Below the pieces are notes generated by a model. That model searched no databases, was not told the origin of the DNA, and saw nothing but the letters and a program-made list of their open reading frames with translations. From Bordetella genomosp. 12 (lineage in GTDB: Bacteria > Pseudomonadota > Gammaproteobacteria > Burkholderiales > Burkholderiaceae_B), in the NCBI RefSeq assembly GCF_002261355.1, contig NZ_NEVU01000003.1:1364001-1428000 (forward strand): 64,000 nucleotides of DNA, given 5' to 3'. The position numbers and the translations under genes are program-made. Shown here one piece after another: positions 1 through 64,000 of this stretch; within the stretch, counting starts at the first letter, position 1; every line of letters begins with the position of its first letter.

Positions 1-257
1 GCCTGACCACCGGAGAACGCGCCTTCATGACGCGCCTGATGACCGCCCCCGAGCGCAAGCTCAGCCGCGACGCCCTGCAACCGGAAGAGCTGGGCGCGGA
101 GGCGGGCACCCAGCGCAGCCGCTTTGTGGACGTTATGGTCAGCCGCTTGCGCCGCAAGGCGGCCCTGCAACATATGGCTCTGCCCATCCGGGCGGTCCAC
201 GGGTGGGGCTATATGTTCGCGGCCGAGGTTGAGCCCGACACGGCCGAGCCGGCCTGA
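1..257 (+). CDS. C-terminal DNA-binding domain of an OmpR/PhoB-type response regulator (5' truncated)
   Basis: The open frame enters from the left edge (reading from base 3) and stops at TGA 255-257, so only about 84 C-terminal residues are visible. The stretch from SRFVDVMVSRLRRKA to IRAVHGWGYMFA is the recognition helix and terminal beta-hairpin of a Trans_reg_C winged helix: the Arg-rich recognition helix, then R-x-V-x-G-x-G-Y-x-F, the family signature. It would bind DNA as a phosphorylation-controlled transcription factor. The receiver domain and any partner kinase lie outside the window. The only odd feature is the Ala/Glu/Pro-rich tail after the hairpin. Confidence 0.82.
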   Translation, partial: LTTGERAFMTRLMTAPERKLSRDALQPEELGAEAGTQRSRFVDVMVSRLRRKAALQHMALPIRAVHGWGYMFAAEVEPDTAEPA

Positions 258-400
258 CGCGCCCCGGAAACGACCGGAAAACCTGTCTGATTCGGCTCGA
301 CGTTAATCACTATAGTAATAATCAAAACCGGCGTTTTTAGGGCATGTCCGACGAAGCTGCCTCGGCATACTGAAGGCTCTTCCGCAAGACAGGTATAGCC

Positions 401-1027
401 ATGAACGACCGCAATACCCCAACCCCGTTTGAATGTGTCAAGGCCGCCACGGCATCGTTGATGGTGGTCACCATGATGGCCGCCCCCGCCGCTCACGCCG
501 TGGACGGCACCATCACCATCAACGGCGAGATCACCGATCAGACGTGCAAGATCAATGGCAATCAGCCGCCGTACAACCTGGTGGTCACGCTGCCCAAGAT
601 CGGCACGAAAGCCATCCCTAACGTCAATGACACGGCGGGCGCCACGCCATTTGAAATCAAGCTGAGCGAATGCCCTGACTCGCTCAACACCAAGATGCTG
701 AAAGCGTATTTCGAACCCGGGCTGACCACCGACTATGACTCGGGCAATCTGCTCGCCTACTCGACGACCAGCGCAGCGACCAAGCAGACGTCGATCCCGA
801 ATTCCCCTGGAAACGTCTTTAGCAACGTGCAGATCCAGTTGGCCAACCCGAATGGCTCAACCCTCAAGGTGGGCGTCGACGAGACGGCCCAAGCCGCCCA
901 AGGCGCGACAGTCACCGGCAAAGCGGCCACGCTTCGCTATCTGGCCCGGTATGTGAGAACCGGCGCCAGCAACGTGACCCCTGGCAAACTCGTCAGCTAC
1001 GTGCAGTACTCCATCGTCTACCCCTGA
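401..1027 (+). CDS. Fimbrial major subunit-like protein (type 1 / Bordetella Fim family)
   Basis: Predicted pilin of 208 residues exported by Sec and assembled by chaperone-usher. Residues 1-33 form a signal peptide with a hydrophobic core ending AAPAAHA, so the mature protein would start VDGTITING. Then come the conserved pilin features: a beta-strand ending DQTCKI (Cys49), its disulfide partner Cys91 (SECPDS), and a C-terminal strand ending YVQYSIVYP with the penultimate-Tyr pattern that receives chaperone and donor strand. Length fits Fim2/Fim3/FimX-type subunits. No chaperone, usher or adhesin gene is adjacent, so it is an orphan subunit locus. The 140 bp upstream carry no long poly-C tract of the kind that drives phase variation at Bordetella fim promoters. 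The 3' end overlaps the convergent arginase gene by 10 bp. Confidence 0.85.
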   Translation: MNDRNTPTPFECVKAATASLMVVTMMAAPAAHAVDGTITINGEITDQTCKINGNQPPYNLVVTLPKIGTKAIPNVNDTAGATPFEIKLSECPDSLNTKMLKAYFEPGLTTDYDSGNLLAYSTTSAATKQTSIPNSPGNVFSNVQIQLANPNGSTLKVGVDETAQAAQGATVTGKAATLRYLARYVRTGASNVTPGKLVSYVQYSIVYP

Positions 1028-1941
1028 CGCCGGATCAACGTCGACTTGCCGAACAGGCTCTCGACCAGTTCGGCAGCCGCGATCGCGGTTTTATTGCGCA
1101 CATCCAGCGCGGGGTTGAGCTCCACGATGTCCAGCGACGCCATGCGGCCCGTGTCGGCGATCATCTCCATGCAAAGCTGGGCTTCGCGATAGGTGGCGCC
1201 GCCCGGCACCGGGGTACCTACGCCCGGCGCGACCTCCGGATCCAGAAAGTCCACATCGAAGCTGACGTGCAGATGCGTGCCCTCATCGAGGCCGGCCAAC
1301 GCGGCCTGCATGGTGGCGCGCATGCCGGCCTCGTCAATATGACGCATGTCATACACCGCCAGCGCTGCCTGCTCGACCAGGCAGCGCTCGCCCTCGTCCA
1401 CGCTGCGTATTCCGATCTGCCGCAACCAGGCGGGCTGCAGCGCCGGGCAGACGCCCGACAGATGGGTCAGGGCCTGCGGCCCGCTGCCGCACAAGCAGGC
1501 CACCGGCATGCCATGCAGATTGCCGCTGGGCGTGAGCAACTGGGTATTGAAGTCGGTATGCGCATCCAGCCACAGCACGCGCAGGGTTTTGCCGGCGGCC
1601 CGGCAATGGCGCGCGACCGCGCTGATCGAGCCGATGGCCAGGCAGTGATCGCCGCCCAGCATGATAGGGAAATGGCCGCGCTGCAATTCCGCATACACGG
1701 CGTCGTGCACGCGCTGGTTCCAGGCGATGACTTCGTCCAGATGGCGATAGCCCTGCTCGGCAGGCAGCCAGGGATTGGGCGGGCCGGCAAGATTGCCGCG
1801 ATCATGCACCCGCTGCCCGCGGCGCTGCAGCCTGGCTGTCAGGCCCGCCACGCGCAAGGCCTCCGGGCCCATGGACGCCCCCCGGGCCCCGGCTCCCACG
1901 TCGGTGGGCACCCCGATCAAACTGACATCCCAGGCCTGCAT
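1018..1941 (-). CDS. rocF: Arginase (L-arginine to ornithine and urea)
   Basis: A 307-residue ureohydrolase; arginases are typically about 300. All binuclear manganese motifs are present: GGDHCLAIGS with His99, DAHTDFN with Asp126, His128 and Asp130, and SFDVDFLDP with Asp229 and Asp231, followed by the substrate loop PGVGTPVPGG. The N-terminus (VSLIGVPTDVGAGARGASMGP) is that of true arginases rather than agmatinases. The enzyme is cytosolic and feeds arginine into ornithine and urea catabolism. It is monocistronic: its 3' end runs into the convergent fimbrial gene, and its start is about 80 bp from the end of the histidine kinase gene on the same strand. Formiminoglutamase is the main alternative but the motif set favours arginase. 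Confidence 0.9.
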   Translation of the reverse strand: MQAWDVSLIGVPTDVGAGARGASMGPEALRVAGLTARLQRRGQRVHDRGNLAGPPNPWLPAEQGYRHLDEVIAWNQRVHDAVYAELQRGHFPIMLGGDHCLAIGSISAVARHCRAAGKTLRVLWLDAHTDFNTQLLTPSGNLHGMPVACLCGSGPQALTHLSGVCPALQPAWLRQIGIRSVDEGERCLVEQAALAVYDMRHIDEAGMRATMQAALAGLDEGTHLHVSFDVDFLDPEVAPGVGTPVPGGATYREAQLCMEMIADTGRMASLDIVELNPALDVRNKTAIAAAELVESLFGKSTLIRRQG

Positions 1942-2020
1942 GGCGTCTCCTTGGCGCGGTTTGGCCCATCTTCAGCCAAGACCACGCCCCGCGCAAGCGC
2001 GCCCGCTGGCGCACGGCCGG

Positions 2021-3283
2021 CTACTCCACAGGGGCGAGCCAGATCCGGAAGCGGCAGCCGCGATCCGGCGCCGCATCCAGCTCGATACGCCAGCCCTGAT
2101 GCTGGCAGATGCGCTGCACCAGCGACAGACCCAGGCCCAGGTTTTCGCTGGTGCCGCCAGGGCCGCTGACAAAGGGCGCGAACAGCGCCTCCTGACGCTC
2201 GGCGGCGATGCCCGGGCCATCGTCCTCGACCGCAATGCAGTCGTCCTCGGCGCTCACGCCTATCCAGCCCGCGCCCTGGGCGTGCTGCAGGGCATTGCGG
2301 ATCAGGTTGGACACCACGACATGCAGCAAGGCGGCCGGCCACAGCAGCGTGCTATCGGCCCCGGCGCGGCACTGCAACTGCAAGCCCAAGGCCTCGGCAC
2401 GGGGCAACCAGCGCCGGCACTCCTCCTGGACGACGTCCCGCGCGCTTGCCTGGGCGAAACCGCTGGCGGGCGCCGCGCCGCGCGCCAGCATCAAGTGGGC
2501 CTGCAGATGCTGCTGCATTTCGGTGGCGGCCTTGCGGATGCGCATGGCCTGCGTACGCACCTCCGCCGGCAGGCCGGGCGCGTCGTCGAGCACTTCGGCG
2601 CTGCTGGCGATCACCATGAGCGGCGTGCGTAACTCGTGGCTGACATCGGCGGTGAACAAGCGTTCGCGCTCCAGGGCCTGCTCGAGCTGGTTGTAGGTTT
2701 CGTCAAAGGCCTGCGCGAGCTGGCCGATCTCATTGGCCGGATAGGCCTGGGCCAAGCGGGTGCGCGGCGGCAAGCCCGGCCGCGAGCCCACCTGCTCGGC
2801 CAGCTTGAGCAAGGGGCGCACAAAGCGCCGGCTGGCCAGCGCGCCCAGGCCGAAGGCGGCCAGCAGGCTGCCGGCCAGCGCGGCCACCGTCACCCAGTGC
2901 GAGCGCAACTGGCTGTGCTCGTACTCGGTGTAGTCGCGCAGCAGCACATAGCGCGTGCCGGCATGGTCGTCGGCCATGGCATGCCAGATGCGCCCGCCAT
3001 GCTCGAGTTTGTGAAACCCGGCGGAAATCCCGCGCAGCCAGTCCGGAAAAGCCGTGCTGCCCGGCTCGCCGTGAAAAAACCGCTCGGCTCGGCCGATGTC
3101 TTTGCCCGCCAGAAAATCGCCCCGCACGCGCTCGACCGCCATGCCCATGTCGATGCGCTGCAAGTGTTCCTCCAGTTTGACCACCGTCCACAGCGACAAG
3201 GCCGACAGCACCGCGCCCACGGCAATGCTCAGGCACAGATAAGTCAGCACCAGATGGCGCGACAGCCGCGAATCAGGCGCCAT
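2021..3283 (-). CDS. Two-component sensor histidine kinase, membrane-bound
   Basis: Kinase of 420 residues. I chose ATG 3283 (MAPDSRLSRH) rather than an in-frame ATG 30 bp upstream because it lies at the usual 11-bp overlap with the regulator gene and starts just before the first membrane helix. Order: TM1 about 10-36, a periplasmic sensor loop about 37-128, TM2 about 129-150, HAMP about 150-200, the HisKA box FTADVSHELRTPL with phospho-accepting His216, then an HATPase with N-box LIRNALQHA, G1 VEDDGPGIA and a G2 loop near LGLGLSLV. It would phosphorylate the regulator encoded upstream. Layout and size resemble QseC/PmrB-type kinases; the signal sensed is not evident. Confidence 0.9.
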   Translation of the reverse strand: MAPDSRLSRHLVLTYLCLSIAVGAVLSALSLWTVVKLEEHLQRIDMGMAVERVRGDFLAGKDIGRAERFFHGEPGSTAFPDWLRGISAGFHKLEHGGRIWHAMADDHAGTRYVLLRDYTEYEHSQLRSHWVTVAALAGSLLAAFGLGALASRRFVRPLLKLAEQVGSRPGLPPRTRLAQAYPANEIGQLAQAFDETYNQLEQALERERLFTADVSHELRTPLMVIASSAEVLDDAPGLPAEVRTQAMRIRKAATEMQQHLQAHLMLARGAAPASGFAQASARDVVQEECRRWLPRAEALGLQLQCRAGADSTLLWPAALLHVVVSNLIRNALQHAQGAGWIGVSAEDDCIAVEDDGPGIAAERQEALFAPFVSGPGGTSENLGLGLSLVQRICQHQGWRIELDAAPDRGCRFRIWLAPVE

Positions 3284-3956
3284 CGTCAGCCGCCAGGCGG
3301 TAGCCGATGCCATGCACGGTGTGCAGCAAGGCCTGGTCGTAAGGTTTGTCGACGGTCTGGCGTATCTGATGGATATGCGTGCGCAGGCTGTCGCTGTCGG
3401 GCGGCGAATCGCGCCACAGCGCCTCCTCCAAACGCGCGCGCGGCACGACCGCCGGACTGGCGCGCATCAGCATGGCCAGCAGTTGCAGCGGCGCGGGGGG
3501 CAGCCGCAGCGGCTGGCCCGCGCGCGACAAACGCAACGTATCGGTGTGCAATTGCAGATCGCCCACTTGCAGCACCCGGGCCGCGGTGGCGGGCTGCGCG
3601 CGCTGCAGCACCGCCTTGATGCGCGCGGCCAGTTCGCTCAAGGCAAAAGGCTTGACCAGATAGTCGTCGGCGCCAGCATCGAACCCCTGCAGACGCTCGT
3701 CGAGGGTGTCGCGGGCAGTGACCATGATGACGGGGGTCACGCGGCCGGCCTCATGGCGCAGGCGGCGGCACAGCTGCAGGCCATCGAGCCGGGGCAGCAT
3801 CAAATCCAGCACGATCAGATCGAAGTCGTTGGCCGCGGCCAGGGCATAGCCCTGCTGCCCGTCGCTGGCGCAATCCACGATATAGCCCCGCGCGCCCAGG
3901 TGATGGGCGATGTTGGCAAGGATGTCCGGATCGTCTTCGATAACGAGAATGCGCAT
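3273..3956 (-). CDS. OmpR-family response regulator (QseB/PmrA-like)
   Basis: A 227-residue regulator starting MRILVIEDDPD. An in-frame ATG 114 bp further upstream would add a low-complexity tail and is rejected. The receiver domain (1-115) has the acidic pocket EDD at 7-9, phospho-acceptor Asp51 in LIVLDLMLPRLDG, a conserved Thr in VTARD and Lys in LVKPF. The C-terminal winged helix ends HTVHGIGYRLA. The gene is cotranscribed with the kinase, overlapping it by 11 bp. Upstream at 4011-4026 is a CTTAA-N6-CTTGA direct repeat matching the site type bound by PmrA/QseB-type regulators, so autoregulation and control of the divergent iron ABC operon are both plausible (inference). Confidence 0.92.
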   Translation of the reverse strand: MRILVIEDDPDILANIAHHLGARGYIVDCASDGQQGYALAAANDFDLIVLDLMLPRLDGLQLCRRLRHEAGRVTPVIMVTARDTLDERLQGFDAGADDYLVKPFALSELAARIKAVLQRAQPATAARVLQVGDLQLHTDTLRLSRAGQPLRLPPAPLQLLAMLMRASPAVVPRARLEEALWRDSPPDSDSLRTHIHQIRQTVDKPYDQALLHTVHGIGYRLAADDGA

Positions 3957-4010
3957 GGCGGGGCCGGTCTCAGGACAGGGGTGGCGCCCATTGTAGGGCG
4001 GGCCTGGCGT

Positions 4011-4026
4011 CTTAACGAATTCTTGA
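4011..4026. promoter_or_regulatory. Candidate PmrA/QseB-type response-regulator box
   Basis: CTTAA (4011-4015), six bases, CTTGA (4022-4026): an 11-bp-period direct repeat with one mismatch to the CTTAA-N6-CTTAA arrangement known for PmrA/QseB-class regulators. It lies in the 156-bp divergent region between the response regulator gene and the iron ABC operon, so one site could serve both promoters. Binding is inferred. Confidence 0.5.
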
Positions 4027-4112
4027 GACCCGCAAGCGCATACTGCCCGCCGATCAGGAATACGTTTCATTCAGAACCGCTCTGCGATGGCCTTCCTGCA
4101 TGGAGAACACGC

Positions 4113-5207
4113 GTGAAAAGCCTGCGTATCGCGGCCGTGGCCCTGGCCGCCGCCCTGCTGTCGCCCGCCGTCCTGGCGCGCGAGGTCACGGACCTGGCGG
4201 GGCGCCAGGTGCAGATCCCCGATCGACCCCAGCGCATCCTGCTGGGCGAGGGCCGCTTTGTCTTTGCCATGGCGCTGCTGGATCGGGCCAATCCGGTGGC
4301 GCGCATCGCCGGCTGGCAGGGCGAACTCAAGGCCCAGGATCCGCAAGCCTGGAAACAGTTGCTCGACCGCTATCCCCAGGCCGCCGACATTCCCTTCATC
4401 GGAAAGAACTCCGAGGCCAGTGTCAGCCCCGAGCGCATCGTCTCGCTGCATCCCGATCTGGCCATCTTCGGCTTGAGCGGCCACGGCCCCGGCCCGGCCA
4501 ACCCCATGATCGCCGCCCTGCAAAGCGCCGGCATCCCGATTCTGTTCATCGATTTCCGCGCCAAGCCGCTGGAGCACACCCTGCCCAGCCTGCGTCTGCT
4601 GGGCCAGGCCCTGGGCCGTGAACGCGAGGCCGAGGACTATATCGCCTTTGCCGAACAACGCCGCGCCGCCGTGGACGCCGTGGTGTCGGCCGTGCCCGCC
4701 GAGCGGCGCCCGCGCGTGTTCGTGGAAATGCTGGCGGGCGTCTGGCCGGCCTGCTGCCACACCACGGGCGGCGGCGGTCTGGGCGACATGGTGGCCGCCG
4801 CCGGCGGCCGCAATATCGCCCGCGACCTGGTGCCGGGGGCCATCGGCGACGTCAGCCTGGAGTTTTTGCTCAAAGCGCAACCCGATGTGTATGTCGCCAC
4901 CGGCAGCCGCAGCGAGCCGGGCCGTCCGGGCATCATGGCCGGCCCGGGCGTCACGCCGCAGACCGCCCGCGACAGTCTGCAGGCGGTCGTGGCGCGCGCC
5001 GGCATCAAGGATCTGGACGCCGTGCGCCAGCACCGCGCCCACGGCCTGTGGCATGCCTTCTATAACTCGCCGTACAACATCGTCGCCATCGAAGCGCTGG
5101 CCAAGTGGTTCTACCCCGACAGCAACCTGGACCCGCAAGCGTCGATGGACCGCCTGTATCGGGACTTCGTGCAGCTCGACGGCCAGGGCAGCTACTGGAC
5201 CCGTTGA
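4113..5207 (+). CDS. Periplasmic metal-chelate/siderophore ABC binding protein (FecB/BtuF family)
   Basis: Binding protein of 364 residues starting at GTG 4113, eight bases after a GGAG ribosome site (4102-4105); no ATG gives a better signal peptide. Residues 1-22 (KSLRIAAVALAAALLSPAVLA) form a Sec signal. The mature part opens EVTDLAGRQVQIPDRPQRI, the standard start of the Peripla_BP_2 fold, with a central long helix and a Trp-rich C-terminal lobe (HGLWHAFYNSPYN). It would deliver an iron-siderophore or similar metal chelate to the permease encoded 7 bp downstream. First gene of an operon with permease, azurin and ATPase; no TonB receptor is adjacent. A candidate regulator box sits about 90 bp upstream. 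Confidence 0.85.
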   Translation: MKSLRIAAVALAAALLSPAVLAREVTDLAGRQVQIPDRPQRILLGEGRFVFAMALLDRANPVARIAGWQGELKAQDPQAWKQLLDRYPQAADIPFIGKNSEASVSPERIVSLHPDLAIFGLSGHGPGPANPMIAALQSAGIPILFIDFRAKPLEHTLPSLRLLGQALGREREAEDYIAFAEQRRAAVDAVVSAVPAERRPRVFVEMLAGVWPACCHTTGGGGLGDMVAAAGGRNIARDLVPGAIGDVSLEFLLKAQPDVYVATGSRSEPGRPGIMAGPGVTPQTARDSLQAVVARAGIKDLDAVRQHRAHGLWHAFYNSPYNIVAIEALAKWFYPDSNLDPQASMDRLYRDFVQLDGQGSYWTR

Positions 5208-5214
5208 GACCGCG

Positions 5215-6246
5215 ATGCACGCCACGATTGCGCACTATCGCCACACCCAGCGCCGCCGTCTCGCCCTGACGCTATCGCTGGCGCTGGCCATCCTGGCCGC
5301 CCTGCTGCTGGACATGGCTACCGGCCCGTCGGGGCTGAGCCTGAATGCGCTGGCCAGCACCCTGTTGCATCCCGGACAGGCCGACGCCGCGACCCGTGTG
5401 ATCGTCTGGGACTTCCGGCTGCCCTATGCCTTGACCGCCGCGCTGGTCGGCATGTGCCTGGGGCTGGGCGGCGCCGAAATGCAGACCGTGCTGGATAACC
5501 CCCTGGCCAGCCCCTACACCCTGGGCGTGTCGGCCGCGGCGGCCTTCGGCGCGGCGCTGGCCATCACGCTGGACTGGCATCTGCCGCTGCTGCCGCCGGC
5601 GCTGACGGTCTCGGTGTGCGCCTTCGCGGCCGCGCTGCTGTCCGTGCTGGTGCTCGAACGCGTGGCGCGCGGCGGCAGCACGCTGGGCGTCGTGCTCTTT
5701 GGCATTGCCCTGGTCTACAGCTTCCAGGCGCTCATCATGCTGCTGCAGTTCGTCGCCACCGAAGAAGCCTTGCAGGGCATTGTGTTCTGGACCATGGGCA
5801 GCCTGGCGCGCGCCAGTTGGCTGTCGACCGCCGTGCTGGCCCTGGCTCTGGCGCTCGCCGCGCCGTTTTCGGCGCGCGATGCCTGGAAACTGACGGCCTT
5901 GCGCCTGGGCGAAGAGCGCGCCGCCAGCCTGGGCGTGGACATAGGCCGGCTGCGTCTGGGCAGCCTGCTGCGCGTGAGCGCCCTGGCCGCGCTGGCGGTG
6001 TCCTTTGTGGGCACGGTGGGCTTCGTCGGCCTGGTCGCGCCGCATATCGCCCGCGTGCTGGCCGGCGAAGACCACCGCTACTACCTGCCGGCCAGCGCCC
6101 TGGCCGGCGCGCTGATCATGTCTTTGGCCTCGGTGGCCTCCAAGACGCTGCTGCCCGGCGTACTCGTGCCGATCGGCATCGTCACCGCCCTGGTGGGCAT
6201 TCCGTTTTTTCTCACCATCGTCGTGCGCGCCATGCGGCGTGGCTGA
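5215..6246 (+). CDS. FecCD-family ABC transporter permease
   Basis: Inner-membrane permease of 343 residues starting at ATG 5215, with about nine or ten hydrophobic helices, the length usual for FecCD/BtuC proteins (330-350). Recognisable family segments are DFRLPYALTAALVGMCLGLGGAEMQ..LDNPLASPYTLG near residues 65-105, and the ATPase-coupling region GFVGLVAPHIAR near the C-terminus. Presumably a homodimer, since only one permease gene is present. It would translocate the chelate brought by the upstream binding protein, powered by the ATPase at 6726-7487. The azurin gene lies between permease and ATPase. Confidence 0.92.
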   Translation: MHATIAHYRHTQRRRLALTLSLALAILAALLLDMATGPSGLSLNALASTLLHPGQADAATRVIVWDFRLPYALTAALVGMCLGLGGAEMQTVLDNPLASPYTLGVSAAAAFGAALAITLDWHLPLLPPALTVSVCAFAAALLSVLVLERVARGGSTLGVVLFGIALVYSFQALIMLLQFVATEEALQGIVFWTMGSLARASWLSTAVLALALALAAPFSARDAWKLTALRLGEERAASLGVDIGRLRLGSLLRVSALAALAVSFVGTVGFVGLVAPHIARVLAGEDHRYYLPASALAGALIMSLASVASKTLLPGVLVPIGIVTALVGIPFFLTIVVRAMRRG

Positions 6247-6268
6247 CGTCTTGTCTTCTGGAGCAAGC

Positions 6269-6718
6269 ATGAAAGCACTGATCCTCGGCCTGACGGCCCT
6301 CTGCCTGAGCGGCGCGGCGCATGCCGGCGATGCCTGCAGCATCGATGTCGAAGGCCGCCCGGGCAAGAAGTTCTCGCCCGACCACATCGCGGTGCCCGCG
6401 CAATGCGAGTTCTTCACCGTGCGCCTGGTGCACGTGGGCCACAACAGCAAGGAAAAGGCCGGGCACAACTGGGTGCTCACGCGCAGCGAAGACACCGATG
6501 CCGTCATGCTCGACGGCATGCGTGCCGGCCCGGCGAGCGATTGGCTGGCCCCGGGCGATGCGCGCATCCTGGCCAAGACGCCCATGCTCGGCGGCCAGGA
6601 AACCGCCACGGTGACCTTCCCCGTCAAGCGTCTGGCGGCGGGGCAGTCCTATACCTATTACTGCTCCTTCCCGGCCCACGCCGAGAAGATGCGCGGCACG
6701 CTGGTATTGGGCAACTGA
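6269..6718 (+). CDS. azu: Azurin (periplasmic type I blue copper protein)
   Basis: Pre-azurin of 149 residues. ATG 6269 follows TGGAG (6259-6263); an in-frame ATG 30 bp upstream would break the signal peptide. Residues 1-19 are a Sec signal ending SGAAHA. Copper ligands are all visible: His66 in AGHNWVL, Cys132 and His137 in YYCSFPAH, and axial Met141 in EKMRG; Cys23 and Cys46 would form the azurin disulfide. Mature size of about 130 matches the family. Azurins are soluble one-electron carriers, classically linked to respiratory and denitrification chains, but here the gene sits inside an iron-type ABC operon, 22 bp after the permease and 7 bp before the ATPase. A metal-handling or reductive role in uptake is an inference from position. 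Confidence 0.93.
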   Translation: MKALILGLTALCLSGAAHAGDACSIDVEGRPGKKFSPDHIAVPAQCEFFTVRLVHVGHNSKEKAGHNWVLTRSEDTDAVMLDGMRAGPASDWLAPGDARILAKTPMLGGQETATVTFPVKRLAAGQSYTYYCSFPAHAEKMRGTLVLGN

Positions 6719-6725
6719 GCCGCCC

Positions 6726-7487
6726 ATGCTGCACATCCAGGGCCTGAGCGCCCGCTACGGTTCGCGGCCGGTGCTGCATGAGGTCAGCGCAGCCGGTTTG
6801 CAACCCGGCCGTCTGAGCGCCTTGCTCGGCCCCAACGGCAGCGGCAAGTCCACCTTGCTGCGCGCGCTGGCCGGCCTGCTTCCCGCGCAGGGACACCTGA
6901 GCCTGGATGGGCAGGACCTGGCGCGGCTGCCGCCGGCCGTGCGCAGGCAACGCCTGGTGTACATGCCGCAGGCATTGCCCCGGGCGGTGCGCTTGTCGGT
7001 CTTCGAGGCCGTGCTCATTGCCTGCGGACAGCGCCGGCAAGCGGAGGCGCCGCAGCGCGTGGCGGCGCTGCTCGAACACCTTGGCATCGCCGCGCTGGCC
7101 GACCGCACGCTGGATGCCTTGTCGGGCGGCCAGTTGCAGTTGGTGGCGCTGGCCCAGGCCTTGTTGCGCCGGCCCCGGGTGCTGCTGCTCGATGAGCCGC
7201 TCTCGGCGCTGGATTTGAACTTCCAGTTTCACGTGATGGACCTGCTCAAACGGGAAACGCGCGAGCATGGTCTCATCACCCTGGTGGTTCTGCATGACCT
7301 GAACATCGCCTTGCGCCACGCCGATCATGCCCTGATGCTGCGCGCCGGGGCACTGCTGGCCGAAGGCGCGCCGCGCGAGGTCATCCAACCCGAGGTGCTG
7401 GAGCGCGCCTATGGCGTGCGCGCCAGCCTGCAGGGGCAAGCCAGGCCCTATCTCTATATCGAAGGCCTGGCCCGCACGCCCCTGTGA
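6726..7487 (+). CDS. ABC transporter ATPase, FecE/BtuD type
   Basis: Cytosolic ATPase of 253 residues. Walker A is GPNGSGKST at 35-43, the signature LSGGQ at 132-136, Walker B VLLLDE at 152-157 followed by PLSALD, and the H-loop is VVLHDLN. The C-terminus (GVRASLQ...PYLYIEG) resembles the short tail of FecE-type chelate importers. It energises the FecCD permease encoded upstream. Last gene of the operon; its stop is only 4 bp from the stop of the convergent Bug gene, so no terminator separates them. Confidence 0.93.
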   Translation: MLHIQGLSARYGSRPVLHEVSAAGLQPGRLSALLGPNGSGKSTLLRALAGLLPAQGHLSLDGQDLARLPPAVRRQRLVYMPQALPRAVRLSVFEAVLIACGQRRQAEAPQRVAALLEHLGIAALADRTLDALSGGQLQLVALAQALLRRPRVLLLDEPLSALDLNFQFHVMDLLKRETREHGLITLVVLHDLNIALRHADHALMLRAGALLAEGAPREVIQPEVLERAYGVRASLQGQARPYLYIEGLARTPL

Positions 7488-7491
7488 CCCC

Positions 7492-8466
7492 TTAGTTGAC
7501 GGTGACGTTGGCCACGCGGATCAGCTCCTCGTAGCGCGGCACATCGCGGGCGATCAGCGCCTGGAACGCCGCGGCGCCCTCCTGTTGCGGCGTGGGAGCC
7601 TGCGCGGCGAGCTTGTCCAGCGATTCACGCACCGCGGGATCCTTCAACGCAGCGGCCAAAGCCGTTTCCAGACGCTTGACCACGGCAGCCGGCGTGCCCG
7701 CCGGCGCGGCGATGCCGTTCCACACACTCATATCGAAAGCCGGCACGCCGGCTTCGGCGAAGGTCGGCACATCGGGCATCTGCGGCAGACGCGCCGGGCT
7801 GGCCACGGCCAGCGCGCGCACCCGGCCGCCCTCGTGCAGGGGAATCATGGTGACCGTCTGGTCGATCACCGCATCCACCGTACCGGCCATGAGATCGGAG
7901 ATGGCGGGCCCGGCCCCCCGGTACGGAATCTGCATGCCTTGGCTTTGCGTGACATGCAGGAAGTTGGCCGCGGCAATGTGGCTGGTGGATCCCGAGCCGG
8001 CATTGCCGACGTTCAGAGAGTTGGGCTTGGCATGCAGGCGGGAGACAAACTCCGGCAACGTCTGGATGCCGCTGGCCTTGCTCACCGACAGCACCATGGG
8101 CACCGTGGCCACCAGACCCACGCCCACCATGTCGCGGCGCGGATCGAAATTCGATTTGGGATAGAGCGACGGCGCGATCGCCAGAGAACCCATGTTGCCG
8201 AACGTGATGGTGTAGCCGTCGGGCGTGGCGCGCGTGACCTTCTGGTTGCCGATCATCGTGCCGCCGCCGCCGAGGTTCTCGACCACGACGGTCTGACCCA
8301 GGTTCTTGCTCATGGCGTTGGCCACGATGCGGGCCAATCCGTCGGTGGAACCGCCCGGGGCATAGGGCACGACCATGGAGATCGCGCGGGTGGGATAGTC
8401 CTGGGCGCTGGCGCCCGTCGATGCGAAGGCCATGCAGGCCGCTGCCAACCAGATTGCTTTCATCAT
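7492..8466 (-). CDS. Bug-family periplasmic solute receptor (TctC-like)
   Basis: Receptor of 324 residues with a Sec signal (residues 1-22, ending STGASA) and the Bug opening DYPTRAISMVVPYAPGGSTDGLAR. VVVENLGGGGTMIGNQ and PDGYTITFGN are the two ligand-loop signatures of the family. Bug proteins bind carboxylates with very high affinity for tripartite tricarboxylate transporters. No TctA/TctB membrane partner is nearby. It is the last gene of a CMD-dehydrogenase-Bug operon, separated from the dehydrogenase by 96 bp that contain a hairpin and a (GGTA)5 repeat. ATG 8466 and 8463 are both possible starts. The ligand is presumably the substrate of that operon. Confidence 0.88.
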   Translation of the reverse strand: MMKAIWLAAACMAFASTGASAQDYPTRAISMVVPYAPGGSTDGLARIVANAMSKNLGQTVVVENLGGGGTMIGNQKVTRATPDGYTITFGNMGSLAIAPSLYPKSNFDPRRDMVGVGLVATVPMVLSVSKASGIQTLPEFVSRLHAKPNSLNVGNAGSGSTSHIAAANFLHVTQSQGMQIPYRGAGPAISDLMAGTVDAVIDQTVTMIPLHEGGRVRALAVASPARLPQMPDVPTFAEAGVPAFDMSVWNGIAAPAGTPAAVVKRLETALAAALKDPAVRESLDKLAAQAPTPQQEGAAAFQALIARDVPRYEELIRVANVTVN

Positions 8467-8516
8467 TGTCTCCAGGGCGCAGAACGCCCTCCATCCTTGG
8501 GACGGATATCGTTGTC

Positions 8517-8538
8517 GGTAGGTAGGTAGGTAGGTAGG
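8517..8538. repeat. Tetranucleotide tandem repeat (GGTA)5
   Basis: Five perfect GGTA units (8517-8536) plus GG. On the transcribed minus strand it reads as TACC repeats and lies about 50 bp upstream of the Bug start codon, between the dehydrogenase and Bug genes. It could change length by slipped-strand mispairing and so alter leader spacing, but it is outside any coding frame. Confidence 0.85.
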
Positions 8539-8539
8539 C

Positions 8540-8557
8540 GGCGGGGCGAGCCCCGCC
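8540..8557 (-). other. Intercistronic RNA hairpin after the dehydrogenase stop
   Basis: GGCGGGGC (8540-8547) pairs with GCCCCGCC (8550-8557) across a very tight loop. It begins 5 bp beyond the dehydrogenase stop on the minus strand and abuts the GGTA repeat. There is no T-run, so an mRNA-stability or attenuation element is more likely than a full terminator. Confidence 0.45.
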
Positions 8558-8562
8558 TGCCA

Positions 8563-9468
8563 TCAGGCTTTGGGCTTGAGCTCGACGCCGGCCAGGTCTT
8601 CGGACAGCCGCGCCACGGCGGTGTGGTCCTGCCCCTGGCCCAGCGACTTGCCCGCCGAGGCCCACATCTGGCGGCACAAGGCCGCGAACGGCGTCGGCGT
8701 GCCGGTGTCATCGGCCATGCCCAGCGCAATGCCCAGGTCTTTGACCATCAGATCCAGGCCGAAACCGGAATTAAAGGCCCGCGACAGCACGAACTGCTTG
8801 AACTTCTTTTGCGTGGAATTGTTCATGCCGGTGGAGGCATTGAGCACGTCCACGATGACCTCGGGATCCAGCCCGAACTGCTGGCCGATCAGCATGGCTT
8901 CGACGCCGATCAGAAAGCCGCCGGCCGACACGAGGTTGTTCAGGGCTTTCATGGCATGCGCGCTGCCCACCGCGCCGGTGTGCAGCACGGAGCTGCCCAT
9001 GGCCTGCAATAGCGGGCGCAGGCGCTCCAGCGTGGCGGCTTCACCGCCGAACATGATGGCCAGCTCGCCGGTGCGCGCGCGCGGCACGCCGCCCGATACC
9101 GGCGCGTCGACCAGCTCGCCGCCGGCCGCCGCTACGCGCTGGGCGAGCTGTTGCGTCTGCGCCGGTACGCCGGAGCTCATCTCGACGATGACCGCGCCGG
9201 GCTGCAGCCCGGCCAGGACGCCCTGGGCCCCGCTCAAGACCTGCTCGACGATGGCGCTGGTGGGCAACATGGTGACGATGATGTCGCTCTGGCGCGCCAG
9301 CGCCGCGCAGTCGGCCGCCGCCTGCCCGCCGACCTCGGCCGCAAAGCGGTCTGCCTGACCCGCAGCCGCGTCAAAGACCGTGAGCGCAAAACCGGCCTGA
9401 TGCAGCTGGCTTGCCATGGGCCAGCCCATGCTGCCCACGCCGATGAAACCTACGCGAGGCGCGCTCAT
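8563..9468 (-). CDS. NAD(P)-dependent 3-hydroxyisobutyrate-type dehydrogenase
   Basis: Beta-hydroxyacid dehydrogenase of 301 residues starting MSAPRVGFIGVGSMGWPMA; the Rossmann glycine motif GFIGVGSMG is at 7-15. The substrate-site block DAPVSGGVPRARTGELAIMFGG (121-142) and catalytic Lys174 in GSAHAMKALNNLV are conserved. Family members oxidise 3-hydroxyisobutyrate or reduce tartronate semialdehyde and related beta-hydroxyacids; the exact substrate cannot be read here. The start overlaps the upstream carboxymuconolactone decarboxylase gene by 4 bp (ATGA), so they are translationally coupled. A 2-(hydroxymethyl)glutarate-type or glyoxylate reductase role is possible. Confidence 0.88.
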   Translation of the reverse strand: MSAPRVGFIGVGSMGWPMASQLHQAGFALTVFDAAAGQADRFAAEVGGQAAADCAALARQSDIIVTMLPTSAIVEQVLSGAQGVLAGLQPGAVIVEMSSGVPAQTQQLAQRVAAAGGELVDAPVSGGVPRARTGELAIMFGGEAATLERLRPLLQAMGSSVLHTGAVGSAHAMKALNNLVSAGGFLIGVEAMLIGQQFGLDPEVIVDVLNASTGMNNSTQKKFKQFVLSRAFNSGFGLDLMVKDLGIALGMADDTGTPTPFAALCRQMWASAGKSLGQGQDHTAVARLSEDLAGVELKPKA

Positions 9469-9878
9469 GCCTGTTGCGCCTTGAAGGCGCCCTCTTCTTC
9501 CAGCACTTGATTGGCGACCTTGAACGCGTCCAGACCGGCCGGGATGCCGCAGTACACCGTCGCGTGCAGCAGGATCTCCTTGATCTCTTCGGCGCTCACG
9601 CCATTGGTGAGCGCGCCCTTGACGTGCAGCTTGATTTCGGCCGGGCGGTTCAGCGCGGTGAGCATGGCCAGATTGAGCATGCTGCGCGTTTTTTTCTCCA
9701 GACCCGGGCGGCCCCAGGCATAGCCCCAGCACCACTCGGTGGTGATGCGCTGAAACGCCATCATGAAGTCATTGGCGCGGGCCAGCGACCCGTCGACATA
9801 CTCCGTGCCCAGCACTTCGCGGCGCAGTTCCAGCCCTTGATCAAAGAGCGCTTGGACGGGGTTTTGCTTGTCTGCCAT
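9465..9878 (-). CDS. Carboxymuconolactone decarboxylase (CMD) family protein, PcaC-like
   Basis: Single-domain CMD protein of 137 residues. The central segment KTRSMLNLAMLTALNRPAEIKLHVKGALTNG followed by EEIKEILLHATVYCGIPAGLDAF is the classic gamma-carboxymuconolactone decarboxylase core, including the histidines of the PcaC active site; a Cys is present only in TVYCG. PcaC acts in protocatechuate catabolism, but no other pca gene is nearby, so a different lactone or a related decarboxylation is likely. First gene of the operon, with ATG preceded by AGGAGGA. Its promoter region faces the GntR gene across two perfect palindromes. Confidence 0.87.
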   Translation of the reverse strand: MADKQNPVQALFDQGLELRREVLGTEYVDGSLARANDFMMAFQRITTEWCWGYAWGRPGLEKKTRSMLNLAMLTALNRPAEIKLHVKGALTNGVSAEEIKEILLHATVYCGIPAGLDAFKVANQVLEEEGAFKAQQA

Positions 9879-9957
9879 GGAAAATCCTCCTCAGGTCGTG
9901 GCGGCCGGGCCGTTTGGCGGCATCTCCGGCCTCATGGTTGTCGTGATTCACCGTCAT

Positions 9958-9986
9958 ATTGTCAGACAATCTTATTGACAGTCAAT
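9958..9986. promoter_or_regulatory. Paired palindromic operators for the divergent GntR regulator
   Basis: Two perfect 13-bp palindromes: ATTGTCAGACAAT (9958-9970) and ATTGACAGTCAAT (9974-9986), centres 16 bp apart. The first contains TTGTCAGACAA, an exact fit to the TNGTNNNACNA consensus of FadR-subfamily GntR operators. They lie between the CMD operon (minus) and the GntR gene (plus), the expected place for autoregulation and pathway control. Confidence 0.75.
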
Positions 9987-10003
9987 AGTGCAAAAACCAT
10001 AAT
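9975..10003 (+). promoter_or_regulatory. Sigma-70 promoter for the GntR gene
   Basis: TTGACA (9975-9980), a 17-bp spacer, then CATAAT (9998-10003): an almost consensus promoter reading toward the GntR gene. The -35 box lies inside the second palindrome, so the repressor would block RNA polymerase. The opposite strand carries TTGACT in the same palindrome, a possible -35 for the CMD operon. Confidence 0.65.
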
Positions 10004-10154
10004 CCCGACATGGGCTCGGCCGCCGGGGGGATGCGCGCTGCCGGGCAAGGCGCCCGCCGTCCCTGCCGGGCGTGAGCGTGCGACGGGATATAGTTCGGCC
10101 TTATTCGTGCGCGGCCGCTGCCCGGCCCGCCATGACATGTATGCCGAGGAAACC

Positions 10155-10892
10155 ATGGCCCGCCCGTCCGATACCGTTTTCGAGAAACCCAGCACATTGC
10201 GCTCGCGCGTCGAGGAATACTTGCGCACCGCCATCATGCAGGGGCGTATCAAAGGCGGCGACCGATTGCGCGAGCATGAACTGTGCGAGCAGCTGAGCAT
10301 CAGCCGCCCCACCTTGCGTGAGGCCCTGCGCACGCTGGAAGCCGAGCGCCTGATCACCATCGAACCGCATCGCGGCCCGACCGTGGTGCGCATCACGGCC
10401 AAGGCCGCACGCGACCTCTATGCCTTGCGCGCCCTGCTTGAAGGGTATGCGGCGCATGAGTTCGCGCGGCTGGCCAGCGAGGCCGACATGGAACGTCTGC
10501 GACTAGCGGTGGCCGCCTTGCGCGAGCAAGCCGGCAAGGGCGATCAGGCCGGCCTGCTCACGGCCAAGCGCGAGTTCTATGACGTGCTGCTCGACGGCTG
10601 TGACAACGCGCTGGTCAAGGACATGCTGCCGGGCCTGTTGTCGCGCATCAATCTCTTGCGGGCCACGTCGTTTGGCAGCCCGCAGCGCCTGCCGCAAAGC
10701 CTGACCGAGATCGATCGCATCTTTGCCTGCATCAAAGCCCGCGACCCGGAAGGCGCGCAAGCCGCGGCGCGCGATCACATCGTCAACGCCGAGCGCACTG
10801 CGCTGGATGTCTTGCGCCGGCAAGAGGCCGAAACGGCGCAGCAAGAGGCCGAGCTCGCTGCCGAGGCCCCGCGCCCGGGCGCGGCGAGGTAA
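10155..10892 (+). CDS. GntR-family transcriptional regulator (FadR subfamily, FCD domain)
   Basis: Regulator of 245 residues. ATG 10155 is preceded by GAGGAAACC, whereas an in-frame ATG 18 bp upstream has no ribosome site. The winged helix (about 14-80) carries LREHELCEQLSISRPTLREALRTLEAERLI, the diagnostic GntR helix-turn-helix; residues 85-225 form an all-helical FCD ligand domain, with conserved LYALRALLEGYAAHEFA near its start. It is divergent from the CMD-dehydrogenase-Bug operon, with two operator-like palindromes between them, and presumably represses that operon until a carboxylate ligand binds. The C-terminal tail is Ala/Glu rich. Confidence 0.9.
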   Translation: MARPSDTVFEKPSTLRSRVEEYLRTAIMQGRIKGGDRLREHELCEQLSISRPTLREALRTLEAERLITIEPHRGPTVVRITAKAARDLYALRALLEGYAAHEFARLASEADMERLRLAVAALREQAGKGDQAGLLTAKREFYDVLLDGCDNALVKDMLPGLLSRINLLRATSFGSPQRLPQSLTEIDRIFACIKARDPEGAQAAARDHIVNAERTALDVLRRQEAETAQQEAELAAEAPRPGAAR

Positions 10893-10898
10893 CGCCGT

Positions 10899-10915
10899 GG
10901 CGGGTGCGGCCCGCC
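10899..10915. terminator. Weak hairpin between convergent genes
   Basis: GGCGGG (10899-10904) pairs with CCCGCC (10910-10915) over a 5-base loop, in the 30 bp between the convergent GntR and PaiB-like genes. There is no T-run, so only weak or Rho-assisted termination is suggested. Confidence 0.3.
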
Positions 10916-10922
10916 AGACAAA

Positions 10923-11567
10923 CTAGTCGCCGCGCGTCTTGGCCTGCGCACAGGCCTGCATCACTTCGCCCAGACCAGGCGCGCCACGCTCGATCAATTG
11001 CCGCGCCGCGCCCTCGATATCGCGGGCCGCTTTGTTCTGGCTCAGCTTGAACTTGCCTTCGAGCGAGGTGAGCGTGATCTCGATGCCGACCACGGCGCGC
11101 AACATGCCATCGATGAAGTCCGGCGCGCTGTCGGTCATTTTCCAGGGCCGCGGCTCCGCGGCCTCGTGCTGGCGTGTCAGCCGGGCGACGACGCCGCGCA
11201 CGAAACGCGCATCGTCCTTGATCGCGAGCCGTCCGCGCGCGTGCACCACGCGGTAGTTCCAGGTGGGCACCTGCTTGTGCGCCTCGTGCTTGCTGGGATA
11301 CCAGTTGGGCGAGATATAAGCCTGCTCGGCCCGGAACACCACCAATACCTCATCGCCATCGGCCGCCTCTTGCCAGAGCGGATTGGCGCGCGCGACGTGC
11401 GCATTGAGCACCCCCAGGCCGCCGGCGCTCTCGTCCAGCTCGAACGGGATATGGTTGGCATCCAGCCCCGCGGCGCCGTGCGTGATGAGCACCCCCAACG
11501 GAAACTCCCGGATCAAGGCGACGAGCGCAGCGCGATCCTCGATGTTGAAGTGGGCGGGGATATACAT
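10923..11567 (-). CDS. PaiB-like FMN-binding negative transcriptional regulator family protein
   Basis: Predicted 214-residue protein starting MYIPAHFNIEDR; an upstream in-frame ATG would add a basic, non-family tail. The order MYIPAHF, PLGVLITHG, LDANHIPFELD, LNAHVARANPLW, YISPNWYPSKHEAHKQVPTWNYRVVHARG follows the PaiB family (a split-barrel flavin fold), where Bacillus PaiB was described as a negative regulator of sporulation and protease genes. Most family members are probably flavin- or haem-binding enzymes of unknown substrate rather than DNA-binding proteins. It is monocistronic and convergent with the GntR gene. No neighbouring PaiA-type acetyltransferase is seen. Confidence 0.85.
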   Translation of the reverse strand: MYIPAHFNIEDRAALVALIREFPLGVLITHGAAGLDANHIPFELDESAGGLGVLNAHVARANPLWQEAADGDEVLVVFRAEQAYISPNWYPSKHEAHKQVPTWNYRVVHARGRLAIKDDARFVRGVVARLTRQHEAAEPRPWKMTDSAPDFIDGMLRAVVGIEITLTSLEGKFKLSQNKAARDIEGAARQLIERGAPGLGEVMQACAQAKTRGD

Positions 11568-11785
11568 AAGTGCGGTCCGGGACAAGAAGGCCCTTATTTT
11601 GCGCGGCAGGCGGCGCAAACGATAGGGCCAGCCCCGGCCTTTTGGCAGGAGCCAGAGCCGGACGCGGCTCACGCCGCATCGCCGCCGCGACAGGAGGCGC
11701 CTGCCCGCGCGCCGCGCCGTCCCGGGTCAGGGAGCAGGGCGGCATCCCCTGCCGCCGCGGGCAGGGGCGCGACGGGCTGGCGTGC

Positions 11786-14095
11786 TCAAAGCCCGAGCAC
11801 GGCCTTGGCCACGATATTGCGCTGGATTTCGTTGGAACCGCCGTAGATGGTGGTCACCAAAGACTGCAAAAAGGGCGCGCCGGGAATGAGTTGCGTGCCG
11901 TCGGCCATGGGCACGCCGCTCCAGGTGCCGCCAGCCTCGTCGGCCCACCGCACGATCTCGCGCGCGATGCCGACGTAAGTCTCGGTGGCCAGGACTTTCA
12001 GGCCGGAGACCGAGGCGGGCAGCAGCTCGCCGCGCCGCACCACATCGGCAAACAGGCCATAAAGCGCTTCCAGTTCGGCCACCTGTCCCAGCAGGCCGGC
12101 GTACGCCTGACTGAACTCGGGCAGCTCGAACAAGGACTGGCTGTGCGCCAATTGCTCCAGATGGTGCAGCGCCTGCCGCGATTGCTGCGGACTGCCCGCA
12201 AAGACGCGCTCGTAACCCAGCAGATCCTTCGCGATCGCCCAGCCCTGGTTCAGGCCGCCGACCAGGTTCTCGGCCGGCACAGCGACGTTCTCGAAGAAGA
12301 CTTCGCAGAACTCCTGTTCGCCGATGATGTTGGTGATCGGGCGGATGGTCACGCCCGGCGTGGCCAGATCAATGAGCAAAAAGCTGATGCCTGCCTGCGG
12401 CTTGCCGCTGGTGTCGGTGCGCACCAGCGCGAAAATATGATTGGCGTCATGCGCCAGCGTGGTCCAGATCTTCTGGCCGTTGACGATGAACTGATCGCCC
12501 TCGCGCCGCGCCTCGGTGCGCAGCGACGCCAGATCCGACCCGGCATTGGGTTCGGAGTACCCCTGGCACCAGATATCCTGCCCGGAGAGGATGCGCGGCA
12601 GATAGCGCGCCTTTTGCTCGGCGGTGCCATGTTGGATCAACACCGGCCCCAGATTGATGATGCCCTGATCGGGCAGCCGCGCCGCTCCCCAGCCTTCCAT
12701 CTCTTCGAAGAAGATGAGCAGTTTGGCCGGCGACAGCGCCATGCCGCCATGCTCGCGCGGCCATGCCGGCGCCAGCCAGCCATGCCGCGACAGGGTCAGA
12801 TACCAGTCGCGCACTTCGGCCAGCCGCAAGCGGCGCGGCACATGCCGCAGGGCCTGGGGATAATGCTGCCGCAGAAAACCGCGCACCCGCTGGCGGAAGG
12901 CCTCGTCGCTCATGGCGTTGTAGTCGTCGCCGAGCGCGACAGGCCCGTCCTGCACCGTGTCGCGTTGCGGCCGCAATGCGTAGTAGCGCGCCAGCAGTGT
13001 CCGCGGGCTGCCCAGCCAGCTGGCGGTCTGCAGCGCGCGCTTGAGATACAGCCCGATGTCGTACTCGTCGGTGTAGCCGATGGCCCCGTGCAACTGCACC
13101 GCCTCGCGGCACAGGGCGATCACGCGCTCGGCGATCCGGGCTTTGGCCAGCGCCGCCTGGCGGCCCAGGGACTGCGGAAACCGCTGCGCCTGGCGATAGC
13201 TGTCGGCCAGCAACGCCCCGCAGACCTGCACACTGACGTAGGCGTCCACCATGCGGTGCTGAATGGCCTGATTGGCGCCGATCGGGCGGCCGAACTGCAC
13301 CCGCGTTTTCAGATAGTCCAACGTCAGGGTATAGACCCGGCGGGCAATGCCATAGAGCTCGCTGCATTGCAGCAGCCGGGCGGTCTCCAGCGCGCGGGCG
13401 CACACCACATCGACTTCGGCGCCTTCGCCCAGCATGCGCGAGCCGGGGATCACGGTGTCCAGATGCAGCGAGCACAGCATACTGCCGTCGACCCGCAGCT
13501 CATTCTCGACCCGCACGCCGGGATCGTCCGGGCGTACCCAGACCAGCGTCGGTGACTCGCCCAGGCGCGCGTGCACCAGCCAGCCGGCCGCGCCCGCCGG
13601 CGCCACCCAGCGTTTGGCGCCGATCAGATGGATGCGGTCGCCCTCGCGCGCCACCGAGGTCGACACCGAGTTGGGCAGCAGTTCACCGGGCTCTTCCTGC
13701 CAGGCCAGCCCCACCACCGTCTCCCCGCTGATCACACTTTGCAGCAGCTCGGCGGCCAGCGGATGCGCGGCAAAGGCCGGCAGCACGAGGGCGGGCAAGG
13801 CGCCGGCGCCCAGATAGGGTTCGGGCACCGGGGCCTCGCCCACCGCCGTAGCCATCGCGCCCAGCACTTCCATATCCAGCCCCAGGCCGCCCAGCGGCTC
13901 GGGCACCGTGGCCGACGTCCAGCCGGCCTCGGCCAGCCGGCGCCAGGTGTCCGCCTCCCAGCCCGGGCAGGTGGCGCGCAGAGCGCGCAACCGCTTCATG
14001 GGCGAGACCTGCGCCAGGATGCCTGCGGCGGCCTCCATGAATTCGGCCTGCCGCGGCAGCGGCCCGAACAGCGAGTAAGCGTCGAATACCTTCAT
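11786..14095 (-). CDS. Fused two-domain acyl-CoA dehydrogenase
   Basis: Protein of 769 residues, twice the usual acyl-CoA dehydrogenase length of about 380. The N-terminal half (1-375) resembles the small, often FAD-poor subunit: YLKTRVQFGRPIGANQAIQHRMVD and EAVQLHGAIGYTDEYDIGLYLKRA. The C-terminal half (about 391-769) is a full dehydrogenase with WCQGYSEPNAGSDLASLRTEA, NGQKIWTTLAHDANHIF and YGGSNEIQRNIVAKAVLGL. Heteromeric acyl-CoA dehydrogenases of steroid side-chain and ring catabolism use such pairs as separate subunits; here they are one chain. Cytosolic, FAD-dependent alpha,beta-desaturation of a CoA thioester is expected. It is divergent from a Bug-LysR-Bug-CoA-transferase-crotonase cluster that probably supplies the substrate. 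A split version is encoded at 44896-47042. Confidence 0.9.
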   Translation of the reverse strand: MKVFDAYSLFGPLPRQAEFMEAAAGILAQVSPMKRLRALRATCPGWEADTWRRLAEAGWTSATVPEPLGGLGLDMEVLGAMATAVGEAPVPEPYLGAGALPALVLPAFAAHPLAAELLQSVISGETVVGLAWQEEPGELLPNSVSTSVAREGDRIHLIGAKRWVAPAGAAGWLVHARLGESPTLVWVRPDDPGVRVENELRVDGSMLCSLHLDTVIPGSRMLGEGAEVDVVCARALETARLLQCSELYGIARRVYTLTLDYLKTRVQFGRPIGANQAIQHRMVDAYVSVQVCGALLADSYRQAQRFPQSLGRQAALAKARIAERVIALCREAVQLHGAIGYTDEYDIGLYLKRALQTASWLGSPRTLLARYYALRPQRDTVQDGPVALGDDYNAMSDEAFRQRVRGFLRQHYPQALRHVPRRLRLAEVRDWYLTLSRHGWLAPAWPREHGGMALSPAKLLIFFEEMEGWGAARLPDQGIINLGPVLIQHGTAEQKARYLPRILSGQDIWCQGYSEPNAGSDLASLRTEARREGDQFIVNGQKIWTTLAHDANHIFALVRTDTSGKPQAGISFLLIDLATPGVTIRPITNIIGEQEFCEVFFENVAVPAENLVGGLNQGWAIAKDLLGYERVFAGSPQQSRQALHHLEQLAHSQSLFELPEFSQAYAGLLGQVAELEALYGLFADVVRRGELLPASVSGLKVLATETYVGIAREIVRWADEAGGTWSGVPMADGTQLIPGAPFLQSLVTTIYGGSNEIQRNIVAKAVLGL

Positions 14096-14128
14096 CGTGA
14101 TCCTTGGTCATGAGGACATGCCTGCAAT

Positions 14129-14217
14129 GGGCCAAATTCTAGGTTTGGCGCGGCCGCTGGTTCATAACGCAACGCTGAGAGCAGCTATTAGCGAATCCCT
14201 GTGATGCGGGCCAAATT
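14129..14217. promoter_or_regulatory. Divergent promoter region with a 10-bp direct repeat
   Basis: GGGCCAAATT occurs at 14129-14138 and again at 14208-14217, 79 bp apart, each close to one of the divergent genes (fused dehydrogenase and Bug). The spacing is about 7.5 helical turns. A regulator site is an inference; LysR at 15215 is the nearest candidate. Confidence 0.35.
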
Positions 14218-14273
14218 TCCTTCCTAGAATGCGTCTACACCAAGAAGCGCCCCCCAAAGGCGAGGAGACATCC

Positions 14274-15218
14274 ATGCAGGTTATGAAGTGCTGGCTGGCG
14301 GCCGCTGCCCTGACCGCCGCGTCCCTGGCGCATGCCGCCGACCCCGAGCGTATCGTCGTGCCCTACGCGGTCGGCGGAATCACCGATCTGTATGGCCGCG
14401 TGCTGGCCGAGAAGCTGCAGGCCGGCCAGTCTCACCCCATCCTGGTGGACAACCGCCCGGGCGGCGGCGGCGCCATCGGCACCGCCTTTGTGTCCAAAAG
14501 CGCCGGCGACGGCAAGGTGCTGTTGCTGGGCAGCGTCGGCACCGCCACCAACCCGGCCATGATCAAGGCGCTGCCCTACGATCCCAAGGACCTGCAGCCC
14601 GTGGCCCAGGTCGCCATCAGCCCGCTGGTGCTGTATGTGCGCGCCGATCTCGCCGACACGCTGCCCAAGCTGGTGGATTACGCGCGCCAATCGCCAGGCC
14701 GGCTGTCCTTCGCCAACTCCGGCGTGGGTTCCAGCCCGAATCTGGCCGCCGCGCTCTTTGCCCGTGAGCTGGGCCTGAAGGTCACGCATGTGGCCTATCG
14801 GGGCACCTCGGCGGCGATCAACGATCTCCTGGGCGGCCAGGTCGACGCGTATTTCGACACCCCGCAAGCCATGAACCACGTGACCACCGGGCGCATCCGC
14901 GCGCTGGCCGTCGCCGGCCCGCAGCGCCTGCCCCAGGCGCCGGACGTGCCCACGCTGGACGAACTCGGCACCCCCAATGTGCACGCCTCGAGCTGGTGGG
15001 GCATCTTCGTATCCGCCAAGACACCGCCCGCCGAGGTCCAGGCCCTGCAGCAGAAACTCGCCAAGGTCGTCGCCGATCCGGCCGTGCAGCAACGGGCCAA
15101 CGAAATGGGCGCCATCGCCGTCTACCGCGACCAGGCGGCATTCCAATCCTTCTTCGATAGCGAAGTGCAGCGCTGGAGCGCCATCATCGCGGCCGAGCAT
15201 CTCTCCGCACAACCATGA
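14274..15218 (+). CDS. Bug-family periplasmic solute receptor
   Basis: Receptor of 314 residues. ATG 14274 follows GAGGAGA (14262-14268); an earlier ATG would precede the ribosome site. Signal peptide 1-20 (MQVMKCWLAAAALTAASLAHA). Mature motifs are ERIVVPYAVGGITDLYGRVLAEKL, ILVDNRPGGGGAIGT and the C-lobe VDAYFDTPQAMNHV. It lacks the usual YPxKPI start, reading DPERIVVPY instead. It is translationally coupled (ATGA) to the LysR gene, so receptor and regulator are co-produced. It probably captures the carboxylate that enters the CoA pathway encoded downstream; no TctAB is present. Confidence 0.87.
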   Translation: MQVMKCWLAAAALTAASLAHAADPERIVVPYAVGGITDLYGRVLAEKLQAGQSHPILVDNRPGGGGAIGTAFVSKSAGDGKVLLLGSVGTATNPAMIKALPYDPKDLQPVAQVAISPLVLYVRADLADTLPKLVDYARQSPGRLSFANSGVGSSPNLAAALFARELGLKVTHVAYRGTSAAINDLLGGQVDAYFDTPQAMNHVTTGRIRALAVAGPQRLPQAPDVPTLDELGTPNVHASSWWGIFVSAKTPPAEVQALQQKLAKVVADPAVQQRANEMGAIAVYRDQAAFQSFFDSEVQRWSAIIAAEHLSAQP

Positions 15219-16150
15219 GCACAAGCCAAGACGGCGCCGGCTGGGACCTGCGCGCGCTGCGTATTTTTTCGCTGGTGGCGCGGCATGGCAGCATCACCAA
15301 AGTCGCCATCGATCTGGGCGTGAGCCAGCCGGCGGTCAGCCGTTATCTGTCCATGCTGGAAAAGCAATGCGGCGGCTATCTGTTCACGCGCAACGGGCGT
15401 GGCGTGAGCCTGACCGAACTCGGCAAACAGGTGCTGCCCATGGCCGAACAGGTACTGGCCAGCGCCGACGACCTCAATGATGTGGTCGCCGCCGCGCAGG
15501 GCCGGGTGACCGGGCTGGTGCGCATCGGCACCCTGCCCTCCCTGAGCGAAGCGCTCATCATTCCGCTCATCCTGCGCGTGCAACGGGAGCACCCGGGCAT
15601 CCAGCTGCAGATCGTCGAAAGCGCGGCCGGCCAGATCGAGAGCTGGCTGCAACGCCGCGAAATCGATATCGGCCTGCCCTACCGCAGCCACGATGCCCTG
15701 GGCAATGACGAGGACGTGCTGCTGCGGCTGCCGTCGTATCTCATCGGCCCGCCGGGCGATCGCATCACGGCCGCCCCCCAGGTGCCCTTCGCGCGGCTCG
15801 ACGGCCTGCCGCTGGTGCTCTCGCGCAAGCCGTCGTCGGTGCGCATGATGCTCGACGAAATGGGCCGCCGGCACAACATCGAGATCCGCCTGCTGGTGGA
15901 GGCCGACTCGGGCTTCATCCAGAAGCAGATGGCCGTCAAGCGCGCCGGCTACACCGTCTTGCCGTGGCATGTGGTGGCCGCCGAAGTCGGGCGCGGCGAG
16001 CTGCAGGCCGCCGAGATCGTCGAGCCCTCGGTGCTGCGCATCGTTTCGCTGATGCTGACCGATCGCCCCACCCAGGCCGTCAAGGTGGTCGCCACCTTGC
16101 TGCGCGATATGGCCCGGGAAGCCACGCCCCGACTCGCCGTCCGACCCTGA
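15215..16150 (+). CDS. LysR-family transcriptional regulator
   Basis: Regulator of 311 residues. The N-terminal helix-turn-helix (about 12-70) reads [39 protein letters not shown], a textbook LysR domain; residues about 95-300 form the periplasmic-binding-like effector domain. It sits in the same transcription unit as two Bug genes rather than divergent to its targets, overlapping the first Bug by 4 bp and preceding the second by 44 bp. It presumably senses the imported acid or a CoA-pathway intermediate and controls this cluster. Confidence 0.9.
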
Positions 16151-16194
16151 CAACAAACAGCCCGCCGCGCGGGCAAGCACACGAGGAGACTTTC

Positions 16195-17151
16195 ATGAAA
16201 CGCGTACTTCCGGCCGCTTTGCTGGCCCTGGCCGCATGGTTCCAACCCGCCATGGCCGCCTACCCCGATAAACCCATCAGGCTGGTCGTGCCCTTCGCGC
16301 CTGGCGGCGGCGCGGACCTGACCGCGCGCGTGGTGGCCGAGAGCCTGAGCAAACGCCTGGGTCAGCCCGTGGTGGTCGAGAACAAGGCCGGCGCCGGCGG
16401 CGTGATCGGCGCCGGCGCCGTGGCCCGTTCCGACCCCGACGGCTACACCCTGCTCTACACGACGCCGGGCCAGCAGATGACGCTGCCCTATCTCATGAAG
16501 AACATGCCTTACGACCCGGCGGACCTGCGCCCGGTGTCGCAGGTGTCGCTGGCGCCCAGCGTGCTCGTGGTCAACGACAAACTGGGCGTCAAGACGCTCG
16601 ATGAGCTCATCGCGCTGGCCAAGAAACGCCCGGGCGAACTGAACTTCGTGTCGGCCGGCATCGGCGCCTCCAGCCACCTCAACGGCGAGCTGCTGCAGAT
16701 TCTGGCCGGCATCAAGCTGCAGCACGTCCCGTACAAAGGCACGGGCGAAGCGGTCAAGGACCTGGTCGCCGGCAATGGCGATCTGGCCATCGACACAGTC
16801 GGCATCTATACCTCCTTCATCAAGGACAAGCGGCTGATTCCGCTGGGTGTGACCACCACCAGCGAGATCGCCATCCTGCCCGGCGTGCCGCCCATGTCGC
16901 GCTCGCTGCCCGGCTATGACGCTTCGCCGGTCAATTACATCTCGGTGCCCAAGGCCACGCCGGAGGCCGTCGTGCAGAAACTGGCCAGCGCCATCCAGGC
17001 CAGCATCGCCGAGCCTCAGGTCAAAGCCAAGATGCTCGATCAGGGCATCCTCGCCATCTCCAACACCCCCGAAGAAATGGCCGAACTGCTGAAGAAAGAG
17101 CAGGCGCGCTGGCGCGAGGTCATCAATCAAGCCGGCATCGCCGAACAGTAG
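16195..17151 (+). CDS. Bug-family periplasmic solute receptor
   Basis: Receptor of 318 residues. ATG 16195 follows GAGGAGA with 5 bp spacing. Sec signal 1-20 ends PAMA, then [40 protein letters not shown] and [11 protein letters not shown] second Bug in the same cluster as the one at 14274; the two are clearly diverged, so different or alternative ligands are likely. The gene is 14 bp upstream of the CoA-transferase gene, which ties the imported solute to CoA activation. Confidence 0.9.
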
Positions 17152-17165
17152 TCCCTGGAGTCTCC

Positions 17166-18386
17166 ATGCCTCATCCGCTTTCTCACATCCGCGTCCTCGA
17201 CCTGAGCCGGGTACTGGCCGGCCCCTGGGCCAGCCAGACCCTGGCCGACCTGGGCGCCACCGTCACCAAGATCGAACAGCCCGAAGTCGGCGACGATACC
17301 CGCGCCTGGGGGCCGCCTTTCCTGAAGCGCGAGGACGGCTCGCGCACGGGGGAATCGGGCTATTACCTCATCTGCAACCGCGGCAAGCGCTCGGTGACGG
17401 TCAACCTCAAGTCGCCCAAGGGCCAGGCCCTCATCCGCCGCATGGCGCGCGAGGCGGACGTGGTGCTGGAGAACTTCAAGGTCGGCACACTGGACCGCCT
17501 GGGTCTGGGCTATGAAGACTTGAAGCGCGAAAACCCGCGCCTGATCTATTGTTCGGTCACGGGCTTCGGGCAGACCGGACCACGCGCGCAACAACCGGCG
17601 TATGACTTCATGATCCAGGCCATGAGCGGCCTGATGAGCATCACCGGCGAGTCCGACGATCGTCCCGGCGGCGGCCCCATGAAGATCGGTGTGCCCATGG
17701 TGGATCTGATCACCGGGCTGTACGCGGCCACCGGCATTCTGGCCGCGCTGGCGCGGCGCGAAGTCAGCGGAGAAGGCGAGCATGTGGATATGGCCATGCT
17801 GGACGTAGGCGTCACCCTGCTGGCCAACCAGGCCATGAACTACATGCTGTCGGATCAGGTTCCGCAGCGCCGGGGGAACCGCCATCCCAACATCCAGCCG
17901 CAGCGCGTCTATCAGTGCCGCGACGGGCGCATCATCCTGGCCATCGGCTCCGATTCGCAATTCGTCAAACTGTGCCGGGTGCTGGGCCATCCCGAGATGG
18001 CGCAGGACGAGCGATTCCGCAGCAACGCCGGGCGGGTGACCAATCTGAGCGAACTGGACCCCTGGCTGGACGAGCAACTCATCCGCCACGACAAAGCGCC
18101 GCTGCTGGCGGCCCTGGAGGCCGAGGGCGTGCCGTCGGCGCCCATCAACACCATCGCCGACGTCCTGCAGGACCCGCAGGTGCAGCACCGCGAAATGCGC
18201 TTCGACGTGCCTCACCCGGACGGAATGTCCATGCCCCAGGTGCGCAGTCCCATGCGTTTCCGCAACACCAGCCTGCGCCTGGATCAGGGCCCGCCCACGC
18301 TGGGCCAGCACACCGACGAAGTGCTGACCGAGCTCGGCCTGTCGCCCACGGACATCGCGCAGTTGCGCGCCGAACAAACCATCTGA
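17166..18386 (+). CDS. Class III CoA-transferase (CaiB/BaiF family)
   Basis: Enzyme of 406 residues, family-typical length, starting PHPLSHIRVLDLSRVLAGPWASQTLADLGATVTKIE, the canonical N-terminus. The conserved GVPMVDLITGLYAATGILAAL holds the catalytic Asp180 that forms the aspartyl-CoA intermediate. It moves CoA from an acyl-CoA donor onto an imported acid with no ATP cost; formyl-CoA, carnitine, benzylsuccinate and racemase members exist, and the substrate cannot be chosen from sequence. It is cytosolic and lies between Bug and crotonase genes in one operon (14 and 16 bp gaps). Confidence 0.9.
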   Translation: MPHPLSHIRVLDLSRVLAGPWASQTLADLGATVTKIEQPEVGDDTRAWGPPFLKREDGSRTGESGYYLICNRGKRSVTVNLKSPKGQALIRRMAREADVVLENFKVGTLDRLGLGYEDLKRENPRLIYCSVTGFGQTGPRAQQPAYDFMIQAMSGLMSITGESDDRPGGGPMKIGVPMVDLITGLYAATGILAALARREVSGEGEHVDMAMLDVGVTLLANQAMNYMLSDQVPQRRGNRHPNIQPQRVYQCRDGRIILAIGSDSQFVKLCRVLGHPEMAQDERFRSNAGRVTNLSELDPWLDEQLIRHDKAPLLAALEAEGVPSAPINTIADVLQDPQVQHREMRFDVPHPDGMSMPQVRSPMRFRNTSLRLDQGPPTLGQHTDEVLTELGLSPTDIAQLRAEQTI

Positions 18387-18402
18387 AATCAGGAAACCCT
18401 TG

Positions 18403-19185
18403 ATGCCTGCCTATGATTTCTCCACCTTGCGCATCGCGCAAGAAGGCCATGTCGCCACCGTGTGGCTGGCCAACCCGCCGGTCAACGCCGTGAACACCGC
18501 CCTCATCCAGGAGCTCACGCTGGCGCTGGACATGTTTGGCGAAGACCCCGACGTGCGGTGCGTCATCCTCACCGGCGAAGGCAAGGTGTTCTGCGCCGGC
18601 GCCGATCTGAAGGGCCGCGCGCAGATGCTGGCCGAGCCGGCCGGCCTGCCGCAACACTCCCGGCGCACCCGCGAGCTGTTCCATGCCCTGCGCGAGTGCC
18701 CCAAGCCGGTGATCGCCGCGCTCAACGGCCCGGCATTGGGCGCGGGGCTGGGTATCGCGGCCAGCTGCGACATCCTGATCGCCGCCGATACCGCTTGCCT
18801 GGCGCTGCCAGAGGTCGATGTCGGACTGCTGGGCGGCGTCAAGCACGCGCAGCGTCTGTTCGGCCACTCGCGCCTGCGCCGCATGATGCTCACCGGCATG
18901 CGCGTCTCGGCTCAGGAGCTGTATCGGCTGGGCGTGGTCGAGGCCTGCGTACCGGCCGCGGAACTGCTGGCCGCCGCCGGCGACATCGCCCGGCAGATTG
19001 CCAGCAAGAGCCCGATCTCGGTACAGCTGATGATCCAGACGGCCAATGCCATCGAGGACATGAGCCTGCGCGATGGCTATCGCTATGAACAGGACATGAC
19101 CGCCCAGGTGGCCAAGACCGAGGATGCGCAGGAAGCCCGGCGCGCCTTTCTGGAAAAGCGCGCCCCGGTTTTCACCGGCCGCTGA
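18403..19185 (+). CDS. Enoyl-CoA hydratase/isomerase (crotonase) family protein
   Basis: Crotonase of 260 residues. ATG 18403 follows AGGAAA; the TTG one codon earlier is a less likely start. The oxyanion-hole segments are VFCAGADLKGR and ALNGPALGAGLGIAASCD. In rat-type hydratase the second segment carries the first catalytic Glu (GGGCELAMMCD); here that position is Gly, while the second Glu is kept in LPEVDVGLLGG. Such enzymes are often isomerases, racemases or lyases rather than simple hydratases. Closely similar to the crotonase at 41982, including the C-terminal EDAQEARRAFLEKRAP. Last gene of the Bug-CoA-transferase operon. Confidence 0.88.
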   Translation: MPAYDFSTLRIAQEGHVATVWLANPPVNAVNTALIQELTLALDMFGEDPDVRCVILTGEGKVFCAGADLKGRAQMLAEPAGLPQHSRRTRELFHALRECPKPVIAALNGPALGAGLGIAASCDILIAADTACLALPEVDVGLLGGVKHAQRLFGHSRLRRMMLTGMRVSAQELYRLGVVEACVPAAELLAAAGDIARQIASKSPISVQLMIQTANAIEDMSLRDGYRYEQDMTAQVAKTEDAQEARRAFLEKRAPVFTGR

Positions 19186-19382
19186 CCCCGCCGCCGGGCG
19201 CGCCCGGCCTCGGGATTTACCCTCAGACAGCGCGCGGGCGGCCCGGGCCACGCGCGCCGCGGCGCTCGGGCGGCGGGCAATTCATTAGCAACGCTTATGG
19301 GTTGCCCTGCAATCCTAATTTGAATCCCCCGCCCAAGCTCTTTAAGGTGGGCGCCTGTTCCCCTTGAGCGCAGGAGCCGCCC

Positions 19383-19970
19383 ATGCAGCACGCCCACCCG
19401 GCCGACGGAGAGATCCGGGCGGCCATCACCGAGATCAAGACCCTGCTCGACCAGCAGGGCGAGAGCCGCGCCACCCTGGCCACCGCCCTGGACAAGCTCA
19501 TCGCTCTGGCTGCGCGCAAGGACTGGTGGGATGCGACGCGCTACGCGCCGCCGCAGGCCGGTGAGCTGCAGGCACGCTACCTCATCCATGCCGATCCCGA
19601 TCAGCGTTACGCGCTTTATCTGAACGTCATGCGCCCGGGCAAAAAAATCGTGCCGCACAACCACACCACCTGGGCCTGCATCGCCGCCGTCGAAGGCGTG
19701 GAACTGAACTACACCTATGACCGCCAGGACGACGGCAGCCAACCCGGCCGCGCCCACCTGGTCCAGACCGGCACCGTGGTCGTGGCGCCGGGCAGCGGCA
19801 TCGCACTCATGCCCGAAGATATCCACGCGGTTCATATCGAAGGCCAGGATGTCATCCGGCACTTGCATATGTATGGGCGTGCGCTGGAGACGCTGGACCG
19901 GCGCGTCGCCTTCGATCTGGCGCAAGGCACCTGCCAGCCCATGGCGATCGGTGTGCAAACGCGCCAATGA
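19383..19970 (+). CDS. Cysteine/thiol dioxygenase-like cupin
   Basis: Protein of 195 residues with the cupin fold of cysteine and 3-mercaptopropionate dioxygenases. Candidate Fe ligands are His92 and His94 in [16 protein letters not shown] and His148 in [15 protein letters not shown] (159-166) sits where the family has its Ser-His-Tyr proton relay, with His replacing Ser. It would add O2 to a thiol to give a sulfinate in the cytosol. The stop overlaps the start of the four-rhodanese gene (ATGA), a strong sign that both act on the same sulfur compound. Expected substrates are cysteine or 3-mercaptopropionate. Confidence 0.8.
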
Positions 19971-21565
19971 CGCCTAACCCGCAGCCCGAGGCACCGGCCC
20001 GGCCGACGACCGCGCAGGCCAGCATCGCGCGCGTCACCCCGGACACGCTCAAAACCTGGCTGCACGACGGCCAGGAGCTCGCGCTGCTGGACGTCCGCGA
20101 ACATGGCCAGTATGGGCAGGCGCATCTGTTCTACGCCGTCAACACGCCCTACAGCCAGCTCGAGTTCGAAGCCGGCCGACTGGTGCCGCGCCGCGGCACG
20201 CGCCTGGTCGTCTACGACCAGAACGACGGTCTGGCCGAGCGCGCCGCGCGCGCACTGCGCGCACAGGGGTACGGACGGCTCGCCGTGCTCGACGGCGGCC
20301 TGCCGGCTTGGCAACGACAGGGCTACGCGGTCTTTGCCGGCGTCAACCTCCCCAGCAAAACCTTTGGCGAACTGGTCGAACAGCATCTCCATACGCCCAC
20401 CATGAGCGCCGATGAACTGCACCAGCGGCAGGCCCGGGGAGACAAGCTCGTACTGCTGGATGGCCGGCCTTATGCCGAGTATCAGAAGATGAGCCTTCCG
20501 GCGGCGATCTGCTGCCCTAATGGTGAACTGGCGCTGCGCATCGACTCGCTCGTCCCGGATACCGCCACCCCCATCGTGATCCACTGCGCGGGCCGCACGC
20601 GCAGCATCATCGGCGCGCAGACCCTCATCAACCTCGGTCTGCCTAACCCCATTTACGCCCTGGAGAACGGCACCCAGGGATGGTTTTTGCGCGACTATGC
20701 GCTCGAACACGGCCAGACCCGCCGCCATCCGGCGGCCCCTTCACCGGTGCAAACCCGCCACGCCCGGCAACGCGCCCTGGCGCTTGCCCGACGCCACGGC
20801 GTGCCGCTCATCTCACCCGCCGCCTTGCGTGCGCTGCAGGCCGACCCGGCGCGCACGACCTACGTCCTGGATGTGCGCACGGCGCAGGAGTTTGCCGACG
20901 GGACCTGGGCCGGCGCCGAGCATGCGCCAGGCGGGCAACTGGTACAGGCCACCGATCAATTCGTCGGCACCCGTGGCGCCCGTCTGGTGCTCGTCGACGG
21001 CGAAGAAGTCCGGGCCCCCGTCGTGGCGAGCTGGCTGCGCCAACTCGGTTGGGAGGCCTGCGCCCTGCAGGCCGGGCCGCTCGCGGCCGCGCCGCGCGCC
21101 CTCCCGCCGCCGGTCCCCGGGCTGCCGCGCATCGACAGCGTCCAGGCGCGCGCACGCCTGGACGAGGGCCGCAGCTTCATCGACCTGCGCCCCAGCATGC
21201 ACTACCGTCAGAGCCATATCGCCACCGCGCAATGGCGGATCCGCAGCCGGGGTGAGCCATTGGCCCCGGGCGCTGTCCTCATCGCCAGCGACGCGCGTGT
21301 GGCCGCGCTGTATGTCGGCGAGCACGGCCGCTCCGATGACGCCGAACTGCTGCTGGACACCCCCGATCAATGGCGAGCCGCCGGCCTGCCCATACAAAGC
21401 ACTCCGGCCATGCCGCCCGACGAGGCCTGCATCGATTTCCTCTTCTTCGTGCACGACCGGCACAGCGGCAATAAAGCTGCGGCCAGGCAATATCTGCAAT
21501 GGGAAATGGAGCTTGTGCGGCAGATCGATGCCCAAGAGCGCGCCGCTTTCCGCATCCAGGCCTGA
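19967..21565 (+). CDS. Four-domain rhodanese-repeat protein
   Basis: Protein of 532 residues built of four rhodanese domains, about 20-125, 145-245, 280-370 and 387-480, plus a C-terminal helical tail. Only domain 2 keeps a catalytic-loop cysteine (Cys207 in [14 protein letters not shown]); the matching positions in domains 1 ([12 protein letters not shown]), 3 ([12 protein letters not shown]) and 4 ([10 protein letters not shown]) are acidic or Ser. No signal peptide, so cytosolic. It would transfer sulfane sulfur through domain 2, the others acting as scaffold or sensor. Coupled to the thiol-dioxygenase-like gene; together they suggest oxidative breakdown of a thiol. Confidence 0.88.
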
Positions 21566-21648
21566 GCGCGCGGCCCGGCAGGCTGGCGGCGCACGCGGCC
21601 GAATTGCGCTAAGGTCGGCCCTGCACCGTCCCAACATCGAGAACCGCC

Positions 21649-22518
21649 ATGCGCAACCTGGACCTCGACCTGCTGCGCACGCTGGTCGCCATTGCCGAAC
21701 ACGAGTCGTTTTCCCAGGCCGCCGACAGCCTGCACAAGACGCAATCGGCCATCACCCAGCAAATGCAGCGGCTCGAACAGCTCATCGACCTGCCGCTGTT
21801 CGAAAAACGCGGCCGCAACAAGCGCCTGTCCTCGCACGGTGAAAAGCTCGTCACCTACGCCAGGCATATGCTGGCCATCAATGACGAAGCGCTGCGCGCT
21901 CTGCAGGACAGCCTGCTCGAAGGCGAATTGCGCCTGGGCGCGCCGCACGATGTCGCCGACAGCATTCTGCCCAGCCTGCTCACGCATGTGGCGCGCACGT
22001 TCCCGCGCATCAAGCTCGAAATCCGCGTCGACCGCAGCCCGCATCTGATGACGGCCCTGCGCAACGGCGAGCTGGATCTGACCGTCTCCACGCGTTTCGA
22101 TCCCGAGTTCGATGGCGTGGTGTTGCGCACCTCGCCCACCGTATGGCTGTGCTCAGCCGATTACGTTCACGATCACCACGCCGCCGTGCCGCTGGTGCTG
22201 GCCGACGAGCCCAGCATTTTTCGGCGCCTGGCGCTCAATGCGCTGGAGCAGTCGCAAGTCCGTTGGCAGACGAACTACGTCGCCCCCAACCTGGTCGGCA
22301 TCAAGGCGGCGCTGCGCGCCGGGCTGGGCATTACGGCGCGCAGCGTCGAACTGCTGGGCCCGGACATGCGTGTCCTGGGCGAAAAAGACGGCCTGCCCCC
22401 GCTGCCCGACGTGAATTACTTCCTCTGGAAACGCCGCGACCTCATTCATCCGCTGACGCGGCATGTCTATGACATGCTTAAAACTCAGTTGCGCCTGTCG
22501 GCCAACGACGCCGCCTAA
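21649..22518 (+). CDS. LysR-family transcriptional regulator
   Basis: Regulator of 289 residues; helix-turn-helix in LDLLRTLVAIAEHESFSQAADSLHKTQSAITQQMQRLEQ (4-45), then a LysR substrate domain starting GELRLGAPHDVADSILPSLL. It is 83 bp downstream of the rhodanese gene on the same strand and could belong to that unit or have its own promoter. The 3' end overlaps the convergent phosphoesterase by 4 bp. Its target is uncertain; the preceding thiol-oxidation pair is the nearest candidate. Confidence 0.9.
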   Translation: MRNLDLDLLRTLVAIAEHESFSQAADSLHKTQSAITQQMQRLEQLIDLPLFEKRGRNKRLSSHGEKLVTYARHMLAINDEALRALQDSLLEGELRLGAPHDVADSILPSLLTHVARTFPRIKLEIRVDRSPHLMTALRNGELDLTVSTRFDPEFDGVVLRTSPTVWLCSADYVHDHHAAVPLVLADEPSIFRRLALNALEQSQVRWQTNYVAPNLVGIKAALRAGLGITARSVELLGPDMRVLGEKDGLPPLPDVNYFLWKRRDLIHPLTRHVYDMLKTQLRLSANDAA

Positions 22519-23642
22519 GGCGCCTCACGCAAGGTGAACACGGTGATTTCCGACGGGCGTCCAAGACGCAGCGGAAACCCGGGCCACAGGCCGGCGCCGT
22601 TGCTCACATAGAGCTGGCCGCCATCCACGCCATACAGGCCCGACACAAAGCCCCCGTTAAAGCGCGCCACCAGCCTGTCCATGCCGAGGATATGCCCGCC
22701 ATGCGTGTGCCCGGACAGCTGCAGATCCGCGCCGGCGGCGCGATTGGCCCGCGCCGCGCCCGGCCGGTGATCCAGCAGCAAGACCGGGGCGTGCGCGGGG
22801 CGGCCGGCCAGCGCCTGGACGACATCCGGCCCCGGCGCATCGCGCGTGGGCGCCACCTGATCGGTCACGCCGGCCACCACCAGGGCCGACGGCCCGCGCC
22901 GCAGCACCACATGCTCGTTCATCAGCATGCGCACGCCTTGCTGGCCAAAGACGTCCAGCCACTGCGGATAGCCCTGGTAATAATCATGGTTGCCGGTCAC
23001 GCCGAACACCCCATCGGGCGCGGCCAGGCCGGCCAGTGCCGGATAATCCTGCGCACGCGCCTCGGGGGTGCCGTCGACCAGATCCCCCGAAATCACGATG
23101 ACATCGGGCCGCGCGGCGTTGGTGCGTTCTACCACCTGCGCCAACCACGGGCCGGGCAGCAGGCGGCTGGTGTGCAAATCGGTCAGATGGGCGACGCGGT
23201 AGCCGTCGAACGCCGGCGCCAGACCCGGAATGGCCAGTTCTTCATGCCGCAACTGCGGCTGGCCCGTGCCCTGCCACACGCCGATGCCGGACAGCGCCAA
23301 ACACACCAGCGCCAGGCCGTGGGCCCAGGGGCCGGGGCGCCGCCGCAACAGGCCCGCGTGACGGGTCAGCAGCCATTGCAGCACGCCGGCCACATCCCTG
23401 ATCAGCAGCAGGCAGGCCAGCATCATCAGCGCGCCGAACACGGTCGCCAACACCATGATGGCCGCGCGCGGGATTTCGGGCGAGGCGATCGTGCCAAAGA
23501 CGCGGCTCACCAGCCAATGGTGCTCGATGAACACTAGCAGGACGGCCGACAGCAGCCAGCGAGCGCCCAGGCCGATCTGCAGGCGGCTGATGTAGCGCCA
23601 GACGAGGTAGAGGCCAACCAGGCCGGGAACGAGCGGAAACAC
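22515..23642 (-). CDS. Membrane-anchored metallophosphoesterase (YkuE/YaeI-like)
   Basis: Protein of 375 residues. Residues 1-125 hold four hydrophobic helices; the C-terminal catalytic domain has the complete metallophosphoesterase set: TDLHT (Asp155, His157), GDLVDG (Asp187), GNHDYYQG (Asn218, His219), LDHRP (His292) and GHTHGGH (His312, His314). This layout matches YkuE/YaeI-type enzymes, some of which act on UDP-2,3-diacylglucosamine or phospholipid head groups at the inner membrane. The active site would face one side of the membrane next to lipid substrates. Monocistronic by context. Confidence 0.9.
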   Translation of the reverse strand: MFPLVPGLVGLYLVWRYISRLQIGLGARWLLSAVLLVFIEHHWLVSRVFGTIASPEIPRAAIMVLATVFGALMMLACLLLIRDVAGVLQWLLTRHAGLLRRRPGPWAHGLALVCLALSGIGVWQGTGQPQLRHEELAIPGLAPAFDGYRVAHLTDLHTSRLLPGPWLAQVVERTNAARPDVIVISGDLVDGTPEARAQDYPALAGLAAPDGVFGVTGNHDYYQGYPQWLDVFGQQGVRMLMNEHVVLRRGPSALVVAGVTDQVAPTRDAPGPDVVQALAGRPAHAPVLLLDHRPGAARANRAAGADLQLSGHTHGGHILGMDRLVARFNGGFVSGLYGVDGGQLYVSNGAGLWPGFPLRLGRPSEITVFTLREAP

Positions 23643-23729
23643 CTTGATCCTCTCCAGAAATGCACGCTGCCTCCAGGCGGGCGGCAGCGCAGGGTGGCCC
23701 GGGGGAGGGCCGCCTGCCGGCGGCCTGCC

Positions 23730-24431
23730 TCAGGCCGCCGGGATACTCAGGCCGCGCTCGACCGCGGGCCGCGCCACAAAGGCGTCCAGCACGCGCTGCA
23801 CCTGGGTAAACCGCTCGAACTGCACCAGCTCGCCGGCGCCATAGAAGCCGATCAGATTGCGCACCCACGGAAAAATCGCGATATCGGCGATGGTGTACTG
23901 ATCGCCCATCACCCACTGGCGGCCCTGCAGACGCTGATCCAGCACGCCGAGCAAGCGGGCGGACTCGGCCACATAGCGGTCGCGCGGACGTTTGTCTTCA
24001 TAGTCCTTGCCGGCAAACTTGTGGAAGAAACCGAGTTGGCCGAACATCGGGCCGACACCGCCCATCTGGAACATCAACCACTGCAAGGTTTCGAATCGGC
24101 CCGCCGCGTCGGCCGGCAGCAGGCTGCCCGTCTTGCTGGCCAGATACACCAGGATCGCGCCCGACTCGAACAAGCCCAGCGGCTTGCCGTCAGGGCCGTG
24201 CGGATCGAGGATGGCCGGGATTTTGTTATTCGGGCTCAGCGACAGAAACTCGGCGGAGAACTGATCCTGCGTATCGAAACTCACGCGATGCGCCTCGTAG
24301 GGCAGCCCCGTCTCCTCGAGCATGATGGATACTTTCACGCCGTTGGGCGTGGGCAGCGAATACAACTGAATGCGGTCCGGATGCAGGGCGGGCCACTTGC
24401 GGGTGATGGGGAAGGCGTCCAGGGCGCTCAT
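23730..24431 (-). CDS. Glutathione S-transferase, YfcG/YghU (nu-class) type
   Basis: Protein of 233 residues. The thioredoxin-fold domain (about 18-100) carries the nu-class motif YSLPTPNGVKVSIMLEE, where Thr/Asn replaces the Tyr/Ser/Cys of other classes, then NNKIPAILDP (cis-Pro) and LFESGAILVYLA. The C-terminal helical domain includes DQYTIADIAIFPWV. Nu-class enzymes have disulfide reductase activity with glutathione and hydroperoxide reduction rather than classical conjugation. Cytosolic. Downstream of the hutG gene on the same strand but separated by a strong terminator, so transcribed alone. Confidence 0.92.
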   Translation of the reverse strand: MSALDAFPITRKWPALHPDRIQLYSLPTPNGVKVSIMLEETGLPYEAHRVSFDTQDQFSAEFLSLSPNNKIPAILDPHGPDGKPLGLFESGAILVYLASKTGSLLPADAAGRFETLQWLMFQMGGVGPMFGQLGFFHKFAGKDYEDKRPRDRYVAESARLLGVLDQRLQGRQWVMGDQYTIADIAIFPWVRNLIGFYGAGELVQFERFTQVQRVLDAFVARPAVERGLSIPAA

Positions 24432-24500
24432 GCGTGATCTCCAGGTGAAGGATGGCCAACATGCTAGCGCATGGCGCGGCCGTGCGCCTGGCCGGCGACG

Positions 24501-24535
24501 AGCAAAAAAAGGACTGCCGCGCAGTCCTTTTTGCT
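24501..24535 (-). terminator. Rho-independent terminator of hutG
   Basis: GGACTGC (24511-24517), loop CGC, GCAGTCC (24521-24527), extended by A-rich/T-rich arms ending in AGC/GCT. On the minus strand the stem is followed by seven T residues, 17 bp beyond the hutG stop codon. The T5 on the other strand could also act bidirectionally. Confidence 0.88.
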
Positions 24536-24552
24536 TCAGCCAGGGCGTGGCC

Positions 24553-25344
24553 TCAGAGCTTTTCGAACGCCTTGCTCACCAGCGCCTCGACGAGCGCGCC
24601 CACCCGGGCCGCCTCGGCGTCCACCCAGGGATAGGGATAGTGCTCGGCCATATAGGTGGACTGGCACATCTCCAGCTGCACCGCATGGATGTGATCGGCC
24701 GGGTTGCCATAGTGCCGGGTGATATAGCCGCCCTTGAAGCGGCCATTGATCGCCCAGGTGTAATCCTGCTGGGCGCCAAGCTGCTGTTCGATGGCCTCCT
24801 GAATCGCCGGCGCCGCGCTGGCGCCACTGGAGGTACCGATATTCAGATCGGGCAGCTTGCCCTCGAACAGACGCGGGATGACGCTGGCGATGGAGTGCCC
24901 CTCCCAGAGCATGACCTTGCCATGCTGCGCGCGCAGCCGGTCGATTTCGGCGCGCAACTGGTCGTGATAGGGCTGCCAGTACTGCCGCCGCCGCGCCTCG
25001 CGCTCGTCCTCGGTCACGCTGTCGCGGCCGTCCAGATAAAGCGGCTGGCCATCAAAGGTATGCGTGGGGCACAGGCCGGTCTTAGCCTGGCCGGGGTAGA
25101 GGCTTTCATCATTGGGCGGGCGATTGAGATCCACCACGTAGCGCGAGTAGCGCGCCCACAGAAAGGAAGCGCCCAGCTTCTTGCCAAAGGCATAGAGGCG
25201 GTCCAGGTGCCAGTCCGTGTCGCCCGACCGCAGGCCGAGTTCCGTCATGAGCGGCTTTTGCGCCTCGGGGATCAGACTGCCCAGATGGGGAATGGAAATC
25301 AGCAGCGGCGCGGTACCGGCTTCGAAATGAAAAATGTCGCTCAT
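24553..25344 (-). CDS. hutG: N-formylglutamate deformylase (HutG)
   Basis: Zinc hydrolase of 263 residues; releases formate from N-formyl-L-glutamate, the last step of the five-step histidine pathway. Family landmarks are LLISIPHLGSLIP, GDTDWHLDRLYAF, YVVDLNRPPND, LWEGHSIASVIPRLFEGKLPDLNIGT and ITRHYGNPADHIHAVQLEMCQSTYM. No hutH, hutU, hutI or hutF lies next to it, so it is an orphan copy or the rest is elsewhere. Followed by a strong terminator; its start faces a 316-bp divergent region. Could also act on related N-formyl amino acids. Confidence 0.9.
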   Translation of the reverse strand: MSDIFHFEAGTAPLLISIPHLGSLIPEAQKPLMTELGLRSGDTDWHLDRLYAFGKKLGASFLWARYSRYVVDLNRPPNDESLYPGQAKTGLCPTHTFDGQPLYLDGRDSVTEDEREARRRQYWQPYHDQLRAEIDRLRAQHGKVMLWEGHSIASVIPRLFEGKLPDLNIGTSSGASAAPAIQEAIEQQLGAQQDYTWAINGRFKGGYITRHYGNPADHIHAVQLEMCQSTYMAEHYPYPWVDAEAARVGALVEALVSKAFEKL

Positions 25345-25660
25345 GAATGCTCTTTGGGATCCCTGCGGGCAGGGCTTATACGAAAAAATCCTGCACCCAT
25401 GATACTAAAACCGGTCATCGCGCCCGTTTCTCTCAATAAGTGAGAATCATCAGCCGCGAGCGCGCCGCGCTGGTTCTACGCCCCCCGGACGCAGCGGCTT
25501 ATTAGGTCATGAGCAAAAGGTATTGGCCCGGCTTCGCCTGCCGCTCCTAGACTGCATAACTAGACAGTGCGCTAACTATTTATCGTTAGCCTGCTGATTA
25601 TCCTGTCGCGCCGCGCACGCGGGCGCGCTCGGCCTCATCGACCTTTTCTCGCCTACCGTC
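25345..25660. promoter_or_regulatory. Divergent intergenic region with inverted repeat GCTAAC-N8-GTTAGC
   Basis: This 316-bp stretch between hutG and the first organosulfur operon has no supported gene. At 25571-25590 it holds GCTAACTATTTATCGTTAGC, a perfect 6-bp inverted repeat with an 8-bp spacer, about 70 bp before the ATG at 25661. The same half-sites recur upstream of the convergent partner operon (33742-33773), so this looks like a shared operator. The region is visibly more AT-rich than its surroundings. Confidence 0.65.
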
Positions 25661-26521
25661 ATGACCCAACTGCATACCTTGCGCCTGGCGCCGAATGTCC
25701 CGGTTTTCGATCTCCCCATCACGGTGGCCCTGGAGCACGGGCTGTTCGAACAACGCGGCCTGCGCGTCGAGTTCGTCGATCGACACGACCCGCTGACCTC
25801 CAGCAAGGACGCCTTCGCGCGCCAGAAAGAATCGCTCTACGAGTGCGGCAAGGCCGACGCCTACAACCTGTGCGAGTGGGCCGGCCTGGACCGCTCCGAC
25901 CGCAGCGGGCGCGGCAGCCGCGTGTTTGCCTTGCGGCCCGCCGTCGTGGCGCAGGTCATCCTGTCTTTCGATCCGGAGATCCAGGAGCTGCGCGACCTGG
26001 CGGGAGTTCCCATCGGTATCAACGAATTCACGGGCTCTCACTACACCGCGCTGCAATTCCTGGACGGCGCGCTGCCACGCGAGCAGGTCGTGCTCGAACA
26101 CGTGGGCGAACCCTATGTCCGCTATGAGCAGCTCAAGGCCGGTACCTTGCGCGCGGCCTCGCTGATGGAGCCCTATGTCAGCCTGGCGCTCAAAGAAGGC
26201 GCGCACATCATCGGCGCGAACTTCTATCGCGGCGCGGAGGTAATTTCCCCCGACTTGCCGCTGGACCTGCGCCAGGCCTATCTGGCTGCCGTCAACGAGG
26301 CCTCGGCGCTCATCCAGGCCGACCGCGGCCGCTACAAGCACCACCTCATCACCGAGCCCATCCGCGGCCGAATCCAAGCGCACGAAATCGGCGACCAGTT
26401 CTTCCGTTATGCGCCCAGCCGGCCCATGGACGAAGACCGCTTCGCCTTCACCGCACAATGGATGGGCAGTTGGGGGCTGGATCTGCAACGCGCCCAGTAT
26501 CAGGACCTCGTCGTCCTTTAA
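25661..26521 (+). CDS. Periplasmic-binding-protein-fold protein without a signal peptide (NMT1/SsuA-like)
   Basis: Protein of 286 residues resembling substrate-binding proteins of nitrate/sulfonate/thiamine-precursor importers: LRLAPNVPVFDLPITVALEHGLFEQRGLRVEFVD at the start, then DLAGVPIGINEFTGSHYTALQFL. Unlike a transporter receptor it begins directly with the first beta-strand and has no Sec, Tat or lipoprotein signal, so it should stay in the cytosol. The same fold is used by cytosolic enzymes such as the desulfinase DszB, thiamine-pyrimidine synthase and 4,5-dihydroxyphthalate decarboxylase. Cys62 and Cys71 lie in a central segment (YECGKADAYNLCEW). First gene of a four-gene operon. Function not recognised; a catalytic or sensor role is an inference. 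Confidence 0.7.
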   Translation: MTQLHTLRLAPNVPVFDLPITVALEHGLFEQRGLRVEFVDRHDPLTSSKDAFARQKESLYECGKADAYNLCEWAGLDRSDRSGRGSRVFALRPAVVAQVILSFDPEIQELRDLAGVPIGINEFTGSHYTALQFLDGALPREQVVLEHVGEPYVRYEQLKAGTLRAASLMEPYVSLALKEGAHIIGANFYRGAEVISPDLPLDLRQAYLAAVNEASALIQADRGRYKHHLITEPIRGRIQAHEIGDQFFRYAPSRPMDEDRFAFTAQWMGSWGLDLQRAQYQDLVVL

Positions 26522-26535
26522 CCGCGGGCACTCCC

Positions 26536-27468
26536 ATGCAGATCGCAAGTCAACTGGAGCCCGACTTCAACGCGGCTCTGGCGCAAGCGCTCGGCCTGCC
26601 GGTGCTGGCCGTGCCGCGCGGCGTGCCTCAGCACCTGCCGGCCACGGTGGCCCTTCTGGTGGCCGCGCCCATGGACGCGGACCAACCGCCACCGGCGGGC
26701 TGGCCCTTCGGCCTGGAATGGGTGCAGCTGGTCACTTCCGGCACCGACAAGCATCCGCGATGGCTGTCTCAAAGCCTGCCGACGGCCACGGCGCGCGGCG
26801 TCGCGGCCAATCAGATCGCCGAATATGCCTTGGCCGCCATGCTCTATCAGGCCAAAAGCCTGGCCGACCTCTGGGTGCAGAGTCCCGCGGACTGGCAGGC
26901 GCGCGCGCTAGGCAGCCTGGCCGGGAGCACCGTCGGCGTGGTCGGGCTGGGCGCCATCGGCAGCGCGCTGGCGCGCAGACTGCTGGCCCTGGATGTCCGG
27001 GTCATCGCCTTGCGCGCGCGCCCGCTGCCCTCGCCCGTACCCGGGGTCGACATCCAGACCGACCTGGGCGCCCTGCTGGCCGCCTGTGACCATGTCGTGC
27101 TGGCCGCGCCGGCCACCGCGGCTACCCGGCACCTGCTCAATCGCGACACCTTGGCCCGGGCCAAACCGGGCCTGCATATCGTCAACGTGGCCAGGGGTGA
27201 ACTGATCGACGACCAGGCATTGCTGTGGGCGCTGGAACAAGGCCTTGTCGCGGCCGCCACCCTGGACGCCACAGACCCCGAACCACTGCCGCCGGGGCAC
27301 CCCTATTACACCCATCCCCGCGTGCGCTTGAGCCCCCACACGGCCGCCATCGGCCGCATTTCGCGTCTGGCGCTGGCGCACAAGACCGCCCAGAACCATC
27401 GCCGCTGGCTGGCGGGCCAAGGGCTGCTGGACCGCGTCGGCGCCCACCCTGACACCCCTGCATCATGA
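26536..27468 (+). CDS. D-2-hydroxyacid dehydrogenase (NAD-binding)
   Basis: Protein of 310 residues. ATG 26536 is chosen because the upstream in-frame ATG lies inside the previous gene. The Rossmann fold has VGVVGLGAIGSALARRLLAL near 136-156; the catalytic region NVARGELIDDQALLWAL and the C-terminal His in LSPHTAAIG follow the D-isomer-specific family. It would interconvert a 2-oxoacid and D-2-hydroxyacid in the cytosol. It lies 14 bp after the signal-less binding-fold gene and overlaps the next gene by 4 bp, so it is a core member of this operon. A sulfolactate-type or short hydroxyacid substrate is plausible from context. Confidence 0.88.
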   Translation: MQIASQLEPDFNAALAQALGLPVLAVPRGVPQHLPATVALLVAAPMDADQPPPAGWPFGLEWVQLVTSGTDKHPRWLSQSLPTATARGVAANQIAEYALAAMLYQAKSLADLWVQSPADWQARALGSLAGSTVGVVGLGAIGSALARRLLALDVRVIALRARPLPSPVPGVDIQTDLGALLAACDHVVLAAPATAATRHLLNRDTLARAKPGLHIVNVARGELIDDQALLWALEQGLVAAATLDATDPEPLPPGHPYYTHPRVRLSPHTAAIGRISRLALAHKTAQNHRRWLAGQGLLDRVGAHPDTPAS

Positions 27469-28445
27469 CCCCAATGCCGCGGCGTCGCCGCCTTCTGAAA
27501 AGTGCCGCCCTGATCGGCGCCCTGCCGCTATTGCGCCTGGCCCGAGCCCAGACGCCCCTGCGCATCGCCCTGCCTTCGCCCGGGACTGCCGGCTCCGTGT
27601 GGCGGCCCATGCTGGAGCGCCTGCGGGTCGCTGACCTGCCGGCCCTGCAATGGACCGTGTCGGACCCCGGCAAAATGCAAGTGCAACTGATCGCGGGCTC
27701 CCTGGATGTGGGCTTTTTCGGCCCCATCGGGCTGGCGGCGCTGCGTGCGCGCGGCAACGACATCCTGCTGTTCGGCCCCGGCACCCACAATCACTCGGTC
27801 TGGCTGGTCAAGGCCGACAGCCCTTATCAACGGCCCGCCGATCTGATCGGCCACAAGATCGCCACCCAGCCGGAAACCGCCGAAACCTATCAACAGGCAC
27901 GCACGGCCGCGTCGCTGGCCGGTCTGGACCTGAAACGCGATTTCCAGGTCTTGCACGGCTCCCCGCTGGCCAATGTTGCGCTGTTCGAGCGCGGCGACGT
28001 GGATGCGGTCATCGTGCTCGAGCCCACCGCCACCCGCCTGGTCGCGCAAGGCGCGCGGCAGATCGGCCGGGTGGGCGATATGTGGCGCCAGGCCAGCGGC
28101 GATGCCAGCGATCCTTTCCTCGTCGGTCTGGCGGCCCAGCGCAGTTGGCTCGACGCAAACCGCCAGACCGCCACGCGCCTGGCGCGCGCTTTTGCTCAAG
28201 CCAATGCGGCCATCACGCGCCAACCCGACGTCTTGCGTGAGATCCACGCCGAGATCGGCATCAAAGCCCAGGAGAAGGCCGCCCTCGATCTGGTCGCCGG
28301 GCGGATGCGCGACACCTACTCCAGCCGCTGGGACCCCGACGTCTGGCGCGGCATGGACCGCCAGATCGCCGCCGCGGTGTCGGTGGGCATTCTCGATCAA
28401 CAAGCCCGGACATCGCCCGTCTACGACGGCGTGGCGCTGTCCTGA
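27465..28445 (+). CDS. Sulfonate/nitrate-type ABC binding protein, probably Tat-exported
   Basis: Protein of 326 residues. The N-terminus PRRRRLLKSAALIGALPLLRLARA has a twin-arginine-like pattern followed by a hydrophobic stretch. The mature part contains DPGKMQVQLIAGSLDVGFFGPIGLAALRARG and FERGDVDAVIVLEPTATRLVA, typical of SsuA-like receptors. It is a clear paralogue of the receptor at 30899-31870, sharing several blocks of near identity. It lies in the plus-strand operon while the permease and ATPase are on the minus strand, so two receptors may serve one importer. Overlaps the dehydrogenase gene by 4 bp. Confidence 0.85.
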   Translation: MTPMPRRRRLLKSAALIGALPLLRLARAQTPLRIALPSPGTAGSVWRPMLERLRVADLPALQWTVSDPGKMQVQLIAGSLDVGFFGPIGLAALRARGNDILLFGPGTHNHSVWLVKADSPYQRPADLIGHKIATQPETAETYQQARTAASLAGLDLKRDFQVLHGSPLANVALFERGDVDAVIVLEPTATRLVAQGARQIGRVGDMWRQASGDASDPFLVGLAAQRSWLDANRQTATRLARAFAQANAAITRQPDVLREIHAEIGIKAQEKAALDLVAGRMRDTYSSRWDPDVWRGMDRQIAAAVSVGILDQQARTSPVYDGVALS

Positions 28446-28464
28446 AACCAAGGCATGCACCCCT

Positions 28465-29253
28465 ATGAGCACTGCAATCGTCACCCGAGCCGACACCGAT
28501 GACGTCCAGCGCCATGTCGGCCAGGCCGAATGGGCCGTGCGCGTCGAACTGGCCGCCGCTTATCGCCTGGCCGCCCGCTTCGGATGGACCGACCACATCT
28601 TCACCCACTTCTCCGCGCGCGTGCCCGGCGTGCACGACCACTTTCTAATCAACCCTTACGGCCTGACCTTCGACGAGGTCAGCGCCTCGAATCTGGTGCG
28701 CATCGACATCGAGGGCAAGGTGCTCTATGACCCGCTGGGGCGAGGCCACAATCTGGCCGGCTATGTCATCCACGGCGCCATCCACAGCGCCAGGCCGGAT
28801 CTGACCTGCATCCTCCACACCCACACCACCCCGGGCGTGGCCGTCTCCGCCCAGGAAACCGGCCTGCTCACCTATCTCTCGCAACAGGCCGCGCGCTTTC
28901 ATGGGCAGATCGCGTACCACGACTACGAAGGCTTCGCCTTCAATCGGGAAGAACAGGCCAGATTGATCCGCGACATCGGCGACAAGCGCATCCTCATCCT
29001 GCGCAACCACGGCCTGTTGACCGCCGGCGCCAGCATCGGCGAAGCCTTTCATCATCTGTACTTTCTGGAGCGCTCCTGCGCCATCCAGATTGCCGCCCAG
29101 GCGGGCGGCAATCCCTTGCGCCAGCCGCCCGACGCCATCGTCGCCGAAGCCGCCGCCGTCTACTGGCGCGGCGTGGGCGGCACCTACACCGACCGCACCT
29201 GGCAAGCCTTCCTGCGCGATCTTCAGCGCCACGACAGCACCTTCCAACTTTGA
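28465..29253 (+). CDS. Class II aldolase/adducin family protein
   Basis: Protein of 262 residues with the aldolase_II fold. Metal-binding histidines are seen in CILHTHTTPGVAVSA and in LRNHGLLTAG; the N-terminal GWTDHIFTHFSARVPG..FLINPYGLTFDEV is the conserved phosphate/substrate region. Family members cleave or decarboxylate sugar phosphates and other aldols, usually with Zn or Mn; many clustered copies have unknown substrates. Last gene of the plus-strand operon, 19 bp after the receptor gene and 17 bp before a strong hairpin. It may split a C-C bond in the carbon skeleton left after desulfonation (inference). Confidence 0.88.
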   Translation: MSTAIVTRADTDDVQRHVGQAEWAVRVELAAAYRLAARFGWTDHIFTHFSARVPGVHDHFLINPYGLTFDEVSASNLVRIDIEGKVLYDPLGRGHNLAGYVIHGAIHSARPDLTCILHTHTTPGVAVSAQETGLLTYLSQQAARFHGQIAYHDYEGFAFNREEQARLIRDIGDKRILILRNHGLLTAGASIGEAFHHLYFLERSCAIQIAAQAGGNPLRQPPDAIVAEAAAVYWRGVGGTYTDRTWQAFLRDLQRHDSTFQL

Positions 29254-29269
29254 GGACTGCGCCGCACAC

Positions 29270-29305
29270 GTGACACCGCCGCGCTGCCAGGCGCGGCGGT
29301 GTCAC
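29270..29305. terminator. Perfect 15-bp hairpin between two convergent operons
   Basis: GTGACACCGCCGCGC (29270-29284), loop TGCCAG, then its exact complement (29291-29305). It sits between the aldolase stop (29253) and the ATPase stop (29337), so it can end both operons. It has no T-run, which suggests a structural barrier to both transcripts rather than a classical intrinsic terminator. Confidence 0.75.
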
Positions 29306-29336
29306 GAAGCTGCGTCGCTCTCCGACGGCCCCGCCC

Positions 29337-30083
29337 TCAGTGCTGCAACGCCTGCATCACCTGGCGGTGCACCTCGAACAAGGCCGGATCGTCGGGGTCG
29401 CGCGGACGGGGGACGTTTACATCGATGATGCGCACGATCTCGGCCGGCGAACCGCCCATGACGGCGATGCGATCCGCCAGGAAGGCGGCCTCCAGCATGT
29501 TGTGCGTCACGAGTACGCCGGTCGGCCGCGGCCCTGCGCCGGACAGCCACATGGCCTGCAGCAGTTGCCGCAGGCGGCGTGCGGTCAGTTCGTCCAGCGC
29601 ACTGAAGGGTTCATCGAGCAGCAGCACATCCGGCTGCACCGCGAAGGCCCGCGCGATGGATACGCGCTGCCGCTGGCCGCCGGACAGAAACTGCGGATAG
29701 GCTTGCGCATGATCCGGCAGCTCCACCCGCTGCAACAGTTGACGTACGGTGGTGGCCGCATCGCGCTTGTCCTGCCCGGACAGCACGATGCCGATGTTCT
29801 CCGCCACGCTCAGCCAGTCCAGCAGGCGCGGCTGCTGGAACACCACCCCGAGGTTGATCCCCGCGAAGGGCCGGTCGAATTGCACTTCGCCGCGCGAAGG
29901 CTGATCCAGGCCGGCGATCAGGTTGAGCAGCGTGGACTTGCCGCAGCCGGACGGCCCCACCAGGGCCAGCAGCTCGCCGGCCCGGATGTCGAGGTCCACC
30001 TGGGTAAGCACGGTGCGCTCGCCCGCATTGCCCAGCGGCGGATAACGCTTGCCGATCCCGCGCAGACGTATTGTGCTGCTCAT
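29337..30083 (-). CDS. ABC transporter ATPase, SsuB/TauB type
   Basis: Cytosolic ATPase of 248 residues starting at ATG 30083, inside a much longer open frame. Walker A GPSGCGKST at 43-51, Q-loop FQQPRLLDW, signature LSGGQRQR at 133-140, Walker B VLLLDEPFSALDELTAR, and H-loop THNMLEAAFLADRI. This is the nitrate/sulfonate/taurine importer group. It overlaps the permease gene by 4 bp and is the last gene of the minus-strand operon. Confidence 0.93.
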   Translation of the reverse strand: MSSTIRLRGIGKRYPPLGNAGERTVLTQVDLDIRAGELLALVGPSGCGKSTLLNLIAGLDQPSRGEVQFDRPFAGINLGVVFQQPRLLDWLSVAENIGIVLSGQDKRDAATTVRQLLQRVELPDHAQAYPQFLSGGQRQRVSIARAFAVQPDVLLLDEPFSALDELTARRLRQLLQAMWLSGAGPRPTGVLVTHNMLEAAFLADRIAVMGGSPAEIVRIIDVNVPRPRDPDDPALFEVHRQVMQALQH

Positions 30084-30898
30084 CGCCCACTCCCGCGTTT
30101 CCAACGATTGGCATGAATTTCCAGCGGCCGAAAGACACCATGCTCGATGACCAGCATGGCCAGCCAGAAGGCCAGCGTCCAGGCAATCACCCCTTCGACG
30201 TCCTGCGTGCTGAACTTGGAGTTGAGCTGATACCCCACCCCATTGGACATCCCGAAGATCTCCACCAGCACGATGACTTTCCACGCGATCGAGAACCCGA
30301 CCCGGCAACCCGAGACGATGAAGCTGTAGAGCAGCGGCAACCACACTTTGCGCAACACCAGCGCGGGCGGCAGGCGGAACACCTTGATCATCTCCACGCG
30401 CTCCTGCTCCAGTGACCGCACTCCCTGGTGCACCGAGATCACCATGGCCGGCAAGACCCCCAAGGCCACCGCCACCACGGGCGAAGCCAGCGACACGCCG
30501 AACCAGATCACGCACAGCAAGGCCCAGACAAGCCCGGGCACCGTCAGGCCCAGGATGACGCCCGGCTCGAAGAATCGCTCGGCCACGCGCGAGACGGCGG
30601 TCAGGATGCCGATGGGCAGCGCCAGCAGCAGCGCCAGCAGGAAACCCAGCGACATCCGCATGAACGTCACGCCTATCTCGGTGAAGGCAAAGCCGGTGCG
30701 CACGATCTCGACCAGCTCGCGCAGGATGGCGGCACAGCCCGGCACCAGCGGCGAATGCGCCCATACCGCCATGATTTCCCACGCGCCGGTGAGCAACACA
30801 AAAAAGGCCAGGGGCGGCAGAACCCTGCCCGCGACGGCGCGCCAGGGCCACCGGCGCGCCGGTACGCTGCCCCGCAAAACGGCGTTATCGGTTGTCAT
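30080..30898 (-). CDS. ABC transporter permease, SsuC/TauC type
   Basis: Inner-membrane permease of 272 residues with about six helices. The coupling loop EQERVEMIKVFRLPPALVLRKVWLPLLYSFIVSGCRVG contains the EAA-type motif that docks the ATPase. Family length is about 260, as for SsuC. Its ATG directly follows the receptor stop codon, and its stop overlaps the ATPase start, so all three are one unit. Predicted to pass a sulfonate or related anion into the cytosol. Confidence 0.92.
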   Translation of the reverse strand: MTTDNAVLRGSVPARRWPWRAVAGRVLPPLAFFVLLTGAWEIMAVWAHSPLVPGCAAILRELVEIVRTGFAFTEIGVTFMRMSLGFLLALLLALPIGILTAVSRVAERFFEPGVILGLTVPGLVWALLCVIWFGVSLASPVVAVALGVLPAMVISVHQGVRSLEQERVEMIKVFRLPPALVLRKVWLPLLYSFIVSGCRVGFSIAWKVIVLVEIFGMSNGVGYQLNSKFSTQDVEGVIAWTLAFWLAMLVIEHGVFRPLEIHANRWKRGSGR

Positions 30899-31870
30899 TC
30901 AGGCCTTCACGTAAAGTTTGCGCGCTGGCGCGGCATCCAGCAGGCCAAGTTGCACCGCCACGGCGATCTGCTTGTCGATCGTGGCGAACACACTCTCATC
31001 CCATTTGCTGGCGTAGGTCGGCGCCAGCCGCTGCGGCAGCAGATCGATGGCCTGGCGCTCGTCGGCCTTGATACCCAGATCGGCAGCGATGGGTTTGAGG
31101 CTGTCCGGGTGCTGGGCGATCGTGGTGCCGATACGCTCGAACAGCGTGGCCAGCTTGGCCGCCGTTGCCCGATTCTGGTCGTACCAAGCCCGGCTGGCGG
31201 CCAGGCCCACCAGGAAGGGGTCGTCGGTCTGGCCGGTGGCCTGTTTCCAGAGGTCCGCCACGCGGGCGATCTCTCGCGCGCCCCGGCCCACCAGCCGCGT
31301 GGCCGTCGGCTCCAGCGTGATGATGCCGTCCACATCCCCGCGTTCGAACAAGGCCAGATTCGCGGTGGGCGAGCCAAAGATGACTTGCAGATCTTTCTTC
31401 AGATCCAGCCCCGAGAGCGAGGCCGCGATACGGGCCTGCTGATAGGTTTCGCTCGTCTCCGCCGTCGTGGCGATGCGCTTGCCTTTCAGGTCATTGGGCG
31501 ACTGAAAGCCGCTGTCGCCACGCACGATCCAGCGCCCATGGTTGTTCAGCGCCGGGCCAAACAGCACGATGTCGCTGCCCCGGTTGGCCAGCGTGGCCAG
31601 GCCCACGGCGCCGAACACGCCCACATCGAGCGAGCCTGCGCTCAGTTGCACCTGCATCTTGCCCGGGTCGGCGGTCACCCATTCCAGCGCGATACCCAGG
31701 TCCTGATCGAGTTTGTAGCGCTCGACAATGGGCCGCCAGGCCGACCCGGCGCTGCCCGCCGACGGCAAGGTAATGCGGATTTTCTTGTTGTCCTGCGCCC
31801 AGGCGGCGCCCGGCAGCAGGCCAGCGGCGGCCACGCCGCCTGTCAATTGAAGGAAATGTCTGCGATTCAT
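30899..31870 (-). CDS. Sulfonate-type ABC binding protein with Tat signal
   Basis: Receptor of 323 residues. The N-terminus MNRRHFLQLTGGVAAAGLLPGAAWA is an unmistakable twin-arginine signal (RRHFL) ending AWA, so it is exported folded. The mature region ITLPSAGSAGSAWRPIVERY, DPGKMQVQLSAGSLDVGVFGAVGLA and FERGDVDGIITLEPTATRLV matches its plus-strand paralogue at 27465. Genes for its permease and ATPase follow at once. The ligand is probably an organosulfonate or sulfate ester, judged from the TauD-type and sulfurtransferase genes upstream. Confidence 0.9.
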   Translation of the reverse strand: MNRRHFLQLTGGVAAAGLLPGAAWAQDNKKIRITLPSAGSAGSAWRPIVERYKLDQDLGIALEWVTADPGKMQVQLSAGSLDVGVFGAVGLATLANRGSDIVLFGPALNNHGRWIVRGDSGFQSPNDLKGKRIATTAETSETYQQARIAASLSGLDLKKDLQVIFGSPTANLALFERGDVDGIITLEPTATRLVGRGAREIARVADLWKQATGQTDDPFLVGLAASRAWYDQNRATAAKLATLFERIGTTIAQHPDSLKPIAADLGIKADERQAIDLLPQRLAPTYASKWDESVFATIDKQIAVAVQLGLLDAAPARKLYVKA

Positions 31871-31911
31871 GGTCTTTCTACGTCTAAGGGGCGGATCAAT
31901 GGCCGTTGGGG

Positions 31912-32832
31912 TCAGCTGGGCAATACCAGGGCGCGGTGCATCACGCGGCGCTGGGCGCCGAAATCCGGCACGCCGCGGTGCTGTACTGTGCGGTTATCCC
32001 AGATCAGGGCGGTGCCGTTCTCCCAGCGGTGGCGCGTCTGCACTTCCGGCGCGCTCAGGGCATCGAACAGCACATCCAGCAGCGCCTGACTGGTGCGCCG
32101 GCTCACGCCCAGGATGCGATGCGTGTACAGCTCGTTGACAAAGATCTGCTTGCGGCCGGTCTCGGGATGCTTGCGGATGAGCGGCACCTCGATGGGCGGA
32201 TACTTGCGACGCTGCTCGGCGCGCGCCTCCAGATCGTGATAAGCCAGGGTCAGATAGCCCATGGTGTCGGCATCATGCACGGCGGTAAGCGTCTCCAGAT
32301 AGGCCGCCAGCAAGGGGTCGAGCAGCTCGTAGGCGGCCGTGGCGTTGGCGAACAGCGTGTCGCCGCCCAGCGCCGGCATGACCTCGCCCAGCAAGGCCGT
32401 ATACGGTGGCGAGGTGGGCTGAAACACCTGATCCATATGCCAGATGTAGTTCATGCGCGTCTTCTTGGTCGACGCATCGATGGTGTTGAGCTGGCCGCTC
32501 TTGCCGGTCTCCGGGGTGTAGGGGGTATTCATGAGCTTGGCTTTGCCAAACAGCGACACCAGGCGTTCGAAGTGCTCCACCTCGACCGTTCCCGGTTCAA
32601 AGCTCAGAAAACCGTAGCGCAGCAACGCCTCATAGAGCTGCGCGCGGACGGCCGGCGTCAGCGCCTCCTGGCCGTCGATACGCAGGCCGCTGACCTTGGC
32701 GCCGACGGTGGGCGAATAGGGCGTCACCGTAATGCCCTCGACGCGCGATGCATCGGTGGGGTAACGGGACATATCCAGAATCTTCGGCTGGATCCGGTCG
32801 ATTTTGTCGTTGTCGACGACGATGCCGTACAT
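31912..32832 (-). CDS. TauD/TfdA-family Fe(II)/2-oxoglutarate dioxygenase
   Basis: Enzyme of 306 residues. The iron facial triad is His132 and Asp134 in YIWHMDQVF and His285 in NRTVQHRG; the 2-oxoglutarate Arg is in the following RRVMHR segment, and LGGDTLFANATAAYELL is the conserved TauD block. Family members hydroxylate the carbon beside a sulfonate, sulfate ester or ether so that sulfite, sulfate or phenol is released. Here the genes around it point to an organosulfur substrate. Cytosolic. It lies between the sulfurtransferase gene and the importer genes, 41 bp from the receptor. Confidence 0.9.
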   Translation of the reverse strand: MYGIVVDNDKIDRIQPKILDMSRYPTDASRVEGITVTPYSPTVGAKVSGLRIDGQEALTPAVRAQLYEALLRYGFLSFEPGTVEVEHFERLVSLFGKAKLMNTPYTPETGKSGQLNTIDASTKKTRMNYIWHMDQVFQPTSPPYTALLGEVMPALGGDTLFANATAAYELLDPLLAAYLETLTAVHDADTMGYLTLAYHDLEARAEQRRKYPPIEVPLIRKHPETGRKQIFVNELYTHRILGVSRRTSQALLDVLFDALSAPEVQTRHRWENGTALIWDNRTVQHRGVPDFGAQRRVMHRALVLPS

Positions 32833-32897
32833 GATGTGCTTGCGTCCTTGCGATCGATAGGCCTGAGGCCGGCTATGAGGGGCGTGTGCGCCGCGCG

Positions 32898-33692
32898 CTA
32901 GGCGGTCTCAACCGGATAGTGTTCGGCGGTGCCCCACTCGTTCCAGGAAGCCGGGTACACCGCCGTCGCCGTGTGGCCGGCCAACTGCAGCGCCACGAAG
33001 GTGCGCGCCGCGCGCCCGCCGCCGCCGCAATAGACAATGGCGCGCTCGTCGGCCCCGGCGATCGCCTGGGCGGCCCGCGCCACTTGCGCAGCGGGCGCAT
33101 AGCGTCCATCGGCGGCGAGTTCCTGCGCGGTATCCCAGAAGCGGGCTCCCGGCACACGGCCCTTGCGGCCCGCGTTGCTGCGCTGCCCCGCATACTCTTC
33201 CTGGCTGCGGGCATCGACGATGCGCGCGGCCCCCGACCGGGTTGCCTCGAGGACCTCCTGCGCGGTGGCCAGATAGGCTGCCTGCGGCCGCACGACATAG
33301 GCGCTTGCGCGCACGGCAGGCGCGGCCTGCTCACGCGTCCCGGCCCAGGCCGCGACGCCGCCGTCGAGCAAGCGAATGTGTTCCTGTCCGGCATAGGCCA
33401 GGGCCCAGGCGACACGGGCCGCGTTGACCTCGTTGCCCGCGCCCGCCACCACGACCTGATCCGCCGCCGACAAGCCGATGGCCGAAAGGCTCCAGGCCAG
33501 CACCGCGTGCAAGCGCGCCAGCGCCGCCGCGTCGGTCTGCGTCAGCGCAAACAGCGCCGGGTCCAGGTGCCGCGCGCCGGGGATATGTCCGGCCCAATAC
33601 TCTGCCGCGGGGCGGGTATCGATGACCACCACGCCGGGCTCATTGATGTGGGCCGCCAGCCACTGCGGCTGTGCCAGCTCAAATAACGCCAT
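32898..33692 (-). CDS. Two-domain sulfurtransferase (thiosulfate/3-mercaptopyruvate type)
   Basis: Enzyme of 264 residues with an inactive N-terminal rhodanese domain (about 5-118) and an active C-terminal domain (about 140-255). The active-site loop is YCGGGGRAARTF with Cys222; CG rather than CRKG points to the mercaptopyruvate type, but the loop is unusual (CGGGGR instead of CGSGVT). No signal peptide. First gene of the minus-strand operon, before the TauD-type dioxygenase, so it may detoxify or mobilise sulfur released there. Its promoter overlaps the GCTAAC repeat. Confidence 0.88.
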   Translation of the reverse strand: MALFELAQPQWLAAHINEPGVVVIDTRPAAEYWAGHIPGARHLDPALFALTQTDAAALARLHAVLAWSLSAIGLSAADQVVVAGAGNEVNAARVAWALAYAGQEHIRLLDGGVAAWAGTREQAAPAVRASAYVVRPQAAYLATAQEVLEATRSGAARIVDARSQEEYAGQRSNAGRKGRVPGARFWDTAQELAADGRYAPAAQVARAAQAIAGADERAIVYCGGGGRAARTFVALQLAGHTATAVYPASWNEWGTAEHYPVETA

Positions 33693-33725
33693 TGCCTTGC
33701 TCCAATACGGATGGGTATTGCAGGC

Positions 33726-33774
33726 ATCCTATCGTCAGCAAGCTAACTATCAAACGCACATTAATTTGTTAGCT
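33726..33774 (-). promoter_or_regulatory. Promoter with inverted repeat AGCTAAC...GTTAGCT for the sulfurtransferase operon
   Basis: On the minus strand TTGATA (33748-33753), a 16-bp spacer and TAGGAT (33726-33731) make a plausible sigma-70 promoter. The half-site AGCTAAC (33741-33747) lies in its spacer and the inverted copy GTTAGCT is at 33768-33774. The same half-sites form the 20-bp inverted repeat at 25571-25590 upstream of the partner operon. The region is also the upstream region of the divergent MFS-MarR pair, so MarR is one candidate binder. Confidence 0.6.
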
Positions 33775-33850
33775 TATTTACTATTTCTACTTTTGCGGAC
33801 CGTCTTGCGGGCGCAGAATACTGAACTTCACCGCCCTATCCTGTAGACCC

Positions 33851-35284
33851 ATGCCCAGCTCCATCCGCGACGCGGCCGCCAGCGCACCGGTGCGCGACAC
33901 CCGCTACCGCCCCTTGTCCATTCTGGTGGGCGCGGCCTATTTCATGGAGCAGCTCGACGCCACCATCATCAGCCCCGTCATCCCCGACATCGCCCGCGAT
34001 TTCGGTGTGGCGCCGCTGAGCCTTAACTTGACGATGACCATTTACCTGCTCTGCTCACTGGTCTTCGTACCGCTGAGCGGGCTGGTGGCGGCACGCTACG
34101 GCACGCGCACCGTCTTTAGCAGCGCGGTGGCCCTGTTCACCGCCAGCTCGATCCTGTGCGCGCTGGCCACCAGCCTGCCTGCGCTGGCGCTGTGCCGGGG
34201 CCTGCAAGGCGTGGCCGCAGCCATGATGGTGCCGGTGGGCCGAACCGCCATCGTTCACACCACGACCAAGGCGCAACTGGTGGAGGCGCTGGCCTGGTTC
34301 ATCACGCCCGCCATGGTGGGCCCCATGCTGGGCCCGCCCCTGGGCGGCCTGCTGTCGGCCTACCTCTCCTGGCATTGGGTGTTTCTCATCAACGTGCCCG
34401 TGGGCCTGGCCGGTCTTTGGGCCGCACGCTCCATCATGCCGCAACTGCATCACCGCGCCGACCTGCGCTTTGACCTCAAGGAGTGGCTGCTGGCCACCCT
34501 GGCGCTGGCGTTGCTGATTGTGCTCATCGAAAAGGCGCGCCACGGCGCCGAGCCCGCCTTGCTGGCCGGTCTGGCCCTGGCGTTTGGCCTGTGCGCGTGG
34601 TGTTATGTCCGGCGCTTTCGGGGGCTGCCCGCCCCCATGCTGGATTTCCGCCTGTTGCGCCTGCCGACCTTCGCGGCAGGCTTTTGGGGCGGCTCGCTCG
34701 TGCGTGTCGGCTACGGCGCCCTGCCCTTTCTCTTGCCGCTGATGCTGCAACTGGGCCTGGGATACACCGCCCTGCAAAGCGGCATCGTGCTGCTGATCAG
34801 CGGGTCTATCGCTTTTTTCACCAAAACGCAGACCAGCCGCGTACTGCGCCGCTGGGGCTTTCGCGCCGTGCTTTGCTACAACGGCGCGGCGTGCGCGCTC
34901 GCGCTGGCCGGCTGTGCGCTCTTCGCGCTGCCGCACTGGGGACTGGCCGGGATCACGGCGTTTGTCTCGATGGCCAGTTTCTTTCGTGCCGTGCAGTTCA
35001 ATGCCCTGACGGCCGTCTCCTACGCCGACCAGCCGCGCGAGAAAGTCGCCTCGGCCACCACGCTGAACACCATGGCCTGGCAACTGGCCATCATGCTTGG
35101 CATCTCGCTGTCCGCCCTGATCGTGCAGTGGTCTGCTAACCTAGGCGCCCGCGGCGCGCCGGCGGCGGTGGATTTTTCGGTGGCCTTCGTCATCCTGGCC
35201 ATGTTTGCCGGCGCCGCCATCCCCTGCTATCGCGCGCTGCCCGAGCGGGCCGGATCGGAGCTCAGCGGCCATCGCCCATCATGA
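33851..35284 (+). CDS. MFS drug-efflux type transporter (DHA2/EmrB-like)
   Basis: Inner-membrane protein of 477 residues with 12 to 14 hydrophobic helices. The N-terminal pattern YFMEQLDATIISPVIPDIARDFG is the EmrB/QacA signature (Asp in helix 1), followed by GLVAARYGTRTVF (motif A), LCRGLQGVAAAMMVPVGR (motif B) and VGPMLGPPLGG (antiporter motif C). It would export a hydrophobic or organic-acid compound by proton antiport. It overlaps the MarR gene by 4 bp, and its promoter faces the sulfurtransferase operon, so it could expel a toxic pathway intermediate (inference). Confidence 0.92.
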   Translation: MPSSIRDAAASAPVRDTRYRPLSILVGAAYFMEQLDATIISPVIPDIARDFGVAPLSLNLTMTIYLLCSLVFVPLSGLVAARYGTRTVFSSAVALFTASSILCALATSLPALALCRGLQGVAAAMMVPVGRTAIVHTTTKAQLVEALAWFITPAMVGPMLGPPLGGLLSAYLSWHWVFLINVPVGLAGLWAARSIMPQLHHRADLRFDLKEWLLATLALALLIVLIEKARHGAEPALLAGLALAFGLCAWCYVRRFRGLPAPMLDFRLLRLPTFAAGFWGGSLVRVGYGALPFLLPLMLQLGLGYTALQSGIVLLISGSIAFFTKTQTSRVLRRWGFRAVLCYNGAACALALAGCALFALPHWGLAGITAFVSMASFFRAVQFNALTAVSYADQPREKVASATTLNTMAWQLAIMLGISLSALIVQWSANLGARGAPAAVDFSVAFVILAMFAGAAIPCYRALPERAGSELSGHRPS

Positions 35285-35832
35285 CGCTGGCGACCCACCC
35301 GGAGCCCGGCGGCCGCCCCACCTCCAGCTCCGTACCGAGTCCCATGCCCGATCCCGCCATCGAACGTCTCCCTCAGCTCTACTCTCGCCCGGGTTTTCTG
35401 CTGCGCCGCGCGCACCAGATCTACGTCGCGATCTTCGAGGAAAACTTCGCGCGTCTCGGCATCTCGCCCGCGCAATACTCCGTCATGATCGCCCTGCATG
35501 ATCTGCAAGGCATCAATCAGGGCGAACTGGCCAAAGCCATCGGCATGAACAAGGTCACCGTTTCTCAGATCGTCCAGGCCCTGGAGACACGCGGCTGGGT
35601 GTCGCGCAAACAATCCGACCCGGACCGCCGCCGTCTGCGGCTTACGCTGACCCCGGCAGGCAAAAAGGCTCTGAACCAGACCGCCGAGATGGCCGAAGCC
35701 ACCTATGCCGAACAGATGGCCCCCTTATCGGCCGCCGAGCGCCAACGCCTGATGAAACTGCTGCAGCGCATCGTCACCGATCTCGAACCGCGGGCGCGCA
35801 CCCCGTTCGAACCCGTCACCGCGCAGGGCTGA
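35281..35832 (+). CDS. MarR-family transcriptional regulator
   Basis: Regulator of 183 residues. The winged helix is LGISPAQYSVMIALHDLQGINQGELAKAIGMNKVTVSQIVQALETRGWVSRKQSDPDRRRLRLTLT; the DPDRRRxxLTLT wing is diagnostic. A Pro/Ser-rich N-terminal extension of about 22 residues precedes the usual start, so translation might begin at an internal Met (MPDPAIERL). It is translationally coupled to the MFS exporter, the standard pairing of a drug-responsive repressor and its pump. Confidence 0.92.
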   Translation: MTLATHPEPGGRPTSSSVPSPMPDPAIERLPQLYSRPGFLLRRAHQIYVAIFEENFARLGISPAQYSVMIALHDLQGINQGELAKAIGMNKVTVSQIVQALETRGWVSRKQSDPDRRRLRLTLTPAGKKALNQTAEMAEATYAEQMAPLSAAERQRLMKLLQRIVTDLEPRARTPFEPVTAQG

Positions 35833-35838
35833 GCCAGC

Positions 35839-36597
35839 TCAGTCCAGCCACGTCGTATAGGCGGCCGGATCCACGCGGTCGGGCCGGAAGGTATTGACCG
35901 GCGCCCCCTCGTCCGCGGACCCCAGGGCCAGCGCGCACACCAGACGCTCGTCGTGCGCGCCCAGATGCGGCAGCACAATCGAGGCGAATGGATTCCAGGC
36001 GGCCTGGATGCAGGTATGCAGCCCCTCGGCCCGCGCCGCGATCATGACGTTTTGCACGAACATGGCCGTGTCGACCAGCGCCCCTTCGGCCATCAGACTG
36101 TCATTGGTGAAGAACAGCCCGGCCGGCGCGCCGAAGAATTCGTAGTTGCGTTGCATCTGCGCATGCATGCGCGGCCGGTCACCCTTGGCGATGTTCAGCA
36201 CACCGTACAAGCCCAGCCCGCAAGCGCGCCGCCGCTCGATATACGGTGACACCCATTCGCTGGGATAGTACTGATAGGCCTCGCGATACTGCCCGGCCGC
36301 GGCCGGATCGGCGGCCATGGCGTCATGCGCGGCGCACACCTTGCGCGACAAGGCATCGCGGCTGGCGCCCTGCACCACATAGACCTTCCAGGGCTGAATG
36401 TTCGACCCGGACGGCGCCCAGCTGGCTACCCGCAGAATGCGTTCGAGCGCATCACGCGGCACGGGGGTGGAAAGGAACTCACGGCAGCAAAATCGGCTCT
36501 CGATCGCGGCCTGCACACTGGCAGGATCGGCCACGACAGTGCTCACGGCCGGCGCCTGCAAAGCGGCGCGCATCAGGGCGGTATCTGCGGTCATCAT
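35839..36597 (-). CDS. Nitroreductase-family NAD(P)H:FMN oxidoreductase
   Basis: Protein of 252 residues. FMN-binding blocks are ESRFCCREFLSTPVPRDALERIL, SWAPSGSNIQPWKVYVV and the C-terminal AWNPFASIVLPHLGAHDERLVCALALG. Family members reduce nitro groups, quinones or flavins; some act in aromatic catabolism. It is cytosolic and convergent with the MarR gene (6 bp between stops). It starts with two Met codons (36597 or 36594). A 17-bp palindrome lies 140 bp upstream in the region it shares with the divergent Bug gene. Confidence 0.9.
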   Translation of the reverse strand: MMTADTALMRAALQAPAVSTVVADPASVQAAIESRFCCREFLSTPVPRDALERILRVASWAPSGSNIQPWKVYVVQGASRDALSRKVCAAHDAMAADPAAAGQYREAYQYYPSEWVSPYIERRRACGLGLYGVLNIAKGDRPRMHAQMQRNYEFFGAPAGLFFTNDSLMAEGALVDTAMFVQNVMIAARAEGLHTCIQAAWNPFASIVLPHLGAHDERLVCALALGSADEGAPVNTFRPDRVDPAAYTTWLD

Positions 36598-36915
36598 CGT
36601 CTCGGTTTACGAATGGGCGCCGGCCAGGCCGGCAGGCGGAGTCAGCGGGCTACTCTCGCACATCGACCGGCAGACGTCGATGCGCCTGCGCCGCCGCGCG
36701 GCAATGTCCACGCAGCGGCCACACTCCGGCGATTTACGCAGAACTGTTCTGCGCAAAATGCAGGTAATCTCCCCTTCCGATAAAACTTACCATTGTGTAG
36801 ACCATCATGGACGGCCGCATTGGCCGCCGCCCCAGAGACGCACGCCTGACGATGAGCAGGCCGGATCCGCCCCCCGAGGCGGACAGACAGGGCGCCAGGG
36901 TTCAGGAGACATCGT
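36598..36915. promoter_or_regulatory. Divergent regulatory region with 17-bp palindrome
   Basis: This 318-bp gap between the nitroreductase and Bug genes shows no supported gene. At 36737-36753 it contains CGCAGAACTGTTCTGCG, a perfect 8+1+8 palindrome near the middle, a good candidate operator. AT-rich DNA (TAAAACTTACCATTGTG, about 36782-36797) on the Bug side could hold its promoter, but no clear -35/-10 pair is seen. Confidence 0.6.
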
Positions 36916-37878
36916 ATGTACATGCCTACGCGCCGCGGCTTCCTCGCGGCCGGCGCCTTGATGGCGCTCAGCCGGCCATTGCGCGCCGCGCCAAAACCGG
37001 TCACGCTCATCGTGCCCTACGCGGCAGGCGGCCCTAACGATAACTTTGCGCGGCTGCTGGCCGAAGGCATGGGTGAACAGACCGGCCGCGCCTTCATCGT
37101 CGAGAATCGTCCTGGCGCCAACGGCATCATCGGCGCCAGCCAGGTGGCGCGTGCCGCGCCGGACGGATCAACCTTGTTGATGGGCGGCTCCGGGCCCATT
37201 TCGCTGAACATCCTGCTGCGCCCGGCGCTGCAGTACGGCTTCGACAGCTTTGCCTCCGTCGCCATGCTGTTTGACGGCCCCCTGACCATCACCGTGCCGC
37301 CGCAAATGGGCGTGAGCTCGCTGCCCGAACTGGTCGCCTACGCCCGGCGACAGGGCCGCCCGCTGACCTACGGATCGCTCGGGCCGGGCAGCGTCACCGA
37401 CCTTTATGGCCTGATCCTGTCGCGAACGCTCGGCATCCCGCTCACCGCGGTCCCGTATAAAAGCACGCCCACCAGCCTTATCGACCTGATCACCGGGCGC
37501 AACGATCTGTCCTTCATGACGCCGATCGCGCTGGCCGATCATCAGAAAGCTGGTGCCGTGAAAATTCTCGGCCTGACCACGGATCACCGCGACCCGGCGC
37601 TGCCGCAGGTGCCGTGCGTCACCGAACTGGGCTACCCCCAGTTGAAGGCCAGCTACTGGACGGCGCTGCATGCCCCGAAAGGAACGCCTGCCGCCCTCGT
37701 TCAGGCGTATGCGGAGGCGGCCGTCAAAACCGTACAGACGCCCGCCTTCCGGCAGATGCTGCTGACCAACGGCCAGACCGAGAAAGCCGCCGGCCCCCAG
37801 GCGCTGCAGGCGCAACTGGAGGCCGATCGTCTGTATTGGGGCAAGGTCATCCGCGACAACCACATCGTGCTTGATTGA
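36916..37878 (+). CDS. Bug-family solute receptor with Tat signal
   Basis: Receptor of 320 residues. ATG 36916 follows CAGGAGA with good spacing. The N-terminus TRRGFLAAGALMALSRPLRA is a twin-arginine signal (RRGFL), unusual because most Bug proteins use Sec. The mature part KPVTLIVPYAAGGPNDNFARLLAEG, FIVENRPGANGIIGASQ and PDGSTLLMGGSG confirms the family. Export in a folded state may mean cofactor or early ligand binding. It is convergent with a flavin-reductase/monooxygenase operon and has no TctAB partner nearby. Confidence 0.88.
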   Translation: MYMPTRRGFLAAGALMALSRPLRAAPKPVTLIVPYAAGGPNDNFARLLAEGMGEQTGRAFIVENRPGANGIIGASQVARAAPDGSTLLMGGSGPISLNILLRPALQYGFDSFASVAMLFDGPLTITVPPQMGVSSLPELVAYARRQGRPLTYGSLGPGSVTDLYGLILSRTLGIPLTAVPYKSTPTSLIDLITGRNDLSFMTPIALADHQKAGAVKILGLTTDHRDPALPQVPCVTELGYPQLKASYWTALHAPKGTPAALVQAYAEAAVKTVQTPAFRQMLLTNGQTEKAAGPQALQAQLEADRLYWGKVIRDNHIVLD

Positions 37879-37892
37879 GCGGATGGCAGCGC

Positions 37893-37920
37893 GCCGGGCT
37901 GCGGCGCATGCCGGCCCGGC
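37893..37920. terminator. GC-rich hairpin between convergent genes
   Basis: GCCGGGC (37893-37899) can pair with GCCCGGC (37914-37920) over a 14-base loop, in the 48 bp between the Bug and flavin-reductase stop codons. There is no T-run. Termination is a guess from position. Confidence 0.3.
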
Positions 37921-37926
37921 CTTGCC

Positions 37927-38718
37927 TTATTGCAGGCGCGAAATCCGGTGCGTGGCCGAGTTGAAGTTGATCACCGGCTGCGCCTGGCGGCAGGCCGTCT
38001 TGCGGATTTTGCCGACGATGAGGTCGTGCGTGCCGAGCGCTTCGGTGCACACGATGTCGCACTCGATGCTGGCCAGGGCGTCCGCCAGCACCGGCAAGCC
38101 TTGTTCCGTGCGGACCCAACCGCCGCTGGCGAAACGTGCGCTGCCCTGCGGCTGGCGCAGGAAGGCCTGCATCACGTCGTCATGATCCTCACCCAGCACG
38201 TTGGCCACGAAACGCCCGTTGCGCAATAGCGCCTCGCGCGCCGACGAAGTCTGCTGCACGAAGAACCCAACCATGGGCGGTTCGGCCGAGATCGAGGTCA
38301 AGCTGGACACGATCATCCCGGCCACCTCCTCGCCGTCGCCGGTGCTCACCGCGCTGATGCCGGCCGGCAGGGCGCGCATGGCGGCCTTGAAGTCGTCGAT
38401 CGATACGACCTCGTCGCGCTCGTTGATCACCATGTGCGCGCGGATGTCGCCGCGGTCATCGACCCAGCCATGCCTGGCCGCATAATCGACCATGGCGGAA
38501 AAGCCCGCCTCCCATTGCGGGTCGCCCGCGTGCTGCGACAGAAAACGCAGCACGGATGGCGCCAGACGTAAGTGGCGTTCGTCTTCGCGCCGGCCCACGC
38601 GGGCGATGGCCTGCTCCAGCCGCTCGCGCGGCTGCGGATCGGCCAGCACATCCAGACGCCGGAAATCATTTGGATGACGCAGGGTGATGGCCCCCGCGTT
38701 ACTCAGGTAGATCTGCAT
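37927..38718 (-). CDS. Flavin reductase with an N-terminal extra domain
   Basis: Protein of 263 residues. Residues about 108-263 form a flavin-reductase (HpaC/DIM6-NTAB) split barrel: FKAAMRALPAGISAVSTGD, GMIVSSLTSISAEPPMVGFFV and RNGRFVANVLGEDH. Residues 1-100 are a helical domain that HpaC-type reductases (about 160-170 residues) lack and that I do not recognise. It would supply reduced FMN to the luciferase-like oxygenase encoded 10 bp upstream in the same operon. The extra domain may dock on the oxygenase or bind a regulator. Confidence 0.85.
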   Translation of the reverse strand: MQIYLSNAGAITLRHPNDFRRLDVLADPQPRERLEQAIARVGRREDERHLRLAPSVLRFLSQHAGDPQWEAGFSAMVDYAARHGWVDDRGDIRAHMVINERDEVVSIDDFKAAMRALPAGISAVSTGDGEEVAGMIVSSLTSISAEPPMVGFFVQQTSSAREALLRNGRFVANVLGEDHDDVMQAFLRQPQGSARFASGGWVRTEQGLPVLADALASIECDIVCTEALGTHDLIVGKIRKTACRQAQPVINFNSATHRISRLQ

Positions 38719-38728
38719 AGCTCCCTCC

Positions 38729-39793
38729 TCAGGCGAGCGCGGCCGTGCTGCCGATTTCCTTGCGGATGGCGGGGATGATCCGGTCGCCCCAGAGTTCTAT
38801 CTGACGCAGCATGGTCTTCTGATCGAAATCCCCAAGCTGCGTTTGCAGGGCGATATGTTTGGGACGCAGGATGCTGATCTCCTCGAGCATCTTGTCTATC
38901 ACCTCGTTGACCGAACCCACCGGCAGATTCTTGCGCAGTTGTTCAAAGGTCGGGTCGGTCTCGGAGGGCACCTCCTTGACCATGTAGCCGTCATCGCTCT
39001 GCGCGCGCCGATATTTCAGGCTCTCGGAGATACGGCGCTGAAAGCGTGCGCAATCCAGATAGGCATCGATCTCGGCATTGTTGTCGGAGGCATAGCCGCA
39101 GCGCAGGAATCCGAACTTCACGTCCCGATCCAGATCCTTGCCATTGTCGCTGGCGACTTTTTCCAGCCGGCCGCGCAAGGCCGCGATCGCCTCATTGCCA
39201 TTGAGCAAGGCGGTCACGAAAAGGTTGTGATCCTCGCGCACCCCGCGGCCCAGCGTCACCGGATTGCCCGAGGTGATCCAGATCGGCGGCATGGGATCCT
39301 GCAAACAGCGCACGGCAATCGAGCTCGGCGGGATGCTCAGGTACTGGCCCTGGTGCTCGAAGATCTTCTGTTTCAGGCCCTTGGGGATCACATCCAGGAA
39401 CTCGTTGAAAATCGCACCCGAGTCCGCGATCTGCACGCCGAAGCGTTCGAACTCGAACTCCTGATAGCCCGAACCCACTCCCAGCTCCAGCCGGCCATTC
39501 GATACCGTGTCCACGAAACCCACCTCGGCCAGAAAGCGCGCGGGATGGTAGAGCGGCAGGATGCACACCGCCGTGCCCAGGCGGATGCGCTGCGTCTTGG
39601 CCGCGGCATGCGCCACCGTCATCAACGGCGACGGCGAGAGCGAGTAGTTATTGAAATGGTGCTCGGCGTACCATGCGGTATCGAAGCCCGCCTGCTCGGC
39701 CACCACGGTCTGTTCGATGGAGTTGTTAATGACTTGCTTGGAGGACTGGTGGTAACCTCGTTGCTGCGCCAGGATGAATACGCCGAATTCCAT
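38729..39793 (-). CDS. Luciferase-like flavin-dependent monooxygenase (LLM)
   Basis: TIM-barrel enzyme of 354 residues. Family blocks are EQAGFDTAWYAEHHFNNYSLSPSPL (the WYAEHHF motif), TQRIRLGTAVCILPLYHPARFLAEVGFVDTVSNGRLELGVGSGYQ and PPIWITSGNP. It uses FMNH2 from the neighbouring reductase to insert oxygen, for example in alkanesulfonate, long-chain or Baeyer-Villiger reactions; sequence alone does not decide. First gene of a two-gene operon divergent from a LysR gene. It is close to the sulfonate locus but shows no specific SsuD feature that I can verify. Confidence 0.9.
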   Translation of the reverse strand: MEFGVFILAQQRGYHQSSKQVINNSIEQTVVAEQAGFDTAWYAEHHFNNYSLSPSPLMTVAHAAAKTQRIRLGTAVCILPLYHPARFLAEVGFVDTVSNGRLELGVGSGYQEFEFERFGVQIADSGAIFNEFLDVIPKGLKQKIFEHQGQYLSIPPSSIAVRCLQDPMPPIWITSGNPVTLGRGVREDHNLFVTALLNGNEAIAALRGRLEKVASDNGKDLDRDVKFGFLRCGYASDNNAEIDAYLDCARFQRRISESLKYRRAQSDDGYMVKEVPSETDPTFEQLRKNLPVGSVNEVIDKMLEEISILRPKHIALQTQLGDFDQKTMLRQIELWGDRIIPAIRKEIGSTAALA

Positions 39794-39896
39794 AATGTCT
39801 CCTCAATAGCGGATTTTGAGGAAATTCTAGAGTCGGGCAGCCCCTGGCCGGAATACAAGAAAAGCGGCGATCTGTGCTGCGAAAAGTGGAGGAATG

Positions 39897-40841
39897 ATGG
39901 ACAGGCTGCGCGCGATGGAGCTGTTTCTGTCGATATCGAAAACGGAGAGCTTCTCCGAAACCGCGCGGCAGTTTGGTGTATCGGCCACCTCGGTATCGCG
40001 CATGATCACCGAGTTCGAGACCGAACTGAACGTCAAGCTTTTGCTGCGTTCCACCCGCCAGGTGGTGCTGACCGAAGCCGGGCAGGAGTATGCGAGCCAG
40101 CTCGAGGGCATTCTCTGGAACATCAACGAAGCCCACCGCAACATCACCGAGATCCGCTCGGCGCCCAAGGGCATTCTGCGGGTCCACTCGCGGATGATGT
40201 TCGGCCTGGGCGTGCTGCCGCCGCTGGTGGCGGAGTTTCGCCAGCAGTATCCCGACATCCATATCGAACTGGTGCTCTCCGAAGCCAAGACGGACCTGCG
40301 CCGCAACAACTTCGACATTGATTTCCGCATCTCGCCGCCCGTGGAGGCCGGCCTGAAGCGGCGCATCCTGTTCAAGAGCGAGCGGCATCTGGTGGCGTCG
40401 CCGGCTTACCTGGCCCGACGCGGCATGCCCGAGCAGCCCGCCGACATCGCCGATCATGCCTGTCTGGCTTATTTGTTGCCCGGCGAGCAGTACTGTTGGC
40501 GATTCAAGCGCGACGACCGCATCGACGAGGTCCCGGTCAGGCCCCGCCATGTCAGCAACAACGGCGTGGCGCTGCTGGAGCTGGCGCGCCTGGGCGAAGG
40601 CATTGCCTTGCTGGATGACTACACCGTGCAGAACGACATCGCGCGCGGATCTTTGGCGCGGATATTCCCGGAATACCGCGTCACCAACACGACGTTCGAA
40701 GAAGGGATGTACGCCACCATCCTGGACACGGCCATGATCCCTGCCAAGATCAGGCTGTTTCTGGATTTCGTGGCCGAGCACGTCTCGGGCCCGGCATTGC
40801 GATTTTCCGCCTATAAGGCCAGCGCGGCCAGCGCCGATTAA
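39897..40841 (+). CDS. LysR-family transcriptional regulator
   Basis: Regulator of 314 residues. ATG 39897 is preferred over ATG 39894 because the GGAGG at 39888-39892 then has workable spacing. The helix-turn-helix is AMELFLSISKTESFSETARQFGVSATSVSRMITEFE; the effector domain continues with GILRVHSRMMFGLGVLPPLVAEF. This is the AaeR/CrgA-like group of LysR proteins. It is divergent from the monooxygenase-reductase operon, about 100 bp away, so it most likely controls that operon. Confidence 0.9.
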   Translation: MDRLRAMELFLSISKTESFSETARQFGVSATSVSRMITEFETELNVKLLLRSTRQVVLTEAGQEYASQLEGILWNINEAHRNITEIRSAPKGILRVHSRMMFGLGVLPPLVAEFRQQYPDIHIELVLSEAKTDLRRNNFDIDFRISPPVEAGLKRRILFKSERHLVASPAYLARRGMPEQPADIADHACLAYLLPGEQYCWRFKRDDRIDEVPVRPRHVSNNGVALLELARLGEGIALLDDYTVQNDIARGSLARIFPEYRVTNTTFEEGMYATILDTAMIPAKIRLFLDFVAEHVSGPALRFSAYKASAASAD

Positions 40842-40848
40842 GGCAGGC

Positions 40849-41727
40849 TCAGAGGCGGATCCGGCAGCGCGGCCGCGCTGCGCCCCGCACACCGCTGCCA
40901 CGCACCCGTAGCAACGCGCCGTCCAGCGGCCCATCTGCGGCCAGGCGTCCGCTGTCGCTGATGGATGTCACGTAGATGTCGTCCAGATCCGCCCCACCAA
41001 AACACAAGGAAGCGGGATGCCGCAAGGGCAGATCGATGCGCGCGTCGAGCCGACCTTGGCGGTCAAAACGCGCGATCGCCCCGGCGTGCACCAGCGCCGT
41101 CCACAAGCCGCCCTCGGCGTCAAAACAGCATCCGTCCGGCGCTGAGCCCAGGGCTTGCGTGTCAACGAATACCTCCTGCTCGCGCAGCCCGCCGTCGTCT
41201 CCCACCTGGAAGCGGAATATTTTGCGCTGCGAACTATCGCAGACATAGAGGTGAGATCCGGACGGATCCATCCCCGGCCCGTTGACCACGCCGAGCCCGC
41301 GGGCCAGCAAGGCCAGCCCGCCCTGGCGATCCAGGCGGTAGAGACCGCCCAGAGGCGGCTCCTGCGGCTCGCGATAAATATGCATGGTGCCTGCGACAAA
41401 GCTGCCGTCGGGCATCGCAGCCCCGTCGTTCAGGCGCAGATTGGGGTGGCTGTCGCCAATGCTCGCCAGCTCGCACAGGCTGCCCGCGTGCAGATCCAAG
41501 AGCGCAAAAGACGCCTTCAATGCGACCACGAGAGCATCGTCGCCATTCAGGGCAAATGAGCCGAGCGGCGCGGGCAATTGCCACTGGCGCGCCGCGCCGC
41601 TGTCCGGATCGAGCGCCAGGATAAGTCCGGCGCGGCAATCCGCCATCCACAATTGCCCCTGTTTTTCATCCCATACCGGGCACTCGCCCAGGGCGGTGCG
41701 TACCGTGCCGATTCTTGCGATCTGCAT
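40849..41727 (-). CDS. SMP-30/gluconolactonase-type lactonase
   Basis: Six-bladed beta-propeller enzyme of 292 residues starting MQIARIGTVRTALGECPVWDEKQGQLWMADC (Glu in GECPVW is a metal ligand). Later metal and active-site residues are in HPNLRLNDGAAMPDGSFVAGTM (Asn) and GVVNGPGMDPSGSHLYVCDSSQRKI (Asn, Asp). I reject the upstream ATG at 41928, which would add 67 non-family residues. It hydrolyses a sugar or aliphatic lactone in the cytosol. It is convergent with the LysR gene and divergent from the leader-crotonase operon; it may open a lactone made by the nearby flavin monooxygenase. Confidence 0.9.
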   Translation of the reverse strand: MQIARIGTVRTALGECPVWDEKQGQLWMADCRAGLILALDPDSGAARQWQLPAPLGSFALNGDDALVVALKASFALLDLHAGSLCELASIGDSHPNLRLNDGAAMPDGSFVAGTMHIYREPQEPPLGGLYRLDRQGGLALLARGLGVVNGPGMDPSGSHLYVCDSSQRKIFRFQVGDDGGLREQEVFVDTQALGSAPDGCCFDAEGGLWTALVHAGAIARFDRQGRLDARIDLPLRHPASLCFGGADLDDIYVTSISDSGRLAADGPLDGALLRVRGSGVRGAARPRCRIRL

Positions 41728-41919
41728 CTGTCGATAGTCTCCTGACCATAGGCATGGTAGCGGCTCGCCGCGCCGCGGAATAGAGCGATTTCCTGCAGAA
41801 CACAACCAACATTTATGGCGTAAATACTGCGCATATCGCGTCCATATAATCCAAAAAAAACGGCGTCCCGGCCTGCAAGGGCAGACCGCGCCGGCCAATA
41901 TGACCCGAGGAGACTCACG

Positions 41920-41985
41920 ATGCAGCATGCCAACGGCGCCGTCCGCGCCCCCGTTTTTTTCGTGTTGAGCGAGGTGCTGGCATGA
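41920..41985 (+). CDS. Leader peptide (21 residues) coupled to the CoA operon
   Basis: A short open frame starts at ATG 41920, preceded by GAGGAGA with ideal spacing, and ends at TGA 41983-41985, which overlaps the crotonase ATG (ATGA at 41982-41985). The peptide begins MQHANGAVRAP, has a hydrophobic middle and ends VLA. The strong ribosome site and the exact stop-start overlap suggest it is translated and that crotonase translation depends on it by reinitiation. No amino-acid run typical of attenuators is seen. It may instead be the relic of a longer gene. Confidence 0.6.
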   Translation: MQHANGAVRAPVFFVLSEVLA

Positions 41986-42752
41986 GCGATTCCGCCGTCA
42001 AGTTCGAAGTCGACGGTGGCGTGGCGCTGGTCACCCTGAACCGTCCGCCGGTCAATGCGCTGAACCGCGAGACACGCCGCCGCCTGGTGGCCATCTTCGA
42101 CGAAGTGTCGGAACGCGAAGACATCCGCTGCGCGGTGCTGACCGGCAGCGGCAGCGTGTTCTGCGCGGGAGCCGATCTGAAGGACCGGCCCGCGGCCGAC
42201 ATCGCCGGCGACTTCCTGGAGCACAACCGCATCACCCGTGAAACGGGCAATGCCATCCGCGAGTGCAGCAAACCCGTGATCGCCGCGGTCAACGGCGCGG
42301 CGCTGGGAGCCGGATTGGGCCTGATGGCTGCCTGCGACATCATGTACGCCTCCGACAACGCCACCTTCGGCATGCCGGAAATCAACGTCGGCCTGGCTGG
42401 CGGGGCATCCATGCTGCGCACCTTGTTCGGCCGCTCGACGCTGCGCCGCATGTTTTTCACCGGACAACGGCTGAGCGCGCAGGACTTGCTGCGCCGCAAT
42501 GTCCTGGAAGACGTGTTTCCCGCCGAGGAATTGCTTCCCGCCGCGCTGGCGCTGGCGCACGAGATCGCCGCCAAGGCTCCCTTGGCCGTGGTGTACGCCA
42601 AACGGGCCGCCAATATGGTCGATCTGATGCCGCAGCGCGATGCCTACCGCTTCGAGCAAGACTTCACCATGGCACTGGCCAAGACCGAAGACGCCCGCGA
42701 AGCACGCATGGCTTTCCTCGAAAAGCGCGCACCGCAATTCAAGGGACGTTGA
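41982..42752 (+). CDS. Enoyl-CoA hydratase/isomerase (crotonase) family protein
   Basis: Crotonase of 256 residues. Oxyanion-hole segments are VFCAGADLKDRP and VNGAALGAGLGLMAACD. As in its paralogue at 18403, the first catalytic Glu of classical hydratases is replaced by Gly (GAGLG), while the second Glu remains in MPEINVGLAGG. The shared C-terminal motif EDAREARMAFLEKRAPQFKGR marks them as one subfamily. It heads the long CoA-thioester operon, translationally coupled to the leader peptide, and stops 2 bp before the acyl-CoA synthetase start. Hydration, isomerisation or C-C cleavage of an unsaturated acyl-CoA are possible. Confidence 0.9.
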   Translation: MSDSAVKFEVDGGVALVTLNRPPVNALNRETRRRLVAIFDEVSEREDIRCAVLTGSGSVFCAGADLKDRPAADIAGDFLEHNRITRETGNAIRECSKPVIAAVNGAALGAGLGLMAACDIMYASDNATFGMPEINVGLAGGASMLRTLFGRSTLRRMFFTGQRLSAQDLLRRNVLEDVFPAEELLPAALALAHEIAAKAPLAVVYAKRAANMVDLMPQRDAYRFEQDFTMALAKTEDAREARMAFLEKRAPQFKGR

Positions 42753-42754
42753 AC

Positions 42755-44887
42755 ATGAGCGCATCGATGCCACGCCCCGGCCTGGGGCTGCAGCACTTTT
42801 TCCAGGCGCAGGGGATCGCCGTGATCGGCGCCTCCGATGACGTCACCAAGATTGGCGGACGTCCCGTGCATATGCTGATCAAGTACGGCTATGCCGGACC
42901 GATCTACCCCGTGAACCCCAAGGCGGGAACGATCCAGGGGCTGACTGCCTACCCGAGCGTGCGCGATACCCCGACGGCGCCCCAACTGGCGATCCTCGCC
43001 GTCCCGGCCGCGGCCACGCCCGCGGCGCTGCGCGATTGCGCCGCGCGCGGTGTCAAAGCGGCCATCGTCCTGTCCTCGGGCTTTGTCGAGGCCGGACCTG
43101 AAGGCGCGGCGCTGCAAGCCGAACTGGTGCAAATCGCCCATGCCAGCGGTATGCGCGTGCTGGGCCCGAATTGCCTGGGCGCGGTCAACGTCGCCGATCG
43201 CCTGATCGGTTCCTTCTCGATCGCGCTCGAAGAGAATATGCCGCCTGCCGGTCAGGTCGGCATCGTCTCGCAATCGGGCAACGTCGGCAGTCACACCATG
43301 CAAAGCGTCGCCCGCCGCGGCATGGGGGTGAGTCGCTTCATCGCGACCGGAAACGAGGCCGACGTGGACGTGGCAGATGGCATCGCCGCCCTGGCCGAAG
43401 ACCCCGCCACGCGCATCATCCTGTGCTGCATGGAGACTTGCCGCCACGCCGGCAAACTCATCGCCGCCCTGCGCATGGCTCGCGAACAGGGCAAGCCCGT
43501 CATCGTTCTCAAGATCGGCTCCACCGAAAAGGGTCAGGCCGCCGCCGCCTCGCACACCGGTGCGCTGACAGGCTCGGACGCCGTCATCGATGCAGTATTC
43601 CGCCGCCACGGCGTGCTGCGCGTTCGGTCGGTGGAGGCATTGATCGACATCGGTCACGCCGCCTCGCTGCTGATGCCCAACCGTCTGCCGCGCACCGACG
43701 CCGTCACCCTGGTCGCCGCCTCGGGCGGTTTCGGCATCATGATGGCCGACGCCATGAGCGAAGCCGGCCTGACCTTGCCCGCGCTGGCGGCCCACACGCA
43801 ACAGCGCATCCGCGAGGCAGTGCCCACGGCCAGCACCGGCAATCCGGTCGATGCCTCGGCGCAGATGTCCAGCCGGCCTGACATCCTGCACAAGATGCTG
43901 ACCGCACTGCTGGACGACCCCGCCGAAGGCGCGCTGATCCTGTTCATGTCGCTGTCGCTGTACAGCACCCGGTTGCGGGGCATTTATCTTCAGGCCTTGG
44001 CTCAGGTGCGCGCCAGCCATCCGGATCGGCTGCTGATGATCATCAGCCAGGGGCCGGCAGACGCGGTCGAACAGATCACCGCGCTGGGTATCCCGGTGTT
44101 CGCCAGCATCGATGCGGCCGCCACCGGCGTGGCCGGCCTGCTGCGTCTGAACCAAAGGCTGGGCGCGGCCATCCCCCGCGACGCCGAGAGCGCCGCGCAG
44201 GGGATCGACGCCGCCGTGTTTCGCAATGAGTTCGAAGCCAAGCGCGCTCTCGCCCGCGCGGGCATCGATGTGCCCCATGAAGTCATCGTCCACGATGCCG
44301 CCGCCGCGGTGAGCGCGGCCGAAGCGATCGGATACCCGGTGGTGCTGAAAATCGCCTCGGAGGACATCGCCCATAAAACCGAGGCCGGCGGCGTGGCCCT
44401 CAACCTTGCCGACGCGCCGTCGGTGCGCAGTGCCTACGCGCGCGTGCTGGACAACGCGGCCCGCTACGCGCCCGACGCGCGTATCGACGGTGTGCTCGTC
44501 GCGCCCATGCTGCGAGGCGGCACGGAGATGATCGCCGGCGTGTCTCAGGATCCGGTCTTCGGCCCGGTCGTGATGGTGGGCATGGGCGGCATTTACGCCG
44601 AAGTGCTCAAGGACGTGGCCGTCCAGACCGCCCCCGTCAGCGAACAGGAAGCCCTGGCGATGATCCGCTCGCTCAAGATGTTCGCCATCCTCGATGGCGC
44701 ACGCGGGCAGCCCAAGGCCGATATCGAGGCGGCCGCGCGCACGGTCGCCCGGCTGTCCGAGTTCGCCTACCAGCACCGCGACGACATCGCCGAAATCGAC
44801 ATGAACCCCATCTTGCTGCGGGCCCAGGGCCAGGGCGCGGTCGTACTCGACGCCCTGATGATCCCGCGCGCCGCTGCCGTACTCTGA
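42755..44887 (+). CDS. NDP-forming acyl-CoA synthetase (acetate-CoA ligase family)
   Basis: Enzyme of 710 residues. Order: CoA-binding domain with IAVIGASDDVTKIGGRP (about 20-40), succinyl-CoA-ligase-like domains with QVGIVSQSGNVGSH and the phosphohistidine motif AASHTGALTGSD, and a C-terminal ATP-grasp domain (about 470-710) with PVVLKIASEDIAHKTEAGGVALNL and PMLRGGTEMIAGVSQDPVFGPVVMVGMGG. It activates an acid to its CoA ester with ATP to ADP. Fused alpha-beta forms like this act in acyl-CoA metabolism and in hydroxycinnamate activation. It is the activating step of this operon, matching the CoA-transferase in the 14-19 kb cluster. Confidence 0.92.
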   Translation: MSASMPRPGLGLQHFFQAQGIAVIGASDDVTKIGGRPVHMLIKYGYAGPIYPVNPKAGTIQGLTAYPSVRDTPTAPQLAILAVPAAATPAALRDCAARGVKAAIVLSSGFVEAGPEGAALQAELVQIAHASGMRVLGPNCLGAVNVADRLIGSFSIALEENMPPAGQVGIVSQSGNVGSHTMQSVARRGMGVSRFIATGNEADVDVADGIAALAEDPATRIILCCMETCRHAGKLIAALRMAREQGKPVIVLKIGSTEKGQAAAASHTGALTGSDAVIDAVFRRHGVLRVRSVEALIDIGHAASLLMPNRLPRTDAVTLVAASGGFGIMMADAMSEAGLTLPALAAHTQQRIREAVPTASTGNPVDASAQMSSRPDILHKMLTALLDDPAEGALILFMSLSLYSTRLRGIYLQALAQVRASHPDRLLMIISQGPADAVEQITALGIPVFASIDAAATGVAGLLRLNQRLGAAIPRDAESAAQGIDAAVFRNEFEAKRALARAGIDVPHEVIVHDAAAAVSAAEAIGYPVVLKIASEDIAHKTEAGGVALNLADAPSVRSAYARVLDNAARYAPDARIDGVLVAPMLRGGTEMIAGVSQDPVFGPVVMVGMGGIYAEVLKDVAVQTAPVSEQEALAMIRSLKMFAILDGARGQPKADIEAAARTVARLSEFAYQHRDDIAEIDMNPILLRAQGQGAVVLDALMIPRAAAVL

Positions 44888-44895
44888 GGACACGC

Positions 44896-46101
44896 ATGCA
44901 CTTCGATCAACACGTCGCGGTACCGGACCCGGCCGCCGGACCCGAGGTCTACCGTCAGCACGCACGCACGTGGTTGCGGGCCCATCTGCCCGACTTCATG
45001 CGCGCCGACAATCCCGCCTGGCGCACGCCTTCGCTGGAGGAAAGCAGCGCCTGGGAAGCCGCCATGTATCACGCCGGATTGGCGGGCATGACGTGGCCCA
45101 AAGCCTATGGCGGGCATGGCCTGAGCCTGCGCGAGCATCTGGCCGTCAACAAGGAGATCGGCGCCCTGCCCATGCCTGAAAGCGTGAGCTCCATCGGCAA
45201 AGAACTGGCCGGCCCCATCATCATGGCGGTAGGCACCGAGGCGCAGAAACAGGCCTTTTTGCCCAATATCCTGGCCATGACACAGTACTGGTGCCAAGGT
45301 TTCTCCGAGCCGGACGCCGGCTCGGACCTCGCACGTTTGCGCACCAAGGCCGTGGAGGACAACGGTCAGTGGCGTATCAACGGACAGAAAATCTGGACCA
45401 GCGGCGCGGCCAAGGCGCACTACTGCCTGCTGTTGACCCGCACCGGTACAGTCGCCGACAAGCACCGGGGCCTGCTCATGTTTGCGGTGCCCATGGACAC
45501 CCCGGGCATTCGCGTCGTGCCCATCAAGTCCATCGACGGAAAATCTTCTTTTGCCGAAGTGTTCTTCGATGATGTCGTCGTGCCCGACAGCGCACGGCTG
45601 GGCGCGCCCGACGAGGGTTGGAGCGCGGCCATCCGCGTGCTGTCCATCGAGCGGGCCACCAATCGCATGTATCGTCCTTGGCGTTTCGAGTGCGAGCTGC
45701 GGCAACTGATTACGGCCTGCAAATCCGACAGCCAGCTGGCCCACCATCTGGAAGATGGTTATTTCCAGCGCCGTGTCGCAGACCTGTTGGGCGAGATCGA
45801 TGGTCTCAAAGGCCTGGTTGAACTGACCGTCGAGCGCATGATGCGCGGCGAGACCATCGGCGCACGCGGCTCGCTCACCAAACTTTACTGGTCGGAATGC
45901 CATCAAGCCTTCGCCGGGCTGGCGCTGGCCACGCTTTCACAGGTCGGCCCGCACTCCAGCCCGCTGGCTCGCAGAGCCCAGGCCGCATTCACCAACGCCT
46001 ACCTGTTCGCGCGCGCCGAAACCATCTACGCCGGCACCACGGAAGTGCAGCTCGATGTCATCGCGCAGCGCGTCATGAATCTCCCCAAGGATCTGACATG
46101 A
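44896..46101 (+). CDS. Acyl-CoA dehydrogenase, large subunit
   Basis: FAD enzyme of 401 residues with the standard fold: helical N-domain, beta middle domain WCQGFSEPDAGSDLARLRTKAVEDNGQWRINGQKIWTSGAAKAHY, and C-domain ending ETIYAGTTEVQLDVIAQRVMNLPKDL. Closest in pattern to the C-terminal half of the fused enzyme at 11786-14095. The next gene, overlapping by 4 bp, encodes a small partner, so a heteromeric enzyme is expected. It forms the alpha,beta double bond of the CoA ester made by the synthetase encoded 8 bp upstream. Confidence 0.92.
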   Translation: MHFDQHVAVPDPAAGPEVYRQHARTWLRAHLPDFMRADNPAWRTPSLEESSAWEAAMYHAGLAGMTWPKAYGGHGLSLREHLAVNKEIGALPMPESVSSIGKELAGPIIMAVGTEAQKQAFLPNILAMTQYWCQGFSEPDAGSDLARLRTKAVEDNGQWRINGQKIWTSGAAKAHYCLLLTRTGTVADKHRGLLMFAVPMDTPGIRVVPIKSIDGKSSFAEVFFDDVVVPDSARLGAPDEGWSAAIRVLSIERATNRMYRPWRFECELRQLITACKSDSQLAHHLEDGYFQRRVADLLGEIDGLKGLVELTVERMMRGETIGARGSLTKLYWSECHQAFAGLALATLSQVGPHSSPLARRAQAAFTNAYLFARAETIYAGTTEVQLDVIAQRVMNLPKDLT

Positions 46102-47042
46102 GCAGCGACGACCTGCATCCCGAAGAATTCGCCCAGGCCGCCCATGCGGCCATCACCGATGCCATGACGCGCCCGGACCACCGTGCCATGGCCGCGGTGC
46201 TCGCGCAAGCCGGCCTGTACGGGGTCATGGCCGCCGAAGATGACGGCGGACTGGGCCTGGACCTGGCCTTTGCCCTGCCCATCGCTCACGCGGCCGGCCA
46301 TCTGCACCTGCCTTTGCCGCTGGCCGAGCAGATCCTGCTGGCGCACGCTTTGACGGGTACGCCTCAGGCAGCCGCGCTGGCAGGCGCGCAGCAACTGGCG
46401 GGCATCGCCTGGCAAGGCAGCGTGCAAAGCGGTCATGCGCGGCTGGACCATGGCCCCGCCGATTGGGTGCTGGTCGCCGATGGCGACGGCGCCAGCCTGC
46501 TGGACATCACGGGAGCCACGAGCGAGGAACAGTCCGCCCTGGATCCGGAGCAGCCCCAACGCTGGCTCTCGCTGCAAGGCGCGCCGGTGCTGGCGCGTCT
46601 GGATGCGGCGGCCTGGGCCGGATTGCAGCACCGCGCCCGGATTCTGCTGGCCGAATTCGCCAACGGCGCGGCCGAGGGTGCGCTGCAGGCAGCGGCCAGT
46701 TATATGGCCACCCGCGTCCAGTTCGGGCGGCCCCTGTCCGCCAAACAGGCCGTGCGCCATCTCCTGGCGCGCATGCGCCTGCTGCAGGACGTCTCCCGTG
46801 CGGCCATCCGCCGCGCCACGCTCACCGATGAGTTTGGCGCACCGCGCGACGCCCGCCCGGCGCTGACCGGCGCGCTCGGCAATGCCGCCTACGTTATCGA
46901 GAAGGCCATTCATCTGCATGGCGGCATGGGCTTTACCTGGGAGCTTGCGCTGCACCGGGCGCTGCGCGCCGTGCGCAGACTGGACGCCGCCTTTGCCGGC
47001 TTATCGCGCGAGACCGGCCGCGCCTACATTCAATCGGTATGA
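46098..47042 (+). CDS. Acyl-CoA dehydrogenase, small subunit
   Basis: Protein of 314 residues, shorter than a full dehydrogenase. It keeps YMATRVQFGRPLSAKQAVRHLLARMRL and the helix KAIHLHGGMGFTWELALHRALRAVRR but has a reduced middle domain, as in the small subunits of heteromeric acyl-CoA dehydrogenases. It matches the N-terminal half of the fused enzyme at 11786. The ATGA overlap with the large subunit gene gives coupled, near-equal synthesis. Probably not active alone. Confidence 0.88.
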   Translation: MSSDDLHPEEFAQAAHAAITDAMTRPDHRAMAAVLAQAGLYGVMAAEDDGGLGLDLAFALPIAHAAGHLHLPLPLAEQILLAHALTGTPQAAALAGAQQLAGIAWQGSVQSGHARLDHGPADWVLVADGDGASLLDITGATSEEQSALDPEQPQRWLSLQGAPVLARLDAAAWAGLQHRARILLAEFANGAAEGALQAAASYMATRVQFGRPLSAKQAVRHLLARMRLLQDVSRAAIRRATLTDEFGAPRDARPALTGALGNAAYVIEKAIHLHGGMGFTWELALHRALRAVRRLDAAFAGLSRETGRAYIQSV

Positions 47043-47046
47043 CACC

Positions 47047-47811
47047 ATGACCCTGCAACAGGACCTGAGCGCCCGCGTGGCGCTGGTTACCGGCGCCGGT
47101 GCCGGCATCGGCCGCGCCACGGCGAGCCTGCTGGCCGCGCGCGGCGCCATCGTCGGCGTCAACGATCTCAAACAAGAGCTGGTCGACGCGACGGTACACA
47201 GTATTACCGCCGCCGGCGGGCGCGCCTTCGCCGTCACGCAGAACGTCGCCACGCGCGAGGGCATCACCCAGGCCGTTAAGGCAGCGGCCGACCAGGGGGG
47301 CCGCTTCGACATCCTGGTCAACAACGCCGCGTGGGTGCGCTACCAGAGCGCGCCCGAGATTCAGCCCGATACCCTGGACCGCATGCTGGATATCGGTTTC
47401 AAGGCGGTGATCTGGGGCATCCAGGCTGCGGCCGCCGTGATGGACCCGGCCCGCGGCGGCGCCATCGTCAATGTCGCTTCCACGGCAGCCTTGAAATCCG
47501 CTCCCAACTCCATCGTCTATTCGGGTATCAAAGCCGGCATTCTCGGCATCACCCGGGCCGCGGCGGCCGAGCTCGGCGCGCAGCACATACGCGTCAACGC
47601 AGTGTGTCCGTCAGCGGTGCCAACCGAAGGCACGCAACGCAACCGCAATGCCGAGCGCGATGCTCGCCGCGTGGCCAGCACCCCGCTGGGCCGCCTGGGC
47701 AATGTCGAAGACATCGCCAGCGGCATCGTGTTTCTGGCCAGCGACGAAGCCCGCTTCATTACCGCCCAGGGGCTGGTGATCGACGGCGGCATCACCTTCA
47801 CCACGCTGTGA
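47047..47811 (+). CDS. Short-chain dehydrogenase/reductase (SDR)
   Basis: Classical SDR of 254 residues. Cofactor motif TGAGAGIGRATAS near 17-29, NNAAW in the central strand (usual NNAG), catalytic Ser in VNVASTAA and Tyr/Lys in YSGIKAG. The C-terminus SDEARFITAQGLVIDGGITFTTL is family-typical. It would oxidise the 3-hydroxyacyl-CoA or alcohol formed after the crotonase step. It begins 4 bp after the small dehydrogenase subunit and its stop overlaps the next start (TGATG). Confidence 0.92.
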   Translation: MTLQQDLSARVALVTGAGAGIGRATASLLAARGAIVGVNDLKQELVDATVHSITAAGGRAFAVTQNVATREGITQAVKAAADQGGRFDILVNNAAWVRYQSAPEIQPDTLDRMLDIGFKAVIWGIQAAAAVMDPARGGAIVNVASTAALKSAPNSIVYSGIKAGILGITRAAAAELGAQHIRVNAVCPSAVPTEGTQRNRNAERDARRVASTPLGRLGNVEDIASGIVFLASDEARFITAQGLVIDGGITFTTL

Positions 47812-48974
47812 TGCGCACGGCCCTGCTGACCGGAGCGGCCAGCGGCATCGGCCGCGCCGCGGCGCGCCAACTGGCGGCCGACGGCTGGCGTTGCGTGCTG
47901 GTCGACCGCAATGCACAAGCCTTGCAGGCCGTCAGCGACGAACTTGGCGCCGCCCACCTGCCGCGTGTGGCCGACCTCACCGATGCCGCGCAGATCGCCG
48001 CGCTGGCGCACGGTATGCCCGCGCTCGATGCCCTCATCAACAATGCCGGCATGACCGATAGCAGCAACCTGCCCGTCGTGACGCAAGACCCTGACGGCTG
48101 GCGGCGCCTGCTCGAACTCAACCTGCACGCTCCCGCGCGTCTGGTGCAAGCCTTGCGCGCCGCCTTGCGGCCCGGCGCGCGGATCATCAACGTGGCCTCC
48201 GGCGCCGGCCTGCGCGCCATCCCCTGGCGCGGCGCGTACAGCCCCAGCAAAGCAGGCCTGATCGCTCAGACCCGGGCCATGGCGGCGGCATTGCCTGACT
48301 ATCGTTTCACCGTGCTGTGCCCGGGTTTCGTCCGCACGGAACTGGTGGCCAGCCTGATCGCGTCGGGCCGGCTGGATCCGGCGCGCGCGGTGGCCAAGAT
48401 CCCGCTCGGCCGTCTCGGCGAGCCTCAGGATATCGCTTGCGCCCTGCGTTTTCTGGCCAGCGACGAGGCCGCGGCGCTGCCGGCCGACATGCTGGCCGTG
48501 GATGGCGGGTCGTCGATTTTCGGGGGTAGCCAGGCCTACGGCCCCACTCCGCATGCGCCGCTGGCGTGGGATACGCCGCTGGACCTGCGGGTGCATGGCC
48601 CCTGGGATGGGCCGCCAGCGGACGGCACGCCGGGTTACCCGGCGATCCTGGATACCCGCGCGCTGGCCAGCCCGCCCGGCCAACGCCTCGATGCCATCGT
48701 GCAGGCGGCGCAGCAAGCCGCGCTGACCGGTCCCGGCAGTCTCACGATCCTGTTGCCGCAGGATGCGCAACCGGACTGGCAAGCCGCAGGCGAACGCGCG
48801 GCGGCCCGCATGCTGATCGCCACCCTGGCCTGCGAATGGGGCCCCCTCGCGGCGCGCGTCAATGCCATCGAAGTCCCGCCAGGCGGCGACCCGCAGCGCT
48901 ATCTCCCCCTGCTGCGCTTCATGGCCGGCGCGCAGGCGCAGTACCTCACCGGCCAGACACTGGGCAGCCCATGA
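47811..48974 (+). CDS. SDR fused to a truncated second SDR domain
   Basis: Protein of 387 residues. The first 245 residues are a complete SDR: TGAASGIGRAAARQ, NNAGMTDSS, Ser in NVASGAG and YSPSKAG. The remaining 140 residues lack a glycine motif but read like the second half of another SDR: AARMLIATLACEWGPLAARVNAIEVPPGG followed by LLRFMAGAQAQYLTGQTLG, the usual substrate-loop and C-terminal strand. So it is a one-and-a-half SDR. The extra part may be a docking or dimerisation domain, or a decayed fusion. Translationally linked to the SDR before and the CMD gene after it. Confidence 0.85.
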   Translation: MRTALLTGAASGIGRAAARQLAADGWRCVLVDRNAQALQAVSDELGAAHLPRVADLTDAAQIAALAHGMPALDALINNAGMTDSSNLPVVTQDPDGWRRLLELNLHAPARLVQALRAALRPGARIINVASGAGLRAIPWRGAYSPSKAGLIAQTRAMAAALPDYRFTVLCPGFVRTELVASLIASGRLDPARAVAKIPLGRLGEPQDIACALRFLASDEAAALPADMLAVDGGSSIFGGSQAYGPTPHAPLAWDTPLDLRVHGPWDGPPADGTPGYPAILDTRALASPPGQRLDAIVQAAQQAALTGPGSLTILLPQDAQPDWQAAGERAAARMLIATLACEWGPLAARVNAIEVPPGGDPQRYLPLLRFMAGAQAQYLTGQTLGSP

Positions 48975-49690
48975 CGGATCCCGACACCCTCAAAGCGAAC
49001 TTCATCGCCGCGCGCGGCTATTGGCGCCCCTGGAATGAAGCCTTGTTGCACGGCAATCCGGCTTTCATCGAACGGTATGCCGCCTACGCGGGTCATCCGG
49101 CGCGCACCGGCCCCTTATCGGCACGCATGGTCGAACTGATCTATCTCGCCCTGGATGCCTCCGCCACCCATCTCTATGAGGCAGGGCTGACGACGCATCT
49201 GCGCCTGGCGCGGCAAGCGGGCGCCAGCGAGGCCGACCTGTTCGACGTGCTGCACCGGGTCACGCTGCAAGGGTTGAGCGCCGTCTTTCAGGCCGCGGAC
49301 CTGCTGCACGAGGCCGCGCCCCTGCCCCCCCTGGAGGCCGGCCACCCGCTGCAGGCTCGCATCGCTGCCGCCTGCCCCGAGCAGGCCGGCAGTTTGCGCC
49401 GGCTGGCGGCGGCCGACCCGGGCTACGTGACCGCGCTGCTGGATTTTCTCGAACTGGGACGGCCTCAGGGCGGCCTGCAGCCGCGCGAATGCCTGTTGAT
49501 CGACCTCGCTTTGCACGCCTGCTTCACCCACGCCGATCTGCCCGCGACCCACGCGCTGATCCAGCAGGGCGTGGCGCGCGGCATCGGCCGCGCCGCCATG
49601 CTGCAGGCCCTGCAATTGGGCGCCCACCTCGCGGTTCACGGCGCCGCCTTGGGCGCCGTCGTCTTCTCCCGGCAAGGCCCGCAGTCCTGA
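48971..49690 (+). CDS. Double-domain carboxymuconolactone decarboxylase family protein
   Basis: Protein of 239 residues with two CMD-like helical repeats. Repeat 1 has SARMVELIYLALDASATHLYEAGLTTHLRLARQAGASEADLFDVL; repeat 2 has QPRECLLIDLALHACFTHADLPATHALIQQGVARGIGRAAMLQALQ. Neither has the CxxC of AhpD peroxidases, so a decarboxylase or lactone-type activity is more likely than peroxide reduction. Last gene of the operon starting with the leader peptide; overlaps the SDR fusion by 4 bp. No substrate can be assigned. Confidence 0.82.
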   Translation: MTDPDTLKANFIAARGYWRPWNEALLHGNPAFIERYAAYAGHPARTGPLSARMVELIYLALDASATHLYEAGLTTHLRLARQAGASEADLFDVLHRVTLQGLSAVFQAADLLHEAAPLPPLEAGHPLQARIAAACPEQAGSLRRLAAADPGYVTALLDFLELGRPQGGLQPRECLLIDLALHACFTHADLPATHALIQQGVARGIGRAAMLQALQLGAHLAVHGAALGAVVFSRQGPQS

Positions 49691-49717
49691 TTCAGCCGCG
49701 CGGCCCGGCGCCGGGTT

Positions 49718-50686
49718 TCAGGGCTGCGCCTGGCGGCTTGCGGCCGTTGCGAACGTCTGCGCCAAGTCCAGCATGTCGCGCTTATAGTCATCCAGGCTGC
49801 CGCGGTACGCCTCGAGATACAGATCGTGGCGCGCCTTCTTCAAGGCCGGCGAATCCACCGCCTGGCGCACGGCGGCCGACAGTTTTTCGCGAACCGCGGC
49901 GTCCATGCCGCTGCGCACCGCCACGCTATAGCTGCTGTGAAACACCATGTCGGGCACCCCCAAGTCCGCGAAGGTCTTCACCCCCGGTATCTGGCTTACG
50001 CTGCCGGGACGTCCGGTGTAGGCCAGCACCTTGACCCGGGGATTGTCCTTGACGCTTTGCGTCGTGCCGATCGTAGTGAAGTAAGCGTCGATCTGGCCGC
50101 CCAGAATGGCTCCCACTCCCTCGGCGCCCCCTTTGAAGGGAATAGAGCGATACTTAACGCCCAGGCCCGCGGCAACCCGCTCGGCCAGTGTGGAGTAGGT
50201 TCCCACCCCCAGGTCGGCCGTGCCGATGTCCAGCTCCCGCTTCAGGCCTTTGAGGTCCGATAGCTGCGTCCAGCCGCGATCCGCTGGCACGATGAAGGCA
50301 TAACTGCTCTGGCCCAGCGCAGCGAGGATGTCGAAGTCCGTGAATTCATAAGCCGCGCTCGGCGTCATGATTTTGGCGCTGTAGAAACCCTCGGCGTGCA
50401 CCAGCAGCGTGTAGCCATCGGCGGGCCGGCTCTTGACCGCCTGAATGCCGATAGCCGAGCCGGCGCCAGGCCGGTTTTCCACCACCACCGGTTGGCCCAG
50501 AATCTTACCCAGCTCCTGCGCGAACGCGCGCGAAATCCCGTCCGTCGCCGCCCCGGGCGGATAGGGGACGACCAGACGCAGCGGCTTGTCCGGATAATCG
50601 GCCGGGGCCGCGCTGGCGGCGATGGCATAAAGGGTGCAGAAGGCCGCGCTGCCCAGCAGCAAACGGCGCCGTATGGCCTGAGTCAT
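49718..50686 (-). CDS. Bug-family periplasmic solute receptor
   Basis: Receptor of 322 residues. The N-terminus [22 protein letters not shown] is a signal peptide with a twin-arginine-like start (RRRLLL); mature [23 protein letters not shown] and [16 protein letters not shown] define the family. PPGAATD replaces the usual APGGxxD in the ligand loop, a sign of altered ligand preference. It is convergent with the CoA operon and divergent from another Bug gene; the 165 bp between the Bugs holds both promoters. Confidence 0.87.
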
Positions 50687-50851
50687 GGATAGTCTTCTTC
50701 AGTTGTCCCCGAACCCAGTGTATCGATCGGCGCGCGCGCGATTCCCTCATCTGCACGCAGTTCTGATCTGCGGTTTCAGCTATAGGCAATTCAGCCGGGC
50801 TACCTAGAATTTAGGGGTTTCATATAACTCGAAAATTCGGGAGACAACGCA

Positions 50852-51838
50852 ATGCCCCATTCCCTTTTGACACGGCGCGCCGTGCTGCTGGCCGGCCTGA
50901 TGCTGAGCCTGGGCTCGCAAGCCTTTGCCGCGCAGGAGAGCTGGCCGCAGCGGCCGATCCGCATGGTGGTCGCCGGGTCGCCGGGCGCGGGCGGCGATAT
51001 CTTTGCGCGTTTGATCTCCACGCCCCTGGCCCAGGCGCTCAAGCAGCCGGTGGTCGTGGAGACCAAGCCCGGCGCCAATGGCATGATCGCCGCCGACAAC
51101 GTGGTTCGCTCGGCCAACGATGGCTACACCCTGCTCTTCGCACCCTCGTCGACCATCCTGCTCAACCCCGTCGTATTGCCTTCTCTGCCCTACGACACCG
51201 AAAAAGATCTGGTGCCGGTGGCCCAGGTCGGCGCCGCCGGCATCCTGCTCGTGGCCAACCCCAGCACGGGCTTCAAGAACCTGGCCGACATGGTGGCCTA
51301 CGCCAAAGCCAATCCGGGCAAGCTGGCCTATGGCTCATGGGGCACGGGCTCTTCCGGCCATCTGGCGATGGAAGGCATCAAGGCACGCTACGGTCTGGAC
51401 ATGCCGCATGTCCCTTACAAGCAACTCGTCACCGAGAGCACCGATCTGATCGCCAACAACATCAGCGTGGGCTTCATGGACATCGCTTCGCCCATCCCGC
51501 ACATGCGTGCCGGCAAGCTGGTGGCCCTGGGCCAGACGGGCTCGCGCCGCTGGCCGGCCACGATGGATGTCCCCACGCTGGCCGAGCAAGGCTACAAGTT
51601 CGAAGCCGATGGCTGGTACGGCGTGTTCGCGCCGGCGGGCACTGCGCCGGAAATCATCGAGCGCCTCAACGCCGAGATCTACCGTGCGCAACACGACCCG
51701 GAAGTCCAGGAAAAAATCGAAGGGCAGAACATGATCGTCCCGCCTGACGCGACCGCACAGGAGTTCGCCGCCTCGATCAAACGCGATGCCACGATCTGGC
51801 AAGACCTGGCCAAGCTATCGGATCTGAAGAACAAGTAA
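50852..51838 (+). CDS. Bug-family periplasmic solute receptor
   Basis: Receptor of 328 residues with N-terminus LTRRAVLLAGLMLSLGSQAFA (Tat-like TRRAVL, but the hydrophobic core also fits Sec). Mature WPQRPIRMVVAGSPGAGGDIFARLIS, VVVETKPGANGMIAADN and NDGYTLLFAPSS. The ligand loop VVAGSPGAGGD differs from the usual VVPxxPGG. It is followed 72 bp on by an SDR gene and faces the other Bug gene; TAGAAT at 50805-50810 may be its -10 box. The pair may bring in alternative substrates for the CoA pathway next door. Confidence 0.88.
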   Translation: MPHSLLTRRAVLLAGLMLSLGSQAFAAQESWPQRPIRMVVAGSPGAGGDIFARLISTPLAQALKQPVVVETKPGANGMIAADNVVRSANDGYTLLFAPSSTILLNPVVLPSLPYDTEKDLVPVAQVGAAGILLVANPSTGFKNLADMVAYAKANPGKLAYGSWGTGSSGHLAMEGIKARYGLDMPHVPYKQLVTESTDLIANNISVGFMDIASPIPHMRAGKLVALGQTGSRRWPATMDVPTLAEQGYKFEADGWYGVFAPAGTAPEIIERLNAEIYRAQHDPEVQEKIEGQNMIVPPDATAQEFAASIKRDATIWQDLAKLSDLKNK

Positions 51839-51910
51839 GCACACGCCCCGCCGCGCTGCCTGTTCGGGCAACGCGCGCTCCCCCCACCTTGTCCGCTTGA
51901 AGGGTTCTGC

Positions 51911-52696
51911 ATGGACACCGTTGGCTCCACCGTCTTTTCCCCCTCCGCTCTGCTGGGCCGCGTGGCTGTCGTGACAGGCGCCACCGGTGGCATTGGTCAG
52001 GCCATCTGCCAGCAACTGCACACCATGGGCGCCCAGGTCGTGCACGTGGACATCCATGCCGCCGAGCCCCCTGCCACCACGGCCGGCCGGATCGATCTGC
52101 GATGCGACATCGCCGATCCGGACTCCGTGGCGCAGATGGCCCAACAGGTCCGCAGCCGCCTGGGCCGCTGCGATATCCTAGTCAATAACGCCGCGGTCAG
52201 CGCGCCACCGACCGCGCTGGAAGACTTCCTCATCGATCTGTGGGACAGGATCATGCGCGTCAACCTGCGCGGCGCCTTGCTGTGCGCGCAAGCGCTGTTC
52301 CCGCTCCTGCGCGAGCAGCCGGCCGGCAGTATCGTCAACGTCGCGTCGATTTCCGCCCACGCGCCCACCCGGGTCGGCGCCTATGGCACCGCCAAGGCCG
52401 GCTTGCAGGCGCTGACCCGCCAGATGGCCGTCGAATGGGGGCCGCTGGGTATTCGGGCCAACGCCATCAGCCCCGGGATGATCCGTACGCCCTTATCCGA
52501 GGCGCACTATCGCGATGACGCCGTGCTCCAGAAGCGCCATGCCAGCATCCCGGCGCGCCGCACCGGGTGGCCCCAAGACATCGCCGGCGCGGTGGCGTTT
52601 CTGGCCAGCGACGCCGCGCTTTATGTCAATGGCGAGGATATCGTCGTCGACGGCGGTTTTCTCAAAGCCTCGCTGAGTAATCTGTACCGCGCCTGA
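51911..52696 (+). CDS. Short-chain dehydrogenase/reductase (SDR)
   Basis: SDR of 261 residues. Cofactor motif VVTGATGGIGQAICQ (about 20-34), NNAAVSAPP, catalytic Ser in NVASISAHAP and Tyr/Lys in YGTAKAG. An N-terminal extension of about 15 residues precedes the fold. Third SDR in this 5-kb stretch, distinct from the other two. It is probably cotranscribed with the Bug gene 72 bp upstream and acts on the imported compound or a derivative; it is followed by a GC-rich hairpin. Confidence 0.9.
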   Translation: MDTVGSTVFSPSALLGRVAVVTGATGGIGQAICQQLHTMGAQVVHVDIHAAEPPATTAGRIDLRCDIADPDSVAQMAQQVRSRLGRCDILVNNAAVSAPPTALEDFLIDLWDRIMRVNLRGALLCAQALFPLLREQPAGSIVNVASISAHAPTRVGAYGTAKAGLQALTRQMAVEWGPLGIRANAISPGMIRTPLSEAHYRDDAVLQKRHASIPARRTGWPQDIAGAVAFLASDAALYVNGEDIVVDGGFLKASLSNLYRA

Positions 52697-52699
52697 CCC

Positions 52700-52728
52700 G
52701 CCGCGGCCACGCGCGTTTGGGCCGCGGC
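52700..52728 (+). terminator. GC-rich hairpin after the SDR gene
   Basis: GCCGCGGCC (52700-52708) pairs perfectly with GGCCGCGGC (52720-52728), 11-base loop, starting 3 bp after the SDR stop codon. Only CTTCATT follows, so the T-tract is weak. Position favours termination. Confidence 0.45.
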
Positions 52729-52865
52729 CTTCATTAGCTATATCCCCCCGGGCCTGCCTCAGGCAAACTATCACCGCCGGTCGAATAATAGAACCGGCAG
52801 GGTGTTCTGCTGTTGCGCGTAAATAAGGTTGATGATTAGCCCTTTACTCACAGGCCTCTCGCTCC

Positions 52866-54995
52866 ATGGGATTTCGCATAATTGGTGCCGCTTTACCCAA
52901 AGCCGTCTTGTGCAGCGTTTTTCTGTTTCTGGTCAGCGGTTGTTCGCTCTTGCAGGAGTTTCAGCCCGCGGTGGCGATAGAGCCCATCCCGCCCAGTGAA
53001 TATATCCGCCATCAGCGCGGCGACGTGCTGGCCACCGGCAAGCTGAGCGGCCCCACCACGCAGGCGCTTCAGGTCACCGGACTGGATATCGGGGCCTGCA
53101 AATCCAGCCAGGATCCGGCCTGCATCCCGGGCCTGGAAGCGGCCTCCGGGCTCTCCTCCGAGCGCCGCCTCGCCGCCCTGGCGGAACTGGCCCTGCAGCG
53201 GGCCATCCCCACCACCGAAGCCCATGCATCGGTCACGCCGGCGCAGGCCATCGATCTCTGGATGGATGTGGCCCGTTACGCCTATGCTTACCTCTTCTTC
53301 ACGGACAAGTCCTCGCAGGATCGCGCCTTCGAAGACCGGCAGACCCAGGTCCGGGACTGGTACAACTATGCGGTCCAGCAAACCCTGCTGGCCCTGTTTG
53401 CCGAGATGAACCGCAGCGCGACGGTCGTCACCGCCGGACAGCAGCGGGTCGCGGTGGGCGATTGGAACATCCTGTTCGACATCAAAGTGCGCCTGCCTGG
53501 CGACCGTGGCATGCCCAATGAGCTGCTGCCGGCCTCATCCCTGTCGTTCAAGGGTGTGCGCAATACCTACCGCCGCGATGGCCTGGGCGCCGAGCTGGTC
53601 GCGCTGGTCGACAGCACGCCCGTCGTGCTGACCTCGTCCACCGACGCCGCCACGCCCCCGCCCCCGAACAACCCGCGTGCCGCCACGCGCACGCCGATGT
53701 GGAGCGAGATGCCCTCGCCCAACATCACCGCCCTGGTTCACTTCAACGGCGGCGACCTCGACAGCGTGCTGCGCTCGCAGGACGTGCGCATCAGCGTGCA
53801 CGACCCGCTCGTCGAAAGCGAAGTCCCGGTCAACGGACAGCTCGTGCCGCTGGCCGGCAACTTCACGGCGGGCTATGGCGTGTGGCTGGCCAATTCCGGC
53901 TTCAATCGCCAATCGCTGCTCAGCCTGTTCGGGCGCGAACAGGGCATCGCGCAGCCCCACCTGTACATGATGCAGCCCTTCGATCCCAAGCGGCGCATCA
54001 TTCTGCTCATCCACGGGCTGGCCAGCAGCCCCGAGGCCTGGGTCAACGTCGCCAACGAGGTCCTCAGCGACGACAGTCTGCGCAGCGAGTACCAGGTGTG
54101 GCAGATGTATTACCCGACCAATATGCCGGTGCTGGTCAACCATCTCGCTATCCGCGAATTGTTGACCGACGCCTTGCACCAGCTGGACCCCCACGGCAAC
54201 AGCCGCGCCGCCCAGGGCATCGTCGTCATTGGCCACAGCATGGGCGGGCTCATCAGCCGGCTGCTCATCTCCTCTTCGGGCGATCAACTGCTGGACTGGG
54301 CGCGCGACAAGCAGGGCATCGCCCCGGAACTGCTGAGCCAGACCTCCCCGAGCCTGCGGCCCATGCTGGACTTCAAGCCCTTTCCCGGTGTCGAACGCGC
54401 CATCTTCATCGCCTCACCCCATCGCGGCACTTCCGTTGCCGCCGGCGGGCTGGCGCACTGGGTCTCGGGTTTTATCCGCCTGCCCATCACCTTGCTCGAA
54501 GGGCTCGACGGCAAGCTGCAGGCCCAGACCGGAAAGTCCTCCGACGGCGTCTCGCGCCTGGTCGCCGCCGTGCCCAACAGCATCGACAACCTGAGCGAAC
54601 ACGACAGCTTCGTCATCGCCGCATCGGACCTGCCGATCAACCCGGATGTGTGCTACCACTCGATCATTGCGCGCCGCTCGCCCGACGGCTCGCTGGCCAA
54701 TACTGACGACGGCCTCGTGCCCTACGCCAGCTCGCATCTTGCGGGCGCGGAATCCGAAAAAATCATCGTCTCGGGGCATAGCGTGCAACAGAGCGCCGCG
54801 GCCATCATCGAGATCCGCCGCATCCTGCACGAAGATATCGAAGACTACCGCCGCCATCCGCAACGTCACAACGTGGTGTGCGCGCCCCCTGCCCAGGCAG
54901 CCTCCAGCGACGCCAAGCTCGGCGGCCTGGCCCCAGCGGCCGCCCCCGGCCAGATCACGCCGCTGCGCGGCGTTGCGGCCCGCTTAAGCCCATGA
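52866..54995 (+). CDS. Outer-membrane-type lipoprotein with alpha/beta-hydrolase (lipase/esterase) domain
   Basis: Protein of 709 residues. Residues 1-26 form a lipoprotein signal with lipobox LVSGC (Cys26). Residues about 27-370 are a region I cannot assign. The C-terminal hydrolase has oxyanion-loop HGLASSP (His383), nucleophile GHSMGG (Ser458), an acid in NTDDGLVPY (Asp614/615) and catalytic His638 in SGHSVQQ. It is exported and probably anchored in the outer membrane, acting on lipids or esters outside the cytoplasm. Monocistronic, ended by a strong hairpin shared with the convergent gene. A patatin or PHB depolymerase role is not supported. Confidence 0.88.
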   Translation: MGFRIIGAALPKAVLCSVFLFLVSGCSLLQEFQPAVAIEPIPPSEYIRHQRGDVLATGKLSGPTTQALQVTGLDIGACKSSQDPACIPGLEAASGLSSERRLAALAELALQRAIPTTEAHASVTPAQAIDLWMDVARYAYAYLFFTDKSSQDRAFEDRQTQVRDWYNYAVQQTLLALFAEMNRSATVVTAGQQRVAVGDWNILFDIKVRLPGDRGMPNELLPASSLSFKGVRNTYRRDGLGAELVALVDSTPVVLTSSTDAATPPPPNNPRAATRTPMWSEMPSPNITALVHFNGGDLDSVLRSQDVRISVHDPLVESEVPVNGQLVPLAGNFTAGYGVWLANSGFNRQSLLSLFGREQGIAQPHLYMMQPFDPKRRIILLIHGLASSPEAWVNVANEVLSDDSLRSEYQVWQMYYPTNMPVLVNHLAIRELLTDALHQLDPHGNSRAAQGIVVIGHSMGGLISRLLISSSGDQLLDWARDKQGIAPELLSQTSPSLRPMLDFKPFPGVERAIFIASPHRGTSVAAGGLAHWVSGFIRLPITLLEGLDGKLQAQTGKSSDGVSRLVAAVPNSIDNLSEHDSFVIAASDLPINPDVCYHSIIARRSPDGSLANTDDGLVPYASSHLAGAESEKIIVSGHSVQQSAAAIIEIRRILHEDIEDYRRHPQRHNVVCAPPAQAASSDAKLGGLAPAAAPGQITPLRGVAARLSP

Positions 54996-55034
54996 AAAAA
55001 ACCGGGCACTCGCATTACGAGTGTCCGGCTTTTG
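54995..55034. terminator. Bidirectional intrinsic terminator
   Basis: CCGGGCACTCG (55002-55012), loop CATTA, CGAGTGTCCGG (55018-55028), with one G-U pair. Plus-strand readthrough meets TTTT; minus-strand readthrough meets seven T residues (A7 at 54995-55001). It lies between the lipoprotein and DUF1269 genes and can end both. A second GC hairpin, GCGGGCG/CGCCCGC (55044-55064), lies beside it. Confidence 0.85.
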
Positions 55035-55074
55035 CTTTGCAGAGCGGGCGGGTCAATCGCCCGCCTGCAAGGGC

Positions 55075-55686
55075 TTAGGCCCGGCTGCTGGAGAAAAACT
55101 TCTCCAGCTTGGCCTTGACGGCATCCCACTTCTTGTCGCGCTCGGCCTTGCGCTCGGCCTTCTTGCCAGCGCGAATCGCGTCTTCTGCCGCGTCAGCGGC
55201 AGCTTCGGCGGCAGCCACCGAACTGGCCACTTCATCGAACAACTCGTCATAGCGCACCCGCAGCGCGCGGCCGCCGGAGCTCTTGACGAACGCATCGAGC
55301 AGGCTCGGATCGACTTCTTCGACGTCGGCGATCAAAGCGGTGGTTCCGGGAAGGATTTGCGCGCTCAAGGAGCTCAGCAGCAGATCATCTCCCGTGGCGG
55401 CGTCGGCATCGGCCAAGGAGCCGAACAGCGCGCCGCCCGAAAAGCCGAGCAGGATCCCGACCGGGCCGCCAAGAATACCCACAACCGCGCCGATCACCGA
55501 ACCGGTGGCTGCGCCCGTGCCGAAAATGCTGTTGGCGCCTTCGCGCACGGAGATGTGGCCGGAGGCGTCGCGTTGCACGACTGCCATTTGGTTGATCGTG
55601 GCGGGGGAAGATGAGGACAAATCGGTAAACGCCTTGTAGGCGCGCGATTCATCGTCCCACGTAATCGCAACAACATTTCTTGTCAT
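55075..55686 (-). CDS. DUF1269-family protein with a glycine-rich membrane hairpin
   Basis: Protein of 203 residues starting MTRNVVAITWDDESRAYKAF (an upstream in-frame ATG is rejected because it adds an unrelated tail). Residues about 60-98 form a Gly-rich hydrophobic hairpin, GTGAATGSVIGAVVGILGGPVGILLGFSGGALFGSL, typical of DUF1269 and GlsB/YeaQ-like stress proteins. The C-terminal 50 residues are a charged coiled coil rich in Ala, Glu and Lys (AAEAAADAAEDAIRAGKKAERKAERDKK). Function unknown; likely membrane associated and stress related. Monocistronic, ended by the shared terminator. Confidence 0.8.
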   Translation of the reverse strand: MTRNVVAITWDDESRAYKAFTDLSSSSPATINQMAVVQRDASGHISVREGANSIFGTGAATGSVIGAVVGILGGPVGILLGFSGGALFGSLADADAATGDDLLLSSLSAQILPGTTALIADVEEVDPSLLDAFVKSSGGRALRVRYDELFDEVASSVAAAEAAADAAEDAIRAGKKAERKAERDKKWDAVKAKLEKFFSSSRA

Positions 55687-56086
55687 GCCAAGTACCCCTA
55701 TTGAGAACAACCGGACAGGAAACAAAGCCTCTCAACAAGCACCACAGCCAGCCATGCCGCACCGCAGCACTCACTGATGTAAACAAAAATTGCGTACTGA
55801 CAATCAGCCGGCGAGGTCGAGCGCCAGGCCCGACGCTCGCAATGGGAATGAGAATTTAAGTCGATCAGCGCGCGCAGTGTCAATTGCGGCAATCAAATAA
55901 TCTTTCGGCAAGTTGAAACAAAACCATTCTTAATCAGATAAAAATATCAAGACACTGCGCAACGTAATAGCCGTATTTATTCGAATAAATCGGGTGGTAA
56001 TTCCGCCGCCCTCCCGCCACCTCACCACCCCTGCTGCGGGCGCGCCGCAGTATGCTTGTCCGTGCGCCAATACATGCCGGACAGGA
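55687..56086. promoter_or_regulatory. AT-rich intergenic region with 16-bp palindrome
   Basis: About 400 bp without a supported gene, clearly richer in A+T than the rest of the window (for example 55901-55995). It contains ATTTATTCGAATAAAT (55975-55990), a perfect 16-bp palindrome about 100 bp before the LysR start, a candidate operator. It separates the DUF1269 gene from the sulfatase-cluster regulator and so holds both promoters. The base composition could reflect a nucleoid-protein-bound region. Confidence 0.55.
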
Positions 56087-56989
56087 ATGAACTTCTCACG
56101 CAACGATATCGCCGCCTTTCTTGAAGTGGTGCGCGCCGGCAGTGTCAGCCGCGCGGCCGACAATATCGGCGTCACGCAGCCCTCGGTGTCCAAGGCCTTA
56201 CGACGCCTCGAAGACGAGGCCGGCGTGACCCTGCTCGAACGCGGTGTGCATGGCGCCAAACTCACCAACGAAGGCCAGTTGTTCCACGAAACGGCGCGCC
56301 GCTATGAGGCGCAGCACCATGAACTGGTGCGCACGGCCACGGAACTGCGCGCCCGGCATTCGGGCCTGCTGCGTATAGGCATCACCAGCCCCGGCGAAAG
56401 CGTCGTGGTCCACAGTATGTCCGAGCTGGTCCGCCGCCGGCCGGGCGTGCGGCTGCAACTGCGCATCGGCAAATCCGACGAGCTCAATGCCGCCGTCGAA
56501 GACGGCCTGCTGGATCTGGCCGTGGCGCCCACTTACCCGGGACAACACTGGAGCTGCACTCAGCTGACCCTGGCCGAGGAGGACTCGCGCCTGGTGGCCC
56601 GTGTCCACCATCCCCTGGCGCAGAAAGCCAACCTGCAACTGTGCGACCTGGCCCCCTATGCCTGGGTCATGGCCTCGCAGCACAGCGCCGCCCGGCAATT
56701 GCTCAACGGCATTTTTCAAAGCCATAACGAGCCGGTGCCCCGCGTGGCGCTTGAAGTCGACTACATGTCCGAAGCGTCGCTGGGATTGCTGGCCTCCACC
56801 GACCTGCTCGCGCTGGTGCGCAGCCCTTTGCTGCGCGGCTGGCTGGGCCGCGTCGTGCCGCTGCCCCTGGCACAACTGCACATCAAGCGCTCGCTGGTGC
56901 TGCTGACCCGCCCGGAAGCGGAATGGTCACACCTGATGGTCGAATTCCGTGGCGTGCTGCTGGCGGCGATGGCGCCACCGCACAGGTAG
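56087..56989 (+). CDS. LysR-family transcriptional regulator of the sulfatase operon
   Basis: Regulator of 300 residues starting at ATG 56087 (MNFSRNDIAAFLEVVRAGSVSRAADNIGVTQPSVSKALRRLEDEAGV); the helix-turn-helix is intact. The ribosome site is weak, and no better in-frame start exists, so translation may be inefficient. The effector domain spans about 90-290. It is 107 bp upstream of the sulfatase on the same strand and is the obvious controller of that operon; a 16-bp palindrome precedes it. Confidence 0.88.
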   Translation: MNFSRNDIAAFLEVVRAGSVSRAADNIGVTQPSVSKALRRLEDEAGVTLLERGVHGAKLTNEGQLFHETARRYEAQHHELVRTATELRARHSGLLRIGITSPGESVVVHSMSELVRRRPGVRLQLRIGKSDELNAAVEDGLLDLAVAPTYPGQHWSCTQLTLAEEDSRLVARVHHPLAQKANLQLCDLAPYAWVMASQHSAARQLLNGIFQSHNEPVPRVALEVDYMSEASLGLLASTDLLALVRSPLLRGWLGRVVPLPLAQLHIKRSLVLLTRPEAEWSHLMVEFRGVLLAAMAPPHR

Positions 56990-57096
56990 TTTCCCGATAT
57001 ATGCCCACCAGGCATGTTTTGCAGTTCAATTGAGCATGGCTGACGGCGGCTTCTGGCGCGACGCTGCGGGTTCCGGAACTCCACAAGCTTTGCGCC

Positions 57097-58425
57097 ATGA
57101 CTCAACCCAACATCGTCCTTATCGTTGCCGACAATCTAGGCTGGGGCGAACTCGGCTGCTACGGCGGCGGGGCCCTGCGCGGGGCCCCCACTCCCCGCAT
57201 CGACCAACTGGCCCGCGAGGGTCTGCTGCTGCAGAACTTCAACGTCGAGAGCGACTGTGTGCCCACGCGGTCGGCCTTGATGACCGGCCGCCACCCCATC
57301 CGTACGGGCAGCCTGCAGTCGGTGCCTCCGGGTCTGCCGCAAGGTCTGACCCGCTGGGAAGTCACCCTGCCGCAGTTGCTGTCGGCGCAGGGCTATGCCA
57401 CGGCGCACTTCGGCAAATGGCATTTGGGCGACATCGAGGGCCGCTATCCCAGTGACCGCGGCTTCGACGAATGGTATGGCATCCCCCGAACCACCGACGA
57501 AAGCCAATTCACTTCCAGCGTGGGCTATGACCCGCTGGTGGCGGAGCTGCCTTACATCATGGAGGGCAAGGCGGGAGAGCCCTCGCGCAAGGTCAAGCTG
57601 TACGACCTGGAGTCGCGGCGCGGCATCGACGCCGACCTGGTCGACAAGAGCCGCGCCTTCATCGAACGCCACACCCAGGCAGGCAAGCCCTTCTTTCTGT
57701 ATCTGCCCTTGGTGCACCTGCACTTTCCCACCCTGCCGCACCCGGATTTCGCGGGCAGCACCGGCAACGGCGATTTCGCGGACTCCATGGCCGAGATGGA
57801 TCACCGGGTCGGGCAGATCGTCGATGAGGTCGCGCGCCTGGGCATCGCCGAGAACACCGTGTTCATCTTCTGCAGCGACAACGGCCCCGAGTTCCGCGCT
57901 CCGTTCCGCGGCACCGCCGGGCCGTGGCGCGGCACCTACCATACCGCCATGGAAGGCAGCCTGCGGGTGCCCTTCATTGCACGCTGGCCCGGCAATATCG
58001 CACCGGGCCGCATCAGCAATGAGATCCTCCACGTCACCGACATCTTCGCCACCCTGGCCAAACTGGGCGGCGCTCCGGTGCCCGAGGACCGCCCCATCGA
58101 CGGCGTCGACCAGAGCGCGTTTCTGTTCGGCAACGCCGAGAAATCGGCGCGAGAAGGTTTCATCTTCTATATCAAGCAGGAAATGCGCGCGCTCAAATGG
58201 CGCGACTGGAAGCTGCATTTTTACTGGGAGCCCGAGGTCAACGAGGGCAAGGGCAAACTGGAATCGCCCTATCTGTTCAACCTGACGCGCGACCCCAAGG
58301 AGGAGACCGATGTGCTGGTCTTCAATACCTGGGTGCTCGGCCCCATGCTGCGCATGGTCAAGGCCTTCAACGAAAGCGTCGAGGCCTTCCCCAACACCCG
58401 GCCAGGCGCCAAGGACCCCCTATGA
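57097..58425 (+). CDS. Cys-type (formylglycine) sulfatase, apparently cytosolic
   Basis: Enzyme of 442 residues. The maturation motif is CVPTRSALMTGR with Cys54, to be converted to formylglycine. Metal ligands are Asp12/Asn13 in LIVADNLGWGELGCYGG (many sulfatases have DD here) and Asp261/Asn262 in FCSDNGPE; GKWHLGD is the conserved second block. There is no signal peptide, unlike most arylsulfatases. It hydrolyses a sulfate ester; aryl or alkyl cannot be decided. It overlaps the aminotransferase gene by 4 bp. A phosphonate monoester hydrolase is the main alternative. A formylglycine-generating enzyme must be elsewhere. Confidence 0.88.
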   Translation: MTQPNIVLIVADNLGWGELGCYGGGALRGAPTPRIDQLAREGLLLQNFNVESDCVPTRSALMTGRHPIRTGSLQSVPPGLPQGLTRWEVTLPQLLSAQGYATAHFGKWHLGDIEGRYPSDRGFDEWYGIPRTTDESQFTSSVGYDPLVAELPYIMEGKAGEPSRKVKLYDLESRRGIDADLVDKSRAFIERHTQAGKPFFLYLPLVHLHFPTLPHPDFAGSTGNGDFADSMAEMDHRVGQIVDEVARLGIAENTVFIFCSDNGPEFRAPFRGTAGPWRGTYHTAMEGSLRVPFIARWPGNIAPGRISNEILHVTDIFATLAKLGGAPVPEDRPIDGVDQSAFLFGNAEKSAREGFIFYIKQEMRALKWRDWKLHFYWEPEVNEGKGKLESPYLFNLTRDPKEETDVLVFNTWVLGPMLRMVKAFNESVEAFPNTRPGAKDPL

Positions 58426-59654
58426 GCGCCTCGCCCTTCGCCCATGTGCCGCCCTTCGCGGGCGATCCCATTCTGTCCTTGAACGAAGACTTCGGGCGAG
58501 ATCCCCGGCCTGACAAGGTCAATCTTGGCATCGGTGTCTATCTCGACGAGCACGGCATCCTGCCCCAGTTGGCGGCGGTCCGCGAAGCGGAATGCCGCGT
58601 CTTCCAACGCGGCGGAGCCAAACCCTATCTGCCCATGAGCGGCGCGCCCGACTATCGCCACCTGGCGCAGGAACTGGCCTTTGGCGCCGACGCCGCTGTG
58701 CTGCGGCAAGGCCGCGTCGCGACCATCCAGACGCTGGGCGGTTCGGGCGCGCTGCGCATCGGTGCGGACTTTCTCAAGGCCAGCCACCCTGCGAGCGGCG
58801 CCTGGGTCAGCGACCCGACCTGGGAGAACCATTACGGCTTGCTGGGCGGCTGCGGCATCGAGGTCCAGCCTTACCCTTATTACGACCCCGCTACCGGCGG
58901 CATCGCCCTGGACCGGATGCTGCACACCCTGTCGGCCCTGCCCGCGCGCAGCATCGTCGTGCTGCACGCCTGCTGCCACAACCCCACCGGGGTCGATCCG
59001 AGCCCAGCCGAGTGGGAAGCGATCTGCCAGGTCATCGCCGATCGCGGACTCATCGCCTTCGTGGACATGGCCTACCAAGGCTTCGGGCGGGGCATGGACG
59101 AAGATGCCAGGGTGCCGCGCATGCTGGCCCAGGCGGGCGCCAGCTTCCTGCTGGCTTGCAGTTTCTCCAAGAATCTGTCGCTGTACGGCGAGCGCTGCGG
59201 CGCCCTGCATGTCGTCTGCGGCTCGGCCGACGAAGCCGTCCGCGTGCAGGGGCAATTGCAGGCGGCCGTGCGCCGCAACTACTCCAACCCGCCGACCCAG
59301 GGCGCCGCACTCATCGCCACCGTTCTGGCCGACGAGGCGCTCAGAGCGAGCTGGCTGGCCGAACTCTCGGCCATGCGCGAGCGTATCGCCGACATGCGCG
59401 TCAGGCTGCGGGCCGCGCTGCAAGCCCTGCTGCCCGCCGCAGACTACGGTTATCTCACCCGGCAGCAAGGCCTGTTCAGCTACACCGGGCTGAGCCCTGA
59501 GCACGTGGACAGGCTGCGCCAGGACAGCGCCATCTACCTGCTGCGCTCCGGTCGCATGTGCATGGCCGGGCTGACCCCCGCCAACCTGCCTCATGTGGCC
59601 CGCGCCATCGCCGCCACCGTCGCCCAACCCCAACCCGCCCCGCAGGCGGCATAG
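58422..59654 (+). CDS. Class I aminotransferase (aspartate/aromatic type)
   Basis: PLP enzyme of 410 residues starting MSASPFAHVPPFAGDPILSLNEDFGRDPRPDKVNLGIGVYLDEHG, the AspC/TyrB N-terminus. PLP residues include CCHNPTGVDPS and the Schiff-base Lys250 in CSFSKNLSLYGERCGAL; the terminal Arg of MCMAGLTPANL binds the alpha-carboxylate region. It would transaminate aspartate, an aromatic amino acid or, as known for aspartate aminotransferases, cysteate to sulfopyruvate. It is coupled to the sulfatase by an ATGA overlap, so it probably acts on the product of desulfation or a related sulfonate. Confidence 0.9.
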   Translation: MSASPFAHVPPFAGDPILSLNEDFGRDPRPDKVNLGIGVYLDEHGILPQLAAVREAECRVFQRGGAKPYLPMSGAPDYRHLAQELAFGADAAVLRQGRVATIQTLGGSGALRIGADFLKASHPASGAWVSDPTWENHYGLLGGCGIEVQPYPYYDPATGGIALDRMLHTLSALPARSIVVLHACCHNPTGVDPSPAEWEAICQVIADRGLIAFVDMAYQGFGRGMDEDARVPRMLAQAGASFLLACSFSKNLSLYGERCGALHVVCGSADEAVRVQGQLQAAVRRNYSNPPTQGAALIATVLADEALRASWLAELSAMRERIADMRVRLRAALQALLPAADYGYLTRQQGLFSYTGLSPEHVDRLRQDSAIYLLRSGRMCMAGLTPANLPHVARAIAATVAQPQPAPQAA

Positions 59655-59688
59655 CCTGGCCTTGAACCTTCACTGCATGAGGATGTCC

Positions 59689-60675
59689 ATGAACCCGCTC
59701 ACCTGCCGTCTCTCCCGCCGCACGGCCGCCTGTGTTCTGCTGGCCTGCCTGACGGGTGCCGCCACGCACGCGGTAGCGCAATCCGCCGCCGGCACCTATC
59801 CGAATAAGTCCATCGCCTGGGTTGTCGGCTGGCCGCCGGGCGGCAGCGCCGATACCGCCACACGCCTGATCGCGCACCGTCTCGAACAGATGCTGGGCCA
59901 GCCCGTCGTGGTGGAAAACCGCCAAGGCGCCGCTGGCGTCATCGCCCTGAACTACGCCGCGAAAGCCCCGGCCGATGGCTACACCCTGGTGACCGTTCCC
60001 GGCCCGGTGCTCACCGCCACACCCGCGCCCCTCATCGGCAGGGAGCTGGCCGCCGTGGCCATGATGGGCAAAGGCCCTGCCGTACTGTTCGGCACCAAGG
60101 CAGAACCGCTGCCCGACACCGTGCCCGAGCTGATCACCGCGCTCAAGGCCAAGCCGCAACACTTCAATTACGTCTCTTCCGGCAACGGCACCGCCCAACA
60201 CCTGGCGGGCGAACTCTTCAACCAGATGGCCGGCACCCGCATCAACCACATCCCCTATAAAGGCGGCACTCAGGCCGTCACGGACGTGATCGGCGGCCAG
60301 GTCAATCTCGGCGTGCTCGGTATCACTTCGGTGCTGCCGCATATCCAGGCCGGCAAGCTCAAGCCCTATGCCGTCACCACCGCCACCCGCTCCAAGAACC
60401 TGCCTGATGTGCCTGCGCTGGCCGAAACCCTGCCCGGTTTCGAGGCAACGCAATGGTTTGTCGTGGCCAGTCCGGCCGGCACGCCAACCGACCGCATCGA
60501 CAAGCTCAACGCTGCCATCGGCGCCATTCTGAAAGAGCCGGAGATCGCGGCCGGCTTCGCCCGGGTCGGCATCGATCCCGAAGCGGCCACGCCCGCGCAG
60601 ACCGCTGAATTCGTGACCCAGGACTTGCAGCGCTGGAAGCAGCTCGTCGACACCGCGCATCTCAACATCGACTGA
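59689..60675 (+). CDS. Bug-family periplasmic solute receptor
   Basis: Receptor of 328 residues; ATG 59689 follows TGAGGA (59678-59683). Signal peptide about 1-32 ends THAVAQS. Mature TYPNKSIAWVVGWPPGGSADTATRLIAHRL, VVVENRQGAAGVIALNY and ADGYTLVTVPG. The ligand loop VVGWPPGGSAD differs from the usual VVPFAPGG. It sits between the aminotransferase and the ComA-like gene (34 and 9 bp gaps), so it is the operon's own receptor, presumably for a sulfated or sulfonated acid. No TctAB is present. Confidence 0.9.
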   Translation: MNPLTCRLSRRTAACVLLACLTGAATHAVAQSAAGTYPNKSIAWVVGWPPGGSADTATRLIAHRLEQMLGQPVVVENRQGAAGVIALNYAAKAPADGYTLVTVPGPVLTATPAPLIGRELAAVAMMGKGPAVLFGTKAEPLPDTVPELITALKAKPQHFNYVSSGNGTAQHLAGELFNQMAGTRINHIPYKGGTQAVTDVIGGQVNLGVLGITSVLPHIQAGKLKPYAVTTATRSKNLPDVPALAETLPGFEATQWFVVASPAGTPTDRIDKLNAAIGAILKEPEIAAGFARVGIDPEAATPAQTAEFVTQDLQRWKQLVDTAHLNID

Positions 60676-60684
60676 TTAACCGCC

Positions 60685-61500
60685 ATGATCACCACCGCAT
60701 TCCAAGACTTCAGCATCCCCGAGCGTCAGGCCAAACCGCGCACCCGCGGCCTGGCCATGATGATCGATTGGGGCATGGGCCTGGCCCGCCAGACCGACAC
60801 CGTCGAATCCGCCGGCGAGTACATCGACTTCGCCAAAATCGCCGCCGGCATCGCCCGCTTCATGCCGGCGGACCTGCTGCGGGCCAAGCTGGCGCAGTAC
60901 GCCCAGCACGGCATATCCACCTCGCCAGGCGGCCTGTTCGCCGAGCTCGCGCTCAAGACGGGCCGCTACGAGAAGTTCGTCGACGACGTGCTGGCGGCAG
61001 GCTTCAGCGGGATCGAAGTCTCCGACAATCTGCTCAAACTCAGCGCCAGCGACAAGAGCGCGGCCATCAAGCGGGCCAAAGACCAGGGCTTGAAGGTGTT
61101 TGGCGAAGTCGGCCGCAAGGAGGGTTCGCTGGATGACCAGACCTTGATTCAGGACGTGCAGATCTGCCTGGACGCCGGCTCGGACTGGGTGTTTCTCGAA
61201 GCCTCCGAACTCTTTGCCGGCAACCAGGTCCGCGGGGCGCTGATAGCCGAACTGGCACGCCGTTTCCCGGCGGAGAAACTCATCTATGAACTGCCAGTCG
61301 TCGTCATCCCGGGCGTGACCCGCGATTACAAACACAAAATCTGCGCCTGGCTTGTCAAAGAGTTGGGTACCGAAGTCAACCTCGCCAACATCGAGTGGGA
61401 CGAGATGTACCTGACCGAACTGGTCAGACGCGGATTCGCCGGCGACACCTCCCATCCGCAAGGCGCCTACCGCCTGGCCGGCTTCGACCCGGAAGACTGA
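60685..61500 (+). CDS. Phosphosulfolactate synthase (ComA) family protein
   Basis: Protein of 271 residues. The order GEYIDFAKIAAG (about 44-55), STSPGGLFAELAL, FSGIEVSDNLLKLSASDKSAAIKRAKDQGLKVFGEVGRKEGS (107-148) and VNLANIEWDEMYLTELVRRGFAGDTSHP follows the ComA family, a TIM barrel that joins sulfite to phosphoenolpyruvate to make phosphosulfolactate in coenzyme M synthesis. Bacterial homologues exist with other or unknown roles. In a betaproteobacterial operon with a sulfatase and aminotransferase it may work in sulfolactate/cysteate metabolism, in either direction. Ends the operon; a hairpin follows. Confidence 0.85.
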   Translation: MITTAFQDFSIPERQAKPRTRGLAMMIDWGMGLARQTDTVESAGEYIDFAKIAAGIARFMPADLLRAKLAQYAQHGISTSPGGLFAELALKTGRYEKFVDDVLAAGFSGIEVSDNLLKLSASDKSAAIKRAKDQGLKVFGEVGRKEGSLDDQTLIQDVQICLDAGSDWVFLEASELFAGNQVRGALIAELARRFPAEKLIYELPVVVIPGVTRDYKHKICAWLVKELGTEVNLANIEWDEMYLTELVRRGFAGDTSHPQGAYRLAGFDPED

Positions 61501-61510
61501 TCGCGCCCCC

Positions 61511-61537
61511 GCCCCGCCGCCTCGCGCCGGGCGGGGC
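61511..61537. terminator. GC-rich hairpin between convergent genes
   Basis: GCCCCGCC (61511-61518) pairs with GGCGGGGC (61530-61537), 11-base loop, between the ComA-like gene and the convergent SDR. No T-run. A barrier for both transcripts is plausible. Confidence 0.4.
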
Positions 61538-61551
61538 AGCCGCCGCGCGCC

Positions 61552-62292
61552 TCAACGCTCCTGCACTGTGGGCCGATACAGGATCTCGTTGATGTCGACC
61601 TCCGGCGGCTGACTCATCGCGAACAGCACGCAGCGCGCAAAACTATCGGCGCCGATCGCGTTGTCCCGGTAGAACGCCGCGATGGCCTGATTGACCTCCG
61701 GCGCGCCCACCGAAGCCGGCAATTCGGTATCCACGGCGCCGGGCGACAGGACGGTCGTGCGGATGCGATAAGGCTTGACCTCCTTGCGCAAGGCCTCGGA
61801 AATCACCCTCACCGCATACTTGGTCGCCGAGTAAATGGCGCCGCCGGCGTTGACGGTATGGCCGGCCACCGAAGACACATTGATGAACTGCCCGCACTGC
61901 TGCGCCTTGAAATGCGGCAATGCCGCGGCGATTCCCCACAGTACGCCCTTGATGTTGACATCGATGCATTGGTCCCACTCGTCGAAGCGCAGCATCTCCA
62001 AGGGCGCCAGCGGCATCACCCCGGCGTTGTTGATCATCACGTCCACGCCGCCATGGCGTGCGACCGCATGATCGACCAATGCCTTGACCTGCTCGCGCTG
62101 CGTCACATCCACCTGAAGTGCCGCCTCTTCCGGCAAACCCAGCTCGGCCGTCAGCGCGTGCAGGCGATCCAGCCTGCGCGCGCCGAGCACGACCTTCGCG
62201 CCGGCCCGAACGAGATGACGCGCCGTTTCCGCGCCCAACCCGCTCGACGCGCCGGTGATCACCACCACCTTGTCCTTGATGTTCTCATGCAT
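61552..62292 (-). CDS. Short-chain dehydrogenase/reductase (SDR)
   Basis: SDR of 246 residues. Cofactor motif [18 protein letters not shown] (10-27), [14 protein letters not shown], catalytic Ser in NVSSVAG and Tyr/Lys in YSATKYAV. The [17 protein letters not shown] segment and the C-terminal [18 protein letters not shown] fit the YdfG/serine-dehydrogenase-like SDR group acting on small hydroxy compounds. It is the last of three genes on this strand (SDR, aldo/keto reductase, cupin), with a 37-bp gap to the reductase. Confidence 0.92.
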
Positions 62293-62329
62293 ATCGGTAT
62301 CTCACCTTGAAATGAAGCAGTGCGCGGCC

Positions 62330-63758
<1,429 letters not shown>

Positions 63759-64000
63759 GTTGGCTCCCATTCATGACGCGCAAGCGCGGATCCCTATGCC
63801 CGATGCGGGCCCGGCCCGATCGCCTCTTCGCTGAACGTCATGGTAGGCAGAAGCGCCACGCGGATACAGACCCCGGGGCCGCATGCACTCTTGAGCTGGA
63901 TTCATGAATCGCGTGGCCGGCCGCCCGGCCCGCGTCATGCGCGTGGCGCGTCAGCGACGCGCCGGGCCCGGCCGTTCAGGCGTATCCCGATGCCGCAATG
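63759..64000. other. Right-edge non-coding stretch
   Basis: The 242 bp upstream of the cupin gene to the window end show no open frame with a family signature on either strand and no clear promoter. It probably holds the promoter of the cupin operon and the upstream region of a gene beyond the edge. Confidence 0.5.

Follow-up and report, generated by a model that had tools for sequence, protein, structure and literature searches.

A putative MarR-controlled organosulfur module and a signal-less receptor-fold protein in Bordetella genomosp. 12

Two convergent operons as one candidate organosulfur regulon

Two convergent operons in the 64-kb window (the whole stretch of DNA analysed here), together with an adjoining MFS transporter gene and a MarR family regulator gene, probably form a single MarR-controlled unit for organosulfur uptake and use with oxygenolytic C-S cleavage, a reading to which we assign, from the sequence evidence below, a probability of roughly 0.6. 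What was a vague "sulfonate cluster" thus becomes a regulon open to testing, with a candidate operator, and for it the window genome and its congener G132 provide a natural with/without pair and a Xanthobacter genome a natural reassembly. The preliminary description had regarded the gene set as an undescribed pathway, and full-text literature searches for the set listed no paper describing it.

The nine open reading frames of that description were all recovered in their places and families, using the ORF list together with Pfam and NCBIfam. The plus-strand operon comprises B1 (25661-26521), a signal-less SsuA-fold protein of 286 aa; B2 (26536-27468), of the D-2-hydroxyacid dehydrogenase family (NAD domain, PF02826, 148 bits); B3 (27465-28445), an SsuA/phosphonate-type receptor with no permease or ATPase of its own in the operon; and B4 (28465-29253), a member of the class II aldolase superfamily exceeding the PRK07044 cut-off. 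On the minus strand lie A1 (33692-32898), a two-domain rhodanese; A2 (32832-31912), a TauD-family 2-oxoglutarate dioxygenase (PF02668, 184.6 bits); A3 (31870-30899), an SsuA-like, NMT1-type receptor with a Pfam TAT_signal match; A4 (30898-30080), an ABC permease (PF00528); and A5 (30077-29337), an ABC ATPase (PF00005). Intergenic gaps inside each operon do not exceed 65 bp. The extent of nine genes proved too small: the minus module also includes a DHA2-type MFS transporter gene (33851-35284, plus strand) and, in close relatives too, a MarR gene (35281-35832, plus strand; PF01047) that goes with the minus operon, both outside the span first described. The MarR protein is a candidate repressor of both operons.

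In the proposed system, A3 and its sister B3 would bind an organosulfur anion and hand it to A4/A5, the TauD-type enzyme would hydroxylate the sulfur-bearing carbon to give sulfite and a carbonyl acid, the rhodanese would move or detoxify the freed sulfur, and the MFS transporter would export a product or by-product. B2 may reduce a 2-oxo acid, while B4 and B1, the latter as a cytosolic SsuA-fold protein with an anion motif and a cysteine in its ligand loop, may process the carbon skeleton or a further sulfur-containing intermediate. The MarR protein would keep the two operons repressed for as long as neither the substrate nor an intermediate is present.

A palindrome shared by the two promoters

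Both operons bear a GCTAAC/GTTAGC palindrome and appear to be switched by this same short DNA signal. The form upstream of the plus operon is GCTAAC-N8-GTTAGC (25571-25590), and that in the divergent A1/MFS promoter is GCTAAC-N20-GTTAGC (33742-33773), each a probable operator. The coordinate 25571, at which the preliminary description began its span, coincides with the first letter of the palindrome GCTAACTATTTATCGTTAGC. Throughout the 4.5-Mb genome, GCTAACTAT-N3-24-GTTAGC is restricted to these two promoters: the pattern GCTAACTATN{3,24}GTTAGC has exactly two matches, and its reversed-pattern control has one.

Of eight genomes searched, three (the window genome, LUAb4 and HZ34) each have a single exact N8 match, in every case in front of B1; the five others have none, including G171, which has a B1 of 32%. 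The exact N20 form occurs once in each of five, always before A1/MFS, and both palindromes recur in two relatives. Reversed-pattern controls in these eight genomes gave one match for N20 (both strands, in G077) and none for N8. Neither form has an exact match in G070. The MarR gene is present in seven of the eight; the exception, G171, also lacks both palindromes. The promoter block around N20 is conserved in an alignment of six genomes, with one half-site mismatch in G132, and that around N8 in three. Once two mismatches are tolerated, shuffled sequences match the N8 palindrome at least as often as the window does.

B1 and its relatives

B1 may belong to an enzyme family not yet described or may serve as a sensor in the cytosol. 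It has no Pfam or NCBIfam match at E<=0.001, and six further relatives of its type were assigned to no curated NCBIfam family (weak SsuA/taurine-receptor or chance matches below the cut-off, one with none); in sequence searches, NMT1 and SsuA models give weak matches to most relatives. Neither B1 nor its relatives carry an export signal, as judged from N-terminal length and hydrophobicity rather than by a signal-peptide predictor. B1 keeps a His-Tyr anion motif like that of TauA and has an invariant Cys-x-Trp (C71 and W73), of which sequence alignment places the conserved C71 in the ligand loop of lobe 1.

The alignment comprised the window and 39 of 53 loci, the 14 omitted being L040 and L074 (stops in the quoted spans) and near copies or partial sequences; the contig scan that collected relatives used CEW-containing patterns, and the conservation of CEW in this alignment is partly built in. 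In a pattern-free whole-protein search, the Cys and Trp were kept in all nine aligned relatives (L005-L009 and L077-L080, L005 being the same gene as in L067), with the variants CHW in L006-L009 and CKW in L080; L011 failed to align as a relative, and no match was obtained for L010 and L012-L015. B1 relatives come from Proteobacteria, Actinobacteria, Cyanobacteria, Chloroflexi and haloarchaea. Most lie next to importer genes, which are of several kinds (Tct, including TctC, Opp, MFS and ABC genes alike), and Rieske oxygenases also occur among the neighbours. Therefore, with TctC, Opp and Rieske neighbours, B1 is not sulfur-specific by context. Given the Rieske and TctC neighbours, a Pht5-type decarboxylase function was also considered for B1.

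A receptor fold without an export signal is a DszB-like trait. The catalytic cysteine of DszB is Cys27, and the conserved cysteine of B1 lies at 71. B1 as a sequence-level relative of DszB was rejected, since DszB is absent from the 22 PDB matches of the B1-family profile at E<=10; the fold match stands. The cluster further differs from the 4S pathway dszABC and Gordonia bdsABC in having a TauD enzyme and neither an LLM monooxygenase nor DszC. Thi5 and MqnD are likewise enzymes on the receptor fold, of which Thi5 gives only a weak sequence match to the B1-family profile.

Tentatively, B1 may found an undescribed cytosolic enzyme family on the sulfonate-receptor fold, in which a Cys-x-Trp active loop would face the His-Tyr anion site, and which would break C-S (or C-C) bonds in anions that have been imported; here it would belong to a MarR-switched organosulfur pathway that in relatives has two kinds of oxygenase. 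Somewhat doubtful in our view is a role in sensing ligand in the cytosol and so regulating the importer, by analogy with the receptor-like C-terminal domain of NrtC/CmpC: that regulatory domain is fused to an ABC ATPase, whereas B1 is a stand-alone ORF, pattern-free searches, too, yield homologues that retain the Cys and Trp, and the mixed transporter neighbours of B1 leave such a sensor without a common partner. If B1 is an enzyme, relatives annotated as ABC substrate-binding proteins would be misnamed, and B1 would join DszB as another example of a lyase derived from a transport receptor.

Oxygenases, importer and aldolase-type protein compared with known families

The organosulfur theme is supported by homology (TauD as the nearest family of A2, SsuA-type receptors, a rhodanese, and an LLM monooxygenase in relatives). 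None of the genes in the window is proof of a sulfur substrate. In all five aligned sequences of the A2 type, the Fe ligands H99, D101 and H255 and the 2-oxoglutarate Arg266 are kept, and the taurine contacts H70, Y73 and F206 are replaced, the roles of these residues being those in TauD. R270 and N95 are kept as well, and V102 is replaced. A2 scores 191 bits against the taurine equivalog model, below its cut-off of 313, and TfdA-type enzymes are more distant from it than TauD. With the taurine-contact residues replaced, a taurine dioxygenase function for A2 was rejected.

The exported receptor, permease and ATPase of an importer of the SsuABC/TauABC-type family are all present (A3, A4 and A5), A3 reaching 78 bits against SsuA_fam (cut-off 163.5) and A4 and A5 likewise staying under all the sulfonate and taurine cut-offs listed. 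The cluster thus resembles tauABCD and ssuEADCB in its SsuA/TauA-type ABC importer and TauD-family oxygenase, and departs from them in the altered residues and sub-threshold score of A2 and in its additional rhodanese, MFS transporter, MarR regulator, B1, dehydrogenase, class II aldolase-type protein and second receptor.

B4 keeps the metal ligands His92, His94 and His155 in all five aligned sequences, and the position of FucA Glu73, the catalytic residue of FucA-type class II aldolases, is Gly in B4 and Gly, Ala or Ser in 5/5. A plain FucA-type aldolase function was rejected on the replacement of this residue; B4 also weakly matches a 3,4-dihydroxyphthalate decarboxylase model. Because the taurine contacts are replaced and Glu73 is absent, the chemistry of the preliminary description is unproven, and neither "taurine" nor "aldol cleavage" is supported.

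An LLM monooxygenase of the CmoJ/DszA family sits inside the cluster of LUAb4, with homologues in those of HZ34 and Xanthobacter; the window cluster has no LLM gene. The nearest PDB entries of the LUAb4 protein are YtnJ/MoxC (YtnJ being CmoJ) together with an NTA monooxygenase, the scores being 356 bits for YtnJ/MoxC, 355 for NTA monooxygenase and 275 for DszA, and EDTA monooxygenase is matched too. These relatives' clusters thereby resemble CmoO/CmoJ S-alkylcysteine salvage, from which the window differs in lacking the LLM gene. CmoJ, a homologue of DszA and YxeK, is a C-S monooxygenase (PMC10863075).

The near-equal LLM scores would also suit a non-sulfur substrate, namely a carboxylated anion (for instance an aromatic acid or an aminopolycarboxylic one) in which TauD and LLM enzymes would cleave C-O or C-N bonds, as would the Rieske and TctC neighbours of B1 relatives and the decarboxylase match of B4. 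We consider this unlikely, as the SsuA-type receptors, the presence of a rhodanese in 15 of 16 relatives' modules (one counted at E 2e-6) and the closeness of A2 to TauD speak against it.

A conserved minus module and an optional plus segment

The minus operon is a conserved module. In a family sample of 250 genomes, the TauD clade occurs in 17 including the window genome, and the other 16 have the permease (16/16), the ATPase (16/16) and the MFS transporter (15/16) in addition to the rhodanese; a MarR gene lies next to the module in six of these relatives, and also in Variovorax, and an A3-type receptor is found in only seven of the modules. B1 adjoins TauD in 4 of the 17 carriers. Close B1 sequences are present in five of the 250 genomes, four of them among the 17 (P ~7e-5); these four are not independent, because they include the window genome and two come from one genus. 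In an order sample of 300 genomes (B1 at E<=1e-40, TauD clade at E<=1e-110), B1 was found in ten (the window genome and nine of the other 299), and the TauD clade in the window genome but in none of those 299. Co-occurrence of the operons therefore exceeds chance in the family, but is not general, each usually being found without the other, and its extension across the order was rejected.

The plus operon is optional and is attached as a segment to the end of the minus module: in G132, 3.9 kb (25449-29333) containing the plus operon and the hairpin between the operons are replaced by 38 bp. In Xanthobacter, about 13 kb hold an LLM monooxygenase, an aldolase, two transporters, TauD, MFS, rhodanese, B1 and HADH, the same gene families as in the window in a rearranged order. 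In the receptor tree, B3 is the sister of the A3 clade (support 100/98), under a long-branch warning in which one of the meeting long branches involves the B3 group.

Hence the earlier proposal of one system holds in part: the shared palindrome, the sister receptors, the family co-occurrence and the Xanthobacter rearrangement favour it, while the module is larger and the co-occurrence not general. That the minus operon, MFS and MarR form an organosulfur module merely neighbouring an unrelated carboxylic-acid operon, as the 13 of 17 carriers and a Variovorax plasmid stretch with the minus module but no adjoining B1, the usual absence of TauD beside B1, and G132 could suggest, is improbable against those same four observations.

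The perfect hairpin reported between the operons was confirmed at 29269-29306 (16-bp perfect arms, 6-nt loop). It is the sole one in the window with arms >=16 (loops 3-8 nt), and ten Markov-1 sequences of 64 kb contained none. It lacks a T tract and is missing from the terminator-like sites found in the window; it is a probable bidirectional terminator. An old origin as part of the minus operon was rejected, because it sits inside the segment that G132 lacks. In HZ34, the same operon junction holds a different hairpin of 12 bp, seen by eye.

Extent of the minus module

The nine open reading frames, their order and the hairpin between the two operons were all recovered on re-examination of the window, with the likeliest starts at 26536 for B2 (D-2-hydroxyacid dehydrogenase family) and 28465 for B4 (class II aldolase superfamily), and with tight gene packing in both operons. 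The 16-bp hairpin is the single one in the window (loops of 3–8 nt), and ten Markov-1 sequences contained none. The same convergent junction in HZ34 (L100, about 10243–10271) is occupied by a different perfect 12-bp hairpin, as seen by eye. The preliminary description gave this gene set as not known to be a described pathway, and open-access full-text searches found no matching description. The preliminary description had also taken the nine genes as one system; all nine are present, but the set is incomplete, as it omits an MFS transporter (33851–35284, plus strand) and a MarR regulator (35281–35832, plus strand).

Relatives of the dioxygenase A2 (the TauD clade) occur in 17 of 250 genomes of the family, own genome counted (search at E≤1e-60), and the surroundings of all 16 other carriers were taken into the module counts. 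Permease and ATPase homologues are found at every one of these loci, MFS at 15, rhodanese at 15 (14 at the first threshold and one more at E 2e-6; the contig ends at the sixteenth), an A3-type receptor at seven and MarR at six. Gene order is altered at nine of the 16 (L104, L106–L113), which argues that the core of TauD, ABC transporter, MFS and rhodanese is held together by more than inertia. A Variovorax boronicumulans plasmid has the order MarR-MFS / rhodanese-TauD-receptor-permease-ATPase, with no annotated B gene in the 25 kb shown.

Presence and absence of the plus operon

The plus operon is an optional segment. The congener G132 is 82–83% identical to the window on the left (24549–25448) and right (29334–36618) flanks, while 3885 bp of the window are replaced by 38 bp. 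The signal-less SsuA-fold protein B1 was found in 12 of the 250 family genomes at E≤0.001, and a cut-off of E≤1e-36 leaves five. The proposed co-occurrence of the operons holds in part: the TauD clade adjoins B1 in four of these five genomes, but G132, G100 and G139 carry the minus module with no B1 match across the whole genome. The hypergeometric P of ~7e-5 for this co-occurrence overstates independence, as own genome is among the four and two of the four belong to one genus; one of the four, G171, has a 32% B1 in a different arrangement. Of 300 genomes of the order, 10 have B1 (E≤1e-40), and own genome alone has the TauD clade (E≤1e-110). In the Xanthobacter family (198 genomes), the TauD clade proper (E≤1e-150) occurs in two genomes, both with B1 nearby; within 19 kb of two further TauD (~1e-101) there was no B1 and no such module.

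Bordetella sp. LUAb4 (L016, 11808–12080) lacks B3, and of B2 just 34 residues could be matched in the stretch from B1 to the aldolase; this gap is a natural deletion inside the plus operon.

A shared palindrome

Both operons very probably form one regulon. GCTAAC or GTTAGC has only five copies in the 64-kb window, and four of them form two palindromes, one before B1 with an 8-nt spacer (N8, 25571–25590) and one between the rhodanese gene A1 and MFS with a 20-nt spacer (N20, 33742–33773). The motif was first picked out by eye; the pattern GCTAACTATN{3,24}GTTAGC matches the 4.5-Mb genome at two places, these two promoter palindromes, and the control pattern read backwards matches at one. Allowing two mismatches, the window held the N8 form no more often than shuffled sequences did.

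Of eight genomes searched, three (own genome, LUAb4 and HZ34) have a single N8 palindrome each, at the plus operon, and the remaining five have none. The N20 palindrome was found once each in five, every time at the A1/MFS position (its backwards control matched one place in LUAb4); the A block is near-invariant across six genomes, of which G132 shows one mismatch in a half-site. In G070 there is just a looser GTTAA/TTAAC pair, and Variovorax has GTTAGC-TT-GCTAAC immediately before the rhodanese gene. MarR is encoded in seven of the eight genomes, and G171, which lacks the gene, has neither palindrome. From these sequence patterns, the MarR protein would be the natural candidate binder of both palindromes.

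Upstream of the plus-operon palindrome, a block CTTATTAGGTCATGAGCAAAAGGTATTGGC (25498–25527), near-conserved in LUAb4 and HZ34, is perhaps an activator or promoter element.

Receptors, enzymes and possible chemistry

In a tree of 28 receptors, for which the program warned of long branches, B3 (window and HZ34) is sister to the A3-type minus-operon receptors (support 100/98), and the extra transporter of LUAb4 and HZ34 is sister to the second Xanthobacter transporter (100/99). As the plus operon has no permease of its own for B3, this receptor would deliver its ligand to the permease A4 and ATPase A5.

The iron ligands, R266, R270, N95 and T126 are kept in A2 in 5/5 aligned sequences, while H70, Y73, V102 and F206 are replaced in all five. 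A2 differs from the TauD of tauABCD in these residues and scores under the taurine equivalog score; in the PDB comparison, TauD is closer to it than AtsK and the TfdA-type enzymes are. B4 and its four aligned relatives all have the three metal histidines and lack Glu73; therefore, some other lyase reaction, a decarboxylation or an oxidative reaction is as likely as the aldol cleavage initially proposed.

The CmoJ/DszA-family monooxygenase (LLM) of LUAb4 has its nearest matches in YtnJ/MoxC (356 bits) and an NTA monooxygenase (355), with DszA at 275; YtnJ is CmoJ. CmoJ, which cleaves the C-S bond of a sulfoxide, is described as homologous to YxeK and DszA (PMC10863075), and Gordonia bdsABC has, by locus tag, a DszB-type gene next to sulfonate-type ABC genes (PMC3868597). 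The substrate of the system is probably an organosulfur compound.

Some 3 kb past MarR (about 39026–39628, minus strand) there is a weak match (37 bits) to luciferase-type monooxygenases, and a second TauD gene with more luciferase-type matches is found near C1:1.56–1.61 Mb of own genome.

The same gene families in other arrangements

The LLM gene lies between the convergent operons in LUAb4 and HZ34. Xanthobacter autotrophicus DSM 432 (L149/L027) has, within ~13 kb and in a differing order, LLM, aldolase, transporter 2, transporter 1, TauD, MFS, rhodanese, B1 and HADH. In Bordetella sp. BOR01 (L067), a 32% B1 is accompanied by aldolase, HADH, two TauD, MFS, rhodanese and a receptor. Pseudomonas typographi and Lampropedia keep B1, aldolase, LLM enzyme and reductase together, with no TauD match in the 21-kb loci. 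Across 53 named B1 loci of unequal lengths, an A3/B3-type receptor is present at 21, aldolase at nine, a close TauD (48% or more) at six and an NtaA/DmoA-type LLM at five.

Other Burkholderiales (L129, L131, L133) have Rieske oxygenases and TctC receptors in stretches holding B1 relatives, which suggests that part of the B1 family has carboxylates or aromatics as substrates. In Pseudonocardia (L039, L041, L044), one receptor-permease-ATPase operon is flanked by two different B1 proteins. A receptor-fold sister group (L006–L009) has CHW instead of CEW and keeps the HY motif.
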